Source: Halobacillus amylolyticus
Lineage (GTDB): Bacteria > Bacillota > Bacilli > Bacillales > Halobacillaceae
Length of the DNA stretch: 64,000 nucleotides
Assembly (NCBI RefSeq): GCF_022921115.1
Contig: NZ_CP095075.1
Location: forward strand, 4,042,001 to 4,106,000
Direction of reading: 5' to 3'
In this document: piece after piece, positions 1-64,000 of the stretch
Numbering within the stretch: position 1 is the stretch's first letter
Layout: each line of letters opens with the position of its first letter
The notes under the pieces: model-generated
What the model was told of the DNA's origin: nothing
The model's database searches: none
The model's input: only the letters and a program-made list of their open reading frames with translations
Position numbers and translations under genes: made by a program

Positions 1-305
<305 letters not shown>

Positions 306-499
306 TATTAAAAAGCGGAGACGACCGTTTACGTCCGCTGGGCTAAGTGAGCTCACGTAAAGGCTTTGGTTTTTCAGCCTTGAAGAGAGATGACTTAGAA
401 CATGAGGACTTGGGAGTCGGAGCTAGATTGTCAAACGTTAAAACATGATGTTGGTCTTGGATGTCTTATCCAGTTTTGAGGGTTCACCTCATAACCCAT
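306..499 (+). other. 23S-5S internal transcribed spacer
   Basis: About 190 bases separate 23S and 5S. I looked for tRNA cloverleafs (T-loop GGTTCGA, 3' CCA) and saw none. Only processing-stem-like sequence is visible, so this rRNA operon has no tRNA between 23S and 5S and none directly after 5S. Confidence 0.8.
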
Positions 500-616
500 G
501 ATGTGGTGGCGAGAGCGAAGAGGTCACACCTGTTCCCATGCCGAACACAGCAGTTAAGCTCTTCAGCGCCGATGGTAGTCGGGTCGATCCCCATGAGAGT
601 AGGACGCGGCCACGTC
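500..616 (+). rRNA. rrf: 5S ribosomal RNA
   Basis: Full-length 5S rRNA of about 117 nt. Conserved internal blocks are present (GCGAAGAGGTCACACC, then CCGAACACAGCAGTTAAG and GATGGTAGTCGGG). The terminal helix pairs GATGTGGTGGC at 500-510 with GCGGCCACGTC at 606-616 using G-U pairs. A rho-independent terminator follows directly. Confidence 0.97.
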
Positions 617-620
617 AAGT

Positions 621-650
621 AACCTCTTGGAATTATCCAAGGGGTTTTTT
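621..650 (+). terminator. rRNA operon terminator
   Basis: The stem AACCTCTTGG / CCAAGGGGTT with a short loop is followed by a T run ending at 650. It closes the rRNA operon and is the insertion landmark for the group II intron that starts two bases later. Confidence 0.9.
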
Positions 651-651
651 A

Positions 652-1175
652 GTATCCCTATATTTGGGCATAAGCTATAGGGGTTAAGTCTCTAACGCCG
701 TAGGTTGTTGTAGCCGTTAGCCAAAGACAAAGCTATCTAGAAGCCATTCGAAGCGATAGTACCTCATCTTCGAGAAGAGGAGGGAAGAGCTGAAAGATAG
801 AATGAGTACTATGTCCCTGGCGTACGCCTCATCGAAAAGATAAACCAATTCTCCTTAGGATGGCACAACTGAATGATGGAATGGTTGAGAAGAATGCTCC
901 GAATGATTCGATGGAAAGTGTGGGAGATGCCAAAGACAAAAAGAAAGCACCTAATGGCTTTAGGCGTATCAGGCAAAGGCTTTTAAACGGGGAACATAAG
1001 AAAAGGCTACAGGCTATTCGCCTGTAGCCTTTTCCTCCACCGTACGCTCAAATGACCAATATTAGCATCGAATGGGTCGTGGTTATAACGTTTGAATTCT
1101 ATTGAATCGCCGTATACGAGTCCGTCCGTACGGTGGTGTGAGAGGTCGGGCTTTAACACTCCCGCCTACTCGATT
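652..1175 (+). mobile_element. ORF-less group II intron, class C
   Basis: Seen: a 5' end GTATCCC near 652 and a domain I-like block around 675-730 (GCTATAGGGG, then GTAGCCGTTAGCC). A long perfect hairpin lies at 1001-1034 (domain III-like). Domain V is at about 1107-1137, with triad CGC at 1108-1110 and the CCGTA/TACGG lower helix. It is followed by GTGTGAGAGGTCGG, a domain VI hairpin, and a 3' end CTACTCGATT at about 1166-1175. Known: class C introns use a CGC triad and insert just behind intrinsic terminators, exactly the position seen here behind the 5S terminator. Their usual reverse transcriptase/maturase ORF is in domain IV; here only about 70 nt separate the hairpin from domain V and no RT is encoded. 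The domain V loop reads AGTC instead of a GNRA loop, which may mean weakened activity. Boundaries are estimated by similarity to the Oceanobacillus-type class C intron. Confidence 0.85.
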
Positions 1176-1208
1176 AGGCACGAGCACACCGCATAACTAG
1201 TTTACGTG

Positions 1209-2186
1209 CTACGTTTTTTTAGGGTTTGATTTTTCTACCTGCCAATCTTTTTGGTCATCAGTCTCTAATATTCCTATTGTCACATCGACAACTCCTGGAT
1301 CTTCTAATACCTTATCTTGAACTTGATATTTGATATCATCCGCTTCTCCTAGCGTAAGTCCTTTCTTAAGCTCAATATAACTCTCAACATGATAATCTCT
1401 TCCTTCTTGGACAATTCGAAGCTTACTAATATCAACTACATTTTGATCACCTAAAATAATTTTCGCTATTCGTTCTTCAACAATTTTAGGGGCAGCTACA
1501 CCGATTAAGCCGATTGTATTTTCGTATCCAATCTTAAGAGCGATGCCAATTAGCAAGATGCCGATAATAAGGGTCCCCAAACCATCAAGAAAATATAACC
1601 CTGTAAAATGGGATAATACAACAAAAATTAACGCGATCACCGCACCGGATGTTGCCACAATATCTTCATAAAAAACAAGACGAGTCGGCGGTGCTGCCAG
1701 GCTAACATTTTTAAATGCGTTTGTAAAAATGTTACCCTCTTCTAATTTTGCACGGCTTTCTACACCAATTTCTTTCATTACTTTAATTAAGATATATCCG
1801 TCAACAATTATAGCTACTACTAATACTCCAATATTCAGCCAAATGTTAGATGCTGGATGAGGGTCCTGTATTAATCCCCATCCTTTTAAAATGGTTTCAT
1901 AGGCCATGATAGTAACAATAGTAACAGCTACAAGTACAAAGAGGTTGACAACACGTCCAAATCCAGATGGGAACCGCTCTGTAGGTTCTTTTTCAGCTAA
2001 TGCACTTCCAAAAAAAACAAACCCTTGGTTGGTTGCATCGGCTGCCGAGTGGATAGCTGTTGCGAACATCGCTCCGCTGCCGCTAATTGCAGCTGCAATC
2101 GCTTTGATAATTGCCAATAATGTATTCCCTAGGGCTGCTATACCAGATGATTTATTTCCTTTCTTGAGCAATTTTAAAAAGGCCAT
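1209..2186 (-). CDS. Cation diffusion facilitator (CDF) transporter
   Basis: 325-residue membrane protein of the CDF family, which exports divalent metal ions in exchange for protons. Hydrophobic segments lie at about 17-45, 80-100, 115-135, 175-195 and 200-222, followed by a cytoplasmic C-terminal domain with the usual alternating fold. TM2 carries H46-S-A-A-D50, matching the first half of the metal site. The TM5 pair normally HxxxD reads V171-F-Y-E-D175, so the histidine is missing. This, with the NQGFVFFG stretch after D50, resembles the SLC30A9-like branch rather than canonical zinc exporters such as YiiP. Start ATG has a GAGGGTG Shine-Dalgarno upstream. It is transcribed toward the rRNA operon, away from the next gene. 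The metal cannot be told from sequence. Confidence 0.88.
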   Translation of the reverse strand: MAFLKLLKKGNKSSGIAALGNTLLAIIKAIAAAISGSGAMFATAIHSAADATNQGFVFFGSALAEKEPTERFPSGFGRVVNLFVLVAVTIVTIMAYETILKGWGLIQDPHPASNIWLNIGVLVVAIIVDGYILIKVMKEIGVESRAKLEEGNIFTNAFKNVSLAAPPTRLVFYEDIVATSGAVIALIFVVLSHFTGLYFLDGLGTLIIGILLIGIALKIGYENTIGLIGVAAPKIVEERIAKIILGDQNVVDISKLRIVQEGRDYHVESYIELKKGLTLGEADDIKYQVQDKVLEDPGVVDVTIGILETDDQKDWQVEKSNPKKT

Positions 2187-2390
2187 AAGTTTTCACCCTC
2201 ACTGATTTAGTCAATACCTTTTTATTTTGCTTTAAAAATACAATTTTAATCTCTTATATAAGAATTAATTCCATTGTAATTTTTTCTAATGGTCTTTAAA
2301 CTGCTGATTATAAGGGACAAAAGTTTATAGGGTTATGATAAACTAATAATTAGTTTCTTTTATAAGAAAGGGGTAGTGAGGAGCTATAGT

Positions 2391-2645
2391 ATGGTGGAGG
2401 ATAAACAATCACACGTATTAGTTAAGAAATACATTGTTGTGCTTCTTTTCATTCCAGCAGAATTTTATTTATTATCATTAGGGGAAAAGGTTTCAACATT
2501 TCAACAAGTCTGTTTGAACAGTATTATCATAATGCTGGCTGTTATTGGTGTTCTAGCTGCCACTGGAAGGAATCTGTTTTATGGGGTACTGTGCTTGGCA
2601 GCGTCTCTGTTATTTACATATATGAGTTTAGTACTTATTTGGTAA
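2391..2645 (+). CDS. Small three-helix membrane protein, unknown function
   Basis: 84 residues from ATG 2391, chosen because GAGGAG at 2377-2382 sits eight bases upstream; a GTG at 2376 would lack one. Three hydrophobic stretches cover roughly residues 13-30, 40-58 and 61-83, with a short charged N-terminus (MVEDKQ). I do not recognise the family. It is a single-gene unit, divergent from the CDF transporter gene and closed by a hairpin. The clean ribosome binding site and terminator argue that it is real. Confidence 0.6.
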   Translation: MVEDKQSHVLVKKYIVVLLFIPAEFYLLSLGEKVSTFQQVCLNSIIIMLAVIGVLAATGRNLFYGVLCLAASLLFTYMSLVLIW

Positions 2646-2690
2646 AAGGCGAGAAACTTGTTAAGGTATCTCGTCTTTTACCTTTATAAG
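2643..2690 (+). terminator. Hairpin after small membrane protein gene
   Basis: GGTAAAAGGCGAGA pairs with TCTCGTCTTTTACC around a short loop (2641-2683). The arms are AT-ended, so it may also serve the opposing ytfP transcript. Confidence 0.6.
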
Positions 2691-2760
2691 CGAGTCTATA
2701 AACGAATTAAGACTGATCTAACATATAACGCTGAACTAGCTTGTTATTCAAAAACTTCCC

Positions 2761-4019
2761 CTATCCCATCGCTTCATACGCTGCATGAATACCTGCTACC
2801 CGGCCTGTAACCATAGCAGCTGTGATGTTATATCCCCTGTATAGCCATGAATATCAAGGATTTCACCACAAAAATAAAGTCCTGCCATGAGTTTTGATTG
2901 CATCGTGTTTGGTACAACCTCTTTAATTGAAACACCGCCTCCAGTGACAAAGGCTTTTTCAATTGGCTGCGAATCATGGACAGTAACATTAAAATGCTTT
3001 ACGTGTTTGACAAAACTGTGGAGTTGCTGGTTGGAGATATTTGCCGCCTTATCTTCGTGATTTATCCCATTAACCTGTAATAGATAATCAAGTAATCGCT
3101 CAGGGACTACTCCTTTAACGACATTACGAAAAGACTTTTTAGGTTGTTCTTGCAATTGAATTTGCAAATGTTCATATAATTTTTGCTCATGTTCGTCTGG
3201 TAGACAGTCAATTTCTATCGTGACGGGTCTATGACCTTTCATAAATTCTTTAACTACATACTGGGAACATCTTAGAATCGCTGGCCCCGATAAGCCGAAG
3301 TGTGTAAACAGCATGTCCATTCGATGGGTAATGATCGCTTTGTTTTTCTTATTCATAACGGAGACGTCTACATCTCTTAAGGAGAGACCCTGAAGTGCCT
3401 TATTCTGAATAAAAGAATCCTTCGATAGCAGGGGAACTTCTGTTGGAAAAAGTGTTGTTATTGTATGGCCCGCTTTTTTTGCCCACGCATAGCCATCCCC
3501 TGTACTTCCTGTGTGAGGAACAGCCTTCCCGCCGACCGCTAAAACAACGGAGCGAGTGATGATTTTTTCCTTGGACTGTAAAATAATTTGATGTTCATCC
3601 TCACCGTAAATAATGGCCTCGACAGGTGTCTTTGTACGTATGTCAACATTGAGCTCCTTAAGTCGTGAAAGAAGAGCGTTGACAACATCTTTCGCTTTAT
3701 TACTGGTCGGGAACATCCGTCCGTGATCTTCCTCTTTCAACCCAACTCCTAAATCTTCAAAAAAATCGATGATGTCATAGTTATTGAAAACAGAAAAAGG
3801 GCTGTACAGAAATTTTCCATTGCCAGGTATATGCTTAATCACTTCATCCTCTGGTAGACGGTTCGTGACATTACAACGGCCGCCGCCCGATATGGCAAGC
3901 TTTGTGCCAAGCTTGCTTCCTTTATCAAGGAGTAAAGTAGTAGCCCCTTGTTCAGCAGCTGCAATGGCCGCCATTAACCCGGATGGTCCTCCGCCGATGA
4001 TCGTTACTTGGTAGCTCAT
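2761..4019 (-). CDS. ytfP: FAD-dependent oxidoreductase YtfP (frameshifted near C-terminus)
   Basis: Flavoprotein of the HI0933/YhiN-YtfP family; the physiological substrate is not established. The FAD-binding motif GGGPSG is at residues 9-14, the family signature [10 protein letters not shown] at 44-53, and the C-terminal flavin contact DIHGYTG is near the end. As read, the frame stops at 2796 after [12 protein letters not shown]. Adding one C to the CCCC run at 2834-2837 (one G in the gene) restores the family ending [24 protein letters not shown] with a stop at 2761 and a length of about 419 residues, the family norm. A single-base deletion, probably a sequencing error, is therefore likely. 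Start ATG at 4019 is divergent from ytgP. Confidence 0.9.
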
Positions 4020-4125
4020 GTCGTTCTTCCTTTCTTTTTAACCACTTAAAACAGATGTTTCCTTCTTATTTATGGTAAAATAGATCCGTTCGACTCTACA
4101 ACATATTGAAGGTGAAAATAACATT

Positions 4126-5754
4126 ATGTCGAAAATTTTAAAAGGTACAATGATTTTGACAGTCGCCTCATTCCTGTCAAAATTTTTAGGAATGATTTAT
4201 ACAGTCCCGTTTGAGGAAATGGTAGGTCCTGATGGGATGGAGCTCTATTTCTACGCTTATACACCATACAATATTTTATTAAGTTTATCTACACTTGGTG
4301 TACCTTTAGCTGTATCAAAGTTTGTCTCCAAATATAATTCGCTTGAGGATTATCAAACAGGACGTGAGATGTTAAAGTCTGGCATGCTGCTTATGGGACT
4401 TACAGGATTTGTTGCGTTTTTGATTACGTTTTTAGGCGCTGAACAAATTGCTATTCATAGTTTGTCGGATGAAGCTACGAATACTAAGGTAGCCGAGGTA
4501 ACTATGGTTATTCGTATGATCAGCTTTGCCCTACTAATTATACCTTTAATGAGTATCATACGCGGATTTTTTCAAGGAAACGACTCAATGGCTCCCACCG
4601 GGATTTCTCAAGTCATTGAACAAATCGTGCGGATTATCTTTTTACTCGTTTCGGTATATATTGTACTTAATGTGATAGGCGGGGAGCTTTCAACAGCAAT
4701 TGGTTTTTCCACTTTTGCGGCTTTCGTAGGTGGAGTTGCCTCATTCATTGTCCTGGTTGTGTTTTGGAAAAAGCGTAAACCCCATTTGGATAAGCTGGTA
4801 GAACAGCAGGAGTTTACGTATGATATTTCAAGAAAATCAATGTTTAAGGAACTGTTAGGTTATGCAGGCCCGTTTGTGTTAGTTGGAATAGCGACACCCC
4901 TGTATCAGCTAATTGATCAATTTACTTTCAAACAAGCAATGTATGAAGCTGGTCTCGGGCAAGATTCCGGGGAGGCAATATCAGCCATCCATGTGTTAAG
5001 TCATAAGTTGGTAATCATACCTGTAACATTAGGAATTGGTCTATCCCTTGCTTTACTACCGGCTATAACAAAGTCATACACAAAAAATTACATGGGACAG
5101 TTAAATCACCAAATCAACCAGGCATTACAGATTATAGCCCTGCTCATTTTGCCTGCAGTCGTAGGATTATCGGTTCTCGCTTATGAGGCCTATGGATCCT
5201 TTTATGGGGTAGATAGGGTGAGTTATTTTGGGGAATTGCTTAGATGGTATGCGCCCGTTGGATTATTCTTTGCATTATATACTGTAACATCGTCCATTCT
5301 ACAAGGTATAAACCGGCAAAACTTCGCTGTGGTCAGTCTCGGTTCAGGACTTGCGATTAAGCTCCTCACAAACTCATGGTTTATCGTTATGTTCGGTGCA
5401 AAAGGATCAATTATTTCAACCGGATTGGCAGTCCTTGTCGCTGTAGCTTTAAATTTATGGCGAATTCACAGAGCGATTGATTTTTCATACAAGCAAGTAT
5501 ATAAAAGAAGCCTGCTTATCATCATCGTTACTACGATCATGGCTGCTGTCGTTTTTTTAATAAAATGGGCTATAGGCCTTCTGTGGGACCCGCTTGATAG
5601 CAGACTGGCTGCATTGTTTATATTATTGCTCAGTGCAGGAGTAGGAGGGATCCTTTATTTGTGGATGGCCTACCAAACAACATTGCTCGAGAGAATATTA
5701 GGAGGACGTGTACGGATACTTGATAAGTTTTTACGGCGCGGCCAAAGGGGGTAA
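4126..5754 (+). CDS. ytgP: Lipid II flippase YtgP (MurJ homologue)
   Basis: 542-residue polytopic protein of the MATE-like/MVF superfamily with about 14 hydrophobic helices. It begins MSKILKGTMILTVASFLSKFLG, a TM1 typical of YtgP. In B. subtilis this protein flips the peptidoglycan precursor lipid II across the membrane and is redundant with Amj. Conserved early features include the FLGMIYTVPF loop near residue 21 and the R-G-F-F-Q-G motif near residue 146. ATG 4126 is preceded by GAAGGTG. It is followed after three bases by the pseudouridine synthase gene, so the two are probably co-transcribed as in B. subtilis. Confidence 0.93.
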   Translation: MSKILKGTMILTVASFLSKFLGMIYTVPFEEMVGPDGMELYFYAYTPYNILLSLSTLGVPLAVSKFVSKYNSLEDYQTGREMLKSGMLLMGLTGFVAFLITFLGAEQIAIHSLSDEATNTKVAEVTMVIRMISFALLIIPLMSIIRGFFQGNDSMAPTGISQVIEQIVRIIFLLVSVYIVLNVIGGELSTAIGFSTFAAFVGGVASFIVLVVFWKKRKPHLDKLVEQQEFTYDISRKSMFKELLGYAGPFVLVGIATPLYQLIDQFTFKQAMYEAGLGQDSGEAISAIHVLSHKLVIIPVTLGIGLSLALLPAITKSYTKNYMGQLNHQINQALQIIALLILPAVVGLSVLAYEAYGSFYGVDRVSYFGELLRWYAPVGLFFALYTVTSSILQGINRQNFAVVSLGSGLAIKLLTNSWFIVMFGAKGSIISTGLAVLVAVALNLWRIHRAIDFSYKQVYKRSLLIIIVTTIMAAVVFLIKWAIGLLWDPLDSRLAALFILLLSAGVGGILYLWMAYQTTLLERILGGRVRILDKFLRRGQRG

Positions 5755-5757
5755 GGT

Positions 5758-6480
5758 ATGAGAATCGATAAATTGTTAGCAAATATGGGTTATGGCACAC
5801 GAAAAAAAGTCAAAGGGCTGCTTAAGGGTGGAAATGTGAGAGTTAATGGTGAGCCAGAGAAGAGTCCTAAATCCCATGTAAATCCAAATGAAGATATGGT
5901 TACTGTCATGGGAGAAGAAGTAGACTATCGAGAATATATTTATTTAATGTTAAATAAACCGGGTGATTTAGTTTCCGCTACAAAGGATGCGAATGACACA
6001 ACAGTTATTGATATTCTTCAAATAGAAGATCAAGTCTTCGAACCCTTTCCTATTGGCAGGTTAGATAAAGATACAGAGGGATTGCTCTTAATTACTAACG
6101 ACGGCCAGCTGGCCCATCGTTTAACCACGCCAAAAAAGGATATTGGTAAAACGTATTATGCTGTTATAGCGGGTGAAGTAACAAAAAGTGATGTAGAAAA
6201 ATTCGCTGAAGGTGTTACTCTTGATGACGGATATGTCACGAAACCTGCGAATCTCCACATTATACATTCAGCTGCTCAATCAGAAATAGAGCTGACGATA
6301 ACAGAAGGTAAGTTCCACCAAGTGAAACGAATGTTTGAAGCAGTCGATAAACAGGTTACTTACTTAAAACGAATTCAGATAGGAAATTTGAAGCTGGATC
6401 CTGAACTTGAGTTAGGGGAATATAGAGAACTCACTGAAGAAGAACTTGATTATTTGCTCACCATTACTAATTTAGAATAG
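5758..6480 (+). CDS. RsuA/RluB-family pseudouridine synthase
   Basis: 240 residues. An N-terminal S4 RNA-binding domain (residues 1 to about 60, MRIDKLLANMGYGTRKKVK) is followed by the pseudouridine synthase fold. The catalytic motif GRLDKDTEG is at 100-108, with the nucleophilic aspartate D103. The C-terminal block GKFHQVKRMFEA is also conserved. The short form without a long basic tail fits RsuA, which modifies 16S rRNA U516. The B. subtilis counterpart at this locus is ytzG. It starts three bases after ytgP and ends at a strong terminator. RluB-type 23S specificity cannot be excluded from sequence alone. Confidence 0.88.
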   Translation: MRIDKLLANMGYGTRKKVKGLLKGGNVRVNGEPEKSPKSHVNPNEDMVTVMGEEVDYREYIYLMLNKPGDLVSATKDANDTTVIDILQIEDQVFEPFPIGRLDKDTEGLLLITNDGQLAHRLTTPKKDIGKTYYAVIAGEVTKSDVEKFAEGVTLDDGYVTKPANLHIIHSAAQSEIELTITEGKFHQVKRMFEAVDKQVTYLKRIQIGNLKLDPELELGEYRELTEEELDYLLTITNLE

Positions 6481-6484
6481 CAAA

Positions 6485-6515
6485 AAACACCCGGGATCTC
6501 CCCGGGTGTTCTATC
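6485..6515 (+). terminator. Terminator after ytgP-pseudouridine synthase operon
   Basis: GC-rich hairpin AACACCCGGG / CCCGGGTGTT at 6486-6510, between this operon and the convergent ytzE-like gene. Confidence 0.85.
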
Positions 6516-6561
6516 ATTAGATAAGAAATTGGTAAGCACATCTTTCTGCTTTTTCTATAGT

Positions 6562-6780
6562 TTATGAAATCTTGACTTTCTTTTCAGTTGTTGTCCACTT
6601 TCCACGGTGCGGGCTTGAAACAAGACCGTTGTATTCCAAAATGCTTAAGTCCCTTTGCATCGTTCGATCAGTTATACCGAACTCTTCAGCGAGCTGGTTA
6701 GTCGTAACGACCCCTTGGTCCTTAATATACAAGTAAACAGCCTTGATCCGATTTAGCATACGGGATGATGGATGATTCAA
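6562..6780 (-). CDS. ytzE: YtzE-like DeoR-type HTH protein
   Basis: 72 residues when started at the TTG at 6780, which has AAGGAG seven bases upstream; this matches the 73-residue YtzE of B. subtilis. The whole protein is a winged-helix DNA-binding domain of DeoR type: MLNRIKAVYLYIKDQG, then the turn and recognition helix around GITDRTMQRDLSILEYNGLV (residues 33-52), and a basic wing HRGKWTTT. No effector domain is present, so the inducer and target are unknown. It is convergent with the pseudouridine synthase gene. Confidence 0.82.
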   Translation of the reverse strand: MNHPSSRMLNRIKAVYLYIKDQGVVTTNQLAEEFGITDRTMQRDLSILEYNGLVSSPHRGKWTTTEKKVKIS

Positions 6781-6941
6781 AAGACCACTCCTTATTATCA
6801 TTCATTGGAATTCTCGCGGTGCTAGTGAATGTATGAAGTTATCTATATATTACAACAATGAGAACAAATCGGCTAGAAAAACGAGTTAAATTTACAGAGT
6901 TTTCATTATACTTTACATTAAAATAAAGAGGGGGCGCTACA

Positions 6942-7967
6942 ATGATCATATTAAGAAAGTTCTTTCTAAAAATGTTGAAAGTAAATAACTATGTCTTGTT
7001 CGTAAGTAGTGCCTTATTGATAATCTTATCTTCAGTCCTTGTTGTTTATGTTGAGAATGATACGTTTCCTACCGTATTCGATGGCTTTTGGTGGGTAATG
7101 ACAACCGTGACAACTGTAGGATATGGAGATTATTATCCTGTAACTGTAGCCGGTCGTGGCATAGCGATTATTTTGTACATATTTGGCATCGGCCTCATCG
7201 GAATTGTAATAGGTAAAATCATTGACGGACTTGCAGTATTTAGAAAAAAAAGGGTGGAGGGTGATATCGTGTTTAAAGGCAGGGATCATTTTATTATTAT
7301 TGGCTGGTCGCAAAAGGCACGTTTTGCTGTTAATGAGATGGTGGCTACCCATAAAGATGTTGAAATCATTATCATTGACGAACTGGAAGAAGCACCAATA
7401 TTAACGGAGAATATTCACTACATAAAAGGCAATGCATCAGAAGCGATAACCTTAGAAAAAGCATCCGTAGCAAGTGCACGCTCTGTCCTGATATTTGCAG
7501 ATGATCACCTAACGAATGATCAAGTAACAGACGGAAAAACACTGCTGATTGCTTCCACCATCGAGTCGGTTGCTCCTAATGTTCACACCGTTGTAGAAGT
7601 TATGGAAGAGAAACATATTAAGAATTTTCAGCATGCACGCGTAGATGAATTTATTGTATCGAATGAAACGATTTCTTCACTCGCCGTTAGATCAGCCTTC
7701 AGGAAAGGGGTTTCAGAGATTTATAGTCAGCTGTTGAGACGTTCTGTAGGTGATGACCTTTATCATATCCCTGTACGCTCCTCATGGGGTACGTACCGTG
7801 ATGCATTTCAGGAATTATTAAATGAAGGCGCAACACTGATTGCAGACCGGAGCGATCTTACCATCAACCGCCGCCTTGATGAGCAATTGCCTGCCGAGGC
7901 CGAATTGTACGTCGTTTGTGATGAGCCTACTTATGAAAAGATTATGAAAAAAGGTGGCTCCCTATGA
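6942..7967 (+). CDS. Potassium channel with RCK/TrkA-N domain
   Basis: 341 residues. Two transmembrane helices (about 18-38 and 70-92) flank a pore loop with selectivity filter TTVGYGD at 57-63. A cytosolic Rossmann RCK domain begins near residue 114 (DHFIIIGWSQKA), followed by an RCK-C-like part. This is the MthK/YugO architecture: eight RCK domains gate a tetrameric K+ pore in response to ligand. ATG 6942 follows GAGGGGGCG. Codon 110 is a GTG at 7269 preceded by GGTGGAGGG at 7253-7261, a plausible internal start for a free RCK domain (see the separate feature). The stop overlaps the pepV start as ATGA, so translation is coupled. Confidence 0.92.
   Translation: MIILRKFFLKMLKVNNYVLFVSSALLIILSSVLVVYVENDTFPTVFDGFWWVMTTVTTVGYGDYYPVTVAGRGIAIILYIFGIGLIGIVIGKIIDGLAVFRKKRVEGDIVFKGRDHFIIIGWSQKARFAVNEMVATHKDVEIIIIDELEEAPILTENIHYIKGNASEAITLEKASVASARSVLIFADDHLTNDQVTDGKTLLIASTIESVAPNVHTVVEVMEEKHIKNFQHARVDEFIVSNETISSLAVRSAFRKGVSEIYSQLLRRSVGDDLYHIPVRSSWGTYRDAFQELLNEGATLIADRSDLTINRRLDEQLPAEAELYVVCDEPTYEKIMKKGGSL
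7252..7271 (+). promoter_or_regulatory. Internal ribosome binding site for a free RCK domain
   Basis: Inside the K+ channel gene, GGGTGGAGGGTG at 7252-7263 precedes an in-frame GTG at 7269 (codon 110), eight bases after GGAGG. Translation from here would give a 232-residue soluble RCK protein, the same split that archaeal MthK makes from an internal Met codon. Both the sequence and the position favour real use, but it is untested. Confidence 0.55.
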
Positions 7968-9342
7968 ACTTTAAATCATTAAGTCAACAATATGAATCAG
8001 AATATACTGAAAAGGTTTCACAACTATTACGTATTCCAAGTGTTTATGAAGAGAGTGCCGATTTTCCTTATGGTAAAGCCATTGATCAATCCTTCAAACG
8101 ATGCTTAAGATTGCTGAAAAGGATGGTTTCGTAACAAAGAACGTTGATGGTCACGCCGGTCACATCGAGTTTGGACAAGGAGAGCAAATTCTCGGTATTC
8201 TCGGCCACCTGGATGTTGTACCATCAGGAGAAGGCTGGGAGACCGATCCTTTCACACCTGTCATTAAGGACGGAAACATCTATGCCCGAGGAACACAGGA
8301 CGATAAAGGACCGGTCATGGCCGCCTATATCGCTATGAAACTGCTCAAAGATCAAGGCTTCAAGCCAAACAAACGCGTCCGGCTCATCGTTGGAACCGAC
8401 GAAGAACGAGACTGGCAGGGCATCGAGCATTATTTTAAGCATGAAGATATGCCCGAGTTCGGTTTTTCCCCAGATGCCTCTTTTCCAGTTATTAATGCGG
8501 AAAAAGGGTTAGTAGATACCTATCTCACGTTCCCTGTATCCAAAGAATCACATGGTACTTGTGAGCTTCTGACGATTGAGAGTGGGGATCGCCTGAATAT
8601 GGTTCCGTCCCATGCGATAGCGAAAATTAAAACGGCTGATGACATAGAGGAAGCATTCCAATCCTTCCTCCGAACAAAGGATGTTGAAGGAAAAGTAGAT
8701 AGGCAAAATGATGAAATCACCATAACAGTTGAGGGGACACCAGCACATGGCAGTAAGCCAGAACAGGGTAAAAATGCGGCCCTCCTTTTGTTAGCTTTTT
8801 TACAAGAGCTCCCTCTTCCAAAAGCACACAAGCAAATCGTGACAAAGCTTCACCATCGATTTCATGATTTTACTGGGAAAGCTATAGGGTTGAATTACAT
8901 GGATGAAGCTTCTGGCTCACTTACATTAAACGTAGGCTCACTCACTTGGAAAAAGGGAGAGAACTGCCGAGTAGGGTTAAATACACGTTATCCTGTGACT
9001 GTTGATGGAGAAACCGTGATTGATAAAATAAAACAATTTGCTGAACATGAGGGTGGATTGTTTGAACTTTACGATCACTTGCACGCTCTCTATGTAGAAG
9101 CTGATAATCCTTACGTACAAACATTATTATCTATTTATAATGAAGTAACAAATGAGGATGAAAAGGTGAAAGCTATAGGTGGCGCTACCTATGCACGGAC
9201 ACTTAAATCCGGTGTCGCTTATGGGGCTTTGTTCAAAGACAGCCCTGATACAGCCCATCAAAAAAATGAGCACGTACGAATAAAAGACATGATTAAGGCG
9301 ATCTCCATCTACGCGGATTCCATCTACCGACTAACCAAATAA
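7964..9342 (+). CDS. pepV: Dipeptidase PepV (frameshifted near N-terminus)
   Basis: M20-family zinc dipeptidase (B. subtilis YtjP/PepV type) that cleaves dipeptides and beta-Ala-dipeptides in the cytosol. Reading begins at ATG 7964, overlapping the channel stop, as MNFKSLSQQYESEYTEKVSQLLRIPSVYEESADFPYGKAIDQ. The frame shifts at about 8094, where CCTTCAAACG lacks one base: restoring it gives IDQS-L-QTMLKIAEKDGF and a protein of about 459 residues, the family length. Visible metal and catalytic blocks are GHLDVVP, DDKGP, EERDWQGI and the lid motif HGSKPEQGKNA. The downstream part is intact from 8101. The deletion is probably a sequencing error, because nothing else has decayed. Confidence 0.9.
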
Positions 9343-9558
9343 CTTCTTGAAGTTCATATAAGAAAGATAAGCGTGCCACAGCGGTCAGTTATTCGGCTGT
9401 AGGAAATGGTTAGGGAATGCTTTTTGCGACGTTCTTATTGATGTTTGGAGTGTTCAAGGAATGTATGGCTTTTTCTCAATAATAAGTTTCTATAGGGATT
9501 GGCATAGTTGCAGTTATTCGTAATAGTCACCAGTTTCTATGAAAAGGAGTGTTGCGTG

Positions 9559-10128
9559 ATGGCGACTAATCACTATTTTATCGGGGTCCCTTTACAAAAA
9601 GAAAAACAAGATGAGTTTGCAGATTTACAAAAGATACTACGGCAGGAGATGACTTATAAAACATGGACGCACCCTGAAGATTTTCATATTACGCTGAAAT
9701 TTCTAGGTGCCTGCACAACGGAGCAACTGGCAGCCATCGAAAAGGAACTGCAAAAAAAATCGTGGCCTGACCCATTTGAACTAGAGCTCGGACCTGCAGC
9801 TTCTTTTGGAAAGAAGGACCAACCAAGGGTCTTTCATCTATCAGTTAAAGAAGCCTCTCCCTTGGCAAGAATTAAAAAAGAGATTGAGCAACTTTGTGAA
9901 CAGGTGGGTTTTGAGAAAGAAGATAGAACGTATAAGCCGCATATTACCTTGGCGAAAAAGTGGGTTAGCGGACTGTCTCCTTTGTCGGCTGAGAAGGTTA
10001 ATGACCACTTTTTAAAAACCTATTCTATGGACGTTGATCGTTTTTGCCTCTATCAAATTCACCCGCAGCAATCCCCTAAGTATGAGGTTGTATGCGAAGT
10101 AAACCTGTATAGTGGAGGTGAAGCCTAA
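9559..10128 (+). CDS. thpR: RNA 2',3'-cyclic phosphodiesterase (ThpR/LigT, YtlP)
   Basis: 189 residues from ATG 9559, with AAGGAG at 9543-9548; upstream codons back to 9508 have no binding site. It belongs to the 2H phosphoesterase superfamily and carries both HxT motifs, H43-I-T45 (FHITLKFLG) and H128-I-T130 (PHITLAKK). The family hydrolyses 2',3'-cyclic phosphates at RNA ends. ytlQ follows directly at the next base after the stop, as in B. subtilis ytlP-ytlQ. Confidence 0.9.
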   Translation: MATNHYFIGVPLQKEKQDEFADLQKILRQEMTYKTWTHPEDFHITLKFLGACTTEQLAAIEKELQKKSWPDPFELELGPAASFGKKDQPRVFHLSVKEASPLARIKKEIEQLCEQVGFEKEDRTYKPHITLAKKWVSGLSPLSAEKVNDHFLKTYSMDVDRFCLYQIHPQQSPKYEVVCEVNLYSGGEA

Positions 10129-11043
10129 ATGGCTCAGTTAATTAAACTGCAGGACTATATTTCGAGGTACGAAACGAATATGTACCAATATCCCAGCAAA
10201 TATATTCGTCTAAAGCAGGAAAATTGGACGAAAATAAAGCAACTGTGGGAGCAAGGGGAGCTGCAAGGGCGCGAGAAGAAGAAGGAAATTCCTTTAGAGG
10301 AAGATAGAAAGGATAAACCCTGGCTTCGTTTTTTAAGGAAGAGACAAGTAGAGCATCATGTCGAAGCTATCGAAGAAGAAGCGTGGACACCGACAACGAT
10401 GCTTGAACTAAAACAGTATTTTCTTGATGGGCTGCTCCCTTTCCAAATCAAATGGGCTACCACGACATTGCAAAAGAAATCGTTTGTTGATGGATCTATA
10501 CATGAGGATGAAAACTTAAAGTTATTTTTGCAACGCCTGCCTGATACTTTTTTGGTTATGTATCATCCCATTGTTGAAATCAAGACGGTTCCAGTGGAGG
10601 CGGAGGTCATCTTAATTGGCCCACACGAAATTGAAATCATTTCTGTCTTAGATGTGCCGGACGTTACGACTATATATCCTTCTAGTGAATCTAGCTGGCA
10701 TGTAGAGAAAAGAGGGATTCGTACCAAGATGTTCAGCCCAATGCATGGGTTAAAAAGAACAGAGACGTTTGTGAAAAGTGTCTTGCGGTCGTATGATCTT
10801 GATTTTCCTTTCCGTAAAGTAGTTTTGGCACCTTCACATTCATTTGATGGACCAAAAGCATCTTATTTAACAAGTTACATAGATAAAGCATCCTACACTG
10901 GATGGTTAGAAGAGAAAAGGAAGCTGAGTTCCCCTTTGAAACACAATCAATTGAAAGTGGCAGATTTACTCATCCGCCATACAAAAACACTAGCAGTGAA
11001 AAGGCCCGAATGGGAACTGGATGATTCTAAGAATCAATTATAA
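10129..11043 (+). CDS. ytlQ: Conserved hypothetical protein YtlQ
   Basis: 304 residues, starting immediately after the phosphodiesterase stop, with GGAGGTGA inside the previous gene as its binding site. It looks soluble: no signal peptide, a basic N-terminal third rich in K/E/W, and a central part (about 150-200, TFLVMYHPIVEIKTVPVEAEVILIGPHEIEII) with beta-strand character. This recalls nuclease-related (NERD-like) folds, but I cannot identify catalytic residues with certainty. The name rests on synteny with B. subtilis ytlPQ. Function unknown. Confidence 0.75.
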   Translation: MAQLIKLQDYISRYETNMYQYPSKYIRLKQENWTKIKQLWEQGELQGREKKKEIPLEEDRKDKPWLRFLRKRQVEHHVEAIEEEAWTPTTMLELKQYFLDGLLPFQIKWATTTLQKKSFVDGSIHEDENLKLFLQRLPDTFLVMYHPIVEIKTVPVEAEVILIGPHEIEIISVLDVPDVTTIYPSSESSWHVEKRGIRTKMFSPMHGLKRTETFVKSVLRSYDLDFPFRKVVLAPSHSFDGPKASYLTSYIDKASYTGWLEEKRKLSSPLKHNQLKVADLLIRHTKTLAVKRPEWELDDSKNQL

Positions 11044-11308
11044 GAATAGCACATATAAAAATTGGAGCTGTTTCTTCTCTTGATCAGCCAGCATGGAAAG
11101 TGAAAGAGTGTGATTTAAAAAGCTGAACAAGAACGTATTATTTAAAACTTAATAAGATATTCCTTGAAAGCTGACTGGCTTTTGCGTTAATCTATTAAAA
11201 GGTGTCTTATTGTTGAGATAGTAACGAACTATAAAATTCTTGTTATATAGGATATATTGATAGAAGATGAAAACGTAATCCATCACAGGAAGATTTGAGG
11301 AATTGAAG
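11044..11308. other. Intergenic region ytlQ-ytmP
   Basis: About 265 AT-rich bases. No convincing gene, RNA or terminator hairpin was seen. A promoter for ytmP is expected here, but I could not choose between several AT-rich hexamers. Confidence 0.4.
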
Positions 11309-12120
11309 GTGAACTGGTTGGAGCACATATTAGGAAACAATTGGACAATTACACCTGCTGGAGGTTCCACAGGTGAAGCATATTATGCCCAGAACGAAGG
11401 GAAACGTTTATTTTTAAAGCGTAACTCTTCACCTTTTCTTGCTGTTCTTTCTGCTGAAGGAATTGTACCTAAGCTAATTTGGACGAAGAGGTTAGAGAAC
11501 GGGGATGTAATCACAGCCCAGGATTGGCTTGAGGGTCGAGAGTTGAATACAGAAGAGATGAAGCATCCAAGGGTTGCCGAGTTGCTTAGTAAAATCCACC
11601 ATTCCTCCGAATTATTGGATATGCTTATGAGACTAGGTAAACATCCACTTACCCCCAAGAAGTTTTAAAAGATATTATCGAAAATCAAAAGATATTAGGA
11701 CAAGTAGAACCCGGGATTGAAATGCATCAAGCCATTTCATATCTAGAAAAACATGTCCTTGAAGTGGAATTTAATTATCATGTCGTATGCCATTGTGATA
11801 CGAATCATAATAATTGGCTGCTATCATCTAGAGACCAACTTTATTTGGTCGATTGGGACAATGCGATGGTGGCCGACCCAGCATTAGATCTTGGTATGCT
11901 GTTATATTCCTACATCCCAGAGGAAGACTGGAACAAATGGCTCCATCAATATGGCGTGAAGCCAAGTTCGCATTTATTTAAACGAATGACTTGGTATGCC
12001 GTTTCTCAGGCTTTGGCTTTTATTCAATGGCATATGATGCGGGGAGAATATCAGGAAGCTGAAAATAGAATGGGCAGGCTGAAACAAATGATGATCCGTT
12101 ATCAAATTATTTCTGCCTAG
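11309..12120 (+). CDS. ytmP: Aminoglycoside/choline kinase-like protein YtmP (frameshifted)
   Basis: Phosphotransferase of the APH/choline kinase fold. GTG 11309 is preferred over TTG 11303 because GAGGA at 11296-11300 is correctly spaced, and it gives the family start MNWLEHILG. The ATP lobe contains GEAYYAQNEGKRLFLKRNS. The catalytic HCDTNHNNWLL and metal-binding LVDWDNAMVADPALDLG lie in the second half. The frame breaks in the C5 run at 11652-11656: one more C turns TPKKF-stop into TPQEVLKDIIENQK and joins both halves into about 270 residues. A one-base deletion, probably technical, is inferred. The substrate of YtmP is unknown. trmB follows nearby, as in B. subtilis. Confidence 0.85.
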
Positions 12121-12174
12121 AAGGACTTGTACTAGAACTCCTGGTGTAAGTCCTTCTACAGTCTTTATAGAGTA

Positions 12175-12211
12175 AAAAAGACGTTGCCGGCATGCCGGAC
12201 AACGTCTTTTT
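12175..12211. terminator. Bidirectional terminator ytmP / small membrane protein gene
   Basis: Near-perfect palindrome: AAAAAGACGTTG at the left, a CCGGCATGCCGG core and CAACGTCTTTTT at the right. It serves two convergent genes. A second weaker hairpin (AAGGACTT / AAGTCCTT, 12121-12155) precedes it. Confidence 0.9.
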
Positions 12212-12222
12212 GAATTAACTAT

Positions 12223-12384
12223 TTACTGAGAAAGAGCTGAATATTTCAGTTTCTTTTCACGTACTTCTGAGCTCATTTTTTCGTTTAGCTTTTCAAATGG
12301 GTATATAAATAAAGCGTATCCTGCAAATAGTACAGAGAACGTGGCAAGTACAGTCATTTCAATAATTCCGCGAATTAGATTCAT
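12223..12384 (-). CDS. Small single-helix membrane protein
   Basis: 53 residues from the ATG at 12384 (MNLIRGIIEMTVLATFSVLFAG); upstream extension is possible, but AGGAG is about 13 bases from this ATG. One hydrophobic segment (about 4-26) is followed by a basic/acidic cytoplasmic tail ending KKLKYSALSQ. It lies between ytmP and trmB, where B. subtilis carries ytzH, but it does not resemble YtzH and runs on the opposite strand. Family unknown. The convergent terminator supports expression. Confidence 0.5.
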   Translation of the reverse strand: MNLIRGIIEMTVLATFSVLFAGYALFIYPFEKLNEKMSSEVREKKLKYSALSQ

Positions 12385-12457
12385 TAATTCATACTCACTC
12401 CTATGCCGTTTTTTGAGTTTCCAGTTCAAGCTCATATCATGTTTACAATCATATAGC

Positions 12458-12471
12458 AGGAAGCGCTTACA
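12458..12471. promoter_or_regulatory. cre-like palindrome
   Basis: AGGAAGCGCTTACA differs from the catabolite-responsive consensus TGNNARCGNWWWCA only at the first base. It lies about 75 bases upstream of the small membrane protein start, where CcpA could act. Weak, based on motif alone. Confidence 0.35.
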
Positions 12472-12667
12472 ACCCAACAGTCGATTTTCTTGATATAACA
12501 GATTGTGGCCGAGTAAGTCATGGTGGTCTAAATATATCTGTTATATAATCACTATTATAGCTATATAAGCTTACATACACTTGTTTTCTTCATAATCATA
12601 AAAAACTTTAACAACACCTCTTTTTCATGGTAAGCTTTTAACGGATAATAAGGAGGAATTTCTACAA

Positions 12668-13312
12668 ATGCGTTTAAGACATAAACCATGGGCGGATGAC
12701 TATATGGATGAAAACAGTCATATTGTTGTTCGAAACCCATTTGATTGGAAAGGCAAGTGGAATGAAGCATTTAATAGAGTCCAGCCATTGCATTTAGAGA
12801 TAGGTTCAGGGAAAGGACAATTTATTGCCGGGATGGGCAAGCAGCACCCTGAGGTTAATTTTATAGGTCTTGAGCGTGTCAAAAGTGTAATCGTAGGTGC
12901 GTTAAAGAAGGTCCTTGATGCGGAAACGGAAAATATACGGCTGATAAACGAGGATGCACAGGACTTACGTGATCTTTTTGCTACAAATGAAATTGATCAC
13001 ATTTATTTGAATTTCTCTGATCCATGGCCGAAAAGCCGTCACGAGAAAAGAAGATTGACGTTCCACGCTTTCTTAGACCAGTATAAAGATGTGTTAAAAC
13101 AGGGCGGAGCGGTGACACTTAAAACGGATAACCGTGGACTGTTTGAGTACTCTCTTGCAAGCTTCTCACAATACGGCATGACTTTAGAGGATGTCTCCTT
13201 AGATCTCCATGCATTAGAGGATCCCCTGAATGTACAAACTGAATATGAGGAGAAATTCTCTGCTAAAGGACAGCCGATTTATCGTTGCACAGCTCGTTTT
13301 AATTCATGGTAA
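12668..13312 (+). CDS. trmB: tRNA (guanine-N7-)-methyltransferase TrmB
   Basis: 214 residues, the usual length for TrmB, which makes m7G46 in the variable loop of tRNA using S-adenosylmethionine. The SAM-binding loop LEIGSGKGQF is at 43-52, the acidic end of strand 2 at GLERVKSV (68-75), and the signature NFSDPWPKSRHEKRR at 115-129 with catalytic D118. ATG 12668 has AAGGAGG at 12650-12656. The stop is followed immediately by a cre-like site for the next gene. Confidence 0.96.
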   Translation: MRLRHKPWADDYMDENSHIVVRNPFDWKGKWNEAFNRVQPLHLEIGSGKGQFIAGMGKQHPEVNFIGLERVKSVIVGALKKVLDAETENIRLINEDAQDLRDLFATNEIDHIYLNFSDPWPKSRHEKRRLTFHAFLDQYKDVLKQGGAVTLKTDNRGLFEYSLASFSQYGMTLEDVSLDLHALEDPLNVQTEYEEKFSAKGQPIYRCTARFNSW

Positions 13313-13320
13313 CGTTTTCA
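13307..13320 (+). promoter_or_regulatory. Full-consensus cre site upstream of ytnP
   Basis: TGGTAACGTTTTCA, flanked by A on both sides, satisfies every position of WTGNNARCGNWWWCAW. It overlaps the trmB stop and lies about 58 bases before the ytnP start, over or just before the probable -35 region of a promoter whose -10 is TATGAT (13335-13340) or TAGAAT (13340-13345). CcpA repression of ytnP is inferred; ccpA itself is at 39485. Confidence 0.65.
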
Positions 13321-13377
13321 ATAATTACCTCCCCTATGATAGAATAGCTTCAGAACGAAGTGGAGGAGGAGAATGTT

Positions 13378-14232
13378 TTGGAAACAATGAAAATTGGCAG
13401 AGCTAAATTGACGTGGTTAAATGGCGGAGTCACTCATATGGATGGCGGAGCAATGTTTGGTGTCGTTCCTAAGCCACTATGGAGTCGCAAATATCCTGTA
13501 AATGATAAAAACCAAATTGAACTTCGGACTGATCCGATTTTACTTCAAGTCGATGGGAAAAATTTAATCATTGATTCCGGTATAGGTAATGGTAAGTTTA
13601 CCGATAAGCAAAAACGAAATTATGGGGTTTTTGAAGAGTCAAATATTGACCAAAGCCTAGCAGGACTGGATTTAACTCGTGCCGATATTGATCTTGTGTT
13701 AATGACCCATTTACATTTTGATCATGCGTGTGGTTTGACAGCGTGGGATCAGGAGCAACTTGTTCCAGCTTTTCCGAATGCGAAGATTTATACGAATGAA
13801 ACCGAATGGCAGGAAATGAAGAATCCGAACATTCGATCTAGAAATACGTACTGGGAAGCGAACTGGAAACCAGTAGAATCACTTGTACATACATTTTCGG
13901 ATTCTATTGACGTTTTGCCAGGCTTACAAATGATTCATACGAGCGGTCATAGTGACGGACATTCCATTATTGTCTTTGAAGATGGAGAGGAGACGTTTAT
14001 TCATATGGCAGACATCATGCCTACCCATGCTCACCAAAATGTTCTTTGGGCCCTTGCCTATGATGACTATCCAGTTACATCTGTTCATGAAAAGAAGAAA
14101 TGGATGGAGTATGGATATGGGAAAGAGGCATGGTATGTCTTTTACCATGATGCCCATTACCGTGCACTGAAATTTGATCAGCATGGGGAAGTAGTCGACA
14201 AAACAGATAGAACGGCACGTGCCTATGAATAA
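13378..14232 (+). CDS. ytnP: Metallo-beta-lactamase-fold lactonase YtnP
   Basis: 284 residues from TTG 13378, chosen because GGAGGAGGAG at 13362-13371 is well spaced and METMKIG matches the start of B. subtilis YtnP. Metal ligands HLHFDH are at 111-116, with further ligands in [10 protein letters not shown] and [11 protein letters not shown]. YtnP is reported to degrade acyl-homoserine lactone-type signals and to interfere with Streptomyces signalling. The conserved [21 protein letters not shown] lead block is present. It is a single gene between a cre-bearing promoter and a terminator. Confidence 0.9.
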
Positions 14233-14237
14233 AAGAA

Positions 14238-14273
14238 ATCCCTGCACTAAATAATAATAATTAGTGCAGGGTT
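14238..14273 (+). terminator. Terminator ytnP / ytzB
   Basis: CCCTGCACTAA / TTAGTGCAGGG with an AT loop, between convergent ytnP and ytzB. Confidence 0.85.
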
Positions 14274-14298
14274 TCTAAGTTATAGCTTTAGGCAGATA

Positions 14299-14616
14299 CT
14301 ATGCAGTTTCTTCTGCTACATCAATGATTGTTCCTGTTTCGGAGTCAATGAAAAATTCGTATTGGGAGGTTTCACCATCTTGGTTTTTAGAAATCCCGCC
14401 ACGATAAACTTCATAGTTGATTCCATTTTTGTTGAGTTCTTCGGGCTTCATGTAAATCCATGAACCGCTAATAGGTCCTTGCTTTTTGAATGCTTCCTTA
14501 GCAATTTTTAAAGCTTTTTCAGGAGTGACGCCCTGTTTGTTTGCCACTTGTTCTTTCACGACATAACCAGCAAATGCTCCAACACCTGCAGCTATTGCAA
14601 CCTTTTTCCAATTCAT
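14299..14616 (-). CDS. ytzB: PepSY-domain protein YtzB
   Basis: 105 residues, as in B. subtilis. The N-terminal helix (about 5-22, VAIAAGVGAFAGYVV) could anchor it in the membrane. The rest is a PepSY-like fold (ALKIAKEAFKKQG, then YEFFIDSETGTIIDVAEE). PepSY domains are thought to inhibit or modulate extracellular proteases, but the role of YtzB is unknown. Start ATG has GAGGTGAG upstream. It is convergent with ytnP. Confidence 0.87.
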   Translation of the reverse strand: MNWKKVAIAAGVGAFAGYVVKEQVANKQGVTPEKALKIAKEAFKKQGPISGSWIYMKPEELNKNGINYEVYRGGISKNQDGETSQYEFFIDSETGTIIDVAEETA

Positions 14617-14769
14617 AGTTCACTCACCTCAAATCTTTATTCTGTTACCCAGTATACTAGAATTTCTTTCTAAAAGGAAATCATAAAAAGAAAAAAACTG
14701 ATTTGTAGAAACGTTCGCACTTTTTCGTTAAACTATAGTATAGACAATTAAAAAGGAGAGGTACATAAC

Positions 14770-15837
14770 ATGAATCAAGAGACACAGGATCTGTTTAAGA
14801 CACTTACTGAACTTCCGGGCGCACCTGGCAATGAACATCACGTACGCCATTTTATGAAAAAGGAATTGGAAAGTTATTCAGATGAAATCATACAGGATCG
14901 TTTAGGCGGCGTCTTTGGTGTGCGCCATGGAAAAGGACCTAAGGTGATGGTTGCGGGTCATATGGATGAAGTAGGTTTCATGGTGACACAAATTACTAAA
15001 AACGGGATGATTCGCTTTCAGCCATTAGGTGGCTGGTGGAGCCAGGTATTACTTGCACAGCGAGTCCAGGTGCTGACGGATAAAGGTCCTGTCGTCGGTG
15101 TGATCGGATCGATTCCTCCTCATAACTTAACACCAGAGCAACGGAAAAAGCCGATGGAAATGAAAAATATGCTCATCGATATTGGGGCAGATGATAAAGA
15201 TGATGCGGAGGCGATTGGCATTAAGCCAGGTCAGTCGATTCTGCCTATTTGTCCGTTTACGCCGATGGCCAATGACAAAAAAATTCTAGCGAAAGCCTGG
15301 GATAATCGCTACGGCTGTGGTCTAGCTATAGAATTATTGAAAGAGCTAAAAGGAGAGAAATTATCCAACCAGTTGTATTCCGGAGCAACTGTACAAGAGG
15401 AAGTTGGATTACGCGGTGCCCAGGTAGCTTCTCAAATGATCGATCCTGATATTTTCTACGCCCTCGATGCCTCTCCAGCTAACGATATGAGCGGCGATGA
15501 TAAAGAATTTGGTCAATTAGGCAAAGGAGCGCTTTTACGTATTCTTGATAAATCGATGGTGACGCATCGTGGGATGAGGGAATTCGTTCTCGATACTGCC
15601 GAAACAAACGATATCCCCTATCAGTATTTTGTGTCCCAAGGGGGAACAGATGCAGGTCGTGTTCATACAACGAATAATGGTGTTCCATCGGCTGTTGTCG
15701 GGATTTGTTCAAGGTATATCCATACCTCTTCCTCTATGATTCATATTGATGATTATGCAGCCGCAAAAGAGCTGATTGTAAAACTTGTGAAATCAACCGA
15801 TCAAAATACGGTTGATTTAATTAGATCAAATGTATAA
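14770..15837 (+). CDS. ytoP: M42-family aminopeptidase YtoP
   Basis: 355 residues. Co-catalytic metalloaminopeptidase of the FrvX/CelM (M42) family. Metal and catalytic residues are visible: H64 and D66 in AGHMDEVGF, bridging D178 in WDNRYG, E210/E211 in [11 protein letters not shown]233 in YALDASPA and H318 in RYIHTSSSM. It probably forms the dodecameric tetrahedral particle known for the family and degrades peptides in the cytosol. ATG 14770 has AAAGGAGAGG upstream. It ends at a hairpin terminator. Confidence 0.93.
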
Positions 15838-15851
15838 CAGTTAACTAGCAT

Positions 15852-15892
15852 AAAGCCGCACCTGGCTCGTATTTTACTTGGTGTGGCTTTGT
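15852..15892 (+). terminator. Terminator after ytoP
   Basis: AAAGCCGCACC / GGTGTGGCTTT with a 17-base loop. Confidence 0.75.
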
Positions 15893-15939
15893 GCTATCCT
15901 AGAAAATGAAACTTTTTAATGAGGAAGGTGTCATCACCT

Positions 15940-16443
15940 GTGAGAATTTATATAGGTTCACTCAACCCGACAAAGATCGATTCTGTAAAGCAGATTTTTA
16001 TAGATGATGAAGTCGTTGGGGTTGAAGCACAATCTAAGGTTGCTGCTCAACCTTTTTCTGATCAAGAGACATTAGAAGGGGCAGTTAATCGCGCACGCGA
16101 ATGCGCAGCTATAAAGAAAAGTGACATTGGCATCGGTTTAGAAGGCGGTGTGATGGAAATAGAAGATGAGCTGTATCTTTGTAACTGGGGAGCCCTTATT
16201 GATCAAAAAGAAAATGTTTATAAAGCTAGCGGTGCACGTTTACCACTCCCTGATGAAATTAAAAAAGGATTACAAACAGGCAGAGAGCTTGGTGATTTAA
16301 TCGATGCTTACACACAGAAAACGGACGTAAGAAAACATGAAGGCGCAATTGGTGTTTTCACAGAAGGTTTAGTGCAGCGCGAGGAAATGTTTAAACATGT
16401 AGTGAAACTGTTAAAAGGTCAATGGTTGTGTAATCGATCTTAA
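15940..16443 (+). CDS. DUF84 (YjjX-like) inosine/xanthosine triphosphatase
   Basis: 167 residues from GTG 15940 (GAGGAAGGTG at 15921-15930); a longer ATG start at 15919 would place the binding site inside the gene. MRIYIGSLNPTKIDSVK is the substrate loop of the YjjX/DUF84 family, and GIGLEGGV (about residues 64-71) is its second conserved block. Family members hydrolyse ITP/XTP to keep damaged purines out of nucleic acid. Here it follows ytoP. No catalytic test is possible from sequence. Confidence 0.85.
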   Translation: MRIYIGSLNPTKIDSVKQIFIDDEVVGVEAQSKVAAQPFSDQETLEGAVNRARECAAIKKSDIGIGLEGGVMEIEDELYLCNWGALIDQKENVYKASGARLPLPDEIKKGLQTGRELGDLIDAYTQKTDVRKHEGAIGVFTEGLVQREEMFKHVVKLLKGQWLCNRS

Positions 16444-16480
16444 AAACATCCTCTTTGTTAAAGAAGGGATGTTCTTTTTA
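16443..16480 (+). terminator. Terminator after DUF84 gene
   Basis: AACATCC / GGATGTT hairpin followed by a T-rich stretch. Confidence 0.8.
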
Positions 16481-16591
16481 TAGAATAAAGGCTATAACTT
16501 CTTCTCAATTAGTGGATTTAAGTTGATCATAGGATTACGATTTAGTTTAAAAACGAAATGACCTAAACTATACAATATAAGGAGCCTAAAA

Positions 16592-17662
16592 ATGAATGAG
16601 AAAGAACTTGAAATCGTAAAGAGCACGAACAAGAAGTCGAAACCACAAACGGATCAGATTTCTTTTGGTAAAACATTTACGGACCACATGTTTATCATGG
16701 ATTATGAAGCTGATATAGGGTGGAATAACCCTCGTATTGTTCCCTATGAGCCGATAACTTTAGATCCTGCCTCCATGATTTTTCATTATGGGCAAACTGT
16801 ATTTGAAGGTTTGAAAGCCTATCGCTCAGAAGACAATCGTATTCTATTGTTTAGGCCCGATAAGAATTTGCAAAGACTCAATCTTTCAAGTGAGCGACTG
16901 AGTATCCCAGCTATCGATGAAGAAAGCGTTATGAATTATCTTAAGCAGTTGGTTAGTCTTGAGCAAGATTGGATTCCGACAACAGAAGGAACTTCCCTTT
17001 ATATACGTCCATTTATTATCGCAACCGAAACGAACCTTTCTGTAGCACCTTCGCAATCTTATAAATTTATGATTATTCTCTCGCCTGTTGGTTCTTACTT
17101 TTCCGGGGGCATAAAACCTGTCAGTATCAATGTAGAGGAGCAATTTACCAGAGCTGTGAAAGGTGGTACGGGTACCGCAAAGACAGCAGGAAATTATTCG
17201 TCTGGTTACCAAGCGCAAGCTAAAGCAAAAAATGAAGGAAATGCGGATGTTTTATGGTTAGATGGTCTGGAGAAAAGATACATCGAGGAAGTCGGCAGTA
17301 TGAATATCTTTTTCAAAATCAACGGAGAAGTCGTAACCCCAGAATTAAACGGAAGTATTTTGAATGGGATTACTAGGATGTCGATCATTGAAGTACTCAA
17401 CGAGTGGGAAATACCAGTTGTCGAAAGAAAAATATCTATCGAAGAATTGTATCAGGCATATGCAGATGGAGAGTTGGAAGAAGCATTTGGCGCTGGAACG
17501 GCCGCTGTTATTTCTCCTGTTGGAGAGCTGAACTGGTTAGGGCGAAAAATGGTAATAAACAATAATCAGATAGGGGCGTTATCTAAAAAGTTGTATGATG
17601 AGATTACAGGGATCCAAACTGGAAAACTAGTAGATAGTCACCAATGGATATTAGAAGTGTAA
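16592..17662 (+). CDS. ilvK: Branched-chain amino acid aminotransferase
   Basis: 356 residues, fold-type IV PLP enzyme of the eukaryote-like BCAT group (B. subtilis YwaA/IlvK). It interconverts Leu/Ile/Val and their 2-oxo acids. Visible blocks are the MIFHYGQTVFEGLKAYR substrate loop (62-78), LYIRPFI near 137 and GTGTAKTAGNYSSG with probable Schiff-base lysine K197. The C-terminal region has AFGAGTAAVISPVG, the usual PLP-phosphate contact. ATG 16592 has AAGGAG at 16580-16585. No leader or T-box was seen upstream. It is a single gene flanked by terminators. Confidence 0.93.
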   Translation: MNEKELEIVKSTNKKSKPQTDQISFGKTFTDHMFIMDYEADIGWNNPRIVPYEPITLDPASMIFHYGQTVFEGLKAYRSEDNRILLFRPDKNLQRLNLSSERLSIPAIDEESVMNYLKQLVSLEQDWIPTTEGTSLYIRPFIIATETNLSVAPSQSYKFMIILSPVGSYFSGGIKPVSINVEEQFTRAVKGGTGTAKTAGNYSSGYQAQAKAKNEGNADVLWLDGLEKRYIEEVGSMNIFFKINGEVVTPELNGSILNGITRMSIIEVLNEWEIPVVERKISIEELYQAYADGELEEAFGAGTAAVISPVGELNWLGRKMVINNNQIGALSKKLYDEITGIQTGKLVDSHQWILEV

Positions 17663-17672
17663 TAGAAGATAG

Positions 17673-17706
17673 AGAGATCATCAAACAGTTTGATGATCTC
17701 TTTAAG
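17673..17706 (+). terminator. Terminator after BCAT gene
   Basis: Perfect hairpin AGAGATCATCAAA / TTTGATGATCTCT followed by TT. Confidence 0.9.
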
Positions 17707-17846
17707 GGATTAGATGTAAGTTTGAGAAGTTTCATTTGATTGGATGACGCTGCTGAATAACACTTGGTTTTCAGAAAACATTCATGCCATAGGGTTTTAG
17801 ACGGTTGAAGTGATTAGTCCCTGGTACAGAGAGAAGGATTATTGTT

Positions 17847-18854
17847 ATGAAAATCAGTATTTTAGATCAATCTCCCATTTCAGCTGGAACAACTGCCGGG
17901 CAGGCATTACAAGAATCCATGAAACTTGCGCAAATTGGGGAAGAGTTAGGCTATACTCGTTATTGGATCGCTGAACACCATGATATATCAGGACTTTCCT
18001 GCTCCGCTCCTGAGGTAATGCTTGCGTACATTGGTGGAAAAACAAGCCATATTCGACTTGGTGCTGGGGCTGTTTTACTTCCACACTATAGACCCTATAG
18101 AATTGCAGAAACGTATAATATGCTGACAACTTTATTTCCAGAACGCGTTGATTTAGGAATTGGCAGGGCACCGGGAGGATCTGCTGAAGCAGCCATAGCT
18201 CTTTCAAATAACTTTTTGGAACAAGTTCGAAAAATGCCTGAGACATTCAAAGAGCTTAGTCATTTTTTATATAATGATTTTCCCTCAGATCAGATGTATT
18301 CAAAAATATCTGCGTCCCCTCTTCCAGCCGTGCCACCTGAACTTTGGATGCTTGGGACGAGTGAAAAAAGTGCAGTACTTGCAGCTGAAAATGGAACAGC
18401 TTACGCATTTGGGCAATTTATGGTCGATAAATCTGACGCAAGCATCTTGAAAACCTATAGCAACCACTTTAAGTCCAGAGGCAGATTAAAACAGCCTAAA
18501 TCGATTCTTGCAGTTTCTGTTGTCTGTTCAGAAACAACAGAAAGAGCAGAAGAACTGGCCCTAAGCACTCAGCTGTGGAATATCCAACATGCAAAGGGTG
18601 AAGGCAGTAAAGGGGTTCCTTCAGTGGAAGAAGCCAAACAGTATTCTTTTACTAGCTATGAACAAGATAAAATTGATGATATGAGAAGGAGAATGGTGAT
18701 TGGGAATCCACAAGAGGTCAAGCAAAAACTTTTTGATTTAAAAATGCGGTACCAAGCGGATGAAATAATGATGATCACTATCACGCATAGTTATGAGGAG
18801 CGTATTGAATCTTATCGACTTATTGCTAATGAACTTTTGGCTAAACACGGATGA
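17847..18854 (+). CDS. LLM-class flavin-dependent oxidoreductase
   Basis: 335 residues of the bacterial-luciferase-like superfamily (YceB/YtmO-type 'MsnO8 family' proteins). Family blocks: SILDQSPIS at the N-terminus, RYWIAEHHD (38-46), LGAGAVLLPHYRPYRIAE and ERVDLGIGRAPGG. It probably uses FMNH2 and O2; the substrate is unknown. ATG 17847 has GAGAAGGA upstream. It stands alone between terminators. No riboflavin or sulfur-assimilation genes are nearby to suggest a pathway. Confidence 0.88.
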   Translation: MKISILDQSPISAGTTAGQALQESMKLAQIGEELGYTRYWIAEHHDISGLSCSAPEVMLAYIGGKTSHIRLGAGAVLLPHYRPYRIAETYNMLTTLFPERVDLGIGRAPGGSAEAAIALSNNFLEQVRKMPETFKELSHFLYNDFPSDQMYSKISASPLPAVPPELWMLGTSEKSAVLAAENGTAYAFGQFMVDKSDASILKTYSNHFKSRGRLKQPKSILAVSVVCSETTERAEELALSTQLWNIQHAKGEGSKGVPSVEEAKQYSFTSYEQDKIDDMRRRMVIGNPQEVKQKLFDLKMRYQADEIMMITITHSYEERIESYRLIANELLAKHG

Positions 18855-19009
18855 GCCTTCTTAGCTAACATAGGTGAGTAAAATTAAATGGTTATTAGTC
18901 CATTTTAAGAGTTGTTTTGGGAGTATCGGGATATTTGTGCAAAAGGCTCCTTTTTTAGGGCTCCCTTGTTCAAAGATATCCCTTTATGCAAATTTGTTAC
19001 TATAGAAGT

Positions 19010-19042
19010 AAACAAACAAGGGTAGTTACCCTTGTTTGTTTA
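19010..19042. terminator. Bidirectional terminator
   Basis: Perfect palindrome AAACAAACAAGGGTA / TACCCTTGTTTGTTT with a 2-base loop, serving the LLM oxidoreductase gene (+) and the small protein gene (-). Confidence 0.9.
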
Positions 19043-19046
19043 TTTG

Positions 19047-19271
19047 CTAACGATCTTCATGTTTCCAAGTTGTTTCTTCACCACTAACAGGACAGACTGG
19101 GAACTCCTCGTTTTCATTAAATCTGACTCTTTCCCCAGACTGACATAAGTATTCCCCTTTTTCGGGTACACCTTGTCCGGTTCTGTATTCGCGATAATCA
19201 TCATCCACGATCTCTACACCCCCATTTTTAAAAATTCCATCCTTATCGTTTCCAAAAAAAAAGCTTTTCAC
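19047..19271 (-). CDS. Small YjzC-like protein, unknown function
   Basis: 74 residues from a GTG start, highly polar and acidic, ending with GQGVPEKGEYLCQSGERVRFNENEEFPVCPVSGEETTWKHEDR. The GxxxPxxGxYxCxxxG...FPxCP pattern with two cysteines and a tryptophan recalls the YjzC family. The N-terminal 25 residues are specific to this protein. The start is uncertain: the nearest GGAAGA lies almost against the GTG. The flanking palindromic terminator supports a real transcript. Confidence 0.55.
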   Translation of the reverse strand: MKSFFFGNDKDGIFKNGGVEIVDDDYREYRTGQGVPEKGEYLCQSGERVRFNENEEFPVCPVSGEETTWKHEDR

Positions 19272-19467
19272 TCTTCCAGTTTCATCTTCAAAGGTGTATT
19301 AACGTAAATAGTTTTCGATAAGGTTTATTATTTAACATTCAGACATCATCTATAAATACAGGAGATCTAGGGGTTGGTATAATGAAACTATTAAATACAT
19401 TGAAGGGAAATATGCAGAGTGAAATAATCGTGTTAGAGTTTTATCGTATGGAATGTGAGGTAATAGG

Positions 19468-19824
19468 ATGTTCATTCATATTCACCTGGTGACAGTTATC
19501 GTGATCATTTCTCTAGTGATCATAGTGAATCATTTATATAGCGGACAAAAGAAGAAGGCAGCGACTATCTTGCATCATACTTTACGCTTTCTTTACATCG
19601 TGGCGATTTTATCAGGCGGTTTCTCTCTTGGCATGCGGCCTGTGTCTCTGGGAAGCTTATTTAAAGTATTTCTAGGTGTCGGGAGCATTGGTTTAATAGA
19701 AGTGTACTTTATGCATAAAGTAAAGGGGGATACACCGCAATTCTTGCCGGTCTTCTTTGTTATCTTTTTGTCGCTTACAGTCGTTATGGGGTTATTTCTG
19801 CCGCTCGGTATTTCCCTTTTTTAA
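19468..19824 (+). CDS. YisL family (UPF0344/DUF1516) membrane protein
   Basis: 118 residues with four hydrophobic helices (about 4-24, 36-55, 60-83 and 90-116). The block THxLRFLYIVAILSG after the first loop is typical of YisL-like proteins of Bacillaceae. Function unknown. ATG 19468 follows GTGAGGTAATAGG. In B. subtilis yisL lies elsewhere, so its presence here is a local rearrangement. A short GC-rich run follows the stop, with no clear terminator. Confidence 0.8.
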   Translation: MFIHIHLVTVIVIISLVIIVNHLYSGQKKKAATILHHTLRFLYIVAILSGGFSLGMRPVSLGSLFKVFLGVGSIGLIEVYFMHKVKGDTPQFLPVFFVIFLSLTVVMGLFLPLGISLF

Positions 19825-19934
19825 CCACTTTGTTGAAAAAAGCCTTGGGGAACGGGGAACGGGAAACTTACTGGCGATGAAAATTATTAACAAAATTAAT
19901 TGAATTTGTACCTAATACTGTGAGGAGAGATCGC

Positions 19935-20603
19935 ATGAAGAACGTTATTGTTTCTTGGAGTGGTGGTAAAGATAGTGCATTTGCAATCTATGACTTAATG
20001 AAAAATGATAATTATCACATTAAAGGTTTATTAGCAACTACCTCTGAAGGAAGCGGGCGTCTCCCAATGCATGAAGTAAAGAGGGAATTTATTCATGCAC
20101 AGGCTGAGTCCCTGAGAATACCTCTATACGAAGTGAAGCTGCCTTCAAGGGTTGGCAACAGTGATTACGAGCAAGCGCTTAAGCAACAGTTTGATCTATT
20201 CAAAGAACAGGGAGTCCAAACTATCGTTTATGCGGACTTGTTCCTTGAGGATATAAAAGAATATCGAGATCAGCTTCTTTCTAATTCAGGAATGGAAGGA
20301 TTTTATCCATTATGGGAGAGGGAGACGTTAACCGTCGCAAGGAAGTTTATTTCCGAGGGGTTTAAGGCAATTGTGACTACTGTAGACTCTGACAAACTTC
20401 CAACTGAAATGGCGGGTCAGCCTTTTGACGAGGAATTCCTTAGTTCCCTTCCTAAAGACGTCGACCCATGTGGTGAAAATGGAGAGTTCCATACGTTTGT
20501 TTTTGATGGACCGATTTATAACGAACTGATTCCTGTAACCCCAGGGGTACCTTTTCAAACACGCTCAGGACGATTTGTGCATGTGGAGTTAATCAAGCAA
20601 TAA
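19935..20603 (+). CDS. Dph6-like ATP-pyrophosphatase (diphthine-ammonia ligase family)
   Basis: 222 residues from ATG 19935 (GAGGAGA at 19922-19928). The PP-loop SGGKDS at 9-14 and the family block GLLATTSEGSGRLPMHEV identify the MJ0570/Dph6 N-type ATPase family, which adenylates a carboxyl group and adds ammonia. Bacteria do not make diphthamide, so the bacterial substrate is unknown. The C-terminal VDPCGENGEFHTFVFDGPIY is also family-specific. It appears to be a single gene. Confidence 0.87.
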   Translation: MKNVIVSWSGGKDSAFAIYDLMKNDNYHIKGLLATTSEGSGRLPMHEVKREFIHAQAESLRIPLYEVKLPSRVGNSDYEQALKQQFDLFKEQGVQTIVYADLFLEDIKEYRDQLLSNSGMEGFYPLWERETLTVARKFISEGFKAIVTTVDSDKLPTEMAGQPFDEEFLSSLPKDVDPCGENGEFHTFVFDGPIYNELIPVTPGVPFQTRSGRFVHVELIKQ

Positions 20604-20798
20604 ATCTATTAATTTAATATTTTGTATTTAAGAGACCTATCCTCATCCTTCAGCAGGAATTGTAAGGCTTTGAATAGAAGTAATTATAGAAGGCCGGGAT
20701 TTCGCTTTTAATGGGGCACTATCTTTTACCCATACGTGAAGTTTTGCGTTAAAAAATAACGGAATATTCAAACAAATTTCTAGAAGGAGTTGTAGCAT

Positions 20799-22391
20799 AT
20801 GTTTTCTTCCTTAACCCCACTTGATTGGAAACGCAGGGCGGTGAAATATTATCCTGAAAAAACTGCAGTTATCGATGGAGAAAAGCGGTTTACGTACAAG
20901 GAATTTGGAGAACGTTCGGACCAACTCTCGGTTGCATTACATGTAGCAGGTATCCGAGCGGGCGATCACATTGCGGTAATGATGCCTAACACTCATTATA
21001 TGTTGGAATGTTTTTATGGGATCTGCCAACTTGGTGCTACAATGGTACCTTTAAATTATCGATTATCAGCAGAGGATTTAGAGTACATCATCAATCATAG
21101 TGACTCAAAAATGTTAATTGTCGATGAAGAATTTAGTGGACCGATTGAGGAAATCGAGGATAAGCTTTCCCTGGAACAGATTGTGATTGTTTCTGTGGCA
21201 GAACAAAAGACCTCCTTAAAAGGGGTGGATTATGAGGCATTTCTCCAACATGCTCCGGAAAGTACCGCTCCACCTGAAGTGGAAATAGATGAAAATCAGC
21301 TTTTAACATTGAATTATACTAGTGGGACGACATCGAAGCCAAAAGGTGTGATGTTAAACCACCGCAGTAATTACCTTAACTCGGCAAATTTTATGTATCA
21401 CCTTGGTGTCAGCCATGACGATGTTTATCTTCATACGTTACCGATGTTTCACGCAAACGGCTGGGGTGGCGTCTGGGCTATTACAGCTGCTGGCGCGACC
21501 CATGTATGTTTGAGAAAGGTGGATCCTTCATTGATCCTCAGCTTGTTCGAAAGGGAGAATATCTCACTGTTATGTGGCGCTCCGACTGTTATTAATATGC
21601 TCGTGAATGATCCCAAGGCAAAAGAAACGGAGATCAAAACACGCCCGCGCATGGCGACAGCAGGAGCCCCTCCAGCTGCTGCCCTCATTCAAAAAGCACA
21701 GGAAACTCTTGGATTGAATATGATCCATGTCTACGGTCTGACGGAAACTTCACCATTCATTCTTTATTGTGAGTGGAAAAAAGAATTGGATTCAAAGTCG
21801 GCAGATGAACAGGCAGCTATAAAGGCAAGACAAGGAATTGAGTTAGCTTTTAACGGAGAAACGAAGGTTGTCCACCCAGACGGGGAGGAGGTTGCTTGGG
21901 ACGGCAAGGAATTAGGAGAAATCATTACCCGCGGGAATGTAGTGATGGATGGATATTACAAGGATCCGGAGAAGACTGAAGCGGCAATTAGAGAAGGATG
22001 GTTCTATACCGGTGATTTGGCAGTGACCCATCCAGATGGATATATTGAAATACGAGACCGTGCCAAGGACTTGATCATATCCGGAGGAGAAAACATTTCT
22101 TCCACAGAGGTCGAAGGAGTGTTGTATAAACATCCGGATGTGCTAGAAGTAGCTGTTATTGCCATTCCTGACGATAAATGGGGTGAAACTCCAAAGGCAA
22201 CTATTGTCCTGCACGCCAATGCGAACGTGAGTGAAGAGGAGATTATTAGCTATTGCCGATCCGAAATGGCTCATTTTAAAGCACCTAGGGAAGTTGAGTT
22301 TGTAGAGTCTTTACCAAAAACAGCTACCGGTAAACTACAAAAATATCGTTTGAGGGAAATGCACTGGGGAGGGCCAAAGAAAGTAAATTAA
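20799..22391 (+). CDS. Fatty-acid acyl-CoA ligase (AMP-forming)
   Basis: 530 residues of the ANL superfamily, medium/long-chain acyl-CoA synthetase group. Conserved motifs in order: LNYTSGTTSKPKGV at 171-184 (ATP phosphate loop), YGLTETSP at 312-319, YTGDLA at 403-408, RDRAKDLIISGGENIS at 419-433 and the catalytic lysine K512 in TATGKLQKYR. It activates a carboxylic acid with ATP to acyl-AMP and then acyl-CoA. ATG 20799 has AGAAGGAG upstream. A family III CoA-transferase gene follows after a terminator. Chain length cannot be read from sequence. Confidence 0.92.
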   Translation: MFSSLTPLDWKRRAVKYYPEKTAVIDGEKRFTYKEFGERSDQLSVALHVAGIRAGDHIAVMMPNTHYMLECFYGICQLGATMVPLNYRLSAEDLEYIINHSDSKMLIVDEEFSGPIEEIEDKLSLEQIVIVSVAEQKTSLKGVDYEAFLQHAPESTAPPEVEIDENQLLTLNYTSGTTSKPKGVMLNHRSNYLNSANFMYHLGVSHDDVYLHTLPMFHANGWGGVWAITAAGATHVCLRKVDPSLILSLFERENISLLCGAPTVINMLVNDPKAKETEIKTRPRMATAGAPPAAALIQKAQETLGLNMIHVYGLTETSPFILYCEWKKELDSKSADEQAAIKARQGIELAFNGETKVVHPDGEEVAWDGKELGEIITRGNVVMDGYYKDPEKTEAAIREGWFYTGDLAVTHPDGYIEIRDRAKDLIISGGENISSTEVEGVLYKHPDVLEVAVIAIPDDKWGETPKATIVLHANANVSEEEIISYCRSEMAHFKAPREVEFVESLPKTATGKLQKYRLREMHWGGPKKVN

Positions 22392-22478
22392 AATTAATGA
22401 ATCTCGAAGGACTTAGGTAATTTATAGAGATATGCAAACCCCTTGGCTTCGAATGATTCAGACAATAATAATTGCAGG

Positions 22479-22530
22479 GCTACCTGTTGTCGATAATCAA
22501 TTGAGTGCAGGTAGCTTAATTTTTTCTTTT
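22479..22530 (+). terminator. Terminator after acyl-CoA ligase gene
   Basis: GCTACCTG (22479-22486) pairs with CAGGTAGC (22508-22515), followed by a T-rich tract. Confidence 0.8.
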
Positions 22531-22579
22531 CTTAATGGTTTCAAAGTTTTGATGGATTTTCGGGAGAGGTGAGATCAGA

Positions 22580-23773
22580 TTGTTAAATTCTATGAAAGTG
22601 CTAGACTTTTCCAAATTATTACCTGGTCCATACGCGACGATGATGCTGGCTGATTTGGGCGCGGAGATCTTACGAGTAGAATCACCTGATTTACCGGATT
22701 TTATTAGACAGCTTGAACCATTGGATGGTGAGGATTCGGCGACACATCAACATTTGAATCGCTCTAAGAAATCTATTAGCCTGAATCTGAAAAAACGAGA
22801 AGCGGTTGAGTTAGTTAAGCAGCTAGTTAAAGATTATGATATTGTCCTGGAACAGTTTCGCCCCGGTGTAATGGAACGGCTTGGGTTAGACTACGAAACG
22901 CTTAGGGAAGCGAATCCAAAGCTAATTTATTGTTCACTCACAGGTTACGGTCAGACAGGTCCGTATCGAGATCGCCCAGGACATGATAATAATTATCTTT
23001 CAGTTGCAGGAATAGCCGAATATTCAGCACGCAAAAACGAGCGTCCTGCTCCAATGGGAATACAGATTGCGGATATAGCAGGTGGGTCTTTACATAGTGT
23101 CATTGCTATCTTGACAGCAGTAATCCACCGTGGGTCCACCGGAGAGGGACAATACATTGATCTTAGTATGACGGATTCATCTTTTGCATTAAATGCAATG
23201 TTTGGTCCAGGCTATTTATCAAGTGGTGGGGTTGAGCCAAAACCTGAAGGAACAGAACTGAATGGTGGAACCTTTTATGACTACTATAAAACGATGGATG
23301 GGCGTTATTTTTCAGTGGGAAGCCTCGAACCCCCTTTTAGAAAAAGATTGTGCAAAGGATTGGGTATTTCTCATCTGATTGACCTAGCAGAAGGTACAGG
23401 GTCTGAAGAAAAACGGCTTTTTAAAGAAGCAGTTAGAGAAGCGTTTCTGGAAAAAACCTATGATGAATGGGTTGCTATTTTTAAAGACATCGAGGCCTGT
23501 GTAGAACCTGTACTTAAATTTTCCGAGGCTATTGAACACCCACAAATAAAGGCAAGAAATATGATTGTAGACGTCCCTAAATCTGATGGGACATTCCAAA
23601 GACAAATCGCATCCCCAATTAAGTCAACTGCTTATAAGCAGAAATACAAATCCATTGGCGGGAAGCGAGGGGAAAATACAGTAGAAATACTTCGGGAAAT
23701 AGGTTTAACCAAGGAAAAAATAAATGAATTGATCGACAAAGACTTGTTCGGATTAGTAAAGGAACATCGTTGA
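22580..23773 (+). CDS. CaiB/BaiF family III CoA-transferase
   Basis: 397 residues from a TTG start (GGAGAGGTGAG upstream). MKVLDFSKLLPGPYATMMLADLGAEILRVE and the NLNLKK segment are the N-terminal CoA-binding part, and the catalytic aspartate is D165 in QIADIAGGS. The C-terminal block AIEHPQIKARNM is typical of alpha-methylacyl-CoA racemase/CoA-transferase members. It moves CoA between carboxylic acids or epimerises 2-methylacyl-CoA. Its partner may be the acyl-CoA ligase just upstream, but a terminator separates them. Substrate unknown. Confidence 0.9.
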   Translation: MLNSMKVLDFSKLLPGPYATMMLADLGAEILRVESPDLPDFIRQLEPLDGEDSATHQHLNRSKKSISLNLKKREAVELVKQLVKDYDIVLEQFRPGVMERLGLDYETLREANPKLIYCSLTGYGQTGPYRDRPGHDNNYLSVAGIAEYSARKNERPAPMGIQIADIAGGSLHSVIAILTAVIHRGSTGEGQYIDLSMTDSSFALNAMFGPGYLSSGGVEPKPEGTELNGGTFYDYYKTMDGRYFSVGSLEPPFRKRLCKGLGISHLIDLAEGTGSEEKRLFKEAVREAFLEKTYDEWVAIFKDIEACVEPVLKFSEAIEHPQIKARNMIVDVPKSDGTFQRQIASPIKSTAYKQKYKSIGGKRGENTVEILREIGLTKEKINELIDKDLFGLVKEHR

Positions 23774-23783
23774 CTTGATCAAG

Positions 23784-23815
23784 AATCAGATTTAATCTGA
23801 TTCTCAATTTAATGA
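23784..23815 (+). terminator. Terminator after CoA-transferase gene
   Basis: GAATCAGATT / AATCTGATTC hairpin with a T-rich tail. AT-rich but perfectly paired. Confidence 0.7.
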
Positions 23816-23863
23816 CGAAGTTGGTGAATTACAGGTGCCAATATGAAAAAATGGTCCGTGCAA

Positions 23864-24358
23864 TTAGACCCTTAAATGTAATATATGCTGTGGACCTTTT
23901 TTCCCGACAAGGATCTCGTTGTTATCAATAAAACCAACTTTCTTATATAAACTTATAGCCGGTTTATTTCTTTCATTAACACCTAAAACGACCTCATTAA
24001 TATGATGAAGATGATTAAGTATAAATGCTGGTAATAAATTTAGTCCCTTTTTGGCATACCCTTTACCTTGATATCTTGAATCTATTGAGAAACAAGTTAG
24101 CAGTCTAGCTTGAAGATTGTTCGTATATTTGAACAGTTTGCCTCCATCTTCTAACGCAAAATAACCTACTGGCCTATCTTCATTTACTATGAGAATATGA
24201 TGGGTACTTTCCGAGAGGGCTGGGTCAGTTATTTTCTCTATAGGATAACGGGTAAATTGTAGTTGTTGCTTGGGAAGATAGAAGCTTGCAACAGCCTGCT
24301 CGTAGTCAGTAGTGTATTCAGTTAACTTCAGTAGATTATTTTTTAAAGTAGTAGCCAT
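23864..24358 (-). CDS. GNAT family N-acetyltransferase
   Basis: 164 residues from ATG 24358 (MATTLKN...), preferred over the ATG nine bases earlier because AGAGGA then has proper spacing. The acetyl-CoA loop RYQGKGYAKKG is at 95-105, with preceding strand TCFSIDSRY and following NEVVLGVNERNKPAISLYKKVGF typical of the fold. It transfers an acetyl group from acetyl-CoA to an unknown amine. It shares strand with the ytoQ-like gene upstream, separated by a hairpin. Confidence 0.85.
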   Translation of the reverse strand: MATTLKNNLLKLTEYTTDYEQAVASFYLPKQQLQFTRYPIEKITDPALSESTHHILIVNEDRPVGYFALEDGGKLFKYTNNLQARLLTCFSIDSRYQGKGYAKKGLNLLPAFILNHLHHINEVVLGVNERNKPAISLYKKVGFIDNNEILVGKKGPQHILHLRV

Positions 24359-24408
24359 AGAATTCATCCTCTTTTCTAAAGTTTACTTTTAATACCGAAA
24401 AGAAAACG

Positions 24409-24452
24409 AAAGCATCCTCCTATCAATATCACCGACGGGGGATGCTTCGTTT
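24409..24452 (-). terminator. Terminator after ytoQ-like gene
   Basis: AAGCATCC / GGATGCTT arms extended by CGAAA/TTTCG, read on the minus strand after the YtoQ-like gene. Confidence 0.75.
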
Positions 24453-24479
24453 CTAATTTCAAAGGAGATGTTGCTTCAA

Positions 24480-24920
24480 TTATTCATAAACGTAGGCTAG
24501 CACTTCTAAAGCTTGTTCAACCGTTTCCACAGTAATGGTAGCCTGGTTGGATAACTCTTTTAATGGGTGGATAAGGGACGCGGGTCTAATTAGGATTAAT
24601 GGTTTACTCGCTTGTATAGCAAGACTTGCATCCATTGCCGTATTCCACTGTTTATAATCCTCACCGAATAAGGCAATTACAGCATCTGCCTTAGATAATA
24701 AAAGTTTTGTTCTGAAGTTATTAACACTTGAAGCAGCATCATCCCTATAAAGCTTCCCAGGTTGTTCACCGAGGATGTCTTCACCTATACTGTCAGATCG
24801 TGCATGATTTTCCTGTGGTCCAACAAAGTCAATCGGCATGCTTTCTTTCTTGGCTTTTTCCTTAATCTCATCGCGCCAATTGTCATGAATTTGTCCAGCT
24901 AAATACACAGTTAGTTCCAT
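24480..24920 (-). CDS. ytoQ: YtoQ family protein
   Basis: 146 residues from ATG 24920 (AGGAGG upstream), close to the 148 of B. subtilis YtoQ. MELTVYLAGQIHDNWRDEI, DFVGPQENHARSD and RTKLLLSKADAVIALFGEDYKQWNTAMDAS show a nucleoside 2-deoxyribosyltransferase-like Rossmann fold. A conserved aspartate/asparagine-rich pocket is present (H27-equivalent missing), but enzymatic activity is not established. It is divergent from the lipoprotein gene. A longer reading to 24968 lacks a binding site. Confidence 0.87.
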   Translation of the reverse strand: MELTVYLAGQIHDNWRDEIKEKAKKESMPIDFVGPQENHARSDSIGEDILGEQPGKLYRDDAASSVNNFRTKLLLSKADAVIALFGEDYKQWNTAMDASLAIQASKPLILIRPASLIHPLKELSNQATITVETVEQALEVLAYVYE

Positions 24921-25078
24921 AAAACCCCTCCTAATCTTAGTATCTAGTTCTAGTATGTTACTAAACATGGTTTTCTGTCCAGAATTCGAGCTTATATTGG
25001 ATAATTTTGATACTTGTTAAAATGATAGGGCATAGTATTATATGATTAGACAAAAAAAGACACTGGGGGAAATGTAAC

Positions 25079-25618
25079 ATGTATTTTAGGAAGGGGATGC
25101 TTTTCTTTCTTTTAACGCTGCTTCTAGGCTTTTCTAGCGGATGTGGTAAGATGTTATCCGAAAAAGAAGCGATTTTTCAAACAAAAGAAGCTTCTGAGGA
25201 AGCATTTAAACATAGTGATGTTAAACCAAATTTCAATGGCCAGGCACTTTCATTGTATTTACCGACTTCCATGGAAATTAAAGAACAGACGAATAATAAT
25301 ATGATCCTAACTGGAGGTGATAACCAGACGTACATTCTTTTCTTTAATTTAATGGAAAACCAAACGAGCCGCTTAAATTATAAAGTTGCTTCATCAAAGG
25401 AAAATAACTTGTTGCTAGAATCCTATAGAGATGACAGCCGTTTTAGCTATGTGCGCGTGCTGCCTGTAAATGATTCGAATGAATATGAGCTTCAAGTTAG
25501 TGTTGGTGGAGTAAAGATTACGACATATGCCGAAAAAGGGGAACTAGCCTCTGACTCAGAAAAAATGATGGACATCGTAAATTCTGTTCAGTATTCAGGG
25601 AGTCTTGTTCGAGAATAA
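25079..25618 (+). CDS. Predicted lipoprotein, unknown function
   Basis: 179 residues. The N-terminus has basic residues, a hydrophobic stretch and a lipobox-like FSSGC with cysteine C22, so it is probably diacylglycerol-anchored outside the membrane. The mature part contains two beta-rich blocks (FNGQALSLYLPTSMEIKEQ and ELQVSVGGVKITTYAEKG). No family recognised. ATG 25079 follows GGGGAAATGTAAC. It is a single gene ended by a strong bidirectional terminator shared with the chemoreceptor gene. Confidence 0.75.
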   Translation: MYFRKGMLFFLLTLLLGFSSGCGKMLSEKEAIFQTKEASEEAFKHSDVKPNFNGQALSLYLPTSMEIKEQTNNNMILTGGDNQTYILFFNLMENQTSRLNYKVASSKENNLLLESYRDDSRFSYVRVLPVNDSNEYELQVSVGGVKITTYAEKGELASDSEKMMDIVNSVQYSGSLVRE

Positions 25619-25648
25619 GAAAGCCCGCTCGGCGGAGCGGGCTTTCTC
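25619..25648. terminator. Bidirectional terminator lipoprotein / chemoreceptor
   Basis: AGAAAGCCCGCTC / GAGCGGGCTTTCT with a 4-base loop. It overlaps the end of the lipoprotein gene and reaches the chemoreceptor stop. Confidence 0.92.
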
Positions 25649-27805
25649 TTACGAAGACATTCTGTCATCGTTGTATGGTATTTCTTCCTCTTCCTTTAAA
25701 TCCTTATTTTCCTTGAAATTTAAGGAATCTACTTCTTGGTTATATTCACCCATACCTTCAACCACTTCTTCTTCACCAATTAAGTTGTCAAGCTTAGTTT
25801 CCTCGTTATCGTTTATTACCTCCCAATTCTCATTTATTGTAAATTGACTTACTTCCGAAGACAACTCTTGTGAGAGAGCTTGTAGATCAGTAGCTGCTTG
25901 ATGAACTTGACTAATGGATTGCAGCTGGTTTTCACTTGAAGCAGCCACTTCTTCAGCTGTTGCGACAGCCTCCTCTGAGATAATACTAATATCATGAAGC
26001 TTTTGTTTTACATCCTCGTTCACGCTGTCAACACCATTTACAGCTTGTTTAACTTGGTTAATTTGATGGTTCATATCCTGTACGTGTGTAGATATGTGAT
26101 GAAAGGCTTCTTTGGTTTGAACGACGGCGTTATTTTGTGAAGATTGATAGTCATCAAATTGCCTTGCATCCGTAGAAAGTTTAGACATTTGTTTGGACAT
26201 ATTCAGAACAAGCTCGTGAATTCTTCCAGCTTCTTGTTTGGACCGTTCCGATAGCTTTCTTACTTCATCTGCAACAACAGCAAACCCTCTCCCAGCTTCA
26301 CCTGCCCGAGCTGATTCAATTGCCGCATTGAGTGCTAACAAATCGGTACTGTCCGCAATGTCCTCAATTGTAGCAACAATTTTATTTACTTCTTGTGACT
26401 GCTTGGAGGCCGATTGTACTTCACTTGACATATGTGAAGCCAGTTCAATAAACGAATTAGAGGTTTGTTCAAGTTGATCTACAGTTTTTAAGCCTTCGAT
26501 ACCAACTTGATCAGCCTTGTGTAATCGATCGTTAATATCTCCTGTTGCCTGTTTTGTGTTTACAATAGCTTCAGACACATGTTCGATCAGTTTTGTCGTT
26601 TCTTCAATTTTTTGGGCCTGGTTTTGTGATCCTGCAGCTACCTGGTTAATCGCGTCATTAACTTCCTGTGCTTGTGTCGCTGTTTGGTCAGATACTGACG
26701 TTAAGTGGTCTGAAGAGTTATTTAAAATACCTGACGCTTCGAGAACTTTACAAACAGAACGTTCCATTTTTTCTGCCATTACATTAAATTGGTGACCAAG
26801 CTCAGCCATTTCATCCTTGGATTTCAGACTTATTCGGTGGGAGAGGTCCCCGTCTCCAATTATCATTGCGCTTTCTTTAAGAGTTGTCATCGATTTTGTA
26901 ATGGAGCGGACTAAGAGGGAGCCTGTAACTAGAGTAATCAATAAAGCCACCCCACCGATAATAAACAATAAAGTCAAAATGAAATTCTTCATTGAATTTT
27001 GCTCTGTCAGAATTTCTCCATTAATACCTTCTGTTAAAGCGATGACTTGGTTAACGTGGTTAGAGACATCAGCAGCAATTTCCTCAAAGGATGAGCGAGT
27101 GGTGGTAGCCTGAGTCAATGTGCTGTTGACCGTATTTAAAGATTGCTCATATTTTAGTAGGTTTCGGTCTAGGGTAGTTGCTTGCTCTTCGGGTAAATTT
27201 AAGGACCTTGCAATCTCTTCAAAAGTCCCTGAACTTTCTTTGAAGCTTGATAAATTCTCCTCCGTTGGGTCATTAAGAAATACTTGTTCTTGAAGCCTCA
27301 TTTGTAATAAAGCTGTTTCTAACCCTGATCGATTTGTTGATTCTACCAGACTGTTAAATGACTGATAAGATTCATTAATGAACTTATACATCCCTTCTGA
27401 TTCAGAAAATCCTAACAAACGGAATGCATTGATTAGTGTTTCAAGCTCTTCCTCATATTTAATAGCTTGGTCTGCAATTGCCGTAAACTCTTTGGAAACG
27501 GCATCGTACGATATGTATGTATCTGAATATGTACGTGCTGTTTCTTTTACATTTGCAATAGATTTAGCAATGGTTTCACCTGTTTCATCGCTAGGATTTG
27601 CAAAGAAGGTTTGTTGATTTTGGGAAGCAACGGTCATTAAATATTTGATTTCTTCACTTGCTATAAGTGCTCCTTGAATTTTTCTGCTTTCATCAGCCAT
27701 CTCTGTTTGTTTATTAAAGAAATATGTAAAAAAGCTTATGAGAACAAGTAAGCTGATTAAAGCTAATACGACGATTAATCGTACACGACTTCTTAACGAA
27801 TTCAT
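25649..27805 (-). CDS. Methyl-accepting chemotaxis protein
   Basis: 718 residues. TM1 is at about 10-31, an all-helical extracytoplasmic ligand domain at 35-272 (HBM-like, two long coiled hairpins), TM2 at 276-298, HAMP at 300-352 and the signalling hairpin at 360-665. The conserved tip around [30 protein letters not shown] is at 491-520. A long acidic tail (about 668-718) without a CheR-binding pentapeptide closes the protein. It senses an unknown signal and controls CheA. Upstream there is a SigD-like promoter, as expected for a motility-regulon gene. Binding site AAGGGAGGG precedes the ATG. Confidence 0.93.
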
Positions 27806-27826
27806 ATAGTATCCCTCCCTTTTTTA

Positions 27827-27855
27827 CTTATCGGAAATTTCTATACAATCTTAAA
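27827..27855 (-). promoter_or_regulatory. SigD-like promoter for chemoreceptor gene
   Basis: Read on the minus strand, a TTAA/TAAG-like -35 (27850-27855) is followed after about 14-15 bases by CCGATAAG (27827-27834). This resembles the flagellar sigma-D pattern TAAA-N15-GCCGATAT, with the CCGATA core intact. It starts about 22 bases upstream of the gene start. Motif-based prediction. Confidence 0.55.
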
Positions 27856-28005
27856 TGATAGAACTAAATAATTAGAATTATAATAAAACTCTGTCGGATA
27901 ACAGTCCTTTTTATGTAGATCTAAAACAATGTGTATATACCTGTATTTACACATATTAATTCTTACTGTAAAATAGGTACGGCACAGGGAGGGGAAGGAG
28001 AGATC

Positions 28006-29020
28006 ATGAAGAATTTCTTAGAAAAAAAAGGTGTACATATATCTGTTCAAACTTACTTAATTACAGCATTAAGTTACATGGCGCTTGGATTATTTTCATC
28101 ACTTATTATTGGGTTAATTATTAAAACAATAGGTGAACAGCTTGGATTTGCTCAATTTATAGACCTCGGGGATTTCGCTATGGATACGAAGATTTGGGGG
28201 GAGCGATCGGGGTTGCCATCGCTTATGGTTTGAAGGCACCACCTCTTGTCATTTTTGCTGCTTTGTTTAGTGGAGCCTACGGGGCAGATCTTGGCGGTCC
28301 AGCAGGAAGTTACATTTCTGCCTTGCTGGCTACTGAATTTGGGAAATTAATTAGTAAGGAAACGAGACTGGATATTATTTTAACGCCATTTTTAACCTTA
28401 ACAGTAGGTTTCTTTACAGGAATGTTCATCGGCCCGCCTATCGACCAGTTTATGACCGGATTTGGAGAAATTATTAATTGGGCAACAACACAACAACCTT
28501 TTATTATGGGAATGATAGTTGCTGTACTAATGGGGCTTGCCCTGACTGCGCCTATCTCAAGTCTGGCTATCGCACTCATGTTATCGATCGATGGGTTAGC
28601 GGCGGGGGCTGCGACGATTGGATGTGCGGCTCAAATGATTGGTTTCGCTACGATAAGTTACCGAGATAATGGCATGGGGGGGTTCTAGCACAGGGCATCG
28701 GAACATCGATGTTACAGGTTGCGAATATCGTAAAAAAACCTATCATTCTAGTGCCTCCTACAGTAGCGGGAGCCTTACTCGCACCGATCGCTACAGTTTG
28801 GCTTGAACTCGAAAATAATGCTTCAGGTGCTGGTATGGGAACGAGTGGATTAGTTGGTCAAATCATGACCTTTAATACGATGGGCTTCACATGGGAGATT
28901 GCTGGGATCATCCTTATTCTTCATATCATAGCTCCAGCTCTGATCAGTTATTTAATCGCAGCCTGGCTTAGGAAGAGGGGTCTGATTAAGCCTGGAGACA
29001 TGTTAATTGAATATGAGTAA
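28006..29020 (+). CDS. PfoR-like/PTS EIIC-type permease (two frameshifts)
   Basis: Polytopic membrane protein of the EIIC-like family that includes clostridial PfoR; the substrate is unknown. ATG 28006 has GGAAGGAGAG upstream. The frame breaks twice. At 28196-28201 a G6 run needs one more G to give KIWGGAIGVAIAYGLKAPP. At 28676-28682 a G7 run needs one more G to give NGMGGVLAQGIGTSMLQV. Restored length is about 338 residues with about nine helices, the family norm. Blocks GADLGGPAGSYISALLATEFGKL and LTAPISSLAIALML are conserved. Both losses are in G homopolymers, so sequencing error is likelier than decay or phase variation. No PTS EIIA/EIIB gene is nearby. Confidence 0.85.
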
Positions 29021-29053
29021 ACGTGTGCTAAAATAAGTTTTGGAGGTGGACAA

Positions 29054-29371
29054 ATGATCACATTAGAATCAGATGGTCAATTAAAACAACTAATTAATGA
29101 TGGACGGACGATCCTATTATTCTCAGCGGACTGGTGTCCGGACTGTCGAGTGATCGAACCTGTTCTTCCGGATATTGAATCTAAATTTGGAAATTGGACT
29201 TTTGTCCACGTCGACCGTGATCAGTTTATTCACGTATGTGCTGAACATGATATTTTTGGAATTCCAAGCTTCTTAGCATTTCATAAAGGTGAGGAAGTCG
29301 ATCGTTTCGTTAGTAAGGATCGAAAATCACAGGAGGATATTGAAGCATTTATTACCAATATAAATATATAA
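29054..29371 (+). CDS. ytpP: Thioredoxin-like protein YtpP
   Basis: 105 residues, a complete single thioredoxin fold. The active site is WCPDC (C28 and C31) after strand TILLFSADW, with the cis-proline loop GIPSFLAF near residue 77. The CPDC centre differs from thioredoxin's CGPC and is seen in YtpP proteins, which act in thiol redox balance in Bacillales. ATG 29054 follows GGAGGTGG. ytpQ and ytpR follow in the same direction. Confidence 0.9.
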   Translation: MITLESDGQLKQLINDGRTILLFSADWCPDCRVIEPVLPDIESKFGNWTFVHVDRDQFIHVCAEHDIFGIPSFLAFHKGEEVDRFVSKDRKSQEDIEAFITNINI

Positions 29372-29495
29372 CAAGTTTTGCTATATGCAGTTTGTTTCTA
29401 TCTAAAGCTGATCGAACAACTATCATGTGTATTGGCCTGTGAGATATGCTAAAATAGATAGCGGAATATTTCTTCCATCAAAAAAGGAGGAAAAA

Positions 29496-30305
29496 ATGAT
29501 GAAAATGACGAGTATAAAAATGAAGAAAATCCTCGAGGAACGGTTGCATTATGAAGAATGGAACACCGTTTTTAATCGAGATAAAGATACGTTTAGGGTT
29601 GAGTGGAAGGAGTCTGGCAAAGGAATCACTATCACTCTTCCAAATGTCATTGCTAAATATGAAAATCGTGGTGAAAAGACAGTTGATGAACTGGAGGAAC
29701 ATGTAAAAGAAGCATTAAGGATCATGAACCAAACACATGAACTCACAGGGAAGGAGCAGCACATTTTTCCTGTTATCAGAGCGGCTTCGTTTCCAGTAGA
29801 GACCGACAATGGCAAAAAGCTGGTCACAACTGAACATACGGCTGAGACAAGGGTTTATTATGCCTTAGACTTAGGTAAATCCTATCAGCTTATTGACGAA
29901 GAAATGGTGAAGAATGAAAATTGGACGGTTGATCGAATGAAGGAAATCGCAAGTTTTAATGTGCGATCTCTATCAGTTGATATGAAAAAAGATACGGTGT
30001 ACGGCAATGATTTTTATTTTCAGTCTACACAGGATGGCTACGATGCGAGCCGCATTTTGAATGAGGTACTTTTAGAAAAATTAAAAGCTGAATTTGAAGG
30101 CGAGCTTGCGATTAGTATCCCGCACCAGGATGTTATTATTTTTGCAGATATTAAAAATCCTGAGGGCTATGATATCCTAGCTCAAATGGCGATGAAATTT
30201 TTTGCAGAAGGACTTGTTCCGGTAACATCATTGTCTTTCCTATATGAAGATAAACAGCTTGAACCTATTTTCATCCTTGCTCAAAAAAAACCAAAGAAAA
30301 AGTGA
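29496..30305 (+). CDS. ytpQ: YtpQ, DUF1444 family protein
   Basis: 269 residues from ATG 29496 (AAAGGAGG upstream; a second ATG follows immediately). Soluble, no signal peptide. Family landmarks: the N-terminal helix MKKILEERLHYEEWNTVFNRDKDTFRVEWK, central FPVIRAASFPVE and the C-terminal DILAQMAMKFFAEGLVPVTSLSFLYE. Function unknown; always next to ytpR in Bacillales. It is 15 bases from ytpR, probably in one transcript with ytpP. Confidence 0.88.
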   Translation: MMKMTSIKMKKILEERLHYEEWNTVFNRDKDTFRVEWKESGKGITITLPNVIAKYENRGEKTVDELEEHVKEALRIMNQTHELTGKEQHIFPVIRAASFPVETDNGKKLVTTEHTAETRVYYALDLGKSYQLIDEEMVKNENWTVDRMKEIASFNVRSLSVDMKKDTVYGNDFYFQSTQDGYDASRILNEVLLEKLKAEFEGELAISIPHQDVIIFADIKNPEGYDILAQMAMKFFAEGLVPVTSLSFLYEDKQLEPIFILAQKKPKKK

Positions 30306-30320
30306 AAGGACGATCATTGA

Positions 30321-30926
30321 ATGGATGTTTTTTATAACCCTGAGGGAGTCGGGGATGTCTTAATTATCCCAATTAAACAGGGGGATCGCTTAACGACTAC
30401 TCATAAATCCCATGGGGACATAGTGAAAATTACAGATAAGCAGGATGGATCCCTTCTCGGCTACAATATTTTTAACGCATCTGAGCACTTCACTCTAGAA
30501 GGTCAAGGTAAGCTGATGATGACAAGTGAAATCCTTGAACAGACAAGGACACTTTTTACAAAGCAACAGTTAAATGACTCGCTTGATTTCGATTTATCAC
30601 CAAAGTTTGTTGTTGGATATGTGACGGAAAAAAGCCAGCATGAGAACGCTGACAAGCTAAGTGTGTGTCAGGTCGATGTAGGCGATGAAGCCCTGCAAAT
30701 CGTATGTGGAGCACCGAATATTGATCAAGGTCAAAAAGTCGTTGTGGCCAAGGTGGGGGCTGTGATGCCAAGCGGTATGAAAATTAAAGACGCCAAGCTT
30801 CGCGGTGTTCCTTCAAGCGGAATGATTTGTTCGGCAAAAGAGCTTGAGTTAGAAAACGCTCCACAGGAAAAAGGAATCTTAGTTTTAGATGAACATTATG
30901 AAAAAGGACAACCTTTTGAATTTTAA
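30321..30926 (+). CDS. ytpR: YtpR, tRNA-binding-domain protein
   Basis: 201 residues. The C-terminal half (about 93-195) is an EMAP/PheT-N type OB-fold tRNA-binding domain: [70 protein letters not shown]. The N-terminal half resembles the first part of the phenylalanyl-tRNA synthetase beta-chain relative YtpR. The cellular role is not established. It ends at a strong terminator. Confidence 0.92.
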
Positions 30927-30938
30927 ATGATAAATATG

Positions 30939-30983
30939 GAAGCAAAGGGAACTTATGAACTACGCCCTTTGCTTCTTTTTCTT
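30939..30983 (+). terminator. Terminator after ytpPQR
   Basis: GAAGCAAAGGG / CCCTTTGCTTC hairpin followed by TTTTTC. Confidence 0.9.
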
Positions 30984-31088
30984 TGTGATACGCTTTTTTT
31001 AAACGTATTGTAAACCAAATTCACCTAAAAACCTGTTAAAATAAAGATAACCACTGCCCATTATTTACATAGAGAGAGTGTGAGAATT

Positions 31089-33455
31089 ATGTGGAACGAA
31101 TTTAAAAATAAATTTAAGAATTTATTTGATTCCGAGGAAGAAGTAAAACCGCGGACTACATCAAATGGTGAGAAGCCTAAGCGCCAGGAGTCAAACGCTA
31201 ATACTAAAATGACGTATAAGTACCCTAAAGCAGGGAATTTTCGCTTCCCTGTTATTCCGGACGCTTCAGATGAAAATGAGAATGAAAAACCTGTTTATAA
31301 AACGAGATCAAAGAAAAGGAATCAAGAAAAACACAAGGAACAAAATTTTTCTCAAGGAAAAGGGGCAAAAAAAACAACTTCTTCACCTAAACCTAAACTG
31401 CCAACAACTTCTTCAACGCCATTTACACCGAGTTATGTTCCGTCACCGATCTATGGCTATAACCCTAGGACCGAGCCCACAGTTAAAGAGGAAGATTTAA
31501 ATTATAAAGAACAGAGTATTGATAATCCTCCTCTTAATATCGAACAGGCCCGTAATGATGAAGAACAATGGCAGGAGATTCGACAACGTATGCGTGGCAA
31601 AATTGATTCGGGTAAAGAACGAGAAAGAACTCGATTATCTACAAATCAACGCTCGACTGAAGATACTCGAAAGCAGGAACTAAAACAAGAGGAACATGTG
31701 CAGGAATTAGCACCAGTAAAAGAGACTTCCCAAAATGAAAGGCTGGAGCAAACGGAATCTGATCCCAGCCCAGAAGTGAAAAAGGATGATGTAGAAGTTA
31801 AGGAGCTTGAAGAGACCCGTCCGACTTCTCAAACTGAAGTGAAAAAGTCTCCTTCTCGTCCACCATCACAGAGATCACGTGTACCATTCAATGTAGTGAT
31901 GACACCTAGAGATAAACGAACTAGAGATCAACAAAAAAAAACACCACAAAAAGAAAATAATGACAAACAGCAGACAAAACCTTCTGAAGTGACCAGTATG
32001 GCAGAATTAAATAACACTGAAGAAACTATACGCAAGGAATATACTACACCGCTTCACTTGTTAAACGATCCGGTTGAGCAATCTACAAATGATCAAGCCT
32101 GGGTAGAACAACAGATGGACCTGCTTGAGACGACACTTCGTCAATTCCACGTAAAGGCAAAGGTTGTCCATGCTATGAAGGGACCTGCAGTAACAAGGTT
32201 TGAAGTGCAGCCAGAGCCGGGGGTAAAGGTGAGTAAGATCACCAATTTATCAGATGATATTAAGCTCAGTATGGCAGCACGTGATATCCGAATTGAGGCA
32301 CCTATACCCGGTAAACAAGCTGTAGGTATAGAGGTACCAAATCAGCAGGCAGAAATGGTCGGATTACAAAAGATTTTTGAGTCTGATGCTTTTAAGAAGG
32401 ATTCTTCTCCATTGTCCGTTGCTCTTGGGTTAGATATTGGTGGAGGTGCAGTGGTGACGAACCTGAAGAAAATGCCCCATGGATTGATCGCAGGCGCAAC
32501 AGGCTCTGGAAAAAGTGTGTGTATCAATACAATATTAATTAGTCTTTTATATAAAGCCCATCATGAAGATGTGAAGTTCCTTTTGATTGATCCAAAAATG
32601 GTTGAACTCGCTCCATATAATAACTTGCCACACCTTGTTTCTCCTGTAATCACAGACGTCAAAGCAGCCACAACGGCACTAAAATGGGCTGTGAAAGAAA
32701 TGGAGGAACGTTACGAAAAGTTTGTAGATGAAGGCGTAAGAGATGTTGAGCGCTATAACGAAAAGGTGTTGAAGCAAGGAAGAAGATCTGACAAACTACC
32801 TTACCTCGTTATCGTTATAGACGAACTTGCTGATTTGATGATGGTTTCACCCCAAGATGTGGAGGACTCTATTTGTCGGATCGCTCAAAAGGCAAGAGCA
32901 TGCGGCATCCATTTGCTTTTGGCCACACAGCGGCCATCAGTGGACGTTATAACCGGTTTAATTAAAGCGAATATTCCAACTCGCATCGCGTTCAGTGTTT
33001 CGTCCCAGGTCGATTCTAGAACGATTATCGATTCAGGCGGTGCAGAGAAATTGCTTGGAAAAGGAGATATGCTGTTCATTGAAAATGGCTCCGGACAGTC
33101 GGTACGCATCCAAGGTGCCTTTGTTTCCGATGATGAAATTGAACGCATTACCGGTCATGTGAAAAAAATTGCCCCGCCTAACTATCTGTTTGAACAAGAA
33201 GAGTTGATTAAGCAGCATTCAAGTGAAGAAGAAACAGATGTTTTATTTGAGGAAGCTGTCCAATTTGTTATTGACCATAATGGTGCGAGTGCATCACTGC
33301 TACAGCGAAGATTTAAGGTCGGTTATAATCGTGCCGCGCGTTTAATTGACCAGATGGAGGATTATGGAATTATCTCTGAGCAAAAAGGCAGTAAACCTAG
33401 GGATATTCTATTAAACAGGCAGCAAGTAACAGAACTTATGAGCACAATGGCTTAG
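31089..33455 (+). CDS. sftA: Soluble DNA translocase SftA (FtsK/SpoIIIE family)
   Basis: 788 residues from ATG 31089; GTG 31080 nine bases earlier is possible. There is no transmembrane part: a charged, low-complexity N-terminal region (about 1-320, rich in K/E/Q/S/P) precedes the motor. Walker A GATGSGKS is at 469-476, Walker B VIVIDELADLM with D578/E579, and a C-terminal winged-helix gamma-like domain (about 715-780, HNGASASLLQRRFKVGYNRAARLIDQMEDYGII). SftA works with SpoIIIE to move DNA away from the closing septum at division. It is shorter than B. subtilis SftA because the disordered linker is shorter. Confidence 0.92.
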   Translation: MWNEFKNKFKNLFDSEEEVKPRTTSNGEKPKRQESNANTKMTYKYPKAGNFRFPVIPDASDENENEKPVYKTRSKKRNQEKHKEQNFSQGKGAKKTTSSPKPKLPTTSSTPFTPSYVPSPIYGYNPRTEPTVKEEDLNYKEQSIDNPPLNIEQARNDEEQWQEIRQRMRGKIDSGKERERTRLSTNQRSTEDTRKQELKQEEHVQELAPVKETSQNERLEQTESDPSPEVKKDDVEVKELEETRPTSQTEVKKSPSRPPSQRSRVPFNVVMTPRDKRTRDQQKKTPQKENNDKQQTKPSEVTSMAELNNTEETIRKEYTTPLHLLNDPVEQSTNDQAWVEQQMDLLETTLRQFHVKAKVVHAMKGPAVTRFEVQPEPGVKVSKITNLSDDIKLSMAARDIRIEAPIPGKQAVGIEVPNQQAEMVGLQKIFESDAFKKDSSPLSVALGLDIGGGAVVTNLKKMPHGLIAGATGSGKSVCINTILISLLYKAHHEDVKFLLIDPKMVELAPYNNLPHLVSPVITDVKAATTALKWAVKEMEERYEKFVDEGVRDVERYNEKVLKQGRRSDKLPYLVIVIDELADLMMVSPQDVEDSICRIAQKARACGIHLLLATQRPSVDVITGLIKANIPTRIAFSVSSQVDSRTIIDSGGAEKLLGKGDMLFIENGSGQSVRIQGAFVSDDEIERITGHVKKIAPPNYLFEQEELIKQHSSEEETDVLFEEAVQFVIDHNGASASLLQRRFKVGYNRAARLIDQMEDYGIISEQKGSKPRDILLNRQQVTELMSTMA

Positions 33456-33562
33456 TATCGTATGTTTAAATAGATATAACTCTTGTTAAAAATGTGAGCT
33501 TTCTATATCATAAACAAAGTATGTATGGTTAATTCGATCTTAACTGTTTAAGGAGTAAAGTG

Positions 33563-34678
33563 ATGAAAGAAATTGAGAGTAAACTAAAAGGTGAAATTTC
33601 TCGTCTGACTAATAAAACATTTAAATTCGATGAACGTGTAGCTGAAGGATGGTTTTCAGCCGTTTATTTTTTGAAAACGAAAGAAATTGTTGAACAACAT
33701 TTAGCAGATAATGTTGTAACGATGCAGTTTTTTCAAAAGGAACATAATGCAGTCCTGTGTGGAACAGATGAAGCGATTGCCCTCATCCACACATTTTCTG
33801 ATCACCCGGAAAAACTGGATATACATTCTTTAAAGGATGGCGACAAGATAAGTCCGTATGAAACGGTCATGACGATCACAGGACCTTATCAATATTTTGG
33901 TTTCTTAGAAGGAATTATTGATGGAATCCTGGCCAGAAGAACATCTGTTGCGACAAATGTATATAACGTTGTTAATGCGGCCCGCACATCTGGCAAGCAA
34001 AAACCGGTTATATTCATGGGGGATCGAGATGATCACTTCACGCAACAGGCAGGTGATGGATATTCAGCGTTCATTGGTGGTTCAACAGCCCAAGCCACTC
34101 ACGCAATGAATGAATGGTGGGGGAAAGAGGGGATGGGTACGATGCCGCATGCCCTGATCCAAATGTTTAAGGGCGATGTTGTTGCAGCCTCTAAAGCTTA
34201 TCAAAGCCAATTTCCTAATGATAAACTAATGGCTCTTGTTGACTATAATAATGACGTCATAACCGATTCCCTGAAAGTAGCACGTGAATTTGGGGAGGAC
34301 CTAATAAGCGTACGGCTCGATACATCCCGGAACCTGGTTGATAAATATTTTTTAAGAAACCAGCATTTAATGGGCACCTTTGACCCGCGCGGAGTAAATC
34401 CTGAACTTGTATTTGCCCTTCGGAAGGCCCTTGACAATGAAGGCTATCACCATGTGAAAATTGTCGTTACTGGTGGCTTTACTGAGGAAAGAATACGGGC
34501 ATTTGAAGAACTAAGTGTACCTGTAGACATGTACGGTGTTGGGGGAAGTCTGTTAAAGATAGGTATAGGCTTCACAGGAGATAATGTCTTAATCGATGGT
34601 AAGCCTGAGGCAAAAGATGGCAGACGTTACAATCCCAATCCGCGCCTTAAACTTGTCGATTTTATCGGCAATCAATAA
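33563..34678 (+). CDS. Nicotinate phosphoribosyltransferase-like protein
   Basis: 371 residues from ATG 33563 (AAGGAG at 33550-33555). It belongs to the short nicotinate/quinolinate phosphoribosyltransferase group. Blocks GPYQYFGFLEGIIDGILARRTSVATN, GDRDDHFTQQAGDGYSAFIGG, MPHALIQMFKGD and VTGGFTEERIRAFEELSVPVDMYGVGGSL include the PRPP/phosphate-binding ends of the barrel. The enzyme makes nicotinate mononucleotide in the NAD salvage route; an NAD kinase lies at 60864. It is a single gene between sftA and murC. Annotation as pncB would be less certain, since this is not the long form. Confidence 0.88.
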   Translation: MKEIESKLKGEISRLTNKTFKFDERVAEGWFSAVYFLKTKEIVEQHLADNVVTMQFFQKEHNAVLCGTDEAIALIHTFSDHPEKLDIHSLKDGDKISPYETVMTITGPYQYFGFLEGIIDGILARRTSVATNVYNVVNAARTSGKQKPVIFMGDRDDHFTQQAGDGYSAFIGGSTAQATHAMNEWWGKEGMGTMPHALIQMFKGDVVAASKAYQSQFPNDKLMALVDYNNDVITDSLKVAREFGEDLISVRLDTSRNLVDKYFLRNQHLMGTFDPRGVNPELVFALRKALDNEGYHHVKIVVTGGFTEERIRAFEELSVPVDMYGVGGSLLKIGIGFTGDNVLIDGKPEAKDGRRYNPNPRLKLVDFIGNQ

Positions 34679-34930
34679 GTTCTTTTCATGATCATATATG
34701 GATCGAGACTAGACGAAAGTTTTCCCATTCATCTGTATAATTCTCAAATGCAGTAAATCTTCATGACGTTAGAAGCTTTTTCTCTATGTGGAGACGTGGT
34801 AAAATGAATGAATGCTCTTTGCCGTGATTGCTTTTACATAGTGAGTATGAACGAGCCAAAGATTCGCAAGCTAATATGAATTACATACACTATACAATAG
34901 TGATTTACTTTACTTTGGAGGTTCTTGTTT

Positions 34931-36226
34931 ATGACAACTTACCATTTTATTGGTATTAAAGGAACAGGAATGAGTGCACTTGCACAAATTTTGCATGATT
35001 CTGGTGAAAACGTTCAAGGCTCAGATGTTGAAAAAAGTTTTTTCACTCAAGAAGTCCTTGAAGCGAAAGAAATCCCCATTTTCCCTTTTACTAAAGATAA
35101 TATAGAAGAAGGATTAACAATTATAGCAGGTAATGCTTTTAGTGAGGATCATGAGGAGGTTATTGCAGCCAAACAACTGGGATTACCTTTCTACTGGTAC
35201 CATGAATTCTTAGGTGAATGGCTTGAGAAATACACAAGTATTGCTGTAACGGGTGCACATGGGAAAACATCGACGACAGGGTTACTGTCACATGTTCTTT
35301 CCGAAAATTACCCCACTTCGTACTTAATCGGAGATGGCACTGGGAAAGGGCATGGGGACAGTCAATATTTCGCTTTTGAAGCATGTGAGTACCGTAGACA
35401 TTTCTTAGAGTATGCCCCTGATTACGCGATTATGACAAACATTGACTTTGACCATCCGGATTACTTTACGAGTATCGATGATGTGTTTCAAGCCTTCCAA
35501 CAAATGGCGAAGCAAGTAAAAAAAGGGATCATTGCTTGCGGGGATGACGAACATCTTCAACACATTCAAGCAAATGTTCCTGTATTGTACTATGGCTTGG
35601 CAGACTCGAACGATTTTCAAGCTCAAAATATTAAGGAAGACGGGCAGGGAACAACGTTTGATGTGTTTGTACGAAACACATTCTATGCAACATTTACGAT
35701 CCCGCAATTTGGCAACCACACGGTATTAAATGCCTTGAGTGTTATAGCGATATGTCAATATGAAGGGATGTCAGCAGAGCAAATTAGTAAGCTTTCTACA
35801 TTCAATGGAGTGAAACGCAGGTTTACGGAAAAGAATTGGAAGGATCAAATCCTCGTAGATGATTATGCCCATCACCCTATTGAGATAGCAGCTACTATTG
35901 ATTCAGCGAGGAAAAAGTATTCGGGGAGACCTGTTGTAGCAATTTTCCAGCCACATACGTTTACACGGACTAAGACATTCCTTAATGAGTTTGCCGAAAG
36001 TTTAAAATTGGCAGATCATGTATTCTTGTGCGATATTTTCGGCTCTGCACGGGAGAATAACGGGAAATTGACGATCGAACATTTACAAAGGCTCGTCCCT
36101 GACGCCCATATTCTTAACGTTGATGAGACCGATCAACTAGCTGAGTTTGAAAATGGTATTTTACTATTCATGGGTGCAGGGGATATTCAGAAGTTTCAAA
36201 GAGCTTATGAAGAAAGTAATGAGTAA
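34931..36226 (+). CDS. murC: UDP-N-acetylmuramate-L-alanine ligase MurC
   Basis: 431 residues from ATG 34931 (GGAGG at 34917-34921; TTG 34925 would be too close). The N-terminal dinucleotide-type loop [11 protein letters not shown] is at 8-18, the ATP loop [11 protein letters not shown] at 106-116, [10 protein letters not shown] near 175 and the C-terminal [14 protein letters not shown]. MurC adds L-Ala to UDP-MurNAc, the first peptide step of peptidoglycan. A probable promoter -10 (TATACAAT) precedes it and a terminator follows. In B. subtilis it has the same neighbours, ytxG and ytpST. Confidence 0.95.
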
Positions 36227-36237
36227 CCAATTTATTA

Positions 36238-36276
36238 TGTGCGGGCAGCAGGATTGTCCGCACAGTTTTCTTTTGT
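36238..36276 (+). terminator. Terminator after murC
   Basis: TGTGCGG / CCGCACA with a 14-base loop, followed by TTTTCTTTT. Confidence 0.8.
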
Positions 36277-36434
36277 GAAAAAATTAATGGTTAAATTCGT
36301 CAAAATTTAGAGGGATTTAGTAAAAAGATCTCGAATATAACCATTAAATGCATACTGCACGTTTATAATTTACCTGAATTGGGTAATTACTAAACTGTAG
36401 TGAATACATATGTGAAGGAGTGTGCGTAAAGGCG

Positions 36435-36851
36435 ATGATTATTATGTTATATATTGCTGCGTTGATCGCAGCGGTAGCATTTGCAGTTCTAGTCATTTTC
36501 GTTGCTAGAACCTTAATAGCCGTACGTCGGACTATGAACAATGTAGCCGATACGTTGGAAGGCGTTGAGAAGCAAATGGAAGGCATTACATTAGAGACAA
36601 CGGCTTTATTAAACAAAACGAACAAGTTAGCTGAAGATGTCGGAGAGAAATCTCAAAAACTGAACACTTTAGTCGATGGGGTTAAGGGAATTGGTGATTC
36701 TGTTCAAGATTTCAACCAATCTTTACGAACTTTTTCAAAAGGTCTGACAACATCAGCTAATAACAATACTGATTCGGCTGCACAGGCTATGAAGTGGGGT
36801 CAAGTAGCTATTAACCTTTGGAAGAAGACAAAGAAAGAAGATCTTAAATAA
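36435..36851 (+). CDS. ytxG: YtxG, DUF948 membrane protein
   Basis: 138 residues from ATG 36435; GTG 36420 or ATG 36444 are alternatives because AAGGAG at 36415-36420 is a little far. One N-terminal transmembrane helix (about 2-25), then an amphipathic coiled-coil-like cytoplasmic or extracellular region with heptads (VADTLEGVEKQMEGITLETTALLNKTNKLAEDV). It is in a three-gene group with ytxH and ytxJ; in B. subtilis ytxGHJ is a general-stress (SigB/SigH) operon. No SigB promoter was clearly recognised here. Confidence 0.87.
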   Translation: MIIMLYIAALIAAVAFAVLVIFVARTLIAVRRTMNNVADTLEGVEKQMEGITLETTALLNKTNKLAEDVGEKSQKLNTLVDGVKGIGDSVQDFNQSLRTFSKGLTTSANNNTDSAAQAMKWGQVAINLWKKTKKEDLK

Positions 36852-36869
36852 AACAGGAGGAGAGCAATA

Positions 36870-37331
36870 ATGAGTACAGAGAATAATCAAACAAATGAAA
36901 AGTTGAACACAAACGGGAGAGATTTTGTCCTTGGCTCACTAATTGGAGGACTTGTAGGGGCAATCGTTGCCCTATTATTCGCCCCTAAATCAGGTAGAGA
37001 GCTGCGGACGAACATTGGGGAAAGTTCAAGTGATTGGAGAGAGCGTGCAGGTGAATGGAAGGATGTAGCCTACGAAAAAAGTGGCGAATGGAAAGACCGT
37101 GCTGTTGAGTCTTCTTCACAGTTCTCCAAAAACGTATCAGAGAAATCACAAGAGTTGGGCTCTAAGGTGAAGGATTCTACTAAATCATTACAGGATAAAG
37201 TGAAGAATGGACGCAATAGCGAAGATGAAGAAGCGGAAAAAGCAGCACAGGAAGTAGCTGAGGCAATTGAAGAAGCAGCACAGGAATTAGAGAAACAACA
37301 GGACTCAACAACTTCTTCCAATATTAAGTAA
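36870..37331 (+). CDS. ytxH: YtxH, general-stress-type membrane-anchored protein
   Basis: 153 residues. After a short polar start comes one glycine-rich transmembrane helix, FVLGSLIGGLVGAIVALLFAPKSGRELR (about 20-45), the YtxH/DUF883-like signature. The remainder is highly charged and predicted helical, with repeats of the W-K/R-D/E pattern (DWRERAGEWKDVAYEKSGEWKDRA) and an E/A-rich end. AGGAGGAG before the ATG. It is 18 bases after ytxG and ends at a weak hairpin. Confidence 0.88.
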   Translation: MSTENNQTNEKLNTNGRDFVLGSLIGGLVGAIVALLFAPKSGRELRTNIGESSSDWRERAGEWKDVAYEKSGEWKDRAVESSSQFSKNVSEKSQELGSKVKDSTKSLQDKVKNGRNSEDEEAEKAAQEVAEAIEEAAQELEKQQDSTTSSNIK

Positions 37332-37337
37332 CAAAAG

Positions 37338-37372
37338 CGAGCGGGGGCTTTATGGCCTCTGCTCTTTTTGAT
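37338..37372 (+). terminator. Possible terminator after ytxGH
   Basis: GAGCGGGGGC / GGCCTCTGCTC imperfect hairpin with TTTTT at the end. Confidence 0.55.
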
Positions 37373-37454
37373 GGATGTGTAGACTTTTTAACAGCCTGTA
37401 ACTTCTGAACTCAGTCGAACATCAATTGGAACTTACAAGAAGGAGAGATAGTTT

Positions 37455-37799
37455 ATGGAGATTAAACTTATCGAAACAAAAGAGCAATTTGACGATGTTA
37501 TTGAAAATAGTGAAAAATTCTTTTTGTTCAAACATAGTTTAACCTGTCCAATCAGTGCTTCAGCAAAAGAGGAATTTGAAAAATACAGTCAAGAATCTGT
37601 AATCCCTTGTTATATGATTCATGTACAAGATGCTAGAAAGTTAAGTAATACAATTGTTCAAGACTTTGCTGTTAAACACGAGTCTCCACAAGCGTTGTTA
37701 TTTAATGGTAAATCTGTAGGTTGGCATGAAAGCCATCAGAACATCACAAATGCTTCGTTATCTAAAGCCGTTGAATATGCAGGGGATGACCTTCCTTAG
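37455..37799 (+). CDS. ytxJ: YtxJ, monothiol bacilliredoxin-like protein
   Basis: 114 residues with thioredoxin-like fold. The single active-site cysteine is C31 in FLFKHSLTCPISASA, and the cis-proline loop is near HESPQALLF. YtxJ proteins belong to the bacillithiol redox system and are proposed to remove bacillithiol from protein cysteines. ATG 37455 has AAGGAGAG upstream. An 18-bp imperfect direct repeat flanks the gene (37403-37420 and 37908-37925). Confidence 0.88.
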   Translation: MEIKLIETKEQFDDVIENSEKFFLFKHSLTCPISASAKEEFEKYSQESVIPCYMIHVQDARKLSNTIVQDFAVKHESPQALLFNGKSVGWHESHQNITNASLSKAVEYAGDDLP

Positions 37800-38131
37800 T
37801 GCTAGGTTGGGAAATTAAAAATATTAGACTACATGAGTTTGTCGTAACAGTGCAAAGCACACAGACAGACACGAAAGGCTAGTTAATTGACTGCGGGCCA
37901 TAGGACGTTCTGAACTTAGTCGAACTTCTCCTTACGTATCTGTGGGGCAATTGCGCTTATGTTCTATACTATTGACTTATTTTAGGCAATAAAAGAAATC
38001 TTTTTAACTAATTCTTAATGAAAGCCCTTTCTAAGGGTGACAACTTTCATAAAATTCGCTATAATTAACCCTAATTATCTAAAGAATTAATTTCATTTAC
38101 AGGAAACTAAACAATCATAGGGGGACTAATC
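37800..38131 (+). other. Intergenic region ytxJ-aroA with aroA promoter
   Basis: About 330 bases. It holds the second copy of the 18-bp repeat TTCTGAACTTAGTCGAAC (37908-37925) and, near the end, a strong SigA-type promoter (38037-38065). No gene, riboswitch or T-box was seen; the remaining sequence is AT-rich. Confidence 0.6.
38037..38065 (+). promoter_or_regulatory. SigA-type promoter of aroA
   Basis: GTGACA (38037-38042) and TATAAT (38060-38065) with a 17-base spacer. It lies 67 bases upstream of the DAHP synthase start. Confidence 0.75.
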
Positions 38132-39193
38132 ATGAGTAACCAGCAATTGGACCAGTTACGTAGTCAGCTGGAAGAGGTAAACTTGCAGCTTTTGAATTTA
38201 ATAAACAAACGCGGTGAACTGGTAAAGGATATTGGTCAAATCAAAGAAAAACAAGGAATGAACAGATTTGATCCAGTACGGGAAAGAGTCATGTTTGATC
38301 AAATATCGCAGCATAATGATGGACCTTTTGAGGATTCGACGGTTATTCATTTGTTTAAGGAGATCTTTAAAGCCGGTCTTGAGCTTCAACAGGATGATCA
38401 TAGAAAAGCGTTATTAGTTTCTCGTAAGAAAAAACCTGAAGACACGGTCATTGATATAAAAGGGGAAAAGATCGGTGACGGCAACCGCCACTTTATTATG
38501 GGACCATGTGCAGTAGAAAGCTACGAGCAAGTGTCGACCGTTGCCGAAGCTGTTAAAAAGCAGGGTCTGAAGCTTTTAAGAGGTGGGGCATTTAAGCCGA
38601 GAACTTCGCCTTATGACTTCCAGGGCTTAGGAATAGAAGGTTTACAAATATTAAAGCAGGCTGCTGACGAACATGATTTAGCAGTAATAAGCGAAATTGT
38701 TAATCCGGCTGATATTGAACAGGCAGTCGACTACCTTGATGTGATTCAAATCGGAGCGAGAAACATGCAAAACTTTGAATTGTTGAAGGAAGCAGGATCA
38801 GTGAATAAGCCTGTCCTCTTAAAACGTGGCATGTCGGCAACGATTTCAGAATTCATCAATGCTGCAGAATATATTATTTCCAGAGGGAACGGTAATATTA
38901 TTCTATGTGAACGTGGAATTAGAACATATGAGAAGGCCACTAGAAATACACTCGATATTTCTAGTGTCCCTATTTTGAAACAGGAAACCCATCTGCCGGT
39001 AATGGTTGATGTCACCCATTCAACAGGGAGAAGAGATCTTCTTTTACCAGCAGCAAAAGCAGCGCTTGCTATTGGAGCAGATGGAGTTATGGCAGAAGTT
39101 CATCCAGACCCGGCTGTAGCATTGTCAGATTCCGCACAGCAGATGGATATTCCAACCTTTGAATCATTTATGGATGAGCTTAAAAAGTTCTGA
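38132..39193 (+). CDS. aroA: Bifunctional chorismate mutase / DAHP synthase AroA(G)
   Basis: 353 residues, first enzyme of the shikimate route. An N-terminal AroQ-type chorismate mutase domain (about 5-85, [27 protein letters not shown]) is fused to a DAHP synthase barrel (about 105-353; [60 protein letters not shown]). The Bacillus enzyme uses the N-terminal domain for feedback by prephenate/chorismate. ATG 38132 follows AGGGGGA. It has its own promoter and a terminator at 39307. Confidence 0.96.
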
Positions 39194-39306
39194 ATATTAG
39201 AATATCCCGTTTTGCAAAATCAATTGAAGAGAACCTAATAAAGGTGGACGACATGACATTGAGTGAAGCAAAACGCAATAATTTATGAATTTTTTCTGTC
39301 TCTTAT

Positions 39307-39345
39307 ATAAGTCAGGCTGAATTTCCAGCCTGACTTATTTTTTGT
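39307..39345 (+). terminator. Terminator after aroA
   Basis: ATAAGTCAGGCTG / CAGCCTGACTTAT hairpin followed by TTTTTTG. Confidence 0.92.
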
Positions 39346-39484
39346 TATCATGTTATCCGTTATAATAGTTAGGGTAACCTAGAACTATCAACAGTTCCCG
39401 CGAACATTGCGGAAGATGATCAACTATCGTATGATAATTTTATGAGTAAGTGCTTTAGTTGTAATCGACGGAGGAGGAAGTAAT

Positions 39485-40486
39485 ATGAATGTAACAATAT
39501 ATGATGTAGCAAGAGAAGCTAATGTCTCGATGGCAACGGTGTCACGAGTAGTAAATGGAAATCCAAATGTAAAGCCTGCCACAAGGAAAAAGGTGAACGA
39601 TGCGATTGAACGCCTTGGTTACCGGCCAAACGCCGTAGCACGAGGGCTAGCTAGTAAAAAAACGACCACAGTAGGCGTTATCATCCCGGATATTTCAAGT
39701 ATCTTCTTTGCCGAATTAGCACGAGGAATTGAAGATATCGCAACGATGTACAATTACAATATTATTCTAAGTAACTCCGATCAGAATAAAGATAAGGAAC
39801 TTCATTTAATTAATGCGATGCTTGGCAAACAAGTGGATGGTCTTGTATTTATGGGAGGGAAAATTACCGATGATCACGTGCGTGAGTTTAAAAATGCGTC
39901 TGTGCCTATAGCCCTTGCAGCTACTGTTGATGAGACAGGAGAAACGCCAGCAGTTAATATTAATTATGAGCAAGCGGCTTATGAAGCTGTAGAGTTACTA
40001 CTCTCGCATAATAATGAACGGGTTGCTTATGTGTCAGGTGCTGAAAACACAGAAATAAATAATCAGAAGCTAGAAGGATATAAGCGGGCATTAAGCGACC
40101 ATAATCAAAACGTTAGTGAAGAACTGATTATCACCGGGGATTATTCTTATGATTCCGGAATCGAAGCATTTGAACAGCTTTGGGAGTTGCCTGAAAAGCC
40201 AAGTGCCGTTTTTGTTGCAGCTGATGAAATGGCTTTGGGTGTAATTCATGGTGCACAAGACCAAGGGCTAAAGGTTCCAGAGGATATAGAAGTGTTCGGC
40301 TTCGACAATACGCGTCTTGCGACAATGGTTCGGCCTACATTGTCTACTGTTGTACAACCCATGTATGATATTGGTGCTGTAGCCATGCGTTTACTTACGA
40401 AGTTTATGAATAAAGAAGAAGTAGAAGAGCAAAATGTCACGCTACCTCACAGAATTATTGAGAGAAACTCAACACAATCAAAATAA
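39485..40486 (+). CDS. ccpA: Catabolite control protein A
   Basis: 333 residues of the LacI/GalR family. HTH plus hinge helix is at 4-57 ([53 protein letters not shown]), then the periplasmic-binding-like core that contacts HPr-Ser46-P in place of a sugar. It binds cre sites; candidates lie in this window before ytnP and ackA. ATG 39485 has GGAGGAGG upstream. motP follows 49 bases later, the B. subtilis ccpA-motPS arrangement. Confidence 0.95.
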
Positions 40487-40535
40487 TGCCGATATAAATA
40501 CTAAATGGTATTTGAAAAATCGGGGAGAGAGATGA

Positions 40536-41365
40536 ATGAACAAGCGGGATTTGTTGACTCCAATTGGTATCACCCTCGGTATTGTCATGGTTATGTTTGG
40601 GATCATGTCGAGCGCAGGTATGGACGGAATCGCCACCTTTGCTGATGCCGCATCTATTTTAATTGTCGTTGGCGGACTTTTTGCTGCCCTTATGGTTAAT
40701 TTTAACTTAGCTGAGATTAAACTGACTTTTCGTGTCTTAAAGGAATCGTTCAAGCAACGTGATATGAACTTACTTGAGCTGATCCAGTTATTCGTTCGAT
40801 TTTCAGAACGTGCACGAAGAGAAGGTTTGCTTGCGCTTGAAACAGAACTTGAAGAAGTGGACGACCCCTTTATAAGAAAGGGGGTCTTCCTTGCTGTAGA
40901 CGGTGTGGAGCCGGAAGTTATTAACGACATTATGACTGCAGAGATTGTTGCTGTTGAAGAACGACATCAAAGGGGAAGAACAATTATTGAAAAAGCGGGG
41001 AGTATGCCCCAGCGTGGGGAATGATTGGCACATTAATTGGGCTTGTTCTAATGCTGCAGACATTAAGCAGCCCTGAAACTTTGGGCCCGAAAATGGCCGT
41101 TGCCCTTTTGACCACTCTTTATGGTACACTGCTTTCCAATCTTGTCTTTATTCCTATGGCTGGGAAGCTTGCGAATAAAACAGAACAGGAAATTTTCATA
41201 AAGCAATTGATTATTGAAGGTGTCATAGGTGTTCAATCAGGTCAAAACCCTAGAATTCTTGAGGAGAAATTAAGTGCTTTTCTATCAGAAGAAGATAAAA
41301 GGGTATCTGAAGCACCTGTAGATTCAGAGGGAAGCGGATTACAGGGTACAGCAAATGAAGTTTAG
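40536..41365 (+). CDS. motP: Flagellar stator protein MotP (frameshifted)
   Basis: MotA-family stator subunit, in Bacillus the sodium-type MotP (YtxD). Transmembrane stretches are about 7-28 and 36-55, then two near the C-terminus, with the cytosolic torque loop between ([29 protein letters not shown]). At about 41003 the reading frame changes: AGTATGCCCC lacks one T. Restoring it gives [22 protein letters not shown] and a protein of about 276 residues, the family length. The second half read alone starts at 41021. The gene overlaps motS by 11 bases. A one-base sequencing deletion is the simplest explanation. Confidence 0.9.
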
Positions 41366-42119
41366 ACAACGAAAAAAGGTAGAGAATAAAGGTTCCCCAA
41401 GGTGGATGACAACATATGCGGACATGATCACACTTATTCTTGTGTTTTTTATCCTATTGTTTTCGATGTCGCAAATCAATTTAGTCAAATTTGATTCTAT
41501 TGCTGAATCGTTTCGCAATAGAATGGTCTTTGATTTTCAACCCTCTCCTGTCGAAAGTAACTATCCTGCAGAGCATGCAAAAATGCAAGAAAATGGTGAA
41601 ATGAATAATGAATTTGAAGAGCCTGTTGATAAACCTCAGAATATGGCTGAACCATCCGACTTGGATGAGCTTTTTAAAGAGGTAAATCAATATCTTGAAA
41701 CCAATCAGCTTCAGAACACCATTTCAGCCATGAGAACTGATCTTGGCGTAGTGCTGGTCTTACAGGAACAATTGTTATTTGAGACTGGTGAAGCGGCAAT
41801 CCTCGAATCTGGTAAACCTTTTCTTAGTAAAGTAGGGACATTGCTTACTAATATACCAAACTATGTGAAGGTGGAAGGACATACGGATAATCGGCCCATT
41901 TCCACCTTTAAATATCCTTCAAATTGGGAACTCTCAGGAGCACGTGCAAGCAGTGTGATTCGGTACTTAACTTCAACAATAGAAGGACTTGGGCAAAGCC
42001 GTTTTAGTGCTGTGGCTTATGCTGATACTCGTCCTATTGTATCAAATAATTCACCAGAGAATTGGAGTAAAAACCGTAGAGTTGAAATTGTGATTATTGA
42101 TCCTAAATCCCCCTCATAA
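41355..42119 (+). CDS. motS: Flagellar stator protein MotS
   Basis: 254 residues. A short basic N-terminus, one transmembrane helix with the ion-binding aspartate D23 ([19 protein letters not shown]), a linker of about 80 residues, then an OmpA-like peptidoglycan-binding domain (VEGHTDNR at 173-180, NWELSGARA near 190). It pairs with MotP to form a Na+-driven stator in Bacillus; the ion used here cannot be proven from sequence, but the YADM-TLILVFF stretch fits the sodium type. It overlaps motP and ends at a bidirectional terminator. Confidence 0.92.
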
Positions 42120-42150
42120 AAAGGAGACCTGGGAAAAGGTCTCCTTTTTA
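42117..42150. terminator. Bidirectional terminator motS / acuC
   Basis: AAAAAGGAGACCT / AGGTCTCCTTTTT with a 6-base loop between convergent motS and acuC. Confidence 0.92.
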
Positions 42151-43323
42151 TGAAGATGAATTATACTTTTTTTGATTATAAATAAACTGCATGGATTTTT
42201 CTAATACTTTTAGATTTTTTTCAGTAATCTCTTGTTTTCTAGGTATGTCTTGATAGGAACCTTCAGGGTCATTCCAATTCGTTGGAAGTCTAACTGGTGA
42301 CTTAGGCTGCCAGTAGTTTCTCCATGATGAAGATAAAGGACCTTCAAAAGGTGTCCCTGTTGACATGATCTTCCAAACTTGTGCCCATGCTCTCGGCACA
42401 ACACGCCAAATATCATAGCCGCCCCCACCGAGAGCTACCCATCTTCCTTCACAGTATTCATGAGCGAGTTGATGTGCGATCATCGGAATTCTTTCGTACA
42501 ATTTCATTGTCGAACAAAGGTGTGTTAATGGATCAAGAAAGTGGGCATCTGCCCCATTTTGGGTAATAATGATATCTGGTTTAAAGTACTCGACAATTTG
42601 CCTGAAAGCGTATTCATATAGGTGTATAAATGATTCATCTTCAGTAAAAGCATCGATAGGCAAGTTAAAGGAATATCCATATCCTTCCTTCAGGCCTCTT
42701 TCATTCACATTACCTGTCCCCGGAAATAAGTAACGTCCGGTTTCATGAATGGAGAAGGTACATACATTCGGGTCGTCATAAAAAGCCCATTGGACCCCGT
42801 CGCCATGGTGAGCATCCGTATCCACATATAAAACCTTGTAATCAGTATGCTCACGAATGTATTTAATTCCTACAGCTCCGTCATTATAAATACAAAATCC
42901 GGACGCTTTCCGTTCGAAGCCATGATGAAGCCCACCACCTAAATTCAATGAATGTTTTACTTTTCCTTGTAAAACAGAATCAATGGCGGCGAGTGTGCTT
43001 CCAACAAGTAGTGAAGAGGCTTCATGCATCCCCGTAAACATCGGAGTGTCTTCTGTCCCGATTCCATATTCAAGACCTTCACTTTCCGTAAGCAACCCTT
43101 CACCGCCACGCTTGACTGCATCAATGTATTTAGGATTATGCACAAGTCTTAACTCTTGATCAGTAGCCAAACGAGGAGGAGTAATATCATCGCTTGTAAG
43201 GGCCTGTTCTTTTTCAAGTAAATCTTTCGTCAAAATCACGCGTTGTTGATTAAACGGATGATCATCTCGGAAGCGATAACGTGTAAAATCATCTGAAAAT
43301 ACAAAGCTTGAATGACAGATCAT
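42148..43323 (-). CDS. acuC: AcuC, class I histone-deacetylase-like protein
   Basis: 391 residues from ATG 43323, which overlaps the acuB stop as ATGA and gives the family start (MICHSSFVFSDD, then HPFNQQRV). It is a zinc-dependent deacetylase: H133/H134 in GGGLHHG, zinc ligands D168-T-D170-A-H172 region (YVDTDAHHGDGV) and D259 in NGADAHFLDPL. In B. subtilis AcuC deacetylates and reactivates acetyl-CoA synthetase AcsA, opposite to AcuA. The usual neighbour acsA is not in this window. Confidence 0.93.
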   Translation of the reverse strand: MICHSSFVFSDDFTRYRFRDDHPFNQQRVILTKDLLEKEQALTSDDITPPRLATDQELRLVHNPKYIDAVKRGGEGLLTESEGLEYGIGTEDTPMFTGMHEASSLLVGSTLAAIDSVLQGKVKHSLNLGGGLHHGFERKASGFCIYNDGAVGIKYIREHTDYKVLYVDTDAHHGDGVQWAFYDDPNVCTFSIHETGRYLFPGTGNVNERGLKEGYGYSFNLPIDAFTEDESFIHLYEYAFRQIVEYFKPDIIITQNGADAHFLDPLTHLCSTMKLYERIPMIAHQLAHEYCEGRWVALGGGGYDIWRVVPRAWAQVWKIMSTGTPFEGPLSSSWRNYWQPKSPVRLPTNWNDPEGSYQDIPRKQEITEKNLKVLEKSMQFIYNQKKYNSSS

Positions 43324-43967
43324 GGTGACATCCCCGGTAAATGAGGCCATAGAACTTCATATCCCTCTGCTTTTAAATCTTCTATTGTAGGGAGAGGGTT
43401 CATGGTTTGAATTCGTATGACAATAATCTTGTAGTCTGAATCTGGTTTATAAGGATAGATTAAAACAGAGCTAATATTCAATTTACGTTTTCCGAAAACT
43501 TGCGTGACTTGGGGGAGAATCCCAGGTCTATTAATGACCTTCACTTCAATTTGTGAGCTTTGTACATTTGTTCCGGTAAGCTGGATTAGTGTATAAAGCA
43601 TGTCTTTTTCTGTAATGATGCCGACAAGTTCATCATTTCTAGTAACAGGTACACAGGCAATTTCTTGCTCGTAAAAGATCCCGGCCACTTCCTCAACAAA
43701 ATCCAGAGGGTGGACGGTAGTAACAGGTGTTGTCATAATCGACTCAATAGGATTTTTAAGCTGTCCTGGTTGTTCAGGAGCATCAAATATTGAAGGACTA
43801 GCATCCCGTACATCTCGATCAGAAACAATTCCAACCACACAGTTTTGTTGATCCACTATTGGAATATGACGAATGTGATGTTCATTTAACAGTTTTAATG
43901 CCGTTTCGATCCCATCGTTAGGCGATAGTGTGATGACGTCTTTATTCATTATCTCTTCAACTAACAT
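43320..43967 (-). CDS. acuB: AcuB, CBS-domain protein
   Basis: 215 residues. Two CBS domains (about 5-57, MNKDVITLSPNDGIETALKLLNEHHIRHIPIVD, and 76-132, ESIMTTPVTTVHPLDFVEEV) are followed by an ACT-like domain (about 138-215). CBS pairs usually sense adenine nucleotides. The role in acetoin/acetate metabolism is not settled. It sits between acuA and acuC and is translationally coupled to acuC through ATGA. Confidence 0.92.
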   Translation of the reverse strand: MLVEEIMNKDVITLSPNDGIETALKLLNEHHIRHIPIVDQQNCVVGIVSDRDVRDASPSIFDAPEQPGQLKNPIESIMTTPVTTVHPLDFVEEVAGIFYEQEIACVPVTRNDELVGIITEKDMLYTLIQLTGTNVQSSQIEVKVINRPGILPQVTQVFGKRKLNISSVLIYPYKPDSDYKIIVIRIQTMNPLPTIEDLKAEGYEVLWPHLPGMSP

Positions 43968-43968
43968 G

Positions 43969-44619
43969 TTATTCGCCCCTTGCTTTTCGGTATTGATGAC
44001 GGGTGAGAAACCGTAGATGATCGAACTGATCTATAGAGGAGGCAGGAACGTTTTCACCGATTCTCACCATTAAACAGTTTGCCGGATGGGAAATGATTTC
44101 GGGGTCATCTGTTGGGGAGGGGGTTAATCCGCCGGCAAACATCATTTTTTCCATCACTTTTCGATAATCCCATATCGAAAGACGTGTTCCTTTAAGATCC
44201 CAATGCCAATAATACTCATTAGAGATAATGATATAGTTCTCCATATATCCATCCATCATTGAAATCTGGAGCAGACGTGACCCTACACGGAAGCCGCGAA
44301 ACTGTGGGATCACTTCAATTGCACCAAGCTCAATAAGATCTTCCATGTTGCCTTCAGACCATCGTTCTAAAGGGTCTGGGTGAAGATACGTAACGTAACC
44401 GATGATATTATCTTTATGTCTAGCGACAACAATCCTTCCTTCCTCAAAGTCAGCAATACTTTGTAATGCTTCAAATTGTTTGACTGGAGGACGAAACGCA
44501 TGCAATCCTTCATCAAATGTATATTTAGCCAGTTGTTCGGATGACAGAGGCCCCTCGATGATAAGAGGTCCAAATTGTGTATCAAAAGTTTCAGAGTGAT
44601 AGGTCTTTGTATGTCTCAT
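43969..44619 (-). CDS. acuA: AcuA, protein acetyltransferase
   Basis: 216 residues from ATG 44619 (AGGTGGTG upstream), matching AcuA start MRHTKTYHSETF. GNAT fold with acetyl-CoA loop QFRGFRVGSRLLQ near 103-115. In B. subtilis it acetylates and inactivates acetyl-CoA synthetase. It is first in the acuABC operon; a plausible promoter with -10 TATAAT lies 50-60 bases upstream on the minus strand. acuB starts one base after its stop. Confidence 0.92.
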   Translation of the reverse strand: MRHTKTYHSETFDTQFGPLIIEGPLSSEQLAKYTFDEGLHAFRPPVKQFEALQSIADFEEGRIVVARHKDNIIGYVTYLHPDPLERWSEGNMEDLIELGAIEVIPQFRGFRVGSRLLQISMMDGYMENYIIISNEYYWHWDLKGTRLSIWDYRKVMEKMMFAGGLTPSPTDDPEIISHPANCLMVRIGENVPASSIDQFDHLRFLTRHQYRKARGE

Positions 44620-44701
44620 TACATCACCACCTAGTGTGAAAATTCTGTATCTACTCACATTATACATGAATGTTTGTTATTTTAAATGTTCAAAGATAAG
44701 A

Positions 44702-44736
44702 AAACTCCAGCCCCTAAAAAGAGGCTGGAGTTAGTG
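44702..44736 (-). terminator. Terminator after class A PBP gene
   Basis: AACTCCAGCC / GGCTGGAGTT hairpin. On the minus strand it closes the penicillin-binding protein gene before acuA. Confidence 0.88.
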
Positions 44737-44737
44737 A

Positions 44738-47700
44738 TTACTGTTCGTCGGCATTTGGTTCTGAATCATCATTGTTCACGTTGTCTTGATTACCTGTGTT
44801 ACCTGCATTACCTTCATTTGGTTGTTCAGTTTCAGTATTAGAACTTTCCTCACTACCGGCTTGGGTTTCGTTATCATCAGCCGAGCTAGCTTCTGGAGAT
44901 GCCTCAGGGTTTTCTGGGTCTGCTGACTCAGAGGACCCTGAGACGGGTTCTTCGGTTTCTGCTTCGGAATCTGAGGATGGCTCTGACTCCTCTTCAGGTT
45001 TAGGTTTAGGATCTTCCTCTGGTTCTGGCTTCGGTTCTGGGTCAGCTTTACCGGGTTTACCAACTTTTACAGTTGATGAATTACCAGACGATTGGCCGAA
45101 GTAGTCTACAGCTCGTACGGCATAGATCCCATCACCGCCAGAGAAGTTAAAGGAAGTTTCCGTCGTATTTCCTATTAATGTAAATGATCCACCAGGCTCA
45201 GATGCCTTATACACTCTATAACCAACGACATCGTTACTAGAAGAGGCAGACCAGGATATCACTGATGAGTTTGCTGAAACTGATCCGGGAGCTGCGGGGC
45301 TGTTCCCATCATTTTCGATCGATGATGTGGATAACGATCCGGATGAAGGGAGAGCAACATTGTTCCATGCCCCTCTGTTTGGAATTAAATAGTTCAAAGT
45401 TGATTGCGAGTCATAATTGTTTTCTTTGATAAATTCAGGACTTAGTGTTACACCGCCGCCATCAATGATGAATTCATTCGGTGTATTTGCTCCAGCAGTA
45501 ACTAAATTACTCTTCACTCTAACAAACTCACCGCTAATCAGACTATCATCAACTTTTGTAGGAGCGTATTCCGCAATATAGAGGTCGCTTTGCGCGAGCC
45601 CTACGGATGAACATAAATCAGAGGCTAGTAAACCAGAAGTAGCACAGTAGGAACGTGAAACAATTCCTTCTGGACGCTGGAAACCACTGTCTGGAACCAT
45701 GAGCTCTGGTCGGATTTCCGATACGGCATTAACTACATCAGCCCACAGTGCTGTATTTCTTCCACTATAATTTGAAACACCTCGTAAACTTGCTTCTTCA
45801 TCATACCCCATCCACATGCTTACTGTAACGTTAGGGTTAGTAGCGACAAACCATGTATCTTTATACTTTTGTGATGTACCTGTCTTGCCAGCCCAGTCGA
45901 CACCAGGGTACGTAAGCTGTCCTTTTAATCCGGCTGCCGTTCCATATTCTAATACATCGCGCAGCATATCGATTGTGAGATATGCGGCTTGCGGACTAAA
46001 CACTTCAGTTGTTTCTGATTCATGCTGATAAAAAGTTTCGCCATCTTGTGTCTCAATTTTTTCGATCATATACGCATCGACGAAATTCCCCATATTACCA
46101 AATGTGGCATAGGCATTGGTGTTTTCTTCATTGGTCACAAGAGCTGTGCCAAGGGCTAAAGAAGCGTTAGTATAATCATCTTCACCGAATGTTGTGAAGC
46201 CCATTTTCTCTAAATAATTTTTAGCTGGATTTTCATCAATGATTCGCATATATCCTTTAACAGCAGGGACGTTATAAGACTTCGCTAACGCGTAACGCGC
46301 TGATACAAGTCCATGATATCCTCCACCGTAGTTCCCTACGTTATCGCTAGTGCCCCTGTATTGATAAGGAACGTCTGCAAATACGGAGCCGGGATGAATA
46401 CGTCCCATGTCGATCCCTGGCCCATAAACGGCCAACGGTTTCATTGTACTTCCGTTAGAACGAAGTGACTGTGTAGCGTGGTTTAGCTGTTGGGTTTCAA
46501 AGTCACGACCTGCAATAAAGCCCTTAATTTTACCTGTAGAATTTTCAATAACGGTACTTCCTACTTGTGCAGGAATCACTGTTTGGACGGGTTCCCCTGT
46601 TTCAGAGTCCGGTACTGTTACAGTCTTATTCCGAGGGTATCGGTTGTAATTGTTCTTCACTTCCTTAAGAGCGTCAAAAATCTCTTGATCTATCGTTGTA
46701 TGAATCTTGAATCCGCCAGTACTTAAACGACGCTCTGCTAGCACATTATACTCTTCCGCCAGTGCTTCATCGTTCGCCACATCTTCCATTGTGTGACCAT
46801 TCTCTTTAGCCAATTGCTCGACAATTATATCTTTTGCGCGTCTATGAATCTCATTTGTTAAGAATGGATACTTCTCTAGTGAAGTACTAGTTGGTTCTGC
46901 TAGATTTTCTGCTAGATTGAAGTCCAGTGCCTTCTCATATTGTTCTTTCGTAATGTATTCAGCTTCATACATCCTTTCAAGAACTTCCTTCATTCTGTTC
47001 ATTCCAGGTTGAAGGGCATCGGTGCTTTTTGGTTCACCATTATTTTTAAATGGTGTATAAGCAAACGGGCTTTGGGGAAGTCCCGCGATAAAAGCGGCTT
47101 GAGGAATAGATAATTCCTTTGCACTCACGCCGAATATACCCTCGGCTGCAGTTTGAACACCTGCTATGTTTTGACCGTTCGCATTTCGGCCAAAGGGAAC
47201 AATGTTTAAGTATGCTTCTAAGATTTCTTCTTTTTCAAAAAAGCGTTCTACTCTTAATGCGATTAACATTTCCTTTGCTTTACGCTCAAATGACACTTCA
47301 TTTGTAAGGATTTGGTTTTTAACAAGCTGCTGTGTTAACGTACTACCACCGGTTTTAACGGCAGCATTGGTTACTTCTTGCATGACGGCTCGCATAACGG
47401 CTTTAGGTACGACACCGTTATGTGTGTTGAAATAAGCATCTTCTGTGGCGATAACGGCATGCCGCAGGTGTTTACTCATTTGGTCAAGCGTCACTTCTTC
47501 TCTGTATAGATCTGACTGTATTTTTCCTAAGAAATTTTCATCATCAAAATAAATTTCAGATGTTTCCTCGTAGTTATAAATACTTTCTCGCATTTCGGCT
47601 TCACTTCTCATAGGCTCGTCCTTAACGAGTGATGCGAAGTAACCGGCTCCGACTCCGCCAGCGAAAAATAGTCCAACTACACCAAGAATGATGAAAAATA

Positions 47701-47809
47701 ATATGATATTCCAGGTCACATCATAACCTATGCGGGTACTTTTTTGAATTACTCCTTTTTCCCAAAGAGACTTAAGAGATTTAAAATCAAATTTTTTATT
47801 CTTCCCCAT
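44738..47809 (-). CDS. Class A penicillin-binding protein with C-terminal Fn3-like domain
   Basis: 1023 residues from ATG 47809 (TAGGAGGGT). Cytoplasmic basic start, TM 33-56, a GT51 glycosyltransferase domain with the active-site block around ATEDAYFNTHNG (121-132) and GGSTLTQQLVKN (154-165). The transpeptidase has serine motif STMK (454-457), SYN (511-513) and KTGT (642-645). A region after about 840 looks like an Fn3-like beta domain (VSANSSVISWSASSSNDVVGYRVYKASE), then a low-complexity acidic tail of about 90 residues (PEPKPEPEED, repeated SE/NE). It polymerises and cross-links peptidoglycan. It takes the place where acsA sits in B. subtilis. Confidence 0.92.
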   Translation of the reverse strand: MGKNKKFDFKSLKSLWEKGVIQKSTRIGYDVTWNIILFFIILGVVGLFFAGGVGAGYFASLVKDEPMRSEAEMRESIYNYEETSEIYFDDENFLGKIQSDLYREEVTLDQMSKHLRHAVIATEDAYFNTHNGVVPKAVMRAVMQEVTNAAVKTGGSTLTQQLVKNQILTNEVSFERKAKEMLIALRVERFFEKEEILEAYLNIVPFGRNANGQNIAGVQTAAEGIFGVSAKELSIPQAAFIAGLPQSPFAYTPFKNNGEPKSTDALQPGMNRMKEVLERMYEAEYITKEQYEKALDFNLAENLAEPTSTSLEKYPFLTNEIHRRAKDIIVEQLAKENGHTMEDVANDEALAEEYNVLAERRLSTGGFKIHTTIDQEIFDALKEVKNNYNRYPRNKTVTVPDSETGEPVQTVIPAQVGSTVIENSTGKIKGFIAGRDFETQQLNHATQSLRSNGSTMKPLAVYGPGIDMGRIHPGSVFADVPYQYRGTSDNVGNYGGGYHGLVSARYALAKSYNVPAVKGYMRIIDENPAKNYLEKMGFTTFGEDDYTNASLALGTALVTNEENTNAYATFGNMGNFVDAYMIEKIETQDGETFYQHESETTEVFSPQAAYLTIDMLRDVLEYGTAAGLKGQLTYPGVDWAGKTGTSQKYKDTWFVATNPNVTVSMWMGYDEEASLRGVSNYSGRNTALWADVVNAVSEIRPELMVPDSGFQRPEGIVSRSYCATSGLLASDLCSSVGLAQSDLYIAEYAPTKVDDSLISGEFVRVKSNLVTAGANTPNEFIIDGGGVTLSPEFIKENNYDSQSTLNYLIPNRGAWNNVALPSSGSLSTSSIENDGNSPAAPGSVSANSSVISWSASSSNDVVGYRVYKASEPGGSFTLIGNTTETSFNFSGGDGIYAVRAVDYFGQSSGNSSTVKVGKPGKADPEPKPEPEEDPKPKPEEESEPSSDSEAETEEPVSGSSESADPENPEASPEASSADDNETQAGSEESSNTETEQPNEGNAGNTGNQDNVNNDDSEPNADEQ

Positions 47810-47954
47810 ATATAAAAACCCTCCTAAATTCCAAACTATATTATAACACATCCGCTATTTAAGAGACATAACTCAACAGCAATTTATCATTGCCTTTTTG
47901 CACAGGTTATGATAATAATGGAATACAGTTAAAATATTCGTGTGATGAATGGCT

Positions 47955-48165
47955 GAAGTAAAAAGTAGATCACTAATCCAGAGAGCTGACGGTTGCTGGG
48001 AGTCAGCATACATTTACTTTTGAATTACGGTCGGGAGCAATCTTCTGGCAAGACCAGAAGACGGTTGAATAAACCGTTATCAGTGAGAGTGGCATGTCAT
48101 GTGCAACAAGGGTGGTACCGCGAAAAGACCTCGTCCCTTTTTTGGGGAAGAGGTCTTTTTTTGTT
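47955..48165 (+). promoter_or_regulatory. T-box leader of tyrS (tyrosine-specific)
   Basis: Stem I begins at about 47956 (AAGTAAA pairing with TTTACTT at 48014-48020) with AGTAGA motif and specifier codon TAC at 48009-48011. The T-box proper AAGGGTGGTACCGCG is at 48108-48122. Its TGGT (48113-48116) complements the acceptor end ACCA of tRNA-Tyr. The terminator AAGACCTC / GAGGTCTT plus T run is at 48125-48162. Uncharged tRNA-Tyr would favour the antiterminator and allow tyrS expression. Confidence 0.93.
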
Positions 48166-48198
48166 TTAAAAATTCGGCAAACTAAGGAGTGTTCAGGA

Positions 48199-49467
48199 TT
48201 GGATATCTTAACAGATTTAGAAAAGCGTGGTTTAATTAATCAAATTACTGACGAAGAAGGATTAAGAAAGCATTTAAATGAAAAGCAAGTGACACTGTAC
48301 TGTGGGTTTGATCCGACCGGGGACAGTCTACACATCGGTCATCTAGTACCAGCGTTATTGTTGAAACGATTCCAGGAGGCTGGACATCGTCCAATCGCAC
48401 TTGTCGGTGGCGGTACGGGGATGATAGGAGATCCAAGCGGGCGGTCTACGGAGCGACAGCTTAATTCGGCTGAAGTGGTGCTTGGATACAGTGAAAAACT
48501 TAGCAATCAACTAGCTAAGCTGCTTAATTTTGATGAAGGTGAAAATGCTGCTGTCGCTAGAAACAATCATGAGTGGCTATCGCAAATGACAGTCATTGAT
48601 TTCTTGCGGGATACTGGAAAACACTTCGGCATAAATTACATGCTGGCTAAAGATTCTGTGGAGTCCCGGATCGAAAGCGGCATAAGTTTTACAGAATTCA
48701 GCTATATGATTTTACAAGCGCTCGATTTCCAACAGTTAAATGCGAAAGAAAGTTGTACCCTGCAAATTGGGGGCAGTGATCAGTGGGGCAATATTACCGC
48801 CGGTCTTGAATACATTCGTAGGTCAGCAGCTGGAGAGAAAGAAGTCGAAGCTTACGGGTTAACAATGCCGTTAATTACAAAAGCGGATGGTTCAAAATTT
48901 GGGAAAACTGCTGGCGGAGCGATTTGGCTAGATCCTGAGAAAACAACACCGTACGAGTTTTACCAGTTTTGGATTAATGCGGATGACCGTGATGTTATTC
49001 AATTCTTGAAGTACTTCACATTCTTGAGTCACGAAGATATTGCTGAACTTGAGAAGGAAGTGGAGGCCCAGCCAGAAAAACGGATGGCTCAACGACGTCT
49101 GGCTGAAGAAATGACTCGCCTTATCCATGACGAGGAGGCATTAAAACAAGCTGAACGAATTAGTGAAGCTTTATTTAGCGGAGATATTAAGGCTCTTTCA
49201 GGAAATGAGATAGAACAGGGCTTTAAAGATGTACCCGCCTATCATTCTGAAGAAAAACAACCAGCATTAATTGAACTATTGGTTACAGCTGGCATTTCTT
49301 CATCCAAACGCCAGGCGCGGGAAGATATTAATAATGGAGCGATCTATATAAATGGAGATAGAAATCAGGATTTAAAGCATATAATTAATGAAACGGATCG
49401 TATTGAAGATCAATTTACAATCATCCGCAGAGGTAAGAAGAAATACTTTTTAATTCGATATGTTTAA
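48199..49467 (+). CDS. tyrS: Tyrosyl-tRNA synthetase
   Basis: 422 residues from TTG 48199 (AAGGAGTG upstream); earlier codons are part of the leader terminator. Class Ic synthetase: HIGH at 45-48, GSDQWGNI in the tyrosine pocket, KFGKT as the KMSKS equivalent (near 234), and a C-terminal S4-like tRNA-binding domain (SSKRQAREDINNGAIYINGD). It charges tRNA-Tyr in the cytosol. It is controlled by the T-box leader upstream and convergent with rpsD. Confidence 0.96.
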   Translation: MDILTDLEKRGLINQITDEEGLRKHLNEKQVTLYCGFDPTGDSLHIGHLVPALLLKRFQEAGHRPIALVGGGTGMIGDPSGRSTERQLNSAEVVLGYSEKLSNQLAKLLNFDEGENAAVARNNHEWLSQMTVIDFLRDTGKHFGINYMLAKDSVESRIESGISFTEFSYMILQALDFQQLNAKESCTLQIGGSDQWGNITAGLEYIRRSAAGEKEVEAYGLTMPLITKADGSKFGKTAGGAIWLDPEKTTPYEFYQFWINADDRDVIQFLKYFTFLSHEDIAELEKEVEAQPEKRMAQRRLAEEMTRLIHDEEALKQAERISEALFSGDIKALSGNEIEQGFKDVPAYHSEEKQPALIELLVTAGISSSKRQAREDINNGAIYINGDRNQDLKHIINETDRIEDQFTIIRRGKKKYFLIRYV

Positions 49468-49472
49468 AAACA

Positions 49473-49502
49473 AAAGAGTCTCTTTCTGAGGCTCTTTTTG
49501 TC
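49473..49502 (+). terminator. Terminator after tyrS
   Basis: AAAGAGTCTC / GAGGCTCTTT hairpin followed by TTTG. Confidence 0.8.
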
Positions 49503-49545
49503 TTTAAGGATGAAGAGGAATTTCTAGCTTATAACCATTTCCTTC

Positions 49546-49583
49546 CACCTCAGGTCATCCAAATTTTGAATGACCTGAGGTGG
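49546..49583. repeat. Long inverted repeat between tyrS and rpsD
   Basis: CCACCTCAGGTCAT and ATGACCTGAGGTGG form a 14-bp perfect stem, extended by mismatched CCAAA/TTTGA. It has no T run. It sits between separate terminators of the two convergent genes, so it is not needed to explain either end. Confidence 0.75.
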
Positions 49584-49605
49584 GAATAATTTCCAATACC
49601 TTTCA

Positions 49606-49637
49606 AAATAAAAACCACCCTAGTTAAGGGTGGTTTC
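49606..49637 (-). terminator. Terminator after rpsD
   Basis: Minus-strand hairpin GAAACCACCC / GGGTGGTTTT followed by T run, 13 bases past the rpsD stop. Confidence 0.88.
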
Positions 49638-49649
49638 TTAAAGGAGCTA

Positions 49650-50252
49650 TTAACGAGAGTAGAACTCAACGATAAGAGCTTCGTTAATCTCAGCTGGAAG
49701 TTCAGAACGCTCAGGGTAACGAGAGTAAGTACCTTCTTGCTTGTCAGCATCGAACGTAAGATACTCTGGTACGAAGTTGTTCACTTCAACAGCTTCCTGT
49801 ACGATATCTAGGTTTTGTGATTTCTCACGAAGACCAATCACTTGACCTGGTGCTACGCGGTAAGATGGAATATCTACGCGTCCGCCATCAACAGTCACAT
49901 GACCGTGGTTAACTAGCTGACGAGCTTGTGGGCGCGTACGAGCTAGACCAAGACGGTAAACAAGGTTGTCTAAACGAGATTCAAGAAGAATCATGAAGTT
50001 CTCACCGTGAATCCCTTTCATGTTCCCGCCTTCTTCGAACATGCGACGGAATTGACGCTCAGTTAGGCCATACATGAAACGAAGCTTCTGCTTCTCTTGA
50101 AGCTGAAGTCCATATTCAGACTGTTTTCTACGTTGATTTGGACCATGCTGTCCAGGTGCGTAAGGACGTTTGTCTAGTTCCTTACCAGTTCCACTTAAAG
50201 AAATGCCATAACGACGTGATTTTTTCCAGGTTGATCCTGTATAACGTGCCAT
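49650..50252 (-). CDS. rpsD: 30S ribosomal protein S4
   Basis: 200 residues, full length, as in B. subtilis. [26 protein letters not shown] is the S4 N-terminus, and the S4 RNA-binding domain is at about 92-155 ([38 protein letters not shown]). It nucleates 16S rRNA folding and in Bacillus also represses its own mRNA. Binding site GAGGGGGAAAT precedes the ATG. The 5' leader is long and structured (see the separate feature). Confidence 0.97.
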
Positions 50253-50460
50253 TGGTATTTCCCCCTCTTTATTTTATTTTGCATAAAATAAAAACAGTGT
50301 GTGTTCCTCATAACGCTGCACATTTTGTTTTCATGCACCATCGCTCCAGCAGCAGAGAGTTACGCGATGCACCTCATAAGGCGAGGAACAAAATGAAATC
50401 AGGCGCCGGATTCACATAGGCTGCCGTTTATTTTACACAAAGGCTATTATAATTTTTTTT
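50253..50460 (-). promoter_or_regulatory. Structured rpsD leader (S4 autoregulatory candidate)
   Basis: On the minus strand, the leader contains nested inverted repeats. GTTCCTC (50303-50309 on +) pairs with GAGGAAC near 50384, and inside it TGCACCATCG-type arms pair with CGCGATGCA. B. subtilis rpsD has a long autoregulated leader bound by S4, so this is the expected place for one. Structure seen; function inferred. The 50461-50614 remainder holds AT-rich divergent promoters. Confidence 0.6.
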
Positions 50461-50614
50461 TATGTATAAGTCAAGGTATGTTTTTATAAGGGACCTTTAG
50501 CTATGTTATTTTCATAAAAATGTTTAATTTTAACACTTACTTTAACAAAAAAGGTATAAAGTAATGGTATAATAGGCTTAAACATATGTGCTGTAAGGTG
50601 GGAGTGAAATAATA

Positions 50615-52510
50615 ATGAAACTGCAGGGGAAGGAAACAAATGGAGTACCATCCATTCAATCACGTTTATTAAATTTGTATTTCATGAGGACGGCTTTATC
50701 TTTTCAAAACTTTGTTACTGAATTAACAAATGAAATTCAAAACTTTTTGCAGGCAGATTTTGCTGCTTTCTACCTTTTAGATGAAGGGGAAGGAGATTAT
50801 TGTCTAGTTTCAACCACTAGTGAAAATCACAAGTTTCCGGAACGAATAAATACCACCGAAACAGGCGATCCGTGCCGCCTCCTTAGCAGTCATTATGTAA
50901 TAGCACGTTATAAGGCTCGTCCACTTGTATTACCATTAGGACCTAAAACAAGAAGGCTAGGCTATATTATGCTTCAACAGAGTCCATATACTAGAAGGAG
51001 CAGGGGCGAGCTTATAACCATAGCTTCTGAGGTCACTAAGTACTTAGTTAAAGCTGAGAGCTATTATACGGCTCATGATGAGAAGAAAAAATACGAGCTT
51101 TTATATAATATTACATCAAAGATACATTCCTCGATAGATATGGACGGTGTACTTAAAGAAGTTATTTCGACTCTAAGAAAAGTACACCCTGAGTACCACT
51201 ATTACTTATCGTTATCACAGAACCACAACGCAAGTCATGACTTACCTGTGAGAGAGTTGTCTTATGAAGGCGGTAATTCAAATAGAGCAAGCACAAGGGC
51301 TTATCTGACAGGTGAGTGGCAAGTTGAAGTGCGTACAAAAGAGAAACAATCTTATTTGTATGCACCTCTTAAGGGTAAACAAGGAGTGTATGGAGTGCTG
51401 CAAATTGTTGCACCAAGTTACCTGTTTTTCGCGAAGAAAGATATTGAATTGTTCGTTCAGATTGCAAATACAGCTGGTAACGCGTTAGAAAATGCTAGAT
51501 TATATCAGCATTCAAGAGAGCTAGTTAATGATTTGCAGCTAATTAACGAAACCGCCCATAAACTCAGTTCAAATATGCGTCTAACAGAGAAAATTACTTA
51601 TATGACATCACAGATTAGTGATTTTTGTAAGGCGGACGAAGTAGGTTTTCTTTCCTTTCATCAGCAACAATCAAATAAGTATTCGGTCTTAAAAGGCAGT
51701 ACGGCTTTTTTTAACAATCTTTCAGGTGAATCTCGGGACGTCATCTCGAAAATTGATCAGTTTGTTTTAGTTGAGAAAGAACCTGTTTTTATCGGTGACT
51801 TACGTACAAGGATTCATTCAGAGGTTGATTTTCCTTATAAATCGGTTATGGCCGTTCCAATGATAGATCATGAACAGTTAAACGGTCTTACAATAGTTCT
51901 TCATAGAGAACCCTACTTCTTTAGTTTCGAATCTTTTAAACTGCTTCAATCACTTGTGCATCATTCAACACTTGCTTTTGCCAATGCCATGCTAAGAGAA
52001 GAACTGGAGAAAACCGTTATCACCGACTACTTAACAAAACTTCACTCTAGAAACCATTTAGAAGAATGCGTCATCCGTCATCTGGAGTTAGACCAACAAG
52101 GGAGTTTCTTTTTATTTGACATTGATAACTTTAAACAAATCAATGATTCTTTTGGACACCAGACAGGAGATGAAGTCATTAAACAAGTTTCCGACGTTAT
52201 GAAGCAGGAAGTCGGAATAAACGGTTTGGCTGCTAGGTGGGGAGGCGAGGAACTAGCTATTTACATGCCGGGATTTATGCATGAAGAAGCCTTATTGCTC
52301 GCAGAGTCCATTCGGGGGAGAGTTGCCCATATGACAGAACCGCTCGTCACTGTCTCTTGTGGAATTTGTTCTTGGATCGACGAAAGCAAACCATCAGCGA
52401 AGTCTCTTGTTCAACAAGCTGATAAGGCTCTTTATCGGGCAAAAAAGTCAGGGAAGAATCAGATCTGTTCAGCCCCAGTTCAGGAACATGAAAGAACCGC
52501 TCCAAAATAA
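50615..52510 (+). CDS. dgcP: GAF-GGDEF diguanylate cyclase DgcP (YtrP)
   Basis: 631 residues, soluble. Two or three N-terminal GAF-like sensor domains (about 25-150, 155-300 and 310-455; NFVTELTNEIQNFLQADFAAFYLLDE starts the first) precede a GGDEF domain (about 465-620). The active-site signature reads GGEEL at 543-547, with metal-binding DIDNFKQIND upstream, so synthesis of c-di-GMP is expected. In B. subtilis DgcP is one of three active cyclases affecting motility; motPS and a chemoreceptor are also in this window. AAGGTGGGAG precedes ATG 50615. Confidence 0.92.
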   Translation: MKLQGKETNGVPSIQSRLLNLYFMRTALSFQNFVTELTNEIQNFLQADFAAFYLLDEGEGDYCLVSTTSENHKFPERINTTETGDPCRLLSSHYVIARYKARPLVLPLGPKTRRLGYIMLQQSPYTRRSRGELITIASEVTKYLVKAESYYTAHDEKKKYELLYNITSKIHSSIDMDGVLKEVISTLRKVHPEYHYYLSLSQNHNASHDLPVRELSYEGGNSNRASTRAYLTGEWQVEVRTKEKQSYLYAPLKGKQGVYGVLQIVAPSYLFFAKKDIELFVQIANTAGNALENARLYQHSRELVNDLQLINETAHKLSSNMRLTEKITYMTSQISDFCKADEVGFLSFHQQQSNKYSVLKGSTAFFNNLSGESRDVISKIDQFVLVEKEPVFIGDLRTRIHSEVDFPYKSVMAVPMIDHEQLNGLTIVLHREPYFFSFESFKLLQSLVHHSTLAFANAMLREELEKTVITDYLTKLHSRNHLEECVIRHLELDQQGSFFLFDIDNFKQINDSFGHQTGDEVIKQVSDVMKQEVGINGLAARWGGEELAIYMPGFMHEEALLLAESIRGRVAHMTEPLVTVSCGICSWIDESKPSAKSLVQQADKALYRAKKSGKNQICSAPVQEHERTAPK

Positions 52511-52527
52511 AGGGCGGTTCTTTCATG
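52487..52527. terminator. Bidirectional terminator dgcP / msrC-like gene
   Basis: CATGAAAGAACCGC / GCGGTTCTTTCATG hairpin overlapping the dgcP stop. Confidence 0.88.
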
Positions 52528-52550
52528 TTTAAAGTATAAAGACTTCATGA

Positions 52551-53030
52551 TTAAATATGCTTTTCTAATGTTTTAACAAAAAGGGATAGATGTTCTTCAT
52601 CCGCTTCATCAAAGCGACCTATAGAGGGACTGTCTATATCTAAAACCCCATAGATTTGCCCGTCTTTGAAAATCGGAACGACGAGTTCTGATTGGCTGGC
52701 TGAATCACAGGCAATATGACCTGGGAAGGCATTCACATCATGGACTCGTTGAGAAGTACCCTCCGAGACAGCTGTTCCGCAAACCCCTTTACCAGCGGGG
52801 ATACGTACACACGCTGGAAGACCTTGGAAAGGCCCTAAAACAAGTTCATTTTCCCTCCATACGTAAAAGCCTACCCAATTCACATCATCGAGAAATTGAT
52901 TTAATAACGACGATGCGTTTGAGAGATTCGCTATTTCGTCAGGTTCGCCATCAAGCAGGGCATCTAGTTGTTTGATGAGCATGTGATATTGATCTTCCTT
53001 CGTTCCTTTATAATGTGTGGATTGAAACAT
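52551..53030 (-). CDS. msrC: GAF-domain free methionine-(R)-sulfoxide reductase (YtsP)
   Basis: 159 residues, a single GAF domain. Three catalytic/resolving cysteines are C74, C84 and C108 in the fRMsr pattern (ACVRIP, GVCG, IACDS). The enzyme reduces free Met-R-sulfoxide with thioredoxin. The block VGFYVWRENELVLGPFQG is also typical. Binding site GGAGG precedes the ATG. It is divergent from refZ. Confidence 0.9.
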   Translation of the reverse strand: MFQSTHYKGTKEDQYHMLIKQLDALLDGEPDEIANLSNASSLLNQFLDDVNWVGFYVWRENELVLGPFQGLPACVRIPAGKGVCGTAVSEGTSQRVHDVNAFPGHIACDSASQSELVVPIFKDGQIYGVLDIDSPSIGRFDEADEEHLSLFVKTLEKHI

Positions 53031-53149
53031 AGTAAAGCCTCCTTAAGATTATTGTTCGACAGGATTCCTGCCGTCTTGTCGGTAATTGGTGTACGATTTT
53101 TAGAGGAAATTCATCGTTTGTAGGGAATTCCCTAGTAAGGAGGAATCCA

Positions 53150-53758
53150 ATGATGAACCGTCAAAATTCAACAAGACAAAAGGTGTTAGATGTCGCATGC
53201 CAATTATTTTACAGTCAAGGGTTCAGCGGGACATCCGTTCGAGATATCGCCAATCGTGCAAAGGTTAACGTATCATTGATTCATTACTACTTTAAAAGTA
53301 AACAAGGGCTGTTCGAATCACTAGCTATTCATTATTTTGAACCCTACCTTGAAATAATCGAACAAGAGGTTAATACAAATGCGGAACAAAATTTAGAATC
53401 ATTAGTGAAAAGAATTTTACATTATAAGCAGGAACATTATCAACTTTCTTGTTTGGTCAATCGAGAGTTAACATTAAATACAGTATTTGCCAGAGAAATG
53501 CTGGTAACCTATTTAGCTAAAGAAAACCATTTGCTCACAAAGCTTTTATTTAACAAAACGAACAAGCTTGAGATCACATATAGAGAAAAATTGTGCTTAG
53601 TCCAGCTTAAGGGGTTATTAAATGCACCGTTCGTTATGCCACTAGAATTTCAAGAGTCGCTGCACTCGGATACATCGATAGCTCATTTTATTGATGTGTA
53701 CAGTTCCCTTATGATGGATCGTAAAGCGTTAAAAGCAAAACGAGTCTTTAGCGTATGA
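53150..53758 (+). CDS. refZ: RefZ (YttP), TetR-family regulator of cell division
   Basis: 202 residues. TetR HTH at about 8-50 (RQKVLDVACQLFYSQGFSGTSVRDIANRAKVNVSLIHYYFKSKQGLF), then an all-helical dimerisation domain. B. subtilis RefZ binds oriC-proximal sites and inhibits FtsZ ring assembly near the poles during sporulation. ATG 53150 and 53153 both follow AAGGAGGA. The last 11 bases overlap the end of the convergent hisJ. Confidence 0.88.
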   Translation: MMNRQNSTRQKVLDVACQLFYSQGFSGTSVRDIANRAKVNVSLIHYYFKSKQGLFESLAIHYFEPYLEIIEQEVNTNAEQNLESLVKRILHYKQEHYQLSCLVNRELTLNTVFAREMLVTYLAKENHLLTKLLFNKTNKLEITYREKLCLVQLKGLLNAPFVMPLEFQESLHSDTSIAHFIDVYSSLMMDRKALKAKRVFSV

Positions 53759-54548
53759 GAGAAGAATCAAGTCCATCATAGTCCTGTGTGATTGCAGAGC
53801 TGCTGTGTGCATCTGAACCGTATATAAGTGGAATTCCCTTTGCAGAAGCCTTTCTAGCAATCTTTAGTGGTGGATAGGCTTCTTTGCAATGTTCTTTGTA
53901 CATCCCCGCTCCATTATAATCAAGTGTCATTGAACCTTCTTTCACATGGTCTAAAAAATCTATGGCCATCTGTTCCCATGCTACAGGCGGTTCATAAAGC
54001 TGCTGGAATTTCTTAATTAGTGTCATATGACCAATCCTGTTAGGCTTATGGACTCCTAGATCAGCTGAAATAGATTGAACTAAAACATCATAATATAACT
54101 GATACAAATTGTTCGGGCTGCCGCTTGCTGCCAGGGCTTCTCTGTATACAGATGCACTGTAATCAATACAGTACCAATCCTTCTTTATGGGTAAAAAATG
54201 AACAGATAGAATGCTGTCGTCAAGAAAGCGTCCGTATTCATCTAAAAAAAGCTTCGTTTCCTCCTCAAAGCCTGAAATATAATCAACCTCGAGCCCGACC
54301 TTAACCTCAATGTCAGATTCGTAAGTTTTCTTCACATTTCTCACATTATTTATATAAGCTTCGAGAAGCCGTGGGTTCATCCCACTATCCTTGGTTGGTA
54401 CAGGATCATTAAAGGATGGGGGCAAGGGGGCGTGCTCAGTAAATGTCATAGATGTATATCCAGTTTTAATTGCTTGTTCCACGTAAGATTCAAGGGAGTC
54501 AGAAGTCCCGTGTGGACAGTAAGGCGAATGAATATGACCGTCAATCAT
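53748..54548 (-). CDS. hisJ: Histidinol-phosphatase HisJ (PHP family)
   Basis: 266 residues from ATG 54548 (AAGGAGAGG upstream), matching B. subtilis HisJ/YtvP in length. PHP-type metal sites: H5 and H7 in GHIHSPYCPHG, E-H in TEHAPLP, GLEVDY, H in VHFLP and GSDAHSS at the end. It dephosphorylates L-histidinol phosphate in histidine synthesis; the other his genes are not here. It converges on and overlaps refZ by 11 bases. Confidence 0.93.
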   Translation of the reverse strand: MIDGHIHSPYCPHGTSDSLESYVEQAIKTGYTSMTFTEHAPLPPSFNDPVPTKDSGMNPRLLEAYINNVRNVKKTYESDIEVKVGLEVDYISGFEEETKLFLDEYGRFLDDSILSVHFLPIKKDWYCIDYSASVYREALAASGSPNNLYQLYYDVLVQSISADLGVHKPNRIGHMTLIKKFQQLYEPPVAWEQMAIDFLDHVKEGSMTLDYNGAGMYKEHCKEAYPPLKIARKASAKGIPLIYGSDAHSSSAITQDYDGLDSSLIR

Positions 54549-54705
54549 ATGTTTACTCTTCCTCTCCTTTGCATTAATTGTCAATATGTTAATAAATTTG
54601 AAATATTTTAGCCAAAATGATTATATCCATGGTATCATAAGAGATAACTAATTTTTAATAAAAACGTAAAGATCTGCGAACGTGTATTTTGTAAGGAGGC
54701 TGTTT

Positions 54706-56397
54706 ATGAGGTACTTCATTGGGGGCATTTTAGTACTGATCGCACTGATCATCTTCGGATTGATCTGGCGAAAGAAAGTATATGATGAAGTCGACCGTTT
54801 AGAGGGATGGAAGATGGACATCATGAATCGTAATGTAACAGAAGAATTATCCCGTGTAAAAGCATTAAATCTCTCTGGTCAAACTCAGGAGCGGTTTGAA
54901 ACGTGGCGTAGTCGCTGGGATGAGATTTTAACTAGAGAACTTCCCGATCTAGAAGAAGACCTGTTTGATGCTGAAGAAGCAGCTGATCGTTATCGGATGA
55001 AACGTGTAAGAAAAGTGCTGAATCACACGGAGAAAAAGCTGCAAGCTGTTGAGCAAGATATAGAAGAAATGTTTAATGAGTTAGAAGTGCTGTTAGATTC
55101 GGAGAAAAGCAGTCGCTTAGAAATTGAAGCTTTAGCTCCTGACTTAAAAGAATTGAAGAAGAAGCTCATACATAACCGGCATCAATACGGTAAGGCTGTT
55201 CGATTGTTTGAATCTAGAGCTGAAGAGCTGGAAAGTGACCTAGATAAGTATGAGGAAAAAGTTGAGCAGGGAAATTATTTGGAAGCAAATGATCTTGTTC
55301 AGTCGGTCCGCGATAAACTTGTTCTTTTATCTGAAGAAGCAGCGTCCTTCCCGGAGCATTTAAAGAAAACTCAAACCGAACTTCCTGAACAGTTATCAGA
55401 GCTGCTGGCTGGTATGCGAGATATGGACGAGGAAGGCTACCGTGTTTCACACCTTGGTTTTATACCAGAAATAGAGAATTATCAGGAACAACTGAAAAAA
55501 AGTGTGGAATCTCTGGAGAAAGGTGATCAAGAAGGCGTTCAAGCGCTGATAGAGGAAATCGATACACGAATTCAGGAAATTTATCAAACACTCGAACAAG
55601 AAGCTCTTGCTAACACATTTGTTGAGAAACAGCGTCCCTCCTTCCAGGCATCTCTTGAAGAGTTGGATACGTTGTTACAAGAGACAAACCGAGAGTTAGA
55701 CGACTTACAGGTGACCTATCAAATGGAGTCTGATGATCTAGAAACCCACCGTACAATAGATCAATCCATGACACTTCTAAAGAAAAAGTACCTAAACTTT
55801 GAAAAAAAACGTGAAGATGGGGAAACTTCTTTTTCAGAGCTTCGGGTTGAGCTTGAGGAATTTAAAGAACAGCTAGGCGAGCTTAATGTTAAGCACAAGA
55901 GCTTTAACGAACGGGTGCAAACCCTTCGTAAAGATGAGCTTGAAGCTAAAAATAAGTTAGCTGAAATGGAACAGTTGATTCTTGACACTCATCGACGGTT
56001 GAAAAGAAGTAATCTACCTGGCATTCCTGTCTATTTTTTCGAGGAAATGCAAAAAGCCGGTGAAGATATTGATCATGTGTTTCAAAGCCTCGAATTACAG
56101 CCGTTGGACATGGTGGAAGTGAATGATAAGCTTGGAGCAGCAATCGAACATACACAGGCGGTTAATCAAGATGCCGAAGTTCTTATTAAAAAGGCCCATC
56201 TAGTTGAGCGTCTCATTCAATATGGAAACCGCTATCGCAGTAAGTATCCTTTATTAGCTGCAGAACTGCTTGAAGCTGAAAATGATTTCAGATCTTACCG
56301 TTACGAGGAAGCTTTAGAAAAAGCTAGTTCAGCAATAAAGGAAGTTGATCCAGATGCATTCAGCCGCATTGAAGAAGGAGAACAAGTACCTGTTTAG
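54706..56397 (+). CDS. ezrA: Septation ring formation regulator EzrA
   Basis: 563 residues from ATG 54706 (AAGGAGG at 54693-54699), as in B. subtilis (562). One N-terminal transmembrane helix (about 3-20, YFIGGILVLIALIIFGLIW), then an extended cytosolic array of spectrin-like coiled coils rich in E, L and K. EzrA keeps FtsZ rings from forming in the wrong place and helps recruit PBP1 to the septum. RefZ, nearby, also acts on FtsZ. It ends before a strong terminator. Confidence 0.95.
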   Translation: MRYFIGGILVLIALIIFGLIWRKKVYDEVDRLEGWKMDIMNRNVTEELSRVKALNLSGQTQERFETWRSRWDEILTRELPDLEEDLFDAEEAADRYRMKRVRKVLNHTEKKLQAVEQDIEEMFNELEVLLDSEKSSRLEIEALAPDLKELKKKLIHNRHQYGKAVRLFESRAEELESDLDKYEEKVEQGNYLEANDLVQSVRDKLVLLSEEAASFPEHLKKTQTELPEQLSELLAGMRDMDEEGYRVSHLGFIPEIENYQEQLKKSVESLEKGDQEGVQALIEEIDTRIQEIYQTLEQEALANTFVEKQRPSFQASLEELDTLLQETNRELDDLQVTYQMESDDLETHRTIDQSMTLLKKKYLNFEKKREDGETSFSELRVELEEFKEQLGELNVKHKSFNERVQTLRKDELEAKNKLAEMEQLILDTHRRLKRSNLPGIPVYFFEEMQKAGEDIDHVFQSLELQPLDMVEVNDKLGAAIEHTQAVNQDAEVLIKKAHLVERLIQYGNRYRSKYPLLAAELLEAENDFRSYRYEEALEKASSAIKEVDPDAFSRIEEGEQVPV

Positions 56398-56576
56398 GAA
56401 GTTTAACAGTTGATCGTTAACGGAAGAAATGGGTAAGACTGAAGGCCTTACAAAGAAACCATAAATGGAGACGCACGTGATAATGGGAAATTGGGCTGAA
56501 GATATGAGGGAAGGTGGAAAGCTACGCATTGACACTCTCCTTCACACACAAAATCTAAATTAGATCGATTTGCATT

Positions 56577-56612
56577 AAGCTAGCATCTAACAAGGATGCT
56601 AGCTTTATTTAT
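56577..56612 (+). terminator. Terminator after ezrA
   Basis: AAGCTAGCATC / GATGCTAGCTT hairpin followed by TTATTT. About 180 bases lie between the ezrA stop and this hairpin, with no gene seen in them. Confidence 0.88.
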
Positions 56613-56688
56613 GAGTGCAAATATTTATTTCCGGAGCATGTTATGATAGTATAATGGACTGCCAACGTAGAAAAGGGGTGCCACCGAA

Positions 56689-57831
56689 TTGATTTATTTA
56701 GATAATAGCGCGACAACGAAACCATTACCAGAGGTACTGGAAAGTTATATGAAGGCAGCAACGACCTATTATGCTAACCCTTCTTCTATCCACCTTTTAG
56801 GAAGTGAAGCGGAAAGACTGCTTACAAAATCACGGAACATGGTGGCTGCTATAATGGGGATCGAGGCTAATGAGGTTCTGTTTACTTCTGGAGGTACGGA
56901 AGCTAACAACTTGGCTATTAAAGGAATTGCTCTTCAGCATCAAAATAGAGGAAAGCATATGATTACAACACAGATCGAGCATCCATCGGTATTAGAAGCT
57001 TTCCGTGGGCTGGAGGACCTTGGATTTGAGGTGACCTATCTCGGTGTAGATCAGGAAGGTTACGTCGACCCTTGCGATCTCGAAAATACAATACGCGAAG
57101 ATACCATCTTAGTAAGCATTATGTCAGTTAATAATGAACTTGGGACGATTCAGCCTGTTCAGGAAATCGGGAAGATAGCAAAAAAGTATCCGAAGTTGTT
57201 TTTCCACGTTGATCATGTTCAAGGACTTGGAAAAGTACCGATGAATGTTGGGCAGTCAAACATTGATTTGTGCTCAGTATCTGGACATAAAATTCACGGG
57301 TTAAAAGGAACAGGGGCATTGTTTGTGCGCGGCAATGTAACCCTGTTTCCGTTGCTGCATGGTGGCAGTCAAGAGAATGGGAAGCGAGCTGGGACAGAGA
57401 ACTTGCCAGCGGTTGTGGCCTTTGCTAAAGCACTAAGGTTAATTATGGATAAGGAACAAAATCACTTGCCAGAGTTAATTAGTCTTCAAAAATATGTTAG
57501 GCACCAGCTTAGTCAAATAGATTCATTGCTTATTAATTCTCCTGTCAATAGTGCTCCACACATCGTAAATGTTTCACTACCTGGATTTAAGCCAGAAGTA
57601 ATCATTCATACACTAGCCCAGAGAGGAATTTATATTTCTACAAAATCTGCTTGCTCCTCTAAACAACCGGATGTTAGTTCAGTTTTGAAGGCTTGTCGGA
57701 TAGATGCTTCCCGGACAACTTCATCGTTAAGAATTAGCTTGTCCTATCAAAATACAGTGACAGAAATTGATCAATTCATTCAAGCACTAAAAGAGGCGAT
57801 TGTTCATTTAAAAACATCGATGGGGAGGTAA
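56689..57831 (+). CDS. nifZ: Cysteine desulfurase (NifZ/IscS type)
   Basis: 380 residues from TTG 56689 (AGGGGTG upstream). PLP fold-type I enzyme: the PLP lysine is K201 in SGHKIHGLKG, with HVDHVQ before it, and the persulfide cysteine is C322 in TKSACSSKQP. It removes sulfur from cysteine. In B. subtilis NifZ passes the persulfide to its neighbour ThiI to make 4-thiouridine in tRNA. thiI starts two bases after the stop, so they form an operon. Confidence 0.93.
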   Translation: MIYLDNSATTKPLPEVLESYMKAATTYYANPSSIHLLGSEAERLLTKSRNMVAAIMGIEANEVLFTSGGTEANNLAIKGIALQHQNRGKHMITTQIEHPSVLEAFRGLEDLGFEVTYLGVDQEGYVDPCDLENTIREDTILVSIMSVNNELGTIQPVQEIGKIAKKYPKLFFHVDHVQGLGKVPMNVGQSNIDLCSVSGHKIHGLKGTGALFVRGNVTLFPLLHGGSQENGKRAGTENLPAVVAFAKALRLIMDKEQNHLPELISLQKYVRHQLSQIDSLLINSPVNSAPHIVNVSLPGFKPEVIIHTLAQRGIYISTKSACSSKQPDVSSVLKACRIDASRTTSSLRISLSYQNTVTEIDQFIQALKEAIVHLKTSMGR

Positions 57832-57833
57832 CT

Positions 57834-59036
57834 ATGGAATTTGATCACATTTTAATTCGCTATGGTGAATTGTTTATAAAAGGGAAAAACAGAAAGTATT
57901 TTGAACGTAAACTACAAAGTAATTTAATCAAAAAGTTGAAGGAATTCAACAATGTTCGTGTTTCTAAAAAAAGGGACCGGATGTATGTGCTCCTAAACGG
58001 TGAAGATCCTTATCAAGTAATGAATAAGTGTCAGCTAGTCTTTGGAATCCATACCTTAAGTTTTGCAATAAAAGTGGAGAAAGATGCAGATGTAATAAAG
58101 CAGGCAGCATTGGCTGCGTTACAAGATTCTCCTGAAGCACGAACATTTAAAGTGTCAGCTAAGCGAGCCGACAAGGAGTTCCCAATCCGCTCGCAAGACT
58201 TGAATCAACTGATCGGCGGGTATGTACTCTCAAATACGGAAGGGATCACTGTTAACGTTCATCACCCGGATGTTGAGTTAAAGGTAGAGGTCCGAAATGA
58301 TGCTGCTTATATAACTGCACAGGATTACCCGGGTGCCGGCGGACTTCCGGTCGGGACAACTGGTAATTCACTGCTCCTTCTTTCAGGGGGGATCGATAGC
58401 CCGGTTTCAGGATATTTGACATTGAAGCGGGGCGTGGAGCTTGAAGCCATTCATTTTCATTCTCCCCCCTATACGAGTGAACGTGCCAAGCAAAAGGTGC
58501 TGGACCTTGCGAGCGAACTTTCTAAGTACGGGAACAAAATAAAGGTCCATATTATTCCTTTTACCGCTATCCAGGAGAAAATTCACCGTGAGACACCTGA
58601 AGGGTACAGTATGACGATTATGCGCAGGATGATGATGAGAATTAGTGCGCAAATAGCTAAGCAACAAGAAATTTTATCTTTGACGACCGGGGAGAGCCTT
58701 GGTCAAGTGGCAAGTCAAACGATGGAAAGTATGAATGCCATTAATGAAGTAACGAACTTACCTATTATTCGCCCGTTAGCAGCTATGGATAAGCTTGAAA
58801 TTATAGGTGTTTCAAGAAAGATTAACACGTATGATCTTTCTGTGCTTCCGTATGAAGACTGTTGCACGATTTTTGTACCGAAAGCTCCGAAAACTAAGCC
58901 AACAAGGGAAAAAGCGAGCTATTATGAGTCTACTGTCGAGTTCAGTCAGGATATTGCTGACGCCATTGAGCAATCCTATATCGTGGAAGTAAATGGTAAT
59001 GAAGAAAGTAAAGACGAGTTTGAGGATTTGCTTTAA
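57834..59036 (+). CDS. thiI: tRNA 4-thiouridine synthetase ThiI
   Basis: 400 residues, the short Bacillus form without rhodanese domain. Ferredoxin-like/THUMP domain to about 170 (QVMNKCQLVFGIHTLSFA), PP-loop SGGIDSP at 184-190, and the active-site cysteine region DCCTIFVP near 343-350. It adenylates U8 of tRNA and inserts sulfur delivered by NifZ. Binding site GGAGG lies inside the end of nifZ. It ends before a terminator. Confidence 0.95.
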   Translation: MEFDHILIRYGELFIKGKNRKYFERKLQSNLIKKLKEFNNVRVSKKRDRMYVLLNGEDPYQVMNKCQLVFGIHTLSFAIKVEKDADVIKQAALAALQDSPEARTFKVSAKRADKEFPIRSQDLNQLIGGYVLSNTEGITVNVHHPDVELKVEVRNDAAYITAQDYPGAGGLPVGTTGNSLLLLSGGIDSPVSGYLTLKRGVELEAIHFHSPPYTSERAKQKVLDLASELSKYGNKIKVHIIPFTAIQEKIHRETPEGYSMTIMRRMMMRISAQIAKQQEILSLTTGESLGQVASQTMESMNAINEVTNLPIIRPLAAMDKLEIIGVSRKINTYDLSVLPYEDCCTIFVPKAPKTKPTREKASYYESTVEFSQDIADAIEQSYIVEVNGNEESKDEFEDLL

Positions 59037-59040
59037 GTGG

Positions 59041-59075
59041 AAGGCTCACGTTGCATCGCATCGTGAGCTTTTTAC
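59041..59075 (+). terminator. Terminator after nifZ-thiI
   Basis: AAGGCTCACG / CGTGAGCTTT hairpin followed by TT. Confidence 0.85.
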
Positions 59076-59227
59076 GAGGGATTGCGCTTCGTGTGTCAAA
59101 TATGCAAATTTCAGCTTCAATGGTTCAAAAACGGTGTATTTTCGAGTCTATACTTGCAACACAATTTTTTACTTTTTCGGCCAAATTATGTATTGTAAAA
59201 ATAGAATCAATAGGAAGGGGCAGGTAA

Positions 59228-60817
59228 ATGAAGTTATGGTATGGCGGTAAAATATATACGATGAAAACGGAGGGGGAATGGGTTGAGGCAGTTATTTCTG
59301 ATGGTGGAACAATTGTAGCTACAGGACAGACTCAAGACCTTTATACTTCCTACCAAGAGTCTATCACGGAGGAAATCAATTTAAAAGGGGCCGTGATGTA
59401 CCCTGGTTTTACGGATAGTCACCTTCATATCATCGGCCACGGGGAAAGGCTTATGCGGCTTGATTTATCTTTTATGAAGTCAGCTGAAGAGGTGAAGCAA
59501 GCCTTAAGCCTTCATGCTGAACAGCTAGATAAAGGTGACTGGATCATTGGTGAAGGTTGGAATGAAAATCAGTGGGAAGATAAACGCATCATACATAAAG
59601 ATGAGTTAGATGAGCTGACAAGCAACCATCCGATCGTGCTCACAAGAGTATGTCGCCATGCTTTGCTAGCCAATTCAAAAGCAATGGAGCTTGCTGGAGT
59701 GAATAGGCAGACGCCTGATCCTCAAGGTGGTGTGATCGTACGTGACGGCCAACTCGAACCAATGGGTTACTTTCATGATCAAGCACAGGATTTAATTAAG
59801 CAGGCAATGCCTGAGGTTACTCTAGAATACTTAAGAAAAGCGACAGGGCTTGCTGTTAGTGATATGCATGCTCATGGTCTGGTTGGAGGTCATAGCGAAG
59901 ATCTTAATTATTACGGTGGCTTTAAAAAGACTTATGATGCCTTTACTGAGGTGATTAATGGGGATGACGTTAAGTTTCGGGCTCACCTGCTCGTGCATAA
60001 TGGAGTACTGGAGGATATGGATGAAGAGGGTTTAGGGTTTAAGAAAGGTACGGAATTTGTGGAGCTTGGCGCTGTGAAAATTTTCACTGATGGAGCACTT
60101 GGCGGCAGAACAGCGTGGTTGGCTGATGATTATGCTGACGATGAGGGAAATCGAGGTGTGGCCATCTATACAGAGGACCAACTGAAAGAAATTGTCCTTA
60201 AGGCGCGCAAACGGAACATGCCTATCGCTGTGCATGCTATTGGAGATGCTGCAACGGAAGCGATTGCCAATGTTATTATGGAATATCCTCTCCAAACAGG
60301 TGAAAGAGATCGGATTATTCATGCCCAAATTTTAAGCCCAGGACTGATAGATAAATTAAAGAGGCTGAATGTTATTCTTGATATCCAGCCTACTTTTGTT
60401 GCTTCAGATTTTCCTTGGGTGATGGATCGTCTTGGTCATGTTCGCTTAAAAACCTCCTATTCGTGGAAGACGCTGTTGGATGCTGGTATTGTCTGTGCCG
60501 GGGGATCTGATGCTCCAATTGAGGAAATAAACCCACTGCTTGGAATACGAGCTGCGGTAGATCGTCGTGCAAGCTACGACAATCAAGTGTACCAGACTGA
60601 AGAACGTCTCTCCGTATATGAAGCCATTTCCTTATATACAAAGGGAAGTGCTTATGCCATTGGGAGAGAGGATTTACAAGGAATGATTGAAACAAATTTC
60701 GTTGCTGATTTTACCATTTTGGATCGAGATTTATTCGCCCTTAAACCACATGAATTGGCAGATGCTATGGTAACGATGACGGTAGTAGATGGTGAGATCA
60801 TGTACCAACGAGTATAA
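59228..60817 (+). CDS. ytcJ: Amidohydrolase YtcJ
   Basis: 529 residues, the same length as B. subtilis YtcJ. Composite amidohydrolase: metal motif HLHIIGHG in TDSHLHIIGHGERLMRL (about 62-78), lysine/histidine region near GALGGRTAWL, HAIGDAA near 340 and GSDAPIEEINPL near 430. The NfdA/LAF3-like group hydrolyses N-substituted amides; the natural substrate is unknown. AGGAAGGGG precedes ATG 59228. It is convergent with the NAD kinase gene. Confidence 0.9.
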   Translation: MKLWYGGKIYTMKTEGEWVEAVISDGGTIVATGQTQDLYTSYQESITEEINLKGAVMYPGFTDSHLHIIGHGERLMRLDLSFMKSAEEVKQALSLHAEQLDKGDWIIGEGWNENQWEDKRIIHKDELDELTSNHPIVLTRVCRHALLANSKAMELAGVNRQTPDPQGGVIVRDGQLEPMGYFHDQAQDLIKQAMPEVTLEYLRKATGLAVSDMHAHGLVGGHSEDLNYYGGFKKTYDAFTEVINGDDVKFRAHLLVHNGVLEDMDEEGLGFKKGTEFVELGAVKIFTDGALGGRTAWLADDYADDEGNRGVAIYTEDQLKEIVLKARKRNMPIAVHAIGDAATEAIANVIMEYPLQTGERDRIIHAQILSPGLIDKLKRLNVILDIQPTFVASDFPWVMDRLGHVRLKTSYSWKTLLDAGIVCAGGSDAPIEEINPLLGIRAAVDRRASYDNQVYQTEERLSVYEAISLYTKGSAYAIGREDLQGMIETNFVADFTILDRDLFALKPHELADAMVTMTVVDGEIMYQRV

Positions 60818-60819
60818 GG

Positions 60820-60848
60820 AAAAGCCAGGCTTATTGCCTGGCTTTCGC
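60820..60848. terminator. Terminator ytcJ / nadK
   Basis: AAAGCCAGGC / GCCTGGCTTT with a 5-base loop, between convergent genes. Confidence 0.9.
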
Positions 60849-60863
60849 ATTTGAACAGATTTT

Positions 60864-61667
60864 TTATAAAAAGGTACGCTGAACCCGTTCCCAATAGGAG
60901 TTATTTTTCAATTTCACTGTCTTTATCACTTTGTCACTTAATTTTACAGTTATGTCTTTGATGTTACGGATGGAGAAGGCTTCATTATCCATGCCGATAA
61001 TTGGGTAGTCGTTACCGTCTTGACGAACACTCAATCTCAGTGTTCGCTCAGGGCCTAAAATAAAGGACGAACCGAGTGTACGGTAGCGATTATTATTTAG
61101 TGAGGCAAGCTCGCTTACTTGAAAGCAAGGCAGTTTCGGATCGACAACAGCGCCCTTTGTCGATTTGTTATAGCCCGTGCTGCCCGTCGGAGTTGCCACG
61201 ATCAACCCATCGCCACGAAACGTTTCAAAGTAAGTATCGTCAATAAATACATCTATTACAATCGATTTAATAAGGGTGGAGCGGACGCTGCACTCGTTTA
61301 AACAACAATAGCTTGATTCATTATTCACGGTCGATTCAATGACTGGAAAACGGCGAACCTCAAGTTCGGCATTAAGCATGGAATCGACCATTTCATTGTA
61401 ATTATCTAGGTTAAAGTCACAGTAAAGTCCAGCCTCATCTTTGCTCCTAATTCCAACGTACAAGCAGTCTTGGCGAAAGCCTGTTTTTCTAACTGCTTGA
61501 AGGAATGTACCGTCTCCTCCTACAGATATAATAATATTTGCATCCTTGGAATCATCAACAATGTTAAAATCATTTTCTATCGCAAGCTGATATAAGGGTG
61601 CAAGTTTTTCTTCTAACTCGTCATTTGGATGATAATAAAAATAGAGATTTCTGCGTTGATTGGACAT
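60864..61667 (-). CDS. nadK: NAD kinase (PpnKB/YtdI)
   Basis: 267 residues. GGDGT at 50-54 and TPTGSTGYNKS in the NAD-binding part mark the ATP-NAD kinase family. The closest Bacillus paralogue is PpnKB (YtdI), placed next to ytxK as here. It makes NADP+ from NAD+. Start ATG 61667 has GGAGGC upstream. B. subtilis has a second kinase, PpnKA, elsewhere. Confidence 0.93.
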   Translation of the reverse strand: MSNQRRNLYFYYHPNDELEEKLAPLYQLAIENDFNIVDDSKDANIIISVGGDGTFLQAVRKTGFRQDCLYVGIRSKDEAGLYCDFNLDNYNEMVDSMLNAELEVRRFPVIESTVNNESSYCCLNECSVRSTLIKSIVIDVFIDDTYFETFRGDGLIVATPTGSTGYNKSTKGAVVDPKLPCFQVSELASLNNNRYRTLGSSFILGPERTLRLSVRQDGNDYPIIGMDNEAFSIRNIKDITVKLSDKVIKTVKLKNNSYWERVQRTFL

Positions 61668-61913
61668 TGCGAAAGCCTCCTAAGTGGGATTCATTATGTA
61701 TTTTACCACACTATAGCAGACGGATGAATAGGTGGGAATTGTGATCGGGGATTGAATGAATAGGACCAGACGAATGGATTATGTTGAAGTCCGTTCAATT
61801 TTTCGTTATGGTTGTGAATAGAATCAAGGGCTTGACTGAGAACGCATGGAACGGACGCTGCAATGCGTTCTATTCGTATGAGATGAAAGTCGGAAACAAA
61901 CAGGAGGATTATG

Positions 61914-62906
61914 ATGAAACAAGAGCAGGTAGGTAAGTTATATGAATGGATTGATGAGACAGCAACCATTGTCGAAATGGATATGAATATTACGTACTTA
62001 GAAGCAGTTGCTGAAACGCTGGATACATTATTTAATGGGCAGCCTTTTGATGATATAAGCGAGCAATTGTCTACTAAATTGACAAACCAGTTAGTGAAAA
62101 TAACTAAAGGGGAGTACGAGAAAGAAGAAATACGTAAAGCCGTACAACTTGCTATTTTAAAGGGAATGAAGGGTGCAACACAGCAACAACACCTGATAAC
62201 ACCTGATTCTGTAGCCATGTTTATGGGGTATATTGCCTCAAAGTTATTTGAAGGGGAAGGGAAGCTGAAACTGTTTGACCCTGCTGCCGGTACTGGGAAC
62301 TTAATAACGTCAGTAATGAACCAGCTTGAGCTGGACCTTACAGCCTACGGTAGTGAAGTGGACCATACATTAATTCAATTAGCTGTAGCCAATGCAAATT
62401 TACAAGAGAATCCTATTGAGTTTTTCCATCAGGATAGTCTACGCCCGTTCTTAATGGAGCCGGTCGACTTTGTTTTTGGCGATCTTCCAGTGGGGTATTA
62501 TCCGGATGATGTACAAGCTAAACAATATAACCTAAAAGCTGAAGAAGATCACTCCTATGCCCATCATTTGTTTATTGAACAAGGGCTAAATTATACAAAA
62601 GCCGGAGGATATTTAATGTTTATCGTTCCAAATTTCCTCTTCGACAGTGATCAGTCTCAGTCCCTTAACGAGCATCTTAGAGAGGAAGCGCATATTGTTG
62701 GAATGCTTCAGCTGTCAGATTCGCTTTTTAAGGACGAAAAGCACGGTAAAAGTATCTTAATTTTGCAGAAGAAAGGTGAGAAAACAAAACCTCCTAAGCA
62801 AGCGCTGTTGGTAAAGCTTCCATCCTTTAAGAACCCGGATGCAATGGCAGATATTCTTGCTCAAATGAATCAGTGGTTCAGTGAATATAAAACGATGAAA
62901 TTGTGA
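61914..62906 (+). CDS. ytxK: YtxK, N6-adenine-type class I methyltransferase
   Basis: 330 residues from ATG 61914 (AGGAGG spacing favours it over ATG 61911). An all-helical N-terminal domain (1 to about 95) precedes a SAM fold: motif I FDPAAGTGNL at 121-130, and the catalytic-loop equivalent DFVFGDLPVGYY at 185-196, where the usual NPPY reads GDLPVGY. It resembles type I restriction HsdM subunits but stands alone without HsdR or HsdS. In Bacillales it lies directly upstream of ackA; target unknown. Confidence 0.9.
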   Translation: MKQEQVGKLYEWIDETATIVEMDMNITYLEAVAETLDTLFNGQPFDDISEQLSTKLTNQLVKITKGEYEKEEIRKAVQLAILKGMKGATQQQHLITPDSVAMFMGYIASKLFEGEGKLKLFDPAAGTGNLITSVMNQLELDLTAYGSEVDHTLIQLAVANANLQENPIEFFHQDSLRPFLMEPVDFVFGDLPVGYYPDDVQAKQYNLKAEEDHSYAHHLFIEQGLNYTKAGGYLMFIVPNFLFDSDQSQSLNEHLREEAHIVGMLQLSDSLFKDEKHGKSILILQKKGEKTKPPKQALLVKLPSFKNPDAMADILAQMNQWFSEYKTMKL

Positions 62907-62925
62907 GAATATAAGAAATATATCA

Positions 62926-62939
62926 AGTAAACGTTATCA
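62926..62939 (+). promoter_or_regulatory. cre site upstream of ackA
   Basis: AGTAAACGTTATCA matches the cre consensus TGNNARCGNWWWCA except for its first base, and closely resembles the TGTAAGCGTTATCA activation site of B. subtilis ackA. It lies about 90 bases before the ackA start. CcpA-HPr(Ser-P) activation of acetate overflow is inferred. Confidence 0.75.
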
Positions 62940-63029
62940 TGTTCCTTTCACCTTGAAAACGAGTCATACGGGTGGTTAAATGGTAGTGGTAGAAAGATAC
63001 GAACCTATATTTTAAGGGGATGAACAACG

Positions 63030-64000
63030 TTGAATAGTATTCTTGCGATAAATGCAGGTAGTTCTTCTTTAAAATTTCAATTGATCGAAATGCCTGAAGA
63101 AACAGTTGTAACAAAGGGTCTGATTGAACGTATTGGCCTGGAGGACGCTGTCTTTACAATAGAATTTAATGGAGAAAAGGATAAAACGGTAACAAGCATT
63201 CCCGATCATAGTGTGGCTGTTTCATTGCTTTTAGATAAGCTTACAGGTCACGGAATTATCCAATCTCTCGATGAAATAAACGGGGTAGGACACCGTGTTG
63301 TGCATGGTGGTGAGCGCTTTAGTGAATCTGTCTTGATTACAGATGACGTCATTAAGGAGATTGAAGGTGTATCTGATCTGGCACCACTTCACAATCCTGC
63401 TAACTTGACCGGAATTCGTGCTTTTAGGGAAGTATTGCCTAATGTGCCGCATGTCGCTGTATTCGACACAGCTTTCCACCAAACGATGCCGGAACAATCT
63501 TATTTATATAGCCTGCCTTATGAATACTACGAAGAGTATGGAATTCGTAAATACGGCTTCCATGGTACGTCACATAAGTATGTCACAGAACGTGCTTCTG
63601 AAATGCTTGGTCGTCCAGTAGAACAACTTCGCTTGCTCTCCTGCCATCTTGGGAACGGAGCAAGTATTGCAGCGATTGAAGGTGGAAAGTCGATTGATAC
63701 ATCGATGGGCTTCACACCACTTGCCGGAGTGACTATGGGTACACGTTCGGGGAATATTGACCCTGCCCTCATTCCATTTATCATGGACAAGACGGGTAAA
63801 TCGGCTAGTGAAGTGATGAATGTATTAAACAAAGAGAGTGGAATGCTTGCGCTTTCAGGTTTCTCAAGTGACTTACGAGATATTGAAGAAAAAGCATCTG
63901 AAGGTGATGAGCGTGCAGAACTAGCACTGGAAGTGTTTGCTAACCGGATTCATAAATATATCGGTTCTTACGCTTCTCGTATGCACGGCATTGATGGCAT
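63030..64000 (+). CDS. ackA: Acetate kinase (3' truncated by window end)
   Basis: At least 323 residues from TTG 63030; the gene runs off the window. [16 protein letters not shown] is the ASKHA phosphate-1 N-terminus. [38 protein letters not shown] and HLGNGAS cover the acetyl and phosphate contacts, and [18 protein letters not shown] is an ATP-side loop. It converts acetyl-phosphate plus ADP to acetate plus ATP. An overlapping five-codon reading (ATG 63020) is not a gene. It follows ytxK and a cre site, as in B. subtilis. Confidence 0.96.

Follow-up and report, generated by a model that had tools for sequence, protein, structure and literature searches.

According to the available text of PMC4424553, class C group II introns go in behind terminators. 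The majority of bacterial group II intron copies are truncated or inactivated (PMC4424553 and PMC4028801, accessible parts), and the class C boundaries follow the consensus 5' GUNYGCCNRGCAUGG and 3' CCUACYCGAU (PMC4028801, accessible part). Functional ORF-less introns usually have a related intact reverse transcriptase (RT) at another place in the genome; the exception cited in the available sections of PMC4424553 is C.te.I1 of C. tetani.

In the window, i.e. the whole stretch of 64,000 nucleotides of Halobacillus amylolyticus DNA that was analysed, we found a class C group II intron remnant of 523 nt at 652-1174. It resembles intact class C introns of Bacilli (L081 and L026) in the order of its parts, in its 3' end and in its place behind a terminator, with 74-88% identity in the aligned 3' pieces, but these introns have retained domain I, the 5' consensus and an open RT frame of some 411-418 residues, all of which the window copy has lost. 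Like the known truncated or inactivated bacterial copies, it consists of a partial ribozyme and an RT pseudogene; unlike them, it keeps both outer ends and its losses are internal, which makes it look like an ORF-less intron on a first inspection. It shares with the mobile ORF-less introns, namely the TeI3 series of T. elongatus (PMC2882425, available part) and the Bacillus smithii form considered below, the absence of an intact RT and an RT-end remnant beside domain V. However, those introns keep the whole core and share their genome with a matching RT, whereas the window copy has neither of these two marks of a functional ORF-less intron (a complete ribozyme core, a related intact RT in the genome).

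Structure of the element behind the rRNA terminator

A 23S rRNA gene runs into the start of the window, which opens inside it, and the operon ends with a 5S rRNA gene and an intrinsic terminator (Table 1). This terminator is the 5' exon and the target motif of the intron, which starts one base past the T run; the position is explained by the preference of class C introns for sites behind terminators, already invoked in the initial annotation. The closest RT tail (L069) served as query for a scan of genome contigs, which yielded the relatives, and among the best 80 of 105 confirmed loci a run of at least four T lies within 14 nt upstream in 43 of 58 distinct 5' flanks. The location in an rRNA operon does not make the remnant part of the rRNA; it is followed by a convergent transporter gene (1209-2186). 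Farther along the window, a T-box leader was observed at 47936-48141 on the + strand (124.9 bits).

At 1165-1174 the sequence CCTACTCGAT fits the class C 3' consensus, as had been claimed for this end, and by this fit the last intron base is 1174. The span of 652-1175 first given thus described a real element, with an end at 1175 that has to be corrected. At the other end, the sequence starting at 652, GTATCCCTATATTTGG, departs from the class C consensus (GTATCCC is read where GUNYGCC is expected), which L081 and L026 both follow. The intact relatives therefore fit both boundaries and the window element only the 3' one.

Table 1. Positions of the intron remnant's parts and of the neighbouring rRNA operon end within the window
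Feature	Position	Strand	Basis
5S rRNA gene (last gene of the operon)	502..615	+	RF00001, 80.1 bits
Intrinsic rRNA-operon terminator (hairpin 621-646, T run 645-650)	621..650	+	terminator scan; homologous intron-free terminator in G007 (L177)
5' intron end and start of domain I, degraded consensus	652..737	+	aligns with L081 1136-1220 and L067 1734-1819; 77% to L067 over 99 columns
Junction of deletion 1, loss of 240 nt (L081 1221-1460)	737..738	+	alignment with L081
Ribozyme segment past deletion 1 (remaining RF01998 region and beyond)	738..833	+	81% to L081 1462-1556, 84% to L067 2021-2115
Class C RT/maturase pseudogene, C-terminal quarter only	831..1049	+	tblastn with the L081 RT frame
Perfect palindrome within the RT pseudogene, 15 pairs, 5-nt loop	1000..1034	+	pair counts against relatives
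Domain V, CGC triad 1108-1110, loop AGTC	1105..1136	+	RF00029; fold comparison
Domain VI and 3' end CCTACTCGAT	1139..1174	+	RF00029; fold comparison; consensus in PMC4028801 (accessible part)

The Rfam model for group II domains V and VI (RF00029) matches at 1105-1174 with 37.4 bits (E 1.1e-5 in a search of 741 bases), below the gathering score of 40. The initial annotation had staked its case on such a covariance match, which does exist though under the gathering score, and the domain V with CGC triad that it had described is confirmed at the same 37.4 bits. A low-threshold Rfam search of the stretch returned, besides RF00029, only families at chance level. With 150 of 256 candidates scored, the genome-wide scan listed nine RF00029 matches; the window match is the weakest of them, and two of the nine are of the ORF-poor kind that the window element represents. 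Domain V folds like that of two relatives but is less stable (-12.7 versus -15.0 kcal/mol), with U.C in its top stem in place of the relatives' U-A pair. The distal stem of domain VI has four pairs versus six in the two relatives, with a fold energy of -12.8 versus -16.2 and -18.6 kcal/mol. All pairs of the RF00029 model are nevertheless standard in the window copy; that both domains still fold and keep standard pairs speaks for a fairly recent remnant. The whole 525-nt stretch also folds better than 100 shuffles (z -2.4), which is expected anyway for a recent ribozyme remnant.

The AGTC loop of domain V, being non-GNRA, had been taken as a sign of death. We counted the loops of the relatives: in 27 distinct 3' ends from 92 loci (41 loci could not be parsed; a stricter first pattern parsed 22) the loop is GAAC in 19, GGTC in 3, GATC in 2, GACC in 1 and irregular in 2, and GNRA occurs in 0 of 27. 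In these class C introns a non-GNRA loop is the normal state, and the AGTC loop, which is no defect in kind, was rejected as proof of death.

Domain I is incomplete, the window element lacking 240 nt in comparison to L081. Deletion 1 covers nearly all of the RF02001 region and extends 30 nt into the RF01998 region; none of the Rfam models D1-D4 matched the element at E <= 5, while RF02001 scores 136-144 bits in the intact relatives L026, L081, L084 and L089. The domain I-like features of the initial annotation are thus real in the first segment, which corresponds in the alignment to the 5' end of intact relatives, but most of the domain is absent. Deletion 2 removed about 1.05 kb (L081 1557-2611), including the first three quarters of the RT, with ATC common to both sides of a junction that sits at the start of the RT pseudogene. 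An alternative placing of this deletion by MAFFT (834-873 against L081 2001-2040) was rejected, since tblastn identifies 831-869 as the RT stretch EKIN..GWHN. Beyond deletions 1 and 2, a further loss of about 36 nt is observed relative to the intact 1,863-nt intron.

The pseudogene was read by tblastn with the RT frame of L081 (55.8% over 86 columns; the E value of 2.6e-25 counts only two short subject sequences). It has a gap of 12 residues and is interrupted in frame by a TGA and a TAA codon, and the frame shifts after it (about 1050-1080). With the RT of L026, a genome-wide tblastn returned 870-1055 of the window at 42% (E 1.6e-8), with two TGA and one TAA. What is left is only a broken C-terminal remnant, yet it is closest to the class C lineage. 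Hence the statement that no RT is encoded holds for an intact gene and fails for the pseudogene, which is still readable, and "ORF-less" does not describe the type of this intron, which is an RT-bearing one decayed by deletions. The hairpin that had been listed as a ribozyme feature is the palindrome at 1000-1034, which lies in the RT pseudogene and belongs to no ribozyme domain. Its 15 possible pairs are all formed in the window, 13 of 15 in a second copy on contig C2 and 6-12 of 15 in 16 distinct RT-coding relatives. Relative to the contig C2 copy, it shows paired changes on both arms.

Relatives, resident reverse transcriptases and empty sites

The intact relative L081 (Bacillus sp. FJAT-44742) is an intron of 1,863 nt (1136-2998) with an open RT frame and scores of 140 bits for RF02001, 65 bits for RF01998 and 47.5 bits for RF00029. 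The window element is 74% identical to it over 322 columns, and its relationship to the intact class C relatives is far beyond chance. In the congener G007, at another site, L067 (1734-2949) is an intermediate form, with a nearly whole domain I and an RT that has an internal deletion. The RT of L026 (Cytobacillus spongiae, intron 1692-3571) finds its best solved match in the GsI-IIC RT, with 557 bits over 416 residues, against 155 bits for LtrA. Taken together, the RF00029 match, the class C 3' end and the closeness of the relatives' RT to the GsI-IIC RT bear out the assignment to class C group II introns that had been made at the outset.

Two other reduced elements were observed during this comparison. 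On a megaplasmid of Carnobacterium maltaromaticum (NZ_LN846931), L029 3414-3575 is a 162-nt relic behind a terminator, with the class C 5' consensus at its start, domains V and VI at its end and nearly everything between them gone. In a phage-like record (Pseudomonas phage DVM-2008, EU982300), L031 2844-3575 is a class C remnant with RF02001 and RF00029 matches, likewise behind a terminator, in which no intact RT is annotated.

The host genome contains seven intact RVT_1 genes of group II type, coding for two kinds of 624-residue protein. The seven RT-bearing introns lie on C1 near 896k, 915k, 930k, 1.80M, 1.81M and 1.815M and on C2 near 19k; five have the same score and two stand beside them. 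At the C-terminus of their RTs there is a weak match to HNH, which at 19.7-20.3 bits falls slightly short of the Pfam cut-off. These RTs are 37-39% identical to the class C RT of L026 over about 207 residues, and their intron 3' ends do not fit the class C consensus. Both kinds have the GsI-IIC RT as best solved match, partial, with 150-170 bits over about 208 residues; this match alone does not class them, and length, HNH and 3' ends would set them apart from class C. As parents of the window element these seven introns were rejected, with RTs of 624 residues and differing 3' ends. The genome search for a class C maturase that the initial annotation had proposed as a check, carried out among the RVT_1 genes and tblastn matches, returned no intact class C RT but only the fragments in the window and on contig C2.

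The congeners G006, G007 and G008, that is three of the five with a close orthologue of the transporter gene, have the 5S gene and the terminator beside this orthologue without the intron. In the two others, G002 and G009, the orthologue is present and the 3.1 kb fetched contain no 5S gene. The other three 5S genes of the host genome are also without the intron in the about 400 nt read downstream. A second copy was found on contig C2 of the genome (145 kb) at 13672-14037 (L022 1501-2040), 82% identical over 316 columns; it is 5'-truncated within the RT and lies downstream of a transposase-like gene. Because of the empty sites and this second truncated copy, the intron lineage would once have been active in the host or have arrived with other DNA, both copies having since decayed.

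Interpretation of the window element

We assign a probability of about 0.95 to the reading that the element is a decayed RT-bearing class C intron and a dead remnant. In this scenario, such an intron would have inserted behind the rRNA-operon terminator after the split from the congeners. The greater part of domain I, three quarters of the RT gene from its start and a further short piece would then have been lost in at least three deletions, and point changes would have broken the remaining RT frame and the 5' splice consensus. The leftover (start of domain I, middle piece, RT tail, domains V and VI) would be too incomplete to fold as an active ribozyme, so that it would neither splice nor move. 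The order of events, insertion and then decay, and the loss of activity are deduced from the comparison of sequences. Of the options named in the initial annotation, we thus retain that of a dead intron, which is the most likely one because most of domain I is lost, the 5' end is broken and the maturase is missing. The points that speak against it are the domains V and VI, which fold like those of the relatives with all RF00029 pairs standard, and the better-than-shuffled folding of the stretch, although the latter is expected of a recent remnant. Among the matches listed from the literature on rRNA operons and on non-autonomous introns, none described a comparable case.

Could the host have taken over the remnant, for example with the palindrome, placed as it is between the rRNA operon and the transporter gene that converges on it, serving as a two-way back-up terminator or a stable RNA hairpin? 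In favour of this, the palindrome does sit between convergent genes, and its pairing is perfect in the window but incomplete in each of the 16 RT-coding relatives that were measured. However, the terminator scan did not flag it and its T run is only 4, and the congeners, being without the insertion, offer no conservation comparison. Quasi-palindromes of such kind can be perfected by template switching, which counts against co-option, and the palindrome at 1000-1034 was perhaps perfected in this way; a role for the host is very unlikely.

We judge it extremely unlikely that the element is still alive as an ORF-less intron for which a maturase from another locus of the genome provides splicing or mobility in trans. 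ORF-less introns served in this way are known (PMC2882425 and PMC4424553, available parts), B. smithii seems to harbour a thriving class C example, and seven intact group II-type RVT_1 proteins are at hand in the genome. But the resident RTs differ from a class C RT in their 624 residues, weak HNH match, identity of 37-39% and non-class-C intron 3' ends, and the window copy is without most of domain I and the 5' consensus, both of which the B. smithii form keeps. The suggestion that the intron depends on a maturase elsewhere accordingly finds no footing, no intact class C RT having been found in the genome and most of domain I being missing. An intact intron masked by an error of sequencing or assembly has a practically negligible probability: repeats do collapse easily and the genome holds further group II intron copies, but three deletions, several stops and the broken 5' end would all need to be errors, in a genome of 2 contigs that is 99.98% complete. 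Moreover, the contig C2 copy decayed differently, contrary to a shared mis-assembly.

A multicopy ORF-less class C intron in Bacillus smithii

On the B. smithii plasmid NZ_CP012025, L027 2936-3575 is an ORF-less class C intron of 640 nt with a complete-looking core, scoring 147 bits for RF02001, 78 bits for RF01998 and 47 bits for RF00029. In the genome G053, almost certainly that of B. smithii DSM 4216T, its type of junction occurs without mismatch at 45 places, 44 on the chromosome and 1 on the plasmid, and a reversed control gave 0. In the search for ORF-less copies 40 of 70 candidates were scored, and the 30 loci read (L180-L209) were all identical over 640 nt with different flanks, 24 of them with a T run. 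The same genome codes for five intact class C RTs and one fragment. We observed that one of its RT-bearing introns, L210, is identical to the ORF-less form over the first 538 nt and 95% identical over the last 103, the ORF deletion spanning from 11 nt before the RT start to the last dozen RT codons. The 45 copies are probably the product of a recent burst of a non-autonomous intron driven in trans, and a resident RT would be the protein acting on it.

The same deletion junction is present without mismatch in other genera (L246-L251), at 8 places in G106 and at 1 each in G063 and G265, and in 0 of 6 other genomes tested, the window's own among them. The presence of this junction across genera suggests a spread of the ORF-less form itself between species. 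Full 640-nt single matches were found in at least 5 of 397 genomes of the order (G053, G106, G063, G187 and G151; two candidates scored per genome). A comparable case is that of T. elongatus, with 17 ORF-less introns and 28 copies in all (PMC2882425, available part). The word "intron" is absent from the accessible portion of the main text of PMC4995803, on the B. smithii chromosome, and a literature search, with most subscription papers outside its reach, returned no paper with both "Bacillus smithii" and "group II intron".

Alone, the window element matters little, as one more decayed copy of a common retroelement, and it carries a caution: the absence of an ORF together with a domain V does not make an ORF-less intron. 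If confirmed, the B. smithii intron would represent a non-autonomous group II intron that occurs naturally in high copy number, in one genome with the RT that presumably drives it, and a terminator-targeting counterpart of the T. elongatus case; it may matter more than the window element and would be the better lead.
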